Of a DNA stretch of 32,553 bases, positions 1 through 32,553 are shown one piece after another (the stretch's first letter is position 1; every line of letters begins with the position of its first letter). The DNA lies in the NCBI GenBank assembly GCA_005773165.1, contig SXHP01000164.1, forward strand, positions 1 to 32,553, written 5' to 3'. Below the pieces are notes generated by a model, which did no database searches, had not been told where the DNA came from, and worked only from the letters and a program-made list of their open reading frames with translations. Origin of the DNA: Sphingomonadales bacterium (GTDB lineage: Bacteria; Pseudomonadota; Alphaproteobacteria; Sphingomonadales; Sphingomonadaceae). A program made the translations under genes and the position numbers.

Positions 1-404
1 CCGAGGTCTGCGGCAAGCGCGTTGGTCTTGCCCGAAGGCAGCACGGCGACGCGCGGGGGCAGCGGAAAGCAGCGCGCGGCGGCGGTCAGCACGTCGCGAA
101 CGGTGCCGTCGCCGCCGTTGATCACCAGCGCGTTGACCCCCTCCGCCGCGAACGCTGCAAGCGCCGCGTCGAGCTCGGCGTGCGAGCGCGGCGCGACACA
201 GTTCGCGTCGAGGCCGTGATCCAGGCCATGGCGCGCGACGTTCAGTCGCGCCTTGCGGTTGCGGACGATGCCGATCCGCAGCTCGCGCGCGCCGTCGCGG
301 AACATCCGGTCAAGCGGCAAGACTCTGGGGGCGACGACCTGACCAGGCTGCCGCAGCGCGTTGGGGGGCAGCCCCTCAAAACGGAGAGACACGTCAGGTG
401 TCAT
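1..404 (-). CDS. Diacylglycerol kinase-like (DAGK catalytic domain) protein, partial at window edge
   Basis: Manual reverse translation from ATG at 404: MTPDVSLRFEGLPPNALRQ...IGIVRNRKARLN...NGGDGTVRDVL...AVLPSGKTNALAADL; NGGDGT and PSGKTNALA are typical of the family. Absent from the ORF track because it runs off the edge. Confidence 0.85.
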   Translation of the reverse strand, partial: MTPDVSLRFEGLPPNALRQPGQVVAPRVLPLDRMFRDGARELRIGIVRNRKARLNVARHGLDHGLDANCVAPRSHAELDAALAAFAAEGVNALVINGGDGTVRDVLTAAARCFPLPPRVAVLPSGKTNALAADL

Positions 405-518
405 GCAGGGAAAAAACTCCGAAACGTCACGTTAACGTAATGACGGCGTGGCAAAGGTCAATCAGCGTGGCCCCAGTGCGGCCCGCGAAGTTCCTTTCGC
501 ACCGGAATTGCGGCGGTT

Positions 519-1868
519 TTACGGTTGCTCGCCGACGCCCGCTCTCGATCCGTCGATCTGCCTTTGCCGCGTGATGCCGCGCGAAAGCCGAACTGCGGCA
601 TGGGCGAGCAGCGCAAAGGCCAGAGCCGACGCCGCAAGCGTCGCCACGCCTGCCCCAAACACCCCGAAGCGGGGCATCAGCAGCAGGACTCCGCCGAACA
701 GCGCAACCGTGGCGGTCGCGCGGATCGCGAGCGCCTGCGCGGCGCGTCCGGTTCCCATCAGGACGGGCTCGAAGCTAGCCGCCATTATGTCGAGTCCCGC
801 GGCTATGCCGAGAAGGACCAGGATCGGATAGGCCCCCAGATAGCTCTTGCCCGCGATCAGCAGCAGCGCAGGCTGGCCCAGGATCGGAACAAGCAGGCAG
901 GTGGCGAGGCCGACCGCCAGCGCGAGGTGGGTCGACTGCCGCACCAGCGTCAGCAGCCCCTCGTCCGCATTGCTCGCGCTGGCCCGCGAAAATTCGGGGA
1001 AGACGCCGCGCGCGAACATGTCCGATAGTCGAACCAGCGATTGGCTCAATTGGTAGGCGAGACGAAACTGCCCCGCAGCAGCCGCGCCGGTGAACAGCCC
1101 TACCAGCACGACCACAAGCTGCCGACTCGCTGCGCCGAGCGTCGTGTTAAGGTTGGTGACCAGCGCGAAATGCCAGAGGCCCGCGTTCTCGGCGGGCGCG
1201 CGCATCGTGTCTCGCCACCGGCTGAACAGACCGGGCGCAGTCCGCGTTGCGCTATACCAATAGACCGCCGCGGTCATCAGCTCGGACGCGGCCCACGCAA
1301 CCAGAAAGCCGCTCACGGTCGCCTTGGTCGACACCGCGGCGAGCGCGCCGAAGAAGCGCACCAGCGGAGTCACCGCATCCGCTCCCGCGCCCAACGCAAA
1401 GCGTTCGTGCAGCCGCAGGATGCCGACCGCGGTCGACCGGAACGACAGAAGTAGGACGACGCAGAACAACATGCCCTGCTGCGTCTGGGTGATCGACCAG
1501 CCGAGCCGGGTATGGAGCACGTGAAGCGCAACCGCGGCGATGCCGCAGCCGACGAGCGCCGCGGCGAGATCGAGGCCGGCGCAGAAACGGACCAGACGGC
1601 CGAGGCCGTCCCTGTCTCCGCGCGCCCTGTGGATCATGCCGTAGCGCACTACGATCTGCCACGTCTGGAACCCCACCAGCGCCGCCACCGCCTGCGCGGT
1701 GGCGAGGATCAGCGTGAACTGGCCGAACTTCTCGACCCCCAGCGAGCGCGTGACGAGCGCAAGATAGACGATGGACAGGACCGCGCCGAAACCCTTGCCC
1801 GTCAGCAGCCAGCCGACGTTGCGAAGGGCGCGACCGAATGGGGTCGGGTGCCCCGGTGTGGAATCCAA
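519..1868 (-). CDS. Polysaccharide/O-antigen flippase-like multi-pass membrane protein
   Basis: 449 aa, many hydrophobic helices; N-terminus GWLLTGKGFGAVLSIVYLALVTRSLGVEKFGQFTLI is typical of the oligosaccharide flippase (MOP) superfamily. Confidence 0.8.
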   Translation of the reverse strand: MDSTPGHPTPFGRALRNVGWLLTGKGFGAVLSIVYLALVTRSLGVEKFGQFTLILATAQAVAALVGFQTWQIVVRYGMIHRARGDRDGLGRLVRFCAGLDLAAALVGCGIAAVALHVLHTRLGWSITQTQQGMLFCVVLLLSFRSTAVGILRLHERFALGAGADAVTPLVRFFGALAAVSTKATVSGFLVAWAASELMTAAVYWYSATRTAPGLFSRWRDTMRAPAENAGLWHFALVTNLNTTLGAASRQLVVVLVGLFTGAAAAGQFRLAYQLSQSLVRLSDMFARGVFPEFSRASASNADEGLLTLVRQSTHLALAVGLATCLLVPILGQPALLLIAGKSYLGAYPILVLLGIAAGLDIMAASFEPVLMGTGRAAQALAIRATATVALFGGVLLLMPRFGVFGAGVATLAASALAFALLAHAAVRLSRGITRQRQIDGSRAGVGEQP

Positions 1869-1911
1869 CGGCTTTCTTCCAATCGTGCTCGCGCGCTACA
1901 GCGTCGCCGCC

Positions 1912-3024
1912 ATGCGCATCGCCTTCCTCTATATCGCAGAAGCCTATCAATGCTATCATGGCGCAGCGATCGCGCTCGAACTCGCCGCGCGGCCGGGCTG
2001 GACCGTCGATAATTGGTACAACGATCCGGAGACGCCGCATCATCTGGAGCGGGTGCGGATCGCCCACGGCGCGCCGCCGGTCGCCTATCACCCGCTTCGC
2101 CGGACGCTGCCGACGCGAGCGTTGCAGAGCGTCAAGCTGCTCGGGATGTTCAAGGATCTGGCGATGCGCGACAATGTCGCCGCGCTCGACGGCTATGCCG
2201 CGGTGTTTGCGGTCGAGAACACCGTCGCGGCGCTCCGCAGGCTGGGCGTGAGGCGGCCGCGGCTGATCTACAGCCCGCACGGCTTCGGCGACCGGGCGCG
2301 CGGCTACATTCCCCGGATCGCGACCTTCGACTATGTGCTGCTCGCCGGCAACAAGACCGCCCGGCGGATGCTCGCCCAAGGGCTGGTGCGCGAGGGGGAC
2401 CACGCGCTCACCGGGTCGGTCAAGCTGGAGACCGCAGCGCGCCTCGCAGCCGCGATCCCCTCGCCCTTCGACGAGGTGCGCCCGACGGTTCTCTACAACG
2501 CGCACAAGGAGCCGAGGCTGACTTCATGGAACCGCTTCATCGAGCCGATGCTGGCCGAGTTCGCCGCGGACCGATCGATGAACCTTGTCGTCGCGCCGCA
2601 CGTCAAGCTGTTCCGCCGTCGCAGCGAACGCCTGCGCACGCGATGGCGGGCGCGGAGCACGGGCAACGTGCTGGTCGATCCCGGGTCCGACCGTTCGGTC
2701 GACTTGAGCTATGCGCCGATCACGGACATCTATGTCGGCGATGTCAGCAGCCAGGTCTATGAGTTCCTTGCGACGCCGCGGCCGTGCGTGTTCCTGAACG
2801 CGCACCGCATCGACTGGCGTGACGACCCGAGCTTCGCGCACTGGCATCTCGGCGACGTCGTCGACGATCCGGCCGACCTGATGGCGGCGATCCGCGCCGC
2901 GCCTGCGCGCCACGCGCTCTATCGGGAGCGGCAAGCCCGCATGGCGGCGGAGACGCTGGGCGACACCAGTCCGGGCGCGGCCGCGCGCGCCGCGGACGCG
3001 ATCGCAAGTTTTCTCGCGCGATGA
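1912..3024 (+). CDS. CDP-glycerol glycerophosphotransferase-like protein (tandem copy 1)
   Basis: In-frame ATG at 1912 (MRIAFLYIAEAYQCYHG); motifs SPHGFGDRARGY, NLVVAPHVKLFRRR, VDPGSDRSVDLSYAPITDIYVGDVSSQVYEFL. The longer ORF start at 1771 overlaps the divergent flippase gene. Confidence 0.65.
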   Translation: MRIAFLYIAEAYQCYHGAAIALELAARPGWTVDNWYNDPETPHHLERVRIAHGAPPVAYHPLRRTLPTRALQSVKLLGMFKDLAMRDNVAALDGYAAVFAVENTVAALRRLGVRRPRLIYSPHGFGDRARGYIPRIATFDYVLLAGNKTARRMLAQGLVREGDHALTGSVKLETAARLAAAIPSPFDEVRPTVLYNAHKEPRLTSWNRFIEPMLAEFAADRSMNLVVAPHVKLFRRRSERLRTRWRARSTGNVLVDPGSDRSVDLSYAPITDIYVGDVSSQVYEFLATPRPCVFLNAHRIDWRDDPSFAHWHLGDVVDDPADLMAAIRAAPARHALYRERQARMAAETLGDTSPGAAARAADAIASFLAR

Positions 3025-4202
3025 AGGTCGGCTTCCTCTACAACCACGATGCGCTTCACCAGATCAGCCACACCGCGCCGGTGATCGCCGATCTGGTAGG
3101 CTATCCGGGCGTGCAGGTGTCGGTGCTCGCCTCATCCTCGGCGCAGGAACGGCAGGTGCGCAAGCTGATCGGCGACGCCGCCGCGCATGTCCGCTTCGTG
3201 CGGCTGCGGATCGGGCGGGCGGCGGGGATGCTCGACCGGGCGCTGCGCTTCGTCTCGCCGTTCCGCCGGGTCGCGGTGCTGCGCGAGAACGCGGCCGCGT
3301 TCGCGGCGTTGGACGTGCTGGTCACCCCGGAGACGACCTCCCTGATGCTCCGCGACCGCTACGGCGTGCGCGACCTCAAATTCGTCTGGATTCCGCACGG
3401 CGCGGGAGACCGATCGATCGGGTTTCATCCCGTCGCCCGCGGCTTCGATCTGGTGCTGCTGTCGGGCGCCAAGGTGCGCGACCGGATGCTCGCGGAGGGA
3501 ATCATTCGCGCGGACGATCACGCGGTCGTCGGCTACCCCAAGTTCGACACGATCCCCGACGAGCCCCCGCCGCGGCTGTTCAAGGATGATCGCCCGATCG
3601 TCCTCTACAACCCCCATTTTGATCCGCGGCTGTCGTCCTGGTACACGATGGGACGCGACGTGATCGATTGGTTCGCGAATCAGTCGCGCTTCAACCTGAT
3701 CGTCGCGCCGCATGTCATGCTGTTCCGGCGGCGGCTTCATGCATCGGTCGAGCACCGACGGCTGCGCTGGCGGCGCGACGTGGCGAAGCGCTATCGCGAC
3801 TGCCCGAACATCCTGGTCGATCCCGGCAGCGAGCGGTCGATCGACATGACTTACACGCGCATGGCCGACATCTATCTGGGCGATGCGAGCAGCCAAATTT
3901 ACGAATGGATCGCACGACCGAGGCCAGCGATCTTCCTGGATGCGTCGAACGCCGATTGGCGGGACGACCCCGATTTCGCGCACTGGCGTCTGGGCGACGT
4001 CATCCGCCACGTCGCCGACCTGCCCGGCGCGCTCGACCGAGCGATGGCTGATCCGCTGGCTTACCGCGCCGCGCAGGAGGAGGCGCGGGAGGCGACCTTC
4101 GCGCAAGGCGACGAACCCGCCTCTCGCCGCGCGGCGGCGGCGATCGTGGCGTTCTTCAGCCCGCAGGCCGGAACGCGCCGCCCTTCAGGTACAGCAACGT
4201 AA
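3021..4202 (+). CDS. CDP-glycerol glycerophosphotransferase-like protein (tandem copy 2)
   Basis: Clearly paralogous to 1912-3024 (IPHGAGDRSIGF, NLIVAPHVMLFRRR, VDPGSERSIDMTYTRMADIYLGDASSQIYEW); ATGA start/stop overlap with copy 1. Confidence 0.65.
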   Translation: MKVGFLYNHDALHQISHTAPVIADLVGYPGVQVSVLASSSAQERQVRKLIGDAAAHVRFVRLRIGRAAGMLDRALRFVSPFRRVAVLRENAAAFAALDVLVTPETTSLMLRDRYGVRDLKFVWIPHGAGDRSIGFHPVARGFDLVLLSGAKVRDRMLAEGIIRADDHAVVGYPKFDTIPDEPPPRLFKDDRPIVLYNPHFDPRLSSWYTMGRDVIDWFANQSRFNLIVAPHVMLFRRRLHASVEHRRLRWRRDVAKRYRDCPNILVDPGSERSIDMTYTRMADIYLGDASSQIYEWIARPRPAIFLDASNADWRDDPDFAHWRLGDVIRHVADLPGALDRAMADPLAYRAAQEEAREATFAQGDEPASRRAAAAIVAFFSPQAGTRRPSGTAT

Positions 4203-4617
4203 TGGGGACCGCCGTGGTCCCGTTGCCGACCTGGACCTGCACCGTCCTGGGGTTCGGCTTGCGCGACAGCAGCACGTCGATGAGCGTGGTGCGGGGGTTG
4301 CCGGAAGCTCCCCCGCCGTCGCTGCGGTCCGTGTCGCCGTTGTTGTTGACGTCGTGGCGGACGTCCACCGCATAGACGCCGGCTCGAGGAACGGGAACGC
4401 AGGCGGTCACCCGGCCGGACGCCGGCACCGGCCATTCGATGCGGGTCAGTGCGCGTTTGCGATTGAAATAGTTGCTCGGCGGCCCTCCGAACACGCGAAC
4501 GCGCACCTGCCCCGCCCGGTTCTTGAAGCCGGTTACGTCGACGAGCACCGCGGGCCCCGAATTGGGCGGACAGGCCGCAGGCGGCACGGCAGCCGCCAGG
4601 AGCAAGGAAATCAGCAT
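4156..4617 (-). CDS. DUF2141 domain protein with signal peptide
   Basis: 153 aa; MLISLLLAAAVPPAA leader, VRVRVFGGPPSNYF, YAVDVRHDVNNNGDTDRSDGGGASGNP resembles the DUF2141 pattern. Confidence 0.7.
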   Translation of the reverse strand: MLISLLLAAAVPPAACPPNSGPAVLVDVTGFKNRAGQVRVRVFGGPPSNYFNRKRALTRIEWPVPASGRVTACVPVPRAGVYAVDVRHDVNNNGDTDRSDGGGASGNPRTTLIDVLLSRKPNPRTVQVQVGNGTTAVPITLLYLKGGAFRPAG

Positions 4618-4639
4618 TCACGAACTTTCTGACGCGGAC

Positions 4640-6535
4640 ATGGCGACGGAGCAAGCCTTGCCCGCGGTCGCATGGACCCATAGTGAATGGCCTTGCCCGC
4701 GCCATCCGAGGATCAAAGGCTTGCGTTTTCAAGCTCTGCTCGCTGTTCTGCTCCTGTCCGCTGCGCCCTCGCCTGCGCTCGCGCAAGCGTTGCCACCGCC
4801 GGTTCCGATGCCCGGCGACGGCCCGGAGGACGCGAGGCTGAAGCGGCTGTTCTACGATAGCGACGAGCGCGACATCCGCCTCAATCCGGTCTCGGCGATC
4901 CGGCGAGGCGACATGCGCTTCGCCGATCGGTTCGGCGATTATCTGACGGATCGCGCCGAGGCCGAGGAAAAGCGCAATATCGAGATCGACCTGGCGGCGC
5001 TCGCGACGATCGACCGGACCAAGCTGACCGCCGTCGACCAGATCGCCCATGACGTTTTCCTGCACGAGCGGCGCATGGCGCTGCGCTTCTTCGCGCCTGA
5101 CATCCTGGCGATCCGCCGGGCCTTGCCGATGAACCATTTCGGCGGCTTCCACACCTTCTATCCCGATTTCGCGTCGGGCAAGGGCGCAGCGCCGTTCAAG
5201 ACGGTGGCCGACTACGAGAACAACCTGAAGCGGAACGCAGGATACGCGGCGCTCTACGACCGAATCATCGCGCGGTTCCGCAGCGGGATGGCGCGCGGCG
5301 TGGTGCATCCGAAACTCGTCGTCGCCAACATGATCCGCCAGTTCGACAATCTGCTGGCTCAGGGCTTGGAGATGTCGACCTTCTACCAGCCGGCGACGAT
5401 CTTCCCCGACACCGTCCCCGCGGCGGCTCGAACGCGGCTGAAGGGGGCTTACGCGAGGCAAGTGCGCGAGGTGATCGACCCCGCGCACCGCAAGATGCGC
5501 GACTTCCTCAAGAACGAATACCTGCCCCGCGCGCGCGACACCGTCGGACTGTCGGCGGTGTCAGGCGGCGCGGCGCTCTACGCGCTCAACGTCGAATCGA
5601 GCACCACGCTGCCGATGCGCCCTGCCGACATCCACACGCTCGGATTGAGCGAGGTCGCCCGCATCCTGCGCGAGATGGCGGCGCAGCAGCAGGCGGTCGG
5701 GTTCACGGGAACGCTGCCGCAGTTCTTCGAGCATCTCCGGACGGAGAAGCGTTTTCAGCCGAAGAGCGCGGAGGAAATCCGCTTGGGTTATGAGGCGATC
5801 GGGCGACGGGTCGACGCAAGGGTGCGCGAGCAATTCTCGCTTCTGCCCAAGACCAAGCTCGAAATCCGCCCCGTCCCCGACTACCGCGCGCAGAGCGACG
5901 CGGCGGGTTCGTACGAGGACGGCGCACCCGACGCGAGCAGGCCCGGCATCTTCTATTACAATACCTACGACCTGCCGAGCCGCTATCTCTGGGGCATGGA
6001 GACGCTGTACCTGCACGAAGCTGTCCCGGGGCACCATTTCCAGGTCAGCCTGGCGCAGGAGAACGCCGCTCTGCCCGCGTTCATCCGTTTTGGCGGGAAC
6101 ACAGCCTATGTCGAAGGGTGGGCGCTCTATGCCGAGACCTTGTGGCGTGAACTGGGGGTCGAAAGCGATCCGTATCAGCGGATGGGCGGGCTGAACGACG
6201 AAATGCTCCGCGCCATGCGGCTGGTGGTCGACACGGGTCTCCATGACAAGGGTTGGACGCGCGAGCAGGCTATCGGCTACATGCTCGCCAACTCACCGAT
6301 GCCGCGCACCGATGCGATCGCCGAGGTCGAACGCTATACCGCTATTCCGGGGCAAGCGACCGCGTACAAGGTAGGACAGCTGACGATCTCCCGCGCCAAG
6401 GCCAAGGCGCAAGCTGCGCTCGGCGAACGCTTCGATCCTCGCGCGTTTCACGCCCAGGTGCTCGACACGGGCGCGCTGCCGATGCCGGTGCTGGAGGCGA
6501 AGATCGACCGCTGGATCGCGGCCGGAGGGAGATAG
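4640..6535 (+). CDS. DUF885 family protein (HExxH-type metallopeptidase-like), exported
   Basis: YLHEAVPGHHFQVSLAQENAALPAFIRFGGNTAYVEGWALYAETLWRELG is the DUF885 core. Start uncertain: ATG 4640, or TTG 4721, which would begin exactly at a signal peptide (LRFQALLAVLLLSAAPSPALAQ). Confidence 0.9.
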   Translation: MATEQALPAVAWTHSEWPCPRHPRIKGLRFQALLAVLLLSAAPSPALAQALPPPVPMPGDGPEDARLKRLFYDSDERDIRLNPVSAIRRGDMRFADRFGDYLTDRAEAEEKRNIEIDLAALATIDRTKLTAVDQIAHDVFLHERRMALRFFAPDILAIRRALPMNHFGGFHTFYPDFASGKGAAPFKTVADYENNLKRNAGYAALYDRIIARFRSGMARGVVHPKLVVANMIRQFDNLLAQGLEMSTFYQPATIFPDTVPAAARTRLKGAYARQVREVIDPAHRKMRDFLKNEYLPRARDTVGLSAVSGGAALYALNVESSTTLPMRPADIHTLGLSEVARILREMAAQQQAVGFTGTLPQFFEHLRTEKRFQPKSAEEIRLGYEAIGRRVDARVREQFSLLPKTKLEIRPVPDYRAQSDAAGSYEDGAPDASRPGIFYYNTYDLPSRYLWGMETLYLHEAVPGHHFQVSLAQENAALPAFIRFGGNTAYVEGWALYAETLWRELGVESDPYQRMGGLNDEMLRAMRLVVDTGLHDKGWTREQAIGYMLANSPMPRTDAIAEVERYTAIPGQATAYKVGQLTISRAKAKAQAALGERFDPRAFHAQVLDTGALPMPVLEAKIDRWIAAGGR

Positions 6536-6557
6536 TTCCTGCTTCCACAAGCGCCGG

Positions 6558-7571
6558 TCAGAACAGGCGGGTCAGCCCATAGAAGGCCGCGCCGACCGCG
6601 GCAGACGCCGGTATGGTCACCACCCAGGCCATCACCACCGTTCGGGCGACGCCCCAGCGTACTGCCGAGGCGCGCCGCGCGGTCCCGGCGCCGATGATCG
6701 CGCCGGTGATCGTGTGGGTCGTGGATACCGGAATGCCGAGCGCGGACGCGGTGAAGAGCACGATCGACCCCGCGAGCGACGCGCTGAACCCCTGGTGCTG
6801 CGACAGCTTGGTGATCCGCGATCCCATGGTTTCGATGATCTTCCACCCGCCGGTCATCGTTCCCAGCGCGATCGCGACGTAGCAGCTGATCGCGACCCAG
6901 TGCGGCACCTCGAACGGGCCGGTGAGCCGCCCCGTGGAATAGAGCAGCACGGTGATGATCCCCATCGTCTTTTGGGCATCGTTGAGGCCGTGGCTGAGCG
7001 AATAGGCGGCGGACGACGCCAAATGGAGAACGCGAAAGCTGCGCTCCGCCTGGTTGGCCGTTGCGCGGACCAGCGCCCAGCTTGACGCCAGCATGACGAG
7101 CAGCGCGAGGAACATGCCGATGGTCGGCGACAACACGATCGCGAGCACGGTCTTGTTGAGCCCGGCCCATTGCACCACGTCCATCCCGCCGTGCGCGACG
7201 CCTGCGCCGATCAGTCCGCCGACCAGCGCATGGCTGGACGATGAGGGAATGCCGCGCAGCCACGTGACGACGTTCCAGAACATCGCGCCGCCCAGCGCGC
7301 CGAAAATGACTGCGGGGGTGACAATATCCTTGTCGATCAACCCCTTGCCGATCGTCTCCGCGACCGCGTGCAAGCTCGGGACGGCAATGGTCAGGAAATA
7401 GGCGGCGAAGTTGAAGAAGGCGGCGAACAGCACCGCCTTGACCGGAGACAGCAGCCGGGTCGCGACCACCGTTGCGATCGAGTTCGCCGCGTCGTGAAGA
7501 CCGTTCAGATAATCGAACGCCAGCGCGAGGGCGATCAGCCCGACGAGCAGCGGGAAAGCGAGTTCATGCAC
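6558..7571 (-). CDS. Inorganic phosphate transporter, PiT family
   Basis: MHELAFPLLVGLIALALAFDYLNGLHDAANSIATVVATRLLSP and GIPVSTTHTITGAIIGAG are PiT signatures. Confidence 0.95.
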   Translation of the reverse strand: MHELAFPLLVGLIALALAFDYLNGLHDAANSIATVVATRLLSPVKAVLFAAFFNFAAYFLTIAVPSLHAVAETIGKGLIDKDIVTPAVIFGALGGAMFWNVVTWLRGIPSSSSHALVGGLIGAGVAHGGMDVVQWAGLNKTVLAIVLSPTIGMFLALLVMLASSWALVRATANQAERSFRVLHLASSAAYSLSHGLNDAQKTMGIITVLLYSTGRLTGPFEVPHWVAISCYVAIALGTMTGGWKIIETMGSRITKLSQHQGFSASLAGSIVLFTASALGIPVSTTHTITGAIIGAGTARRASAVRWGVARTVVMAWVVTIPASAAVGAAFYGLTRLF

Positions 7572-7586
7572 CGGACGGTCCTTCCG

Positions 7587-8690
7587 TCACGAATGATCGA
7601 TGACGATGCCGTCGATCTCGTTGGCGACATCTTCGAAAGCGTCGGTGATCCGCTCCAGATGCTTGTAGATCTCGCGCTCGACGACGAAACGCAACGTGTC
7701 GGTCGCGCCGTGATCGTGGAGCGCCCGCTTCAGGCCCGCCGCGTGGATATCGTCTGCGTGGCCCTCCATCCGGACCAGCCGCTCGGTCAATTCGTGGAGA
7801 CGTGCGCCGTTCTGCGCCACATTGCGGAGCAGCGGCATCGCCTCCGCGGTCACCCGCGCGGCGTCGACGATGATCGCGGCCATGTCGGTCATTTCGGGCG
7901 CAAAGGTCGACACTTCGTAGAGCGAGATCGCATTGGCGGCGGCCTGCATCTCGTCGATCGTATCGTCCATCGCACCGATCAGGCTGGTGATCGCGCCGCG
8001 ATCGAACGGAGTCAGGAAGGTCTTGCGGACCGTCTGCAGCACTTCGCGCGTGATGTTGTCGGCGTCGTGCTCGCGCTCGATCACCTCGCGGGCGTGCTCG
8101 TGAGCGCCGGGTCCGCCCTGGAGCAGCCGGCACATCGCCTCCGCACCCATCGTCACGGTGAGCGCATGCGCCTCGAACATCTCGAAGAAGTTGCCCGTGC
8201 GGGGAAGCAGGCGCTGAAACCAGGAAAACATCGATCCTACCTTTGATCCTTGCGCGACCCGGCCGAGCATGGTGCGGCGGGTCGCGACCTTGAACTCGGA
8301 CGCGCTGAACGACCGTATCAACTCGCGCAGGTCGGGCTCGTCGACCGCCTCGGCCGCGTCGGCAAGCGAGAACCAGCGCCGCTCGCGCTCGCTCTGCTCC
8401 TTCCATCCGGCAAGCTCGTCGGTGACGGCGAGCGGAAAGACGTCGACGTCGACCATCAGCGAAGCGCCGCTGCCGCGGCGCTTGCGGTAGCGATAGCTGC
8501 CCAGCGGGGTTGGGCAGATTGCGCCCCGCAATCCCGCCTCCTCCTCCGCCTCGCGCGCCGCGGCGACATGCGGCGCAACGCCGCTCCCGATATTGCCCTT
8601 TGGAACAACCCAGCGCCGTGTGCTGCGCGATGTGATGAGCAGCACGCGCACGCCTCCATCGGCAGACCCGATGTCGGTGCGGTACGGCAA
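7587..8690 (-). CDS. NUDIX hydrolase domain in frame with DUF47 (PhoU-like) domain
   Basis: N-terminal half: VVPKGNI...AAREAEEEAGLRG (NUDIX box). C-terminal half from the internal ATG at 8231 (MFSWFQRLLPRTGNFFEMFEAHA...) is a full-length DUF47 protein. No stop between them. Internal start preceded by AAAGGTAGGATCG. Confidence 0.8.
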   Translation of the reverse strand: MPYRTDIGSADGGVRVLLITSRSTRRWVVPKGNIGSGVAPHVAAAREAEEEAGLRGAICPTPLGSYRYRKRRGSGASLMVDVDVFPLAVTDELAGWKEQSERERRWFSLADAAEAVDEPDLRELIRSFSASEFKVATRRTMLGRVAQGSKVGSMFSWFQRLLPRTGNFFEMFEAHALTVTMGAEAMCRLLQGGPGAHEHAREVIEREHDADNITREVLQTVRKTFLTPFDRGAITSLIGAMDDTIDEMQAAANAISLYEVSTFAPEMTDMAAIIVDAARVTAEAMPLLRNVAQNGARLHELTERLVRMEGHADDIHAAGLKRALHDHGATDTLRFVVEREIYKHLERITDAFEDVANEIDGIVIDHS

Positions 8691-8822
8691 AGCGGCGATC
8701 TGGCGAATGGTGCGGGACTCGGGAGTGTAGCGGTTCGCGCCGCATGCTGGGGAACGCGCCGCATTGCAAGCGCGGTCCCCGCCTGTGGGCGGAACGTTAC
8801 ACCAAGGTTACACCAGCCGCGA

Positions 8823-10403
8823 TCAGCTCTCCATCGAGCCGTCGACGCGACGCGGCAGCGATAGAGGGTTGCCGTTACGAAGCGCTTGCGGAAGCAGGGC
8901 CTCAGGCAGATCCTGATAGCAGACCGGGCGCAGGAAGCGCTCAATCGCCAAGCTGCCGACCGAAGTCGAGCGGCCGTCGGAGGTGGCGGGGAACGGTCCG
9001 CCATGGACCATCGCGTGCGCGACCTCGACTCCCGTGCCGAAGCCGTTCGCGAGCAGTCGACCCGCCTTGCGCTCGAGCAGCGGCAAGAGTTCGGCCGCGG
9101 CCGCATGGTCGCCCTCGTCTATGTGGAGCGCGATCGTGAGCTGGCCCTCCAGATGCTCGATCACCGCGCGCATCTCGCCGAGGTCGGCGCAGCGCACGAC
9201 AAGCGCGGCGGGTCCGAACAGCTCCTCGTGGAGCGCAGGATCGGCTAGGAACTGCGCTGCGGTCGCTTCGAACACATGCGCATGCGCCTCATGCGGGCCG
9301 ACAGGAGCGGGCCCCTGCCCGACCAGCTTGGCGAGCTCCGCGCGCTTGGCGACCCCCTCCGAATAGGCGGCGTGAATGCCTGGCGTCAGCATCGTCGCGG
9401 CGGGGACGTCCGCAAGCGCGCGCTCGGCCTCGGCGACAAAGGCGTCAAGGTCGGGACCGTCGATCGCCAGGAGAAGCCCCGGATTGGTGCAGAACTGCCC
9501 GGCGCCCAGATTAAGCGACGGCACGAAGGCGCGAGCGATCGCTTCGCCACGCGCCGCAAGCGCCTGCGGGAAGAGCAGCACCGGATTGATGCTCGACATC
9601 TCGGCATAGACCGGGATCGGTTCACGCCGCGCCGCAGCGGTCGCCATCAGCGCGGTGCCGCCGCCGCGCGATCCGGTGAAGCCCACCGCCTTGACCCGGT
9701 GGTCGGCGACCAGCGCGTTGCCGATCTTGCTTCCCGCGCCGATCAGCAGCGAGAAGACGCCCGCTGGAAGCCCGCAGGCCGCGCGCGCCTTGTCGACCGC
9801 GCCCGCGATCAGCGCGGACGTGCCGAGGTGCGCCGAATGCGCCTTGGCGATGACCGGACAGCCCGCGGCGAGCGCCGACGCCGTGTCGCCGCCCGCGACG
9901 GAGAAGGCGAGCGGGAAGTTGGATGCGCCGAACACCGCGACCGGGCCCACCGCGACCTTTCGAAGGCGCAGGTCGGGACGGGGCGCAGGCGTGCGGTCGG
10001 GCAGCGCCGGATCGATGCGGACGCCCGCCCATGATCCTTCGCGCAGCACGCCCGCGAACAGCCGCAGCTGCCCGACGGTGCGCCCGCGCTCGCCTTCCAG
10101 ACGGGCGCGCGGCAAGCCGCTCTCGGCCATGACGCGGACGATCAGCTCGTCGCCGAGATCGAGGATGGCGTCGGCGATCGCCTCGAGAAAGCGCGCGCGG
10201 TCGACGGGCGCGGTCTCACGGAAAGTATCGAACGCCGCTTCGGCGAGCGCGCACGCACGCTCGACCTCGTTCGCGCCCCCGGCGCCGAAGGCGGGATCCA
10301 GCGGGGCGCCGGTCGCGGCCTCGACGGAGCGAAGCTCGCCCTCGCCGCCGTACACCGGCTCGCCGCCGATCAGCATGGTTCCGGTCAGCGCATCCATCAT
10401 CAT
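8823..10403 (-). CDS. Aldehyde dehydrogenase, alpha-ketoglutaric semialdehyde (2,5-dioxovalerate) dehydrogenase type
   Basis: 526 aa; [88 protein letters not shown]. Confidence 0.9.
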
Positions 10404-10496
10404 AGCCCCTTATGGTCAGCGTCGCGGCATATGCGTCCTGATTGTCGCAATGGGAAGACGCCCATCGTTCTTCTTGCCGCTTAAAAGGTAGCGATA

Positions 10497-11459
10497 TCAG
10501 CCGAGCCCTTGCGCGCGCGCCCAGGCATGGAACAGTTCGGGCCAGACCGCGACCGGCCTACCCTGCGCCAAACGGAGGCCGAAACCGTGACCTCCTTGAG
10601 CGAACAGGTGCGTTTCGACCGGCACGCCTGCGGCCTTGCACGCAGCGCGGAACTCCAGCGTGTTGCCGACGTCGACCACCGCGTCGTCCTCGGCATGAAG
10701 GAGAAAGCAAGGCGGCGTGCCAGTGCTGACGTTTGCGGCGGTGGAATGGGCGCGCTCCAAGGCGCGGGTCGGGTTCGACCCGAGCAACAGGCTGCGCGAG
10801 CCTGGATGCGCGAGCGAAGGCGTCATCGATTGCACCGCGTAGATCGGTGCGGCGGCTGCCGGGCGCGCGCTCAGCCGATCCGCCGCATCGACCGCGGCAT
10901 AGGTCCGTGCGGCGAAACGGGTCGCAAGATCCCCGCAAACGTGCCCGCCCGCGGAGAAGCCCACCGCCGCCACGCGCTCCGGCTGGATGCCGTAGTCCCG
11001 TGCCCTCGCCCGGATCAGCCGAACGCTGCGCTGGGCGTCCGACAAGGCGACATCGGGCCCCGCGCGCCACCCGTCGCCGGGCAGGCGATAAAAGAGCACG
11101 AACACCGTATAGCCCCGCGCCGTCAGCCAACGCGCGAGCTCGTAGCCCTCCTTGTCGATGACGACTCGAGCGTAGCCGCCGCCGGGCATCACCAGCACCG
11201 CCGAGCCGTTCGGGACTGCAGGTCGGAACACCACCAGCCGCGGTCGCGAGATGCCGCGGATCGAACGGTCGCTCAGGCCCGGGTCGCTGCTGCGCTCGTC
11301 GACCGCCTCGACCGGCGGTGTAGTGGGCATCCCAAGCGCGCCCTGCGGCCACAGATCGATCGTCTCGACCGGATCAATCGAGGTCGCGCCCGCGCGCGCT
11401 CCGATCGCCAATCCGGCGCCCAGCGCGGCCACTAACGCGGAACGCCGGTCGACCTGCAT
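10497..11459 (-). CDS. Alpha/beta hydrolase (carbohydrate esterase-like), exported
   Basis: 320 aa; VLVMPGGGYARVVIDKEGYELARWLTARGYTVFVLFYRLP, VGFSAGGHVCGDLATRF (GxSxG), LLHAEDDAVVDVGNTLEF, ending GGHGFGLR; N-terminal leader. Confidence 0.85.
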   Translation of the reverse strand: MQVDRRSALVAALGAGLAIGARAGATSIDPVETIDLWPQGALGMPTTPPVEAVDERSSDPGLSDRSIRGISRPRLVVFRPAVPNGSAVLVMPGGGYARVVIDKEGYELARWLTARGYTVFVLFYRLPGDGWRAGPDVALSDAQRSVRLIRARARDYGIQPERVAAVGFSAGGHVCGDLATRFAARTYAAVDAADRLSARPAAAAPIYAVQSMTPSLAHPGSRSLLLGSNPTRALERAHSTAANVSTGTPPCFLLHAEDDAVVDVGNTLEFRAACKAAGVPVETHLFAQGGHGFGLRLAQGRPVAVWPELFHAWARAQGLG

Positions 11460-14356
11460 CAGAACTTGAACCGCGCGCCGAAATAGAACTGCCGCCCGGT
11501 GTGATGATAGACGCTCAGCCGATCCGCGGCGCTGTCGATATATTGGTCGACATACTGATCGGTCAGATTGATCGCCTCCAGGGTCAACGAGACATTGTCG
11601 GTGACCTTGAGCGAGGCGGCCATGTCGACGTTGATCGTCGAACGGACGCCTTCGACGTCGTTGAAGGTCGGTTGGCCCGAATTGGTGTTGAACGCCGGCC
11701 CGGCCCCCGGCGCGACGCCGTTGCGGCCGGGCACGTTGGTCAGATAGCCCGAGCGGTACGCGACCGACCCACGCAGCGAAAAGCGCTGGTCCTCGTAGTA
11801 GAGCGTGCCGTTGGCGCTGTGCTTCGACAGGTTGGTCAGCGGCCGCACGACCACGGGCGCGCCTACCGCGTTGGCGAGCGGATACTCGATGTTCGACTTC
11901 ACGTACGTATAATTGGCTTGGATGCCGAGGTTCGACAGGAAACCGGGCAGGAACCGGAACGGTGACTGAAAGCCGATCTCGAACCCCTTTAGCGTTCCCC
12001 CGTCGCTATCGACGGGCTGAGTGACGGTGAACAGGTCGGTCGGCTGCGCGGTCGTGCCGGTGAGCAGGTCCGCTGGGAGCCCGAGCTGGTTGAACGGAAC
12101 CTGCTGGGTGCTGGTCGCCACGAAAGACGAGATGTCCTTGTAGAACAGGCCGATCACCAGCGCCGTCTCGCGGTTGAAGTAATATTCGAACGACAGATCG
12201 ACGTCCGTCGCCTCCGTCGGGTTCACAAACGGATTGCCGAGCGTCAGCGTGCGGTTGCCGCCCGATACCGAGAAGGAGCCGCCCGGGTTGACCGTGCCGA
12301 TGTTCGGTCGCGCCATCACTCGCGCGGCGGCGGCGCGCGCGACCAGCTTGTCGGTCAGGTCGGCCGACACGTTCAGTGAAGGTAGCCAATTGTCGTAGGT
12401 ACGATCGACCTCGACCAGCAGGAAGCCGTTGGCGAGGTTCTGATAGCCGCTCGACGTCTGCTTGGTCTCGACCCAGCGGACGCCCGCGTCCATCTTGACC
12501 GGAATTCCGGCGACGTCGCCTGCATAGGCGATCTGGCCGTAGAAGCCGAGATCGCGCTCGTCGACCGTCGTGAAGTTGCCGCGCGCGCTCGCATTGGTGA
12601 CTCCGGTCAACGCGAACCGGCCGGTGTTGGAATAGATGCCGAGCGTGTCGGCGAACCGGCCCAAGTCGGGCACGACGAAGCCGCTCGGCGTGCCCTTCAG
12701 CTCGGTGTCGGGGCTGAACGAATAGATGCGCGACAACGGGCCGAGCTGCCCGGGCGCGACCAGCCCGGCGACGTCGGTCTCGCTGGCGCGGCGAAACTCC
12801 TGCGAACTGTAGCCATATTTCTTGTAATCGCCGCCGACGCGAAGCTTGAGCGCCTCGGTCGCGTCCAATTCGAACTGTCCGCGTCCGACTCGGAAATCGT
12901 TGTCGACGTACTGCGGGCGCAGCCGGATCTCGGCCAGCGTGAAGGCCGCGGGATCGAGGACGTTGAGATTGCCGTAGCCGAACCGCGGATTGCGCCCGTC
13001 GGTGAAGTCGTAGGTATAACCCTGCACGTTGTTCGCATCGAGCGCGACCGTGGTCTGGATCGGGTTGGCGAACGCCGACTTGGAATAGCCCCCCAGCAGG
13101 TCGATCCGAGCCCGGTCGCCAAAGGCTTGGCGGAGCGAGCCGGTGTATTGCTGGAACTCGGTGGTCAGCCGGTCGAACCGGGACTCGACACGGACGTCGA
13201 CGTTGTTGAACGTGCCGGAGACGAGGCTGTTGGTCTCGTTGACCACCGCGCCAGGCAGGATCACCGTCTGCGGCTTGCCCGTCCCTGAGCGGCTGAACGA
13301 GATCGCCTCCAGATACTGTTCCGCTCGTTCAGAGGTGAACTTGGCGTAGAGCGCGTCGAAGCTGAGCAGCGTCCTGTCGCTCGGCTGCCACTGCACCGAT
13401 CCGGTGAGACCCAGCCGCTCGGTCTGGTACCGGTAGCTGTCGTAGCGCGGAATGCGCGGGTGAAAGAAGGCGAAGCCCTGCTGGGCGCCCTGCGGCGGCG
13501 TCGAGGCGGGGGCGAACCCGCCGTTGTCGGAGCCACGCTCCCAACGCACGGTGGACGGCCCCTCCTCCAGGATGCCGCGCTCCGAATAGGAGCCCGATAC
13601 GAGGACGCCGATCGTGCCGTCCGCGAACTTGGCGGAGACAAGCCCGGCGAGCTTCGGGTCCACCGCGTTCGACAGATCGTTGAGCCCGATCTGCCCCGAA
13701 CCGGCGACCGTGAAATCGTCGCGATAGTCGAGCGGGCGTGCGGTCTGCAGGTCGACGGTCGCGCCGAGCGAACCTTCCTCGACGTCCGCCGACGCGCTCT
13801 TGCGCACGGTGATGGAGTTGAACAGCTCGGACGCGAAGACGTTGAAGTCAAAGGAACGGCTGCGATTCGCGCCGCCGCTGGCGTCCGCGCCGCCCGTGGT
13901 CGACAGCCCCTCGATGCCGTTGATGCGGACGCGGGTGAAGTTCGGGCCGAGCCCGCGCACGGTGATGTTGCGCCCTTCGCCCTGATCGCGGGTGATCGCG
14001 ACTCCGGGGATGCGCTGGATCGATTCGGCCAGATTGTTGTCGGGAAAGTCGGCGATGTCCTCCGCCTTGATGACGTCGACGATGCCGGTCGCCTCGCGCT
14101 TGGTGTCGAGGGCCGCGTTCAGCGAGGCGCGGAAACCGGTGACCACGATATCGGCCTGTGTTCCTGCGTCGCCCTCCGGCACGCCGGTCCCGGCCTGGTC
14201 CTGCGGCGCCGTCGCGGGCAGGTTGCTTGCGTCGGACGGCCCGGTCTGCGCCAGCCCCGCCGACGGAAGCCCCAGCGCGGCGGCGAGCGCCAGCGCGGAC
14301 GTGCTCTTCAGCATGGCCGGGAGCCATGTCGCCACGATGCGGTGATCGTTCATCAT
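11459..14356 (-). CDS. TonB-dependent receptor (proteobacterial carbohydrate-type)
   Basis: Signal peptide then plug: VVTGFRASLNAALDTKREATGIVDVIKAEDIADFPDNNLAESIQRIPGVAITRDQGEGRNITVRGLGPNFTRVRINGIE; C-terminal FYFGARFKF. ATG 14356 (or 14353) preceded by AGGAGGGG; the longer ORF start at 14638 is unlikely. Confidence 0.95.
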   Translation of the reverse strand: MMNDHRIVATWLPAMLKSTSALALAAALGLPSAGLAQTGPSDASNLPATAPQDQAGTGVPEGDAGTQADIVVTGFRASLNAALDTKREATGIVDVIKAEDIADFPDNNLAESIQRIPGVAITRDQGEGRNITVRGLGPNFTRVRINGIEGLSTTGGADASGGANRSRSFDFNVFASELFNSITVRKSASADVEEGSLGATVDLQTARPLDYRDDFTVAGSGQIGLNDLSNAVDPKLAGLVSAKFADGTIGVLVSGSYSERGILEEGPSTVRWERGSDNGGFAPASTPPQGAQQGFAFFHPRIPRYDSYRYQTERLGLTGSVQWQPSDRTLLSFDALYAKFTSERAEQYLEAISFSRSGTGKPQTVILPGAVVNETNSLVSGTFNNVDVRVESRFDRLTTEFQQYTGSLRQAFGDRARIDLLGGYSKSAFANPIQTTVALDANNVQGYTYDFTDGRNPRFGYGNLNVLDPAAFTLAEIRLRPQYVDNDFRVGRGQFELDATEALKLRVGGDYKKYGYSSQEFRRASETDVAGLVAPGQLGPLSRIYSFSPDTELKGTPSGFVVPDLGRFADTLGIYSNTGRFALTGVTNASARGNFTTVDERDLGFYGQIAYAGDVAGIPVKMDAGVRWVETKQTSSGYQNLANGFLLVEVDRTYDNWLPSLNVSADLTDKLVARAAAARVMARPNIGTVNPGGSFSVSGGNRTLTLGNPFVNPTEATDVDLSFEYYFNRETALVIGLFYKDISSFVATSTQQVPFNQLGLPADLLTGTTAQPTDLFTVTQPVDSDGGTLKGFEIGFQSPFRFLPGFLSNLGIQANYTYVKSNIEYPLANAVGAPVVVRPLTNLSKHSANGTLYYEDQRFSLRGSVAYRSGYLTNVPGRNGVAPGAGPAFNTNSGQPTFNDVEGVRSTINVDMAASLKVTDNVSLTLEAINLTDQYVDQYIDSAADRLSVYHHTGRQFYFGARFKF

Positions 14357-14407
14357 CCCCTCCTGCACGGTTGCGCGTTGCGCCCCAGCCGATCCCTGGT
14401 GTATCGC

Positions 14408-14421
14408 GGTAACCGGTGTCA
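14408..14421 (-). promoter_or_regulatory. Putative LacI-type operator, site 1 (TGACACCGGTTACC) upstream of TonB receptor
   Basis: Minus strand TGACACCGGTTACC; a TTGACA -35-like box (14447-14452, minus) lies just upstream. Confidence 0.75.
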
Positions 14422-14492
14422 CAATGTGGACCCGCTTGGCGCAAGCTGTCAAGGTGCCGCCGCGATCATTGTACTGGCAGGAGAACGCCGAG

Positions 14493-14912
14493 ATGAAGCC
14501 GATGCTCTGCACCGCCGCCGCGCTGCTTGCCGTGCCCAGCCATGCGCAGACTCCGCCCTCGCGGCCGATGGTCGTCGTCGACGAAGCGGCGACCAAGCGC
14601 GACGAGCCGCCTCCGCATGGCGCGATCGGGATGAGCACCGCCTACCGGATCAGCGACGCGGTGCCGGGGCGCTCGATGGAGTTCCGCAAGCGCGTGCTCC
14701 ATCCCGGCGCCGTGATCGGCGCGCACGTGATCGCGCATGATGAGGTCTATTACGTGCTGTCGGGCCGCGGCGAAGTGTTCTCGGGCAAGGACAGGCGCGC
14801 GATCGGTCCGGGCAGCGCGGCGTACCTGTTCTCGGGCGAGAATGTTGGCATCAAGCAGCTCGGGGCTGAGCCGCTGACGCTGATCATCGCCTATCCGATT
14901 CCGGGCAAGTAG
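14493..14912 (+). CDS. Small cupin-domain protein with signal peptide
   Basis: ATG 14493 with upstream GGCAGGAG; MKPMLCTAAALLAVPSHAQ leader then FRKRVLHPGAVIGAHVIAHDEVYYVLSGRGEVF...AYLFSGENVGIKQLG, a cupin barrel pattern. Confidence 0.85.
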   Translation: MKPMLCTAAALLAVPSHAQTPPSRPMVVVDEAATKRDEPPPHGAIGMSTAYRISDAVPGRSMEFRKRVLHPGAVIGAHVIAHDEVYYVLSGRGEVFSGKDRRAIGPGSAAYLFSGENVGIKQLGAEPLTLIIAYPIPGK

Positions 14913-14919
14913 GTCGCGG

Positions 14920-16491
14920 TCACGTCCCCGGCTGGATGTACGGCACGCGGGCGAAGATCTCGCGCTCCCAGCCGCGCGGGTCTCGCTCCACTCGGCTGCG
15001 AGTGTCGAAGATCATCGTCGCGCGGGTCGCGAGATCGTATTGCGGCCAGCCCCTGCCGGGCACACCCGTCTCAGCAAAGGCGACGAAGCGGTCCTGCATC
15101 GCCTGGCTCACGGCCTGCGCGTCGGCCGCGGTGCCGGTCTGCGATCCGGGCGCGCCGAGGGTGCCGAAGACGAGCGGAATGTCCATCGTGTGGAACGCGC
15201 CGCGCCGCGGATCGGTGCGAGAGGCGAAGTCGAGCTGATAGACATAGGCGGGCGTCCCTGCCCGCGCCCGCGCCTCCGCCTCGATCACCTGCCCCGGCCA
15301 GCTCCGCCCTGCGGTGGTGGCTGCGTAGAAGACCTGCGTCGACGACCAGCCGGGCTCGCGGGCGCGGTACTGAGCGACGACCCATTCGGGCAGGATGTCG
15401 ACGCGCAGCTCGGGGGCCATCCGCTCGGCTAGGTTGTCCCACGTCAGACCCTTCAGCTTGGGCAAGTCCGGCGCGATGAACGCCCCGGTCTCCTGGCGGG
15501 TGTTGCCGAGGATCATCGGTACGCGGAGGCTCTGCGGGTGCGCGTCGGGCCAGAACGGATGGCGGTCGAGCGAGCGCATGTCGAGGACGGGACCGAAGTA
15601 GACGCCGCCGCCGAGGATCGGATCGACCGCGTTGAGCGCCTCCACCAGCCGCTCCTGCGGCATCGTCAGCAGCGGCGACAGGTCACGCTCGCCGACCTTC
15701 AGCCGCGCGAGATAGGCGCGGGCGCGCGCGGTCGCGTTCAGCGGGCCGGAGGCGGTGACCTGTTGCCCGCTCATCGTCGCGGCGCGATGGAACAGTCCCT
15801 TCGCGGCGGGCATCGCCATCATCGTCGCGATCTTCGCGCCGCCGCCCGACTGGCCGAAGACGGTGACTCGCGCCGGGTCGCCGCCGCACGCCGCGATATT
15901 GTCGCGCACCCATTTGAGCGCGAGGACAAGGTCGAGCTGCCCGGCGTTGCCACTGTCGGGGAACCGCGGATCGAACCGGGCAAGGTAGAGGTAGCCGAAG
16001 GCGTTGAGGCGGTGGTTGACCGTCACCACCACCACATCGCCGCGCGCCGCCAAGTGACGGCCGTCGTTGAGCGGATCGGTCGAGCTGCCGTTCGCATACG
16101 CGCCGCCATGGATGTAGACCATCACCGGCTTGCGCGCGGGCCGGTTCGCGTGCGCGGACCAGATGTTGAGGAAGAGGCAGTCTTCCGACTGCGGCTGATA
16201 TTGGCGGCTCGACTGCGGACTGACCGGGCCGAACGCGAAGGCCGAAACGACCTCCCCCGCGCGATGCTCCGGCACGGGCGCGCGGAAGCGTTCGGCGCGG
16301 CCATAGCGGATGCCCTTGAACGCGGTCACACCGTTCACGCCGGGGCCGAGCGGCGCACCGGCGAACGCCCCCGCGGCGCACCGCACGATCACTGAAGGTA
16401 ACGGCGGTATCGCGCGCGCCGTACCCGCGGCGAGCAGCGCGGCTCCGCCGCCGATCACCCCGCGGCGGGTCCAATCGTCAGCGGCGGACAT
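14920..16491 (-). CDS. Carboxylesterase type B, possible Tat-exported
   Basis: Start MSAADDWTRRGVIGGGAALLAAGTARA (twin Arg); EDCLFLNIWSAHANRPARKPVMVYIHGGAY, VTVFGQSGGGAKIATMM. Confidence 0.9.
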   Translation of the reverse strand: MSAADDWTRRGVIGGGAALLAAGTARAIPPLPSVIVRCAAGAFAGAPLGPGVNGVTAFKGIRYGRAERFRAPVPEHRAGEVVSAFAFGPVSPQSSRQYQPQSEDCLFLNIWSAHANRPARKPVMVYIHGGAYANGSSTDPLNDGRHLAARGDVVVVTVNHRLNAFGYLYLARFDPRFPDSGNAGQLDLVLALKWVRDNIAACGGDPARVTVFGQSGGGAKIATMMAMPAAKGLFHRAATMSGQQVTASGPLNATARARAYLARLKVGERDLSPLLTMPQERLVEALNAVDPILGGGVYFGPVLDMRSLDRHPFWPDAHPQSLRVPMILGNTRQETGAFIAPDLPKLKGLTWDNLAERMAPELRVDILPEWVVAQYRAREPGWSSTQVFYAATTAGRSWPGQVIEAEARARAGTPAYVYQLDFASRTDPRRGAFHTMDIPLVFGTLGAPGSQTGTAADAQAVSQAMQDRFVAFAETGVPGRGWPQYDLATRATMIFDTRSRVERDPRGWEREIFARVPYIQPGT

Positions 16492-17485
16492 CCAGCCCGC
16501 CCGCCAGATAGGCGTCGATATCGGTCTGGCGGAACAGCGCGGCGTCGCCAGGGAGCGAATGCTTGAGCGCGGCGAGCGCGAGTCCGATCTCCGCCGCACG
16601 GTCGATCCCCCAGCCGGAGCGAAGCCCGTGGAGCACCCCCGCCGCAAAGGCGTCGCCGCCGCCGACCCGGTCGACGATGCCCGCGATCGTCGCCTCGGCG
16701 GTCTGCGCGGCGCGGTCGCGCGCGTCGATGCGGGCGGAAAGGCGGTTGACGTCGACATTCTCGACATGGCGCGCGGTGGAGGCGATCAACTGGAGCTTGG
16801 GGAAGGCGGCGAAGGCGGCCTCCGCGGCCTCACGGCGGCGGTCCTCGCCTTCGCCCGAAAATTCGCGGCCGAGCAGCAGGCCGACGTCGCGGTGGTTGCC
16901 GAACATCAGATCGGCCTCCGCGACGATCTCGGTCAGGATCACGCGCGGATCGGCGTCCCACTTCTCCCACAGCTTGCCGCGCCAATTGCCGTCGAACGAC
17001 ACCGCGATCCCCCGCGCGGAGGCGGCGCGTGCGGCGGCGACTGCGGTCTGCGCGGGCACGGGGCCGAGCGCGGGCGTAACGCCGGACAGGTGCAGGCGGT
17101 CGACGCCTGTGAGGAGCGCGTCCCAATGCCACGCCTCGGCGGGCGCTTGCGCGAAGGCGGAGTGCGCGCGGTCGTACAGGACTTCGGTTGCGCGCACCCC
17201 CGCTCCCGAGGTCACGAAGTAGAGGCCGATGCGCTCGCCCGCGAACGCGACACGGCCGGTGTCCACGCCATGTCCTCGCAGGATCGACACCGCCGCGCGG
17301 CCCAGATCATTGTCGGGGACCACCGTCGCGAACCCGACATCCTGCCCGAGGCGGGCGAGTGCAGTAGCGACATTGGCTTCCGCGCCGCCCAGCCAGACGT
17401 CGAGCCTTGGCGATTGCATCAGCAGTTCGCGCCCGGGCGGCGACAGGCGAAGCATGACCTCGCCGAACGCCAGGAACTTGCCCAT
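16478..17485 (-). CDS. kdgK: 2-dehydro-3-deoxygluconokinase (PfkB family)
   Basis: MGKFLAFGEVMLRLSPPGRELLMQSPRLDVWLGGAEANVATALARLG and IVDRVGGGDAFAAGVLHGLRSG (PfkB signatures); kdu/uxa context. Confidence 0.9.
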   Translation of the reverse strand: MGKFLAFGEVMLRLSPPGRELLMQSPRLDVWLGGAEANVATALARLGQDVGFATVVPDNDLGRAAVSILRGHGVDTGRVAFAGERIGLYFVTSGAGVRATEVLYDRAHSAFAQAPAEAWHWDALLTGVDRLHLSGVTPALGPVPAQTAVAAARAASARGIAVSFDGNWRGKLWEKWDADPRVILTEIVAEADLMFGNHRDVGLLLGREFSGEGEDRRREAAEAAFAAFPKLQLIASTARHVENVDVNRLSARIDARDRAAQTAEATIAGIVDRVGGGDAFAAGVLHGLRSGWGIDRAAEIGLALAALKHSLPGDAALFRQTDIDAYLAGGLDVRR

Positions 17486-17502
17486 CGCCCTGTCCTTCCC
17501 GT

Positions 17503-18258
17503 TCAACGCGCGAGCCAGCCGCCGTCCACGGCAAGGATGTGGCCCTGAACATAGTCCGACGCGCGGCTTGCGAGGAACACCGCAGCGCCGCCGAGGTCGC
17601 TCGGGTCGCCCCAACGTGCCGCCGGAATGCGGTCGAGGATCGCCTTGTTGCGGGTCTCGTCGGCCTGGAGCGCGGCGGTGTTGTTGGTCGCGATATAGCC
17701 GGGCGCGATCGCGTTAACGTTGACGCCCTTCGCCGCCCATTCGTTGGCGAGCAGCTTGGTCAATCCGCCGATGCCCGATTTGGAGGCGGTGTAGCTCGGC
17801 ACGCGGATGCCGCCCTGGAAGGTCAGCATGGATGCGATGTTGATGATCTTACCGCGTCCATGCGCAATCATGTGACGTCCCGCGGCTTGCGACAGGAAGA
17901 ACACCGATTTGAGATTCGTGTCGACCACCGCGTCCCAATCCTCCTCGGTGAAGTCGACCGCGTCGGCGCGACGGATGATCCCCGCGTTATTGACCAGGAT
18001 GTCGAGCCCGCCGAGTCTGGCGACGGTCTCTTCGACGACGCGGCCGACAGGCTCGATCGTCGCCAGGTCGGCGGAGATGACGTCCGCCTTGCGGCCGAGC
18101 GCGCGCGCCTGGGCGACGGTGTCCTCGGCGGGGGTGCGGCCGACGCATGCGACGTCCGCGCCCGCGCTCGCCAGCGCCAGCGCGATCGCCTGGCCGATGC
18201 CGGTGTTCGCCCCGGTGACGACCGCGACCTTGCCGGTCAGATCGAAGGGGTTGTTCAT
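17503..18258 (-). CDS. kduD: 2-dehydro-3-deoxy-D-gluconate 5-dehydrogenase-like SDR
   Basis: [36 protein letters not shown]...[44 protein letters not shown]; adjacent to kduI. Confidence 0.9.
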
Positions 18259-19094
18259 GCGAGCTGGCAGATGTCGAGGACGTTCATGTCCGTATAATCC
18301 TGGTTCTCGCCCGCCATCGCCCAGATGAAGGCATAAGCCTTGGTCCCCGCACCCATGTGGATCGACCAGGGCGGGCTGATCACCGCTTCCTCGTTGGCCA
18401 TCACGATGTGGCGCATCGCCTCGCCTTCGCCCATGAAGTGCATGACGCGATCGTTGGGACCGTCGAGCTCGAAGTAGAAATAGATCTCCGACCGACGCTC
18501 ATGAATGTGCGGGGGCATGGTGTTCCACACGCTGCCCGGCTTCAGGACCGTCAAGCCCATCACGAGCTGCGCCGATTCGCAGACGCCCGGAATGACGAGC
18601 TGGAAGATCGTCCGCTCGTTCGATTCCTCCAGGCTGCCGCGCTCCAGAGCGTTGGCGTCGGCGATGCCGAGCTTGCGGGTCTGACACGCCTTGTGCGCCG
18701 GGCAGGACGCCAGATAGAAGCGCGCGCCTGCGCCTGAGAACTCGACATCCCGAGCGCCCATGGTGACGTACAGGCAGTCCTTGTTTCCGAGCTCGAACGT
18801 CTCGCCGTCGACGGTGACGGCGCCCGCCGCCTGCCCCACGTTGACGATCGCCAGCTCGCGACGCTCGAGGAAGGGATGGCCGGCCGCGGAGGGCGGCTCG
18901 GTTTGCGCGGGCAGCTTGACCGGGGTGTCCGTCACCGCGACCCCGCCGATCACGAAGCGGTCGGCATGGGTGTAGTTGAGCACGCACTCGCCCGAGCGGA
19001 ACAGCCCCTCGATCAGATAGCGGTCGCGCAGCTCGTCGTTGGAGACGCACTCCATCATGTCGGGGTGGGTGGCGTAATAGGTGCGGTCGAACAT
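18255..19094 (-). CDS. kduI: 5-dehydro-4-deoxy-D-glucuronate isomerase
   Basis: ATG 19094, [79 protein letters not shown]. Confidence 0.95.
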
Positions 19095-19104
19095 GGGGTG
19101 CTCC

Positions 19105-20547
19105 TCAGGCCGCGATCGCGGCAGGTACGGATGAATCGATTCGGTACGCGCGGCGGACGAGGCCGCTGGTGAGCTCGTGCGCAAGGTCGGCGGCTTCCCA
19201 GTCGGCGATGCGGTGCTCGGCAACCAATCGGGCGAGAAAGGCGCAGTCGACCCGGCGCGCGACATCGTGGCGCGCGGGGATCGACAGAAAGGCGCGGGTG
19301 TCGTCGTTGAAGCCGACGGTGTTGTAGAAGCCCGCGGTCTCCGTCGTCATCTCGCGGAAGCGGCGCATGCCTTCGGGCGAATCGTGGAACCACCAGGCGG
19401 GGCCGAGCTTCAGGCACGGATAATGCCCGGCGAGCGGCGCGAGCTCGCGGGCGTAGGTCGATTCGTCTAGCGTGAACAGGATGATCGACAGGTCACGCTC
19501 GCCGCCCACCACGTCGAGCATCGGCTTCAGGGCGTGGACATATTCGGTGCGGCCGGGGATGTCGGCGCCCTTGTCGCGGCCGTGCGTGGCGAACAGCCCG
19601 GCATTGTGGTTGCGGACGGAGCCTGGATGGATCTGCATGACCATGCCGTCCTCCACGCTCATCCGCGCCTGCTCGGTCAGCATCTGAGCGCGGAACAGTT
19701 CGGCGTCGGCGGGGGTCCAGTCGTCGCCGATGACCCGGGCGAACAATGCCTCGCACTCGAGCGTCGAGAGATTGGCGGTGGCGGCGGTCGGATGGCCGTG
19801 ATCGGTCGCGGTCGCGCCCGCGGCGCGGAAGTCGGCGCGGCGTTTACGATGCGCGGCGAGATAGCCGCGCCAGGAGTAGACGTCCTCGCCGGTCAGCTCG
19901 GCGAAGCGCCGCATCGCGGGCTTGAACGCCTCGTGCTCGACATCGATCACCCCGTCGGGACGATAGGTGGTGACGACCCGCCCGCTCCAGCCCGAGCGCT
20001 GGATGGCATGATGCGCGTCGAGGCTGTCGTGCGCGCCTTCGGTGGTCGCGAGGAAGTCGATGCGGAAGCGGTCGAACAACGCGCGCGGGCGGAAGGCGTC
20101 GGTCGCGAGCTTACCGGTGATCGCGTCAAAATATTCGTCGGCGGTCGCAGGTTCGAGCGCCACCGTAAGGCCGAAGACCTCGGAGAAGACGTGATCGAGC
20201 CACATCCGCGACGGCGTGCCGCGGAACAGGTAATACTGGTCAGCAAACACCTGCCAGGCTGCGCGGGCGTCGGTTGCAGGCGGACCGTCGCGGCGCGGGA
20301 TCGCGAGCGCGTCGAGGTCGACCCCTTGGCTGTAGAGCATGCGGTAGAGGTAATGGTCGGGGGCGAGCAACAGTGTCGTCGCGTCGGTCCAGTTCGCGTC
20401 GGTTGCGAACCAGTTCGGGTCGGTGTGGCCATGCGGCGACACGATCGGCAGATCAACGATCTCGGCATAAAGCGCGCGCGCGATGCCGCGTGTGCCAGGA
20501 TCGGCGGGAAACAGCCGGTCGGGGTGCAGCTCCAGAGACCTTGCCAT
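19105..20547 (-). CDS. uxaC: Glucuronate (uronate) isomerase
   Basis: [103 protein letters not shown]. Confidence 0.96.
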
Positions 20548-20584
20548 CTCATCCTCTCTGCGACGTCTCAGCGCCGTCTTTATT

Positions 20585-20598
20585 GGTAACCGGTGTCA
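20585..20598 (-). promoter_or_regulatory. Putative LacI-type operator, site 2 (TGACACCGGTTACC) upstream of uxaC operon
   Basis: Minus strand TTGACA (20605-20610), 17-nt spacer containing most of the motif, then ACCAAT. Confidence 0.78.
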
Positions 20599-20614
20599 GT
20601 TAGCTGTCAAGAAT

Positions 20615-21649
20615 TTAGGCGACCGGCGCGACCGAGGCTCGGCGGATAAGAGTCGAAAGGAACAGCGACGGCTCCTCCACCGTGTCTCCACCGTCGTCCT
20701 CCTCCGCTCCCCCGGAAATCAGCTTCAAGGCGGCCGAACGCGCCATGGACGCGATCGGCCAGCGCACGGTGGTCAGCGGCGGCCAGATATGCGCGGCGAT
20801 CGGGGTGTCGTCGAAGCCGATGATCGACAGATCACGCGGGACGTCGAGCCCACGCTGCCGCGCCGCGTGGATCACCCCCGCCGCCATCTCATCATTGCAG
20901 GCGAAGACCGCGGTGGGTCGCGGCATGACGTCCAGGAGCCGCTCACCCGCAGTGACGCCCGAATCGAAGGTGTAATTGCCGTCGGCGATCATGCTCCGCG
21001 GCAAGGCGACGCCAGCTTCGGCGAGCGCATCCTCAAAGCCGAGCCGCCGCTCGCGCGCCGAGCGGAAACCGTGCGGTCCGGCGATCAGCCCGATGCGGCG
21101 GTGCCCTTGTGACAGCAGATATTCGGTAGCGCCGCGTACCGCCTCGCGATCGTTGGAGGCGACCATGTGTTCGGGCGTGTCGAGCGTCACCGACCCCATC
21201 CGGACATAGCGGCAGCCGATCGCGTCGCAGAGTTGCGCGACCGAATCGTTCTCACACACCGGCGGCATCAGCAGCACGCCGAACAGCCGCTGCCGCTCCA
21301 GGAAATGGCGCAGGTCGTCGAGCATCGTCGGCGAACCGCGGTCGAGCGGGCGCACGACCATCTCGAATTCCGTGCCGCGTAAGGCCTCCAGCATGCCCTG
21401 CTGGACGTTCATCACGGTCTGCGCGTTGGGGTTGTCGTGAACCAGGCCGATCAGGAAATTGCGGCGGAGCGCCAGCGCGCGCGCCTGAGGATTGGGGATG
21501 TAGCCCAGATCGCCGATCACCGCCTCGACCCGCGCGCGCGTTTCGTCGCCGAGCAGCGGCGAGCGGTTGATGACGCGGCTGACCGTCTTCTTCGATACGC
21601 CCGCGATGCGCGCAACATCGTTGATCGTCGGCTGGCCGGTCTTCTGCAT
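20615..21649 (-). CDS. LacI-family transcriptional regulator (hexuronate locus)
   Basis: ATG 21649: MQKTGQPTINDVARIAGVSKKTVSRVINRSPLLGDETRARVEAVIGDLGYIPNPQARAL (LacI HTH) plus periplasmic-binding-like effector domain (SIIGFDDTPIAAHIWPPLTTVRWP). Confidence 0.95.
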   Translation of the reverse strand: MQKTGQPTINDVARIAGVSKKTVSRVINRSPLLGDETRARVEAVIGDLGYIPNPQARALALRRNFLIGLVHDNPNAQTVMNVQQGMLEALRGTEFEMVVRPLDRGSPTMLDDLRHFLERQRLFGVLLMPPVCENDSVAQLCDAIGCRYVRMGSVTLDTPEHMVASNDREAVRGATEYLLSQGHRRIGLIAGPHGFRSARERRLGFEDALAEAGVALPRSMIADGNYTFDSGVTAGERLLDVMPRPTAVFACNDEMAAGVIHAARQRGLDVPRDLSIIGFDDTPIAAHIWPPLTTVRWPIASMARSAALKLISGGAEEDDGGDTVEEPSLFLSTLIRRASVAPVA

Positions 21650-21724
21650 CGGCGAGAGGCATAGCCAGCGGAATGGCGATCCGCTAGCCCATCCTCTTGC
21701 AGGCGGATTGTGCATGCGGCAAAC

Positions 21725-21738
21725 TGACACCGGTTCCC
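21725..21738 (+). promoter_or_regulatory. Putative LacI-type operator, site 3 (TGACACCGGTTCCC) between regulator and uxaA
   Basis: 24 nt upstream of the uxaA GTG, inside the divergent regulator/uxaA intergenic region. Confidence 0.75.
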
Positions 21739-21761
21739 GGGAAGCTCTGAGAGGATGAACC

Positions 21762-23228
21762 GTGGCGAAGGCGGTACAGGTCGACACGGGCGACAGCGTG
21801 GCGACGCTGATCGAGGATGCGCGGGCCGGCGACACGGTGGACGGCGTCACGCTCACCGCCGACATCCCGCGCGGGCACAAAGTCGCGCTGCGCGCCATTC
21901 GGGCGGGTGAGCCGGTGACCAAGTTCGGCTTCCCGATCGGCGTTGCGCGAAAGGCGATCGTCCCCGGCGAGCATGTTCACAGCGGCAATCTTGCGACCGG
22001 TTTGGGCGGCACGCTCGATTACCGCTACGAACTCGCTCCTGCCGCCGTCCTGCCGCACGCCTCGCTCGCGAGCTTCCAAGGCTATGTCCGCGCCGACGGA
22101 CGGGTCGGTACGCGCAACGAGATCTGGGTTCTGCCCACTGTCGGCTGCGTCGCGCGCACCGCGGAGCGGATCGCGCAAGCCTCGGCGCGCGCACTCGGCA
22201 GCCAGATCGACGGCGTTCACGCTTTTGCGCATCCGCACGGTTGCTCGCAACTGGGGCACGACCTCGACGGCACGCGGTCGATTCTGGCGAGCCTCGCCTG
22301 CCATCCGAACGCGAGCGGAGTGTTGATCATCGGCCTCGGCTGCGAAGAAAATCAGATCGCGGCGCTGATCGCGGAGGTGCCGGAGTGGCGTCGGCCTGCG
22401 ATCCGCACCTTGATCGCCCAAGCGAGCGCCGACGAGGTCGAAGAGGGTTGCGCGCTGGTCGCCGAACTCGCTGAACAGGCGACGTGCGAACGGACGACGG
22501 TGGGTCTCGAACGCCTGGTGCTGGGGGTGAAATGCGGCGGGTCGGACGGATTGTCGGGGCTGACCGCGAACCCGCTTGTCGGGCGCGTCAGCGATCGGGT
22601 GAACGCCGCGGGCGGACGCGTGATAGCGACGGAGATCCCCGAGTTGTTCGGAGCCGAGCGGATGCTGATGCGCCGCGCGGCCGACCAACACGTATTCGAT
22701 CGGCTGGTCGAGCTGGTGAACGGCTTCAAGCAGTATTTCATCGATCACGGCGAGCCCGTCTCGGATAATCCTTCCCCCGGCAATGTCGCGGGCGGGATCA
22801 CCACGTTGGAGGAGAAGTCGCTCGGCGCGGTGCAGAAGGCTGGGCACGCGCAGGTCGCCGACGTGATCTCCTACGGCGCGCAGGCGGCGAGGGACGGGCT
22901 GACGATCCTGGAGGCGCCCGGGAACGACGCGGTGTCGTCGACCGCGCTCGCCGCCGCCGGAGCCACCGCTATCCTGTTCACCACCGGGCGCGGCACGCCG
23001 ATGGGCTTTCCGGTTCCGACCGTCAAAATCGCGTCGAACAGCGATCTTGCGCGGCGCAAGCCGGGGTGGATCGACTTCGATGCGGGAGCGGTGCTCGACG
23101 TCGGGATGGATGCGACCGCGGATGCGCTCGTCGCCAGACTCTGCGCGATTTCCTCCGGCGCGGCGACGGCGGCCGAACGCAACGGCGAGCGCGAGATCGC
23201 CATCTGGAAACGAGGGGTAACGCTTTGA
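21762..23228 (+). CDS. uxaA: Altronate dehydratase (fused SAF + catalytic domain)
   Basis: GTG start; FGFPIGVARKAIVPGEHVHSGNLATGL; FQGYVRADGRVGTRNEIWVLPTVGCV; GVKCGGSDGLSGLTANPLVG. Confidence 0.93.
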   Translation: MAKAVQVDTGDSVATLIEDARAGDTVDGVTLTADIPRGHKVALRAIRAGEPVTKFGFPIGVARKAIVPGEHVHSGNLATGLGGTLDYRYELAPAAVLPHASLASFQGYVRADGRVGTRNEIWVLPTVGCVARTAERIAQASARALGSQIDGVHAFAHPHGCSQLGHDLDGTRSILASLACHPNASGVLIIGLGCEENQIAALIAEVPEWRRPAIRTLIAQASADEVEEGCALVAELAEQATCERTTVGLERLVLGVKCGGSDGLSGLTANPLVGRVSDRVNAAGGRVIATEIPELFGAERMLMRRAADQHVFDRLVELVNGFKQYFIDHGEPVSDNPSPGNVAGGITTLEEKSLGAVQKAGHAQVADVISYGAQAARDGLTILEAPGNDAVSSTALAAAGATAILFTTGRGTPMGFPVPTVKIASNSDLARRKPGWIDFDAGAVLDVGMDATADALVARLCAISSGAATAAERNGEREIAIWKRGVTL

Positions 23229-24664
23229 CACTGCTCTCTCGAGCGACGCTCGGACACGTGCCGCAGGCGGTGGCGCGGCCCGCCTATGCCGATGCAGGCG
23301 TCGGAATCGTCCATTTCGGACCGGGCGCGTTTCATCGCGCGCACCAGGCGGCGTATGTCGACGCCTTGCTCGGTGACGATCCCCGATGGGGCATCGCCGC
23401 GGTGTCGCTGCGCACGCGCGGCACGGTGGACGCGCTCAGCCGCCAGGATGGATTGTATACGCTGGCGATCCGCGATGCGGAGCCGTCGATGCGGGTGATC
23501 GGGGCGCACCGGCGTTTCCTGGGGCCCGAAGACGCGGCCGAAACGCGCGCGCTGCTCGCCGACCCAGCAGTCGGGCTGGTGACGGCGACGGTGACCGAAA
23601 AGGGCTATTGCCTCGGCGTAGACGGCACGCTCGATATGGCGCACGCCGACATTGTTCACGATCTGGGCGGAGCCGCGGTTCCGCGGAGCGTGGTCGGGTG
23701 GATCGTCGCGGGTCTGGCGGCCCGGCGAGCCGCGGGCCTCGCGCCCTTCGTGCCGATGCCGTGCGACAATCTCGCGAACAACGGCGCGAAGCTGCACGCC
23801 GCGTTGATCGCCTATGCCGAAGCGAAAGACCAAGGGCTGGCGGACTGGATCGCGGGCGAAGTGCGGGTCCCCTCCACAATGGTCGACTCGATCACACCCG
23901 CGTCTGACGCGGCACTCGAAGCTGCCGTGGCCGCGGGGCTCGGGCTCGAAGATCGCGCGCCGGTGCAGCGCGAGGCGTTCGCGCAATGGGTGATCGAGGA
24001 TGTCGGCGGCATCGGCCCCGACCTCGCGGGGGCTGGCGCGATCGTCACGAACGACGTCGCCGGGTATGAGAAAGCCAAGCTGCGTATCCTGAACGGCGCG
24101 CATTCGACTCTCGCCTATGCCGGACTGCTGCGCGGACATGCGAGCGTCGGCGACGCGATGGGCGACCCCGCGCTCGCCGGGTTCGTCGACGCCATGCTGC
24201 GCGAGGACGTCATCCCCATGCTGCCCGCGATCGCAGGTCTCGATCTCGACGCTTATCGCGCGGCGGTGCTGGCGCGGTTCCGCAATCCGGCGATCGTCCA
24301 CCGGCTGGACCAGATCGCGCAGGACGGATCGCAGAAGCTGCCGTACCGATTGGGCGACACCCTGCTCGCCAACCGCGCGCAGGGCCGGATGCCGACGCGG
24401 ACGGTGGCGGCGTTCGGGTGCTGGATCGCGTTCCTTATGCGACGCGCGCGCGAAGGGACTCCGATCCTGGATCCGCTCGGAAGCCGCCTGGCCGAACTCG
24501 CAGGCCGTGGCAACGCGGCCGACGTGGTCGCGGGGCTTATCGCAAGCGGTAGCGGCGTCCCGCCGGAGGTCGGCGGCGATCACGCGCTTGTCGAGCTGAT
24601 GAAGCACGCGGCGCAATCTGCGGATGCGGCCGCGTGGGAGAACATCATCGGCTCTTGTCACTGA
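23225..24664 (+). CDS. Mannitol dehydrogenase family oxidoreductase (fructuronate/tagaturonate reductase)
   Basis: TTG start at 23225 overlapping the uxaA stop (TTGA), preceded by GAGGGG; VGIVHFGPGAFHRAHQAAYVDALL, VTATVTEKGYCL, FVPMPCDNLANNGAKL. Confidence 0.9.
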   Translation: MTLLSRATLGHVPQAVARPAYADAGVGIVHFGPGAFHRAHQAAYVDALLGDDPRWGIAAVSLRTRGTVDALSRQDGLYTLAIRDAEPSMRVIGAHRRFLGPEDAAETRALLADPAVGLVTATVTEKGYCLGVDGTLDMAHADIVHDLGGAAVPRSVVGWIVAGLAARRAAGLAPFVPMPCDNLANNGAKLHAALIAYAEAKDQGLADWIAGEVRVPSTMVDSITPASDAALEAAVAAGLGLEDRAPVQREAFAQWVIEDVGGIGPDLAGAGAIVTNDVAGYEKAKLRILNGAHSTLAYAGLLRGHASVGDAMGDPALAGFVDAMLREDVIPMLPAIAGLDLDAYRAAVLARFRNPAIVHRLDQIAQDGSQKLPYRLGDTLLANRAQGRMPTRTVAAFGCWIAFLMRRAREGTPILDPLGSRLAELAGRGNAADVVAGLIASGSGVPPEVGGDHALVELMKHAAQSADAAAWENIIGSCH

Positions 24665-24675
24665 CACCGGTTTCC
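24662..24675 (+). promoter_or_regulatory. Putative LacI-type operator, site 4 (TGACACCGGTTTCC) upstream of MhpD-like/MFS pair
   Basis: Begins with the TGA stop codon of the upstream reductase gene; TTGTCA at 24655-24660 could be the -35 box. Confidence 0.72.
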
Positions 24676-24714
24676 CATAGCGTCGCGCGCAAGACCATCA
24701 GGGGAGGATTGGCC

Positions 24715-25503
24715 GTGAATCAACGCGAGCCGACAGAGAATCACGTCGCGGTCGCGCGCAGCTTCGTTGACGCCCGACGTTCGGGCGCCGCGCTGTCCGA
24801 CTATCCGGGCACGGCGCCCGAGACGCTCGCAGACGCCTATCTCGTTCAGGACGCGGCGATCGCGCTGGACGGGCGGCAGGTCGTCGGCTGGAAGGTCGGG
24901 CGGATCAATCCGCCGCGCGGAGGCGCAGACCGGCTCGTCGGCCCGATCTTCGCCGACCAGGTCATCCACCGCGACGGCGCGACGATGCCGGTCATCGTCG
25001 ACGGTTTCGCCGCGGCCGAAGCCGAATTCCTGCTGCGCATCGGCGTTGCGCCCGAGCCGACCAAATTTCGCTACACCATCGACGAAGCGCGCGCATTGAT
25101 CGACGCGGTGCATGTCGGCATCGAGATCGCGAGCTCCCCTTATCCCGGCATCAACGCGGACGGCCCGGCCGTGACGATCAGCGATTTCGGCAACCACAAC
25201 GGCCTGCTGGTCGGCGCGGAAGCGGACGGCTGGCGCGAAAACGACATCACCGGATGGCGCGTCGAGTTGCTGATCGACGGCGAGGCTGCGGGTTCGGCGA
25301 CCGCTGCGGCGATGCTGGACGGCCCGTTCGGCGCAGCGCGCTTCCTCTTCGAGCATGCCGCGGCGCGCGGCGTTGCGCTGAGCGCGGGACAGTGGATTTC
25401 GAGCGGTGCGGTCACCGGTGTTCACGAAGTCAGGGTCGGTCAGCGCGTCGAGGCTCGCTTCGACGGACGGCTCGCCGTAACGTGCGAGATCGAGGCGCAA
25501 TAA
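24715..25503 (+). CDS. 2-keto-4-pentenoate hydratase / fumarylacetoacetate hydrolase-like (MhpD-type) protein
   Basis: GTG 24715 preceded by GGGGAGGA; VGWKVGRINPPRGGADRLVGPIFADQV, AAEAEFLLRIG, HVGIEIASSPYPGINADGPAVTISDFGNHNGLLVG. Confidence 0.85.
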   Translation: MNQREPTENHVAVARSFVDARRSGAALSDYPGTAPETLADAYLVQDAAIALDGRQVVGWKVGRINPPRGGADRLVGPIFADQVIHRDGATMPVIVDGFAAAEAEFLLRIGVAPEPTKFRYTIDEARALIDAVHVGIEIASSPYPGINADGPAVTISDFGNHNGLLVGAEADGWRENDITGWRVELLIDGEAAGSATAAAMLDGPFGAARFLFEHAAARGVALSAGQWISSGAVTGVHEVRVGQRVEARFDGRLAVTCEIEAQ

Positions 25504-25529
25504 GCGCACCCCGGGGGAGGATACGAGCG

Positions 25530-26813
25530 ATGGCGACGGCGGAGACGGGGATGGCGGCGGCGACGGCACGGACCGGCCGTTATCGTTGGGTGATCGTGGC
25601 GATGCTCTTCGCCGCGACCGCCATCAACTACATCGATCGGCAGATGATCGGCGTGCTGAAGCCGACCCTGCAGGGTGAGTTCGGCTGGTCCGAAAAGGAT
25701 TTCGCGGGCATCATCTTCTGGTTCCAGCTTGCATATGCGATCGGGTACCTCGCGTTCGGCAAGGTGGTTGATACGATCGGCGCGCGGCTTGGCTATACGG
25801 TCGCGATCGTCGTCTGGACGATCAGCCACATGGCGCATGGCCTCGCGAGCGGGATCACATCCTTTGCCCTCGCCCGCTTCGGGCTCGGCATCGGTGAATC
25901 GGGGAACTTCCCGGCGGGCATCAAGGCGGTGACCGAGTGGTTTCCCCAGCGGGAGCGCGCTTATGCGATCGGGCTGTTCAACGCGGGCGCCAATGTAGGC
26001 GCGATCATCACCCCGCTGCTGGTGCCTTTCCTGGTGCTCGCCTTTGACTGGCGCGCGGCCTTCTACATCACCGGCGTTTTCGGCATCATATGGCTCGCCG
26101 CCTGGCTGATGATCTATCGTCACCCGGCCGAACACCCGCGTGTGTCCGCGGGCGAGCTCGCCTATATTCAGCAGGATCCAGCTGATCCGGTCGAGCCGAT
26201 GTCCTGGGGTCGGGTCGCGACGATTCGGGAGACCTGGGCTTATGCGCTGGGCAAGTTCTTCATCGATCCGATCTGGTGGTTCTTTCTGTTCTGGCTGCCG
26301 GGCTATCTGTTCGAGCGCTACGATCTCGACCTCAAGACCTTCGGCCTGCCGCTCGCGGCCATCTACCTGATTTCGGACTTCGGCAGCATCGCAGGCGGCT
26401 GGATGTCGTCCAAGCTGATCGCGGCAGGCAAGACGCCCAATTATGCCCGCAAGCTGACCATGTTCGTCTGCGCCGTGTGCGTGCTGCCCATCTTCTTCGC
26501 GCAAGGGATCAGCAGCGTCTGGGGCGCGGTTGCGGTGATCGGGCTGGCGACAGCGGCGCACCAGGCGTTCTCGGCCAACCTGTACACATTGCCGTCGGAC
26601 ATCTTCCCACGTGGAGCGGTCGGGTCGGTGATCGGCATCGGCGGGACGGTTGGGGCGATCGGCGGCATGGGAATGGCGCTGTTCACCGGCTACATCCTGG
26701 ACGCGACGAACAACAATTACTCCATCCTGTTCGCGATCGCAGGAAGCGCCTATTTCGTGGCGCTCGCGGCGGTCCACCTCCTCAGCCCGAGCCTGGCGCG
26801 GGTCGAGGCCTGA
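25530..26813 (+). CDS. MFS transporter, hexuronate (ExuT)-like anion:cation symporter
   Basis: RYRWVIVAMLFAATAINYIDRQMIGVLKPTLQGEFGWSEKDFAGIIFWFQLAYAIGYLAFGKVVDTIGARLGY; FGLGIGESGNFPAGIKAVTEWFPQRERAYAIGLFNAGANVGAII. Confidence 0.92.
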   Translation: MATAETGMAAATARTGRYRWVIVAMLFAATAINYIDRQMIGVLKPTLQGEFGWSEKDFAGIIFWFQLAYAIGYLAFGKVVDTIGARLGYTVAIVVWTISHMAHGLASGITSFALARFGLGIGESGNFPAGIKAVTEWFPQRERAYAIGLFNAGANVGAIITPLLVPFLVLAFDWRAAFYITGVFGIIWLAAWLMIYRHPAEHPRVSAGELAYIQQDPADPVEPMSWGRVATIRETWAYALGKFFIDPIWWFFLFWLPGYLFERYDLDLKTFGLPLAAIYLISDFGSIAGGWMSSKLIAAGKTPNYARKLTMFVCAVCVLPIFFAQGISSVWGAVAVIGLATAAHQAFSANLYTLPSDIFPRGAVGSVIGIGGTVGAIGGMGMALFTGYILDATNNNYSILFAIAGSAYFVALAAVHLLSPSLARVEA

Positions 26814-26989
26814 TCGGGACAGAAGGGACAGGCTCCAGCGAGGCGCTCAGCAAGCGGCGTCTCCAGCATGATGATCGGACCGTAGGCGGGTGACGGGCGC
26901 AGTCGGATCGGCGAGCCAGCGCGTCGCGCTGTTCCAATGACTGCGCTCGATCAATCGCCTTCTCGCTCCGCCGCCGCTATCGGAGCGCC

Positions 26990-27820
26990 GTGACTGTTCC
27001 CCTCTGGGCCGGCTTCGAGTGCGGCCATCTCGGCTGGTGCGACCAGGACCTGCTCCACGACACCCGCCACACTCCCGAAACCGACATGACGCGGCATTAT
27101 CAGGACGCGGAGGCGCTCGGCGTCCGGGTCGCGCGCGACGGGCTGCCCTGGCGGCACGATCCCGCCGGGCGGGTCGCCGCCGCGCCCGAGGGCGTGCAGG
27201 TGATCTTGGACCTCTGCCACTTCGATCCGCCGCCGCACCGCGCCGCCCACGCGATCGCCTGCGCGCAGGCGATCCGCGGCCCCGCTCACGTCATCGCGGT
27301 CAACGAGCCCTCGGTCTGGCCGCTGCTCTGCCGCCGTCCCAAGCGGGAGGCGATCGCCGCGGCAAAGCAGATGATGACCGCCTTCGGGCTGATGCGCGAG
27401 GCGCGCTTCTATACCTGCGACCCGTTCCATCACCTCGACGAGCGGACCTTCGAGGCGACCGACGCGCTGGTCGCGACGGGGTGGATCAGCGTGGTCGGCG
27501 TCAATTATTATCCGCACGACGCGACCGTGCCGCTGGTCGAGGTGCTCCGCACGATCTGGACGCGCTACCACCTCCCGATCGCGATTACCGAGACAAGCTG
27601 GCACGTGGGACACGTTGAGGCGCGCAAGCGCTTCCCGTGGATCGGAGACTGCCAGGCGAACTGGCTCGCGCATGTTCATGATGAGGTCGCCGCCTCGGGG
27701 GCGCCGGTGGAGGGCATCTGCTGGTATCCCTGGCTTGATCAGCCGGTATGGGGCCGCCCGGGCACGCGGCGGCGTTGGCCGTGCGGCTACAACATCGCCG
27801 CAGCGGCGGAGGCGGCCTAG
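26990..27820 (+). CDS. Glycoside hydrolase-like (clan GH-A type) protein
   Basis: GTG start, 276 aa; WAGFECGHL...LGVRVARDGLPWR; HVIAVNEPSVWP (NEP acid/base-like) and LPIAITETSWHVG (TE nucleophile-like); WYPWLDQPVWG. Confidence 0.65.
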   Translation: MTVPLWAGFECGHLGWCDQDLLHDTRHTPETDMTRHYQDAEALGVRVARDGLPWRHDPAGRVAAAPEGVQVILDLCHFDPPPHRAAHAIACAQAIRGPAHVIAVNEPSVWPLLCRRPKREAIAAAKQMMTAFGLMREARFYTCDPFHHLDERTFEATDALVATGWISVVGVNYYPHDATVPLVEVLRTIWTRYHLPIAITETSWHVGHVEARKRFPWIGDCQANWLAHVHDEVAASGAPVEGICWYPWLDQPVWGRPGTRRRWPCGYNIAAAAEAA

Positions 27821-28230
27821 CCGATCCGCTTGATCAGGCGATCGGCCGAATCGTCGGCGGTCTGCTGCTTGGAGTCCTTGCCGCGCACCTCGCGCTCCAG
27901 CGCGTCGCGAATGGCGCAAATCTGCGCCTCGGTCAGGTGCTCGATGCCGACGAACTCCTCGCGCGCTCTCGGCAGCGCGCGCAGCACCTCGTCAAGCTTC
28001 GCCTGGATCGCGGCGCCGTCGCGGTTCTGGCTGTTCTGAATGATGAACACCGCGAGAAAGGTCAGCACGGTGGTGCCCGTGTTGACGATCAACTGCCAGG
28101 TGTCCGACCAGTGGAGGACCGGCCCGGTCGACGCCCACAGGATGATCACCAGCGTCGACAGGACGAAGGCATAGGGGTGGCCCATCGCGGTCGCGCTTCT
28201 GCTCGCCACCTTGCTGAAGAATCGCTCCAT
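27817..28230 (-). CDS. Low-affinity iron permease family protein
   Basis: MERFFSKVASRSATAMGHPYAFVLSTLVIILWASTGPVLHWSDTWQLIVNTGTTVLTFLAVFIIQNSQNRDGAAIQAKLDE. Confidence 0.92.
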   Translation of the reverse strand: MERFFSKVASRSATAMGHPYAFVLSTLVIILWASTGPVLHWSDTWQLIVNTGTTVLTFLAVFIIQNSQNRDGAAIQAKLDEVLRALPRAREEFVGIEHLTEAQICAIRDALEREVRGKDSKQQTADDSADRLIKRIG

Positions 28231-28453
28231 GCTTCACCCAACGCATTACTTGCGGAGGCGTAACGAGCGAGCCGCATTTGCGCTCCACCGCACTGATCCG
28301 CGGGCTTAGCACTTATCGAGCGTCGAGCTGAACGCATTCCGCGGGACGCATGTCGTGCTCGGCTCTGATCGCTCGCATCCTCGCAAACTTGAGTGATTGA
28401 CGCACTGCAGCATAGCGGCCAGTCTGCAGGCGGTCAGCGAAAAGGCTTGAGGC

Positions 28454-29035
28454 TTGCGGATCGTCATCGTCGACGACAGCGGATTGCGGGCGACCGTTCT
28501 GGAGGACGGGCTGCGCGAGGCGGGCTATGAGGACATCCACCTCGTCCCGCCCCGCGGCGCGTTCGTTGCGCGGATCGAGCGGATGGCGCCCGACGTGGTG
28601 CTGATGGACCTTGGGAACCCCAGCCGGGACACGCTGGAAGAGATGCTGACGGTGAGCCGCGCTCTCGCCAAGCCGATCGCGATGTTCGTCGACCAGTCGG
28701 ACGACACGATGATCGGCGCGGCGATCGACGCGGGCGTGTCGGCCTATGTCGTCGACGGGCTGCGCAAGGAGCGGGTCAGGCCTATCATCGACCTGGCGGT
28801 GCGCCGCTTCAATGCCTTCGCGCGGATGCAGACCGAATTGCACGAAGCCCGCACCGAACTCGCCGACCGTAAGACGATCGACCGCGCCAAGGCGATCCTG
28901 ATGTCGACGCGCGGGCTGTCGGAGCCCGACGCCTATGCGCTGCTGCGAAAGGCTGCGATGAACGGGAACAAGAAGATCGTCGACGTCGCCGCCGCGCTGA
29001 TCACCGCGAACGACTTGTTGGGAGGCGGCGCATGA
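28454..29035 (+). CDS. nasT: NasT-like ANTAR-domain response regulator / RNA-binding antiterminator
   Basis: TTG start; receiver-like MRIVIVDDSGLRATVLEDGLREAGY; C-terminal ANTAR: KTIDRAKAILMSTRGLSEPDAYALLRKAAMNGNKKIVDVAAALITANDLL; immediately upstream of nasS. Confidence 0.93.
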   Translation: MRIVIVDDSGLRATVLEDGLREAGYEDIHLVPPRGAFVARIERMAPDVVLMDLGNPSRDTLEEMLTVSRALAKPIAMFVDQSDDTMIGAAIDAGVSAYVVDGLRKERVRPIIDLAVRRFNAFARMQTELHEARTELADRKTIDRAKAILMSTRGLSEPDAYALLRKAAMNGNKKIVDVAAALITANDLLGGGA

Positions 29036-30240
29036 TCCCGGTCTCGATCGCCTTTCTGCAGCTCACCGACTCCGCTCCACTGATCGTCGCGCGCGAGCGG
29101 GGTTTTGCCGAGGCGGAGGGAATCGACCTTTCCCTTGTTCGCACGACGAGCTGGGCGACGCTGCGCGATCGGCTGGTCTACGGCCAGGTGCAGGCGGCGC
29201 AGATGCTGGCCCCGCTCGCGGTCGCGGTGACGCTCGGGCTAAGCCAGCAGCCGGCGCCGCTCGCCGCGCCGTACAAGCTGAACGTCAACGGCAACATGCT
29301 GGTGATGTCGGGCGAGTTCGCTGCGGCGCTTGCGCCCGACCTCCGGCAGCGACTCGATGATCCGCTCGGGACCGCGCACGATTTCGCCGCTGCGATCGGG
29401 CTGTTCCGTCGCAAGCCCGTGATCGGCGTGGTCCACCGCTTCTCGTCACACGCGCTGATGCTCCGCTACTGGCTGGCGAGCGCGGGAATCGACCCCGATC
29501 GCGACGTCGTGCTGCGGGTGATGCCGCCGTCTTTGATGGTCGAGGGCGTACGCAGCGGCGAGACCGACGGGTTCATCGCGGGCGAGCCGTGGGGGAGCGC
29601 GGCAGTAGAGGCCGGGCTCGCCGAGGCGGTGGCGATCGGCGAGCGCATTTGGCGGCGCGGGATCGAGAAGGTGCTGGCGTTCCGCGAGAGGTGGCTGGAG
29701 GACAATGCGGACACCGTCGATCGGCTGCTCCGCGCGACCGCCGCCGCGGCGGCGTGGTGTGACGCGCCCGAGAACCGCATCGCGCTCGCCGCGCTGCTCG
29801 CCCGCGCGGAATATGTCGACCAGCCGGTGGCGGTGATCGAGCGGGCGCTCGGCGGCGCGATCGTGCCGCGTGCGGGCGACGCGCCCCTGCCCTTCCCCGA
29901 CTTCATGCTCTTCGCGCGCGAGGCGACCGAGTTCCCCTGGCGGAGTCAGGCGCTGTGGATCTACTCGCAGCTCGTTCGGTGGCGAATGGTCGAGCCGAGC
30001 GCCGAAGCCGAGGCCGCCGCGGCCGCGGTGTTCCGCCCCGACGTGTACCGGCGGGCGCTGGCCGGCGGGGATACCGCGATGCCCGGCGCCAGCATGAAGG
30101 TGGAAGGTGCGCTCGCCTCGCCGCTTGCGGTGGGCGCGCACGGGGGAGCGATCACGCTGGGCCCGGACAGGTTTTTCGATGGGCGGGTGTTCGATCCGGA
30201 GCGGGTCGGGGAATATGTGGCGGGGTTTGGGTCCAAGTAG
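29032..30240 (+). CDS. nasS: NasS-like nitrate sensor (NrtA/CmpA-type periplasmic-binding fold lacking signal peptide)
   Basis: ATGA overlap with nasT; MIPVSIAFLQLTDSAPLIVARERGFAEAEGIDLSLVRTTSWATLRDRLVYGQVQAAQMLAPLAVAVTLG. Confidence 0.92.
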   Translation: MIPVSIAFLQLTDSAPLIVARERGFAEAEGIDLSLVRTTSWATLRDRLVYGQVQAAQMLAPLAVAVTLGLSQQPAPLAAPYKLNVNGNMLVMSGEFAAALAPDLRQRLDDPLGTAHDFAAAIGLFRRKPVIGVVHRFSSHALMLRYWLASAGIDPDRDVVLRVMPPSLMVEGVRSGETDGFIAGEPWGSAAVEAGLAEAVAIGERIWRRGIEKVLAFRERWLEDNADTVDRLLRATAAAAAWCDAPENRIALAALLARAEYVDQPVAVIERALGGAIVPRAGDAPLPFPDFMLFAREATEFPWRSQALWIYSQLVRWRMVEPSAEAEAAAAAVFRPDVYRRALAGGDTAMPGASMKVEGALASPLAVGAHGGAITLGPDRFFDGRVFDPERVGEYVAGFGSK

Positions 30241-30267
30241 AGTTTTGACCCTTGGTCCAGCTTCCTC

Positions 30268-30376
30268 CGTCACCCCGGACTTGTTCCGGGGTCCAGGGTT
30301 CCGCAAGCTATGCGGATCGAGGCTCGAGCTTCATCGCCTTCCGCACGCTGGACCCCGGAACAAGTCCGGGGTGACG
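30268..30376. repeat. Composite REP-like palindromic element with perfect 29-bp inverted arms
   Basis: Left arm 30268-30296 CGTCACCCCGGACTTGTTCCGGGGTCCAG is the exact reverse complement of 30348-30376. Each arm holds a smaller hairpin (CCCCGGA cttgt TCCGGGG); the inner part contains CCGCA agcta TGCGG. Confidence 0.95.
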
Positions 30377-30453
30377 TAGTATTCGGAAGCAGCGTCGACC
30401 CGTACATTTTCCGCATTGCAACATGGATCGAATCGCGAGATAACTTCACCCGA

Positions 30454-30469
30454 CGCGCAACGAGGCGCG
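30454..30469 (+). promoter_or_regulatory. Putative ANTAR hexaloop hairpin P1 of nitrate-transporter leader
   Basis: CGCGC-AACGAG-GCGCG: 5-bp stem, 6-nt loop with A at position 1 and G at position 4. Confidence 0.65.
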
Positions 30470-30524
30470 CCCGTTTGGATGATGCGCCCCGAGGATGGGG
30501 CCCGGATCGTCTCACCAGAATAAG

Positions 30525-30538
30525 CAGCAGAGCCGCTG
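30525..30538 (+). promoter_or_regulatory. Putative ANTAR hexaloop hairpin P2, overlapping the terminator 5' arm
   Basis: CAGC-AGAGCC-GCTG: 4-bp stem, 6-nt loop with A1 and G4; its 3' part (30533-30538) is also the start of the terminator 5' arm. Confidence 0.65.
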
Positions 30539-30579
30539 ACCGGATGTCGCCCACGCGATTTCCGGCGAGCGGTTTTTTT
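30533..30579 (+). terminator. Intrinsic terminator (attenuator) in 5' leader of the MFS nitrate transporter
   Basis: CCGCTgaCCGGA (30533-30544) pairs with TCCGGcgAGCGG (30561-30572) with a 2-nt internal mismatch, followed by TTTTTTT (30573-30579), 30 nt upstream of the ATG. Confidence 0.8.
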
Positions 30580-30609
30580 CGTGTCCACCTCCCACCGGGA
30601 GACCAGATC

Positions 30610-31851
30610 ATGGCGACAGCATTTCTGGACGGCGCAGCGCCCGTCACACCAGCACCCGACAAGAGCTTCTGGCGCGCCGGGCACAGCCCGACGCTGGTCG
30701 CAGCGTTCCTCTACTTTGACCTCGCATTCATGGTGTGGGTGGTGCTGGGACCGCTCGCGCCCGAGATCAGCAAGACGCTGATGCTGACTCCGGCCGAAAA
30801 GGGGCTGATGGTGGCGACGCCGACCCTTGCGGGCGCGTTGCTACGGGTCGTCGTCGGGCTGCTCGTCGACCGGGTCGGGCCGAAGCGCTCGGGCGCGATC
30901 AGCCAGTTGATCGTCATCGGCGGCTTGTTCTCGGCATGGCTGCTCGGAGTGAACAGCTTTGCGGGCACGCTCGCGCTGGGCGTCATCCTGGGCTTTGCGG
31001 GGGCGAGCTTCGCAATCGCGCTGCCGCTCGCCAGCCGCTGGTATCCGCCCGAGCATCAGGGCAAGGCGATGGGGCTCGCCGGCATGGGCAATTCGGGCAC
31101 GGTGCTCGCCGCGCTGTTCGCGCCGACGCTGGCCAAGGCGTTCGGCTGGAACGCTGTGCTTGGCCTCGCGTGCCTTCCGCTCGGCCTGGTCTTCATCGCG
31201 TACATGATCATGGCGAAGGATGCGCCGAACGCGCCTGCGCCAAAGCGGATCGTCGATTATTTCGCGCCGCTGAAAACAGCGGACGCGTGGTGGCTGATGG
31301 CGTTCTATTCGGTGACGTTCGGCGGCTTCGTCGGGCTCGCCGCGAGCCTGCCGATCTACTTCACCGATCGCTTCGGCCTGACCCCGATCACCGCGGGCTA
31401 TTGCACTGCGGCCTGCGTGTTCGCGGGTTCGCTGATCCGCCCGATGGGCGGCGCGCTGGCCGATGCAATCGGCGGCGTGAAGGCGCTGTCGGCCGTGTTC
31501 GTCGCGGCGGCGGTCGCGCTCGCGTTTGTCGGCTATGCTCCCAGCGTCGAAGCGGCGCTGGCGCTGTTCGTCGGGGCGATGCTGGCGCTGGGTGCGGGCA
31601 ACGGCGCGGTGTTCCAGCTCGTGCCGCAGCGGTTCGCCGCGGAGATCGGGGTGATGACCGGGCTGGTCGGCATGGCGGGAGGGGTCGGCGGCTTCTATCT
31701 CGCCTCCTCGCTCGGCATCGCCAAGCAGGTGACGGGAAGCTTCTCGCCCGGGTTCCTGATCTTCGCCGGACTGTCGCTTGCCGCGCTCGTCGGGCTGACC
31801 GCGGTCAAGACCGGCTGGCGCGCGCGCTGGGGCGGAGCCGCGCGCATCTGA
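30610..31851 (+). CDS. MFS nitrate/nitrite transporter (NarK/NasA type)
   Basis: ATG 30610 (MATAFLDGAAPVTP); FDLAFMVWVVLGPLAPEISKTLMLTPAEKGLMVATPTLAGALLRVVVGLLVDRVGPKRSG; GFAGASFAIALPLASRWYPPEHQGKAMGLAGMGNSGTVLAALFAP. Confidence 0.93.
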   Translation: MATAFLDGAAPVTPAPDKSFWRAGHSPTLVAAFLYFDLAFMVWVVLGPLAPEISKTLMLTPAEKGLMVATPTLAGALLRVVVGLLVDRVGPKRSGAISQLIVIGGLFSAWLLGVNSFAGTLALGVILGFAGASFAIALPLASRWYPPEHQGKAMGLAGMGNSGTVLAALFAPTLAKAFGWNAVLGLACLPLGLVFIAYMIMAKDAPNAPAPKRIVDYFAPLKTADAWWLMAFYSVTFGGFVGLAASLPIYFTDRFGLTPITAGYCTAACVFAGSLIRPMGGALADAIGGVKALSAVFVAAAVALAFVGYAPSVEAALALFVGAMLALGAGNGAVFQLVPQRFAAEIGVMTGLVGMAGGVGGFYLASSLGIAKQVTGSFSPGFLIFAGLSLAALVGLTAVKTGWRARWGGAARI

Positions 31852-31896
31852 CTCCCGCCCTCCCCACACGAGGAGGTACTTGGTAGAGGAGATCCG

Positions 31897-32553
31897 ATGA
31901 AAGCTGTACTCGCAACGGCGGCGGCGGTGGCCGCCGCAGGACCGGCGTGCGCGCAAGGGGTGACGCTCACCCCGCTCGCCGACGTTCGCGTTCGTCACGA
32001 GCATGTCGAGCAGGACGGTTTCCTAAAGAACGCCGATGCGGTCACGGTGCGCCTGAGGACCGGGCTGCAAGCGGCGAGCGGACCGTGGAGCGTCGCGGTC
32101 GAGGCGCAGGGAACGCTGGCCCCTGTCGACCGATACTTCGACGGGCTGAACGGGCTGACGACCCGCCCGCTCATCGCCGACCCGGAGAGTATCGGATTGT
32201 ACCGCGCGCAGGCGCAATACCGGACGGAGGCGCTGGCGGTCACCGCAGGACGGCAGCGGATCGTGCTGGACGACGAGCGCTTTGTCGCAGCTGCGCCGTT
32301 TCGGCAGAACGCGCAGACCTTCGACGCTGTGCGGGCGGAGATCGGCGCTTTGCCGAACTTCAAGCTGGACGTCAGCTATGCGTGGGGCGTGCGGACGATC
32401 TGGGGAATCGACGGGCGAGGCGCGCGGCAGCAGGCCATCGGCGGCGACAATCTGTTCGCCAATCTGTCCTATGCGACCCCGGTCGGCACCCTGGTCGGTT
32501 TCGCTTACCTGGTCGACCAGGACGAAGCGGCGGTTCAGGGGTTCCGTCAGTCG
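31897..32553 (+). CDS. Outer-membrane porin-like protein, alginate-export family, partial at window edge
   Basis: ATG 31897 with AGAGGAG upstream; MKAVLATAAAVAAAGPACAQG leader then VTLTPLADVRVRHEHVEQDGFLKNADAVTVRLRTGLQA...LYRAQAQYRTEALAVTAGRQRIVLDDERFVAAAPFRQNAQTFDAVRAE; open to window end. Confidence 0.8.
   Translation, partial: MKAVLATAAAVAAAGPACAQGVTLTPLADVRVRHEHVEQDGFLKNADAVTVRLRTGLQAASGPWSVAVEAQGTLAPVDRYFDGLNGLTTRPLIADPESIGLYRAQAQYRTEALAVTAGRQRIVLDDERFVAAAPFRQNAQTFDAVRAEIGALPNFKLDVSYAWGVRTIWGIDGRGARQQAIGGDNLFANLSYATPVGTLVGFAYLVDQDEAAVQGFRQS

Follow-up and report, generated by a model that had tools for sequence, protein, structure and literature searches.

ANTAR proteins are known to control several bacterial leaders by antitermination. 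In Enterococcus, the targets of EutV carry two closely spaced hexaloop hairpins, P1 and P2, with G at loop position 4 (G4) and mostly A at position 1 (A1); the last hairpin overlaps an intrinsic terminator, the regulated genes are nitrogen genes, and the ANTAR protein is a dedicated one with a kinase partner (PMC3369931, PMC8934654). For antitermination, EutV depends on both P1 and P2, on A1/G4 in the loops and on a linker of about 5–12 nt (PMC3369931, PMC8934654), and ANTAR leaders act by stabilising P2 against the terminator (PMC3369931, PMC3369936). In the model drawn from solved EutV–RNA structures, a single dimer holds one loop at a time, P1 and then P2, and G4 is the sole base-specific contact (PMC8934654). 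When A1 was swapped for another base, both EutV binding and induction were weaker. The nasF leader of Klebsiella oxytoca, the target of NasR, also has A1/G4 hexaloops, an antiterminator P2 that competes with a terminator, and nitrate as the signal (PMC3369936).

In Paracoccus denitrificans, the nasT-nasS pair lies beside its nas target and the leader has hairpins (PMC3795266, PMC5424462). Nitrate releases NasT from NasS, NasT binds the nasA leader RNA when nitrate is present, and the size of free NasT fits a hexamer (PMC3795266). In Bradyrhizobium, where nos and nap are under NasS-NasT control, NasT-type hairpins have been predicted before narK and nirA as well (PMC6759348).

The window analysed here, a stretch of 32,553 nt, was one entire contig (C134; right edge at 32553) of a metagenome-assembled, Sphingomonadaceae-type draft genome (2.54 Mb, 348 contigs, 67% complete). 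Analysis of the genes, all on the forward strand, bore out the gene neighbourhood given by the initial annotation. The nasT gene (28454–29035, TTG start) encoded a response-regulator-like protein with a receiver and an ANTAR domain (Response_reg E = 1.7e-8; ANTAR E = 2.9e-20), and nasS (29032–30240) encoded a nitrate-sensor-like protein of the NMT1_2 family (PF13379, E = 5.4e-62). The NasS-type partner adjoined NasT in the window and this synteny was kept in relatives; the orthologues of nasT adjoining nasS in Sphingomonadaceae shared 53–88% identity, and the closest named relatives of NasT belonged to Sphingomonas and Sphingobium. One ANTAR gene was detected in the incomplete genome, and it was the nasT directly upstream of the leader. 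After an intergenic gap of 369 bp, nasS was followed by the regulated gene (30610–31851), which encoded a NarK-family MFS nitrate/nitrite transporter (TIGR00886, 266.9 bits, below the cut-off of 311.7). A porin-like outer-membrane gene (Alginate_exp, PF13372, E = 7.7e-6; 31897–32553, truncated by the contig end) started 45 nt past the MFS gene and is probably on the same transcript; the same MFS-porin order was found in many relatives.

In 4 of 12 aligned NasT proteins (L052, L077, L087, and L091), the receiver aspartate D52 was replaced by asparagine. These changes agree with control by NasS, not by phosphorylation.

Folding of the whole leader revealed a hexaloop hairpin between the two that had been annotated, and the leader thus has three hexaloops, not two. 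All leader elements lay on the forward strand. The extra 5' hairpin, P0 (CGCGC-AACGAG-GCGCG, 30454–30469), had been called P1 by the initial annotation; P1 proper (30477–30512) consisted of an apical hairpin GCCCC-GAGGAU-GGGGC (30486–30501, loop 30491–30496) on a basal helix, and the antiterminator hexaloop P2 (CAGC-AGAGCC-GCTG) lay at 30525–30538. The letters and coordinates given earlier for the two outer hairpins were correct, and so was the reading of A1 and G4 in their loops (AACGAG and AGAGCC). The P1 loop, GAGGAU, has G1 and G4, and it was overlooked because it begins with G. The supposed linker of 55 nt contained this third hairpin; measured between stem bases, the gaps were 7 nt from P0 to P1 and 12 nt from P1 to P2/terminator, while the apical hairpins alone were separated by 16 and 23 nt.

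The intrinsic terminator (30529–30579) ended with a T7 tract (30573–30579), as annotated, and its minimum free energy stem extended over 30529–30576. The segment 30520–30579 folded at -30.9 kcal/mol (z = -5.9), against -5.0 kcal/mol for P2 alone. The terminator stem overlapped the loop and the 3' arm of P2, and P2 and the terminator are therefore mutually exclusive, as had been proposed.

Compared with the described systems, the leader had both shared and distinct features. The gaps of 7 and 12 nt fit the EutV linker requirement and 55 nt does not, which supports the three-hairpin layout. As in the EutV and NasR targets, P2 shared bases with the 5' arm of the terminator, an arrangement retained in relatives, and the loops were A1/G4 hexaloops except for position 1 of the P1 loop. 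Unlike the EutV targets, the window had three hexaloops, a middle loop starting with G, a P1 placed on a long basal helix, and NasS as the signal partner; NasR differs in being a one-component NIT-ANTAR sensor that acts on two hexaloops. The openly available portions of the Paracoccus and Bradyrhizobium papers speak of two hairpins (HI and HII) or "a series of regulatory hairpins" (PMC3795266, PMC5424462, PMC6759348), and a three-hexaloop array of fixed spacing with a P0 at the start site is absent from those portions. The ANTAR/NasT switch type is thus known, and, as far as the openly available papers show, the three-hexaloop form, conserved in related bacteria, appears to be new.

NasT was searched in 201 genomes of the family and 60 surrounding loci were retrieved. 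Comparative alignment of the leaders, a check that the initial annotation had suggested, showed that P2 and the base of the terminator were nearly invariant in sequence among close relatives. The hairpin just 5' of P2 varied in its letters and mostly kept an A1/G4 hexaloop; it corresponds to the middle hairpin of the window, and the true P1 is therefore 30477–30512. P0 had a counterpart hexaloop in 13 class-I leaders preceding the MFS gene. A purpose-built covariance model (R1) was constructed from these 13 leaders; it matched the window, itself one of the training rows, with 99.9 bits (E = 1.3e-21), and 44 of the 401 Sphingomonadaceae genomes contained leaders that it matched. Leaders held out of the training set mostly kept P0, P1 and P2 in order, and among the held-out MFS leaders nearly all did so.

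Comparison with shuffled sequences showed that the ordered array was conserved far above expectation. Single hairpins were unremarkable: a lone P0-like hairpin was rejected as evidence, with CGCGCRANGNNGCGCG occurring 12 times in the genome itself and 11 times as the reversed-pattern control. Of the 21 class-I leaders, 13 had, 5' of P2, two or more hexaloops that began with a purine and carried G as the fourth base (R1/G4), where dinucleotide shuffling predicted 0.02. A set of 120 distinct nasTS-linked leaders was assembled from the initial 60 loci together with 80 named loci from a genome scan; in this set, hairpins with six-base loops were enriched (115 vs 15.6 in shuffles) and at least three R1/G4 hexaloops occurred in 55 (0.4% of shuffles). 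When the segment between P0 and P2 was folded alone, 24 of 27 leaders gave an R1/G4 hexaloop, compared with 0.7 in shuffles. Linkers were near-constant, at about 6 and 11 nt, in the leaders with P0, and 20 leaders satisfied all array criteria combined (0.02 in shuffles).

With no filter on loop letters, the 85 P1 loops had A1 in 67, G1 in 14 and G4 in 81, and the 28 P0 loops had A1 in 11, G1 in 15, A2 in 24 and G4 in 25. Double changes were found in the stems of P0, P1 (apical helix) and the terminator; the leaders used for these pair counts had been selected for the presence of P0, and the counts lean towards the proposed structure. The P0 stem was retained in relatives through compensatory or G-U changes, and the outer and inner helices of the terminator were conserved, with covariation in the inner helix. 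P0 was not universal in Sphingomonadaceae: its loop had 5, 7 or 8 bases, or the hairpin was missing, in L033, L039, L044, L047, L048, L050, and L051. Among the leaders adjoining nasS, P0 was absent or had a loop of five or seven bases in one subgroup (L033, L044, L047, L048, L050, and L051), and in most of these loci another gene separated the leader from the MFS gene.

A second, independent set of leaders, anchored only on the P2 core and the T-run, was obtained before nirB. In many Sphingomonadaceae, nirB had its own NasT-type leader with three hexaloops (L034, L040, L042, L050, L178, and L179), and at least two upstream R1/G4 hexaloops were present in 23 of 48 distinct nirB leaders (0.02 in shuffles). 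The P0 stems of the nirB leaders were quite different, and their loops were mostly A1/G4. The P1 loop of the window, GAGGAT in DNA letters, was also the P1 loop of the nirB leaders L034 and L179, a recurrence that speaks against a sequencing error in the G1 loop. In the genus of the window (G283), locus L180 contained, in this order, genes for the MFS transporter, NirB (TIGR02374, 957 bits), a nitrate-reductase-like protein and a uroporphyrinogen methyltransferase, with a second leader between the MFS gene and nirB. A second leader of the nirB type was not found in the source genome, which is 67% complete and in which the contig stops at 32553.

Roughly 1.2 Mb of the retrieved loci, chiefly the surroundings of nasTS, were scanned without regard to gene content. 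Nearly all further leaders that emerged lay before genes of the nitrate-assimilation type; the reversed sequence of the same loci gave zero matches. The genes that followed these leaders were nirB, the MFS gene, and those for a substrate-binding-type protein, a cobA-type methyltransferase and, in L184, one lipoprotein-like ORF.

Triple arrays were also found in some other Alphaproteobacteria (L154, L167, L169, and L172; also Mesorhizobium, Aurantimonas, and Nitratireductor). In other classes of the phylum, 14 of the 17 leaders found had two hexaloops, and betaproteobacterial and gammaproteobacterial NasT leaders were mostly of the two-hexaloop form. By the most sparing count, the three-hexaloop label switched 16 times on the NasT tree. 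At least three hexaloops were present in 43 of 57 leaders with the MFS gene downstream and in 12 of 63 others; on the NasT tree these raw counts shrank to only about five independent comparisons, and no link between the triple form and the MFS gene was drawn from them.

Upstream of P0, a -35-like TTGCAA (30416–30421) and a -10-like GATAAC (30439–30444), separated by a 17-nt spacer, were predicted on the forward strand from the sequence and from comparison of upstream regions. The strict consensus sigma-70 scan detected no promoter. The two elements were taken as the putative promoter because TTGC preceded the P0 stem by 37–38 nt in each of the 28 measured leaders, 26 of them distinct. Transcription would then be expected to start at about 30450–30453, and the constant spacing suggests that P0 is probably the first element transcribed, a structure at the very 5' end of the transcript. 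In the region before P0, the Sphingomonadaceae leaders shared a T-rich / TTGCAC..TTGC element (30403–30421 in the window), which is a possible activator site; several other Alphaproteobacteria instead carried a TGGCAC-N5-TTGC-like (sigma-54-like) sequence.

The position of the leader, with nasT and nasS immediately 5' and a NarK-family transporter gene immediately 3', and the competition of P2 with the intrinsic terminator make it almost certain that antitermination by NasT (ANTAR) acts here. The mechanism class of the initial annotation is thus upheld by anatomy, neighbourhood and conservation, while its assignment of P1 and its two-hexaloop layout are not. Three hairpins at regular spacing, an exclusive terminator, linkage to nasTS and conservation of the array were all obtained by computation on this leader and its relatives; release of NasT from NasS by nitrate, binding of NasT and antitermination would hold here by analogy with other systems. 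On these grounds, the element is very probably a nitrate-responsive ANTAR-type antitermination switch with three hexaloop hairpins, to which NasT is predicted to bind. The G1 loop of P1 would count against this three-hairpin switch, if the EutV A1 mutants are a guide.

According to the proposed mechanism, transcription would start at about 30450, P0 would be made first, P1 after another 7 nt, and P2 a further 12 nt on. Without nitrate, NasS would hold NasT, the far more stable terminator would displace P2, and the transcript would end near 30579. With nitrate, NasS would release NasT, which may load on the emerging P0 and/or P1 and may pass to, or also hold, P2 before the terminator forms; the polymerase would then read through into the transporter and porin genes. 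A relay, in which P0 and P1 serve as successive NasT loading sites and P2 as the antiterminator, with a purine (A/G) at loop position 1, or else a platform for three NasT dimers, in line with the hexamer-like size of free Paracoccus NasT, could operate in Sphingomonadaceae at both the transporter operon and the nirB operon, and we consider the case for it evenly balanced. The least certain part of the proposed mechanism is the use of P0 by NasT, since P0 may be only a stem at the 5' end.

The status of P0 is also where other readings diverge. If P1 and P2 were the working pair, P0 could be a stem that protects the RNA or aids promoter escape and that NasT ignores. The fixed distance to the -35-like element and the loops of other than six bases in one subgroup agree with such a role, which is a tentative possibility. 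However, the P0 loops were overwhelmingly six bases long with R1, A2 and G4, which argues against a plain protecting stem because such a stem needs no specific loop, and the P0 hairpins of the nirB leaders also kept mostly A1/G4 loops despite their different stems. The same fixed spacing, together with CGCGC/GCGCG stem letters that were much alike across many MFS leaders, could suit a DNA operator, a dyad over the transcription start recognised by a repressor or activator. This is very improbable, as changes in the stems preserved pairing, in part through G-U pairs that form only in RNA, while A2 and G4 of the loop stayed constant.

The arrangement drawn by the initial annotation, in which P0 and P2 work together across a linker of 55 nt, has in its favour that both loops are A1/G4, in contrast to the G1 of the middle loop. 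Other leaders, however, also had G1 in a middle or 5' hairpin, and it was the middle hairpin that was conserved beside P2, its loops being A1/G4 and its stem showing double changes; EutV moreover tolerates short linkers only (PMC3369931, PMC8934654). We regard that pairing as improbable. A constitutive attenuator, or the 3' end of nasTS, with chance hexaloops and no control by NasT would explain why a terminator sits between nasS and the MFS gene, and single hexaloops are frequent by chance; it is hardly tenable given that the array and the competition between P2 and the terminator were conserved in many genomes and before several nitrate genes.

The proposed three-hexaloop switch bears on how ANTAR targets are recognised, since these have been described and searched for as dual hexaloops and the conserved triple array departs from that. 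A triple array locked to the predicted promoter, at two operons and in many genomes, offers a natural test of whether an ANTAR dimer binds two loops at once or stepwise. The G1 loops suggest that loop position 1 may be G; if so, dual-motif searches that demand A1 would miss or misplace hairpins, as happened in this leader.

Search of the Rfam database showed that the leader matched no family above the curated gathering score. Sub-threshold matches were rejected, as they looked like chance, and among these weak results a spurious miRNA match was due to a REP-like inverted repeat of 57 nt (30265–30379, arms TCACCCCGGACTTGTTCCGGGGTCCA) between nasS and the predicted promoter. The core of this repeat had 166 copies in the genome with at most 3 mismatches. 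The distance from nasS to P2 in the window exceeded that of nearly all relatives examined. Further upstream, the ORFs at 23066–26813 resembled, by eye, a fructuronate/mannitol-type dehydrogenase, a fumarylacetoacetate-hydrolase-like protein and an MFS sugar-acid transporter, and perhaps form a cluster for uronate use.
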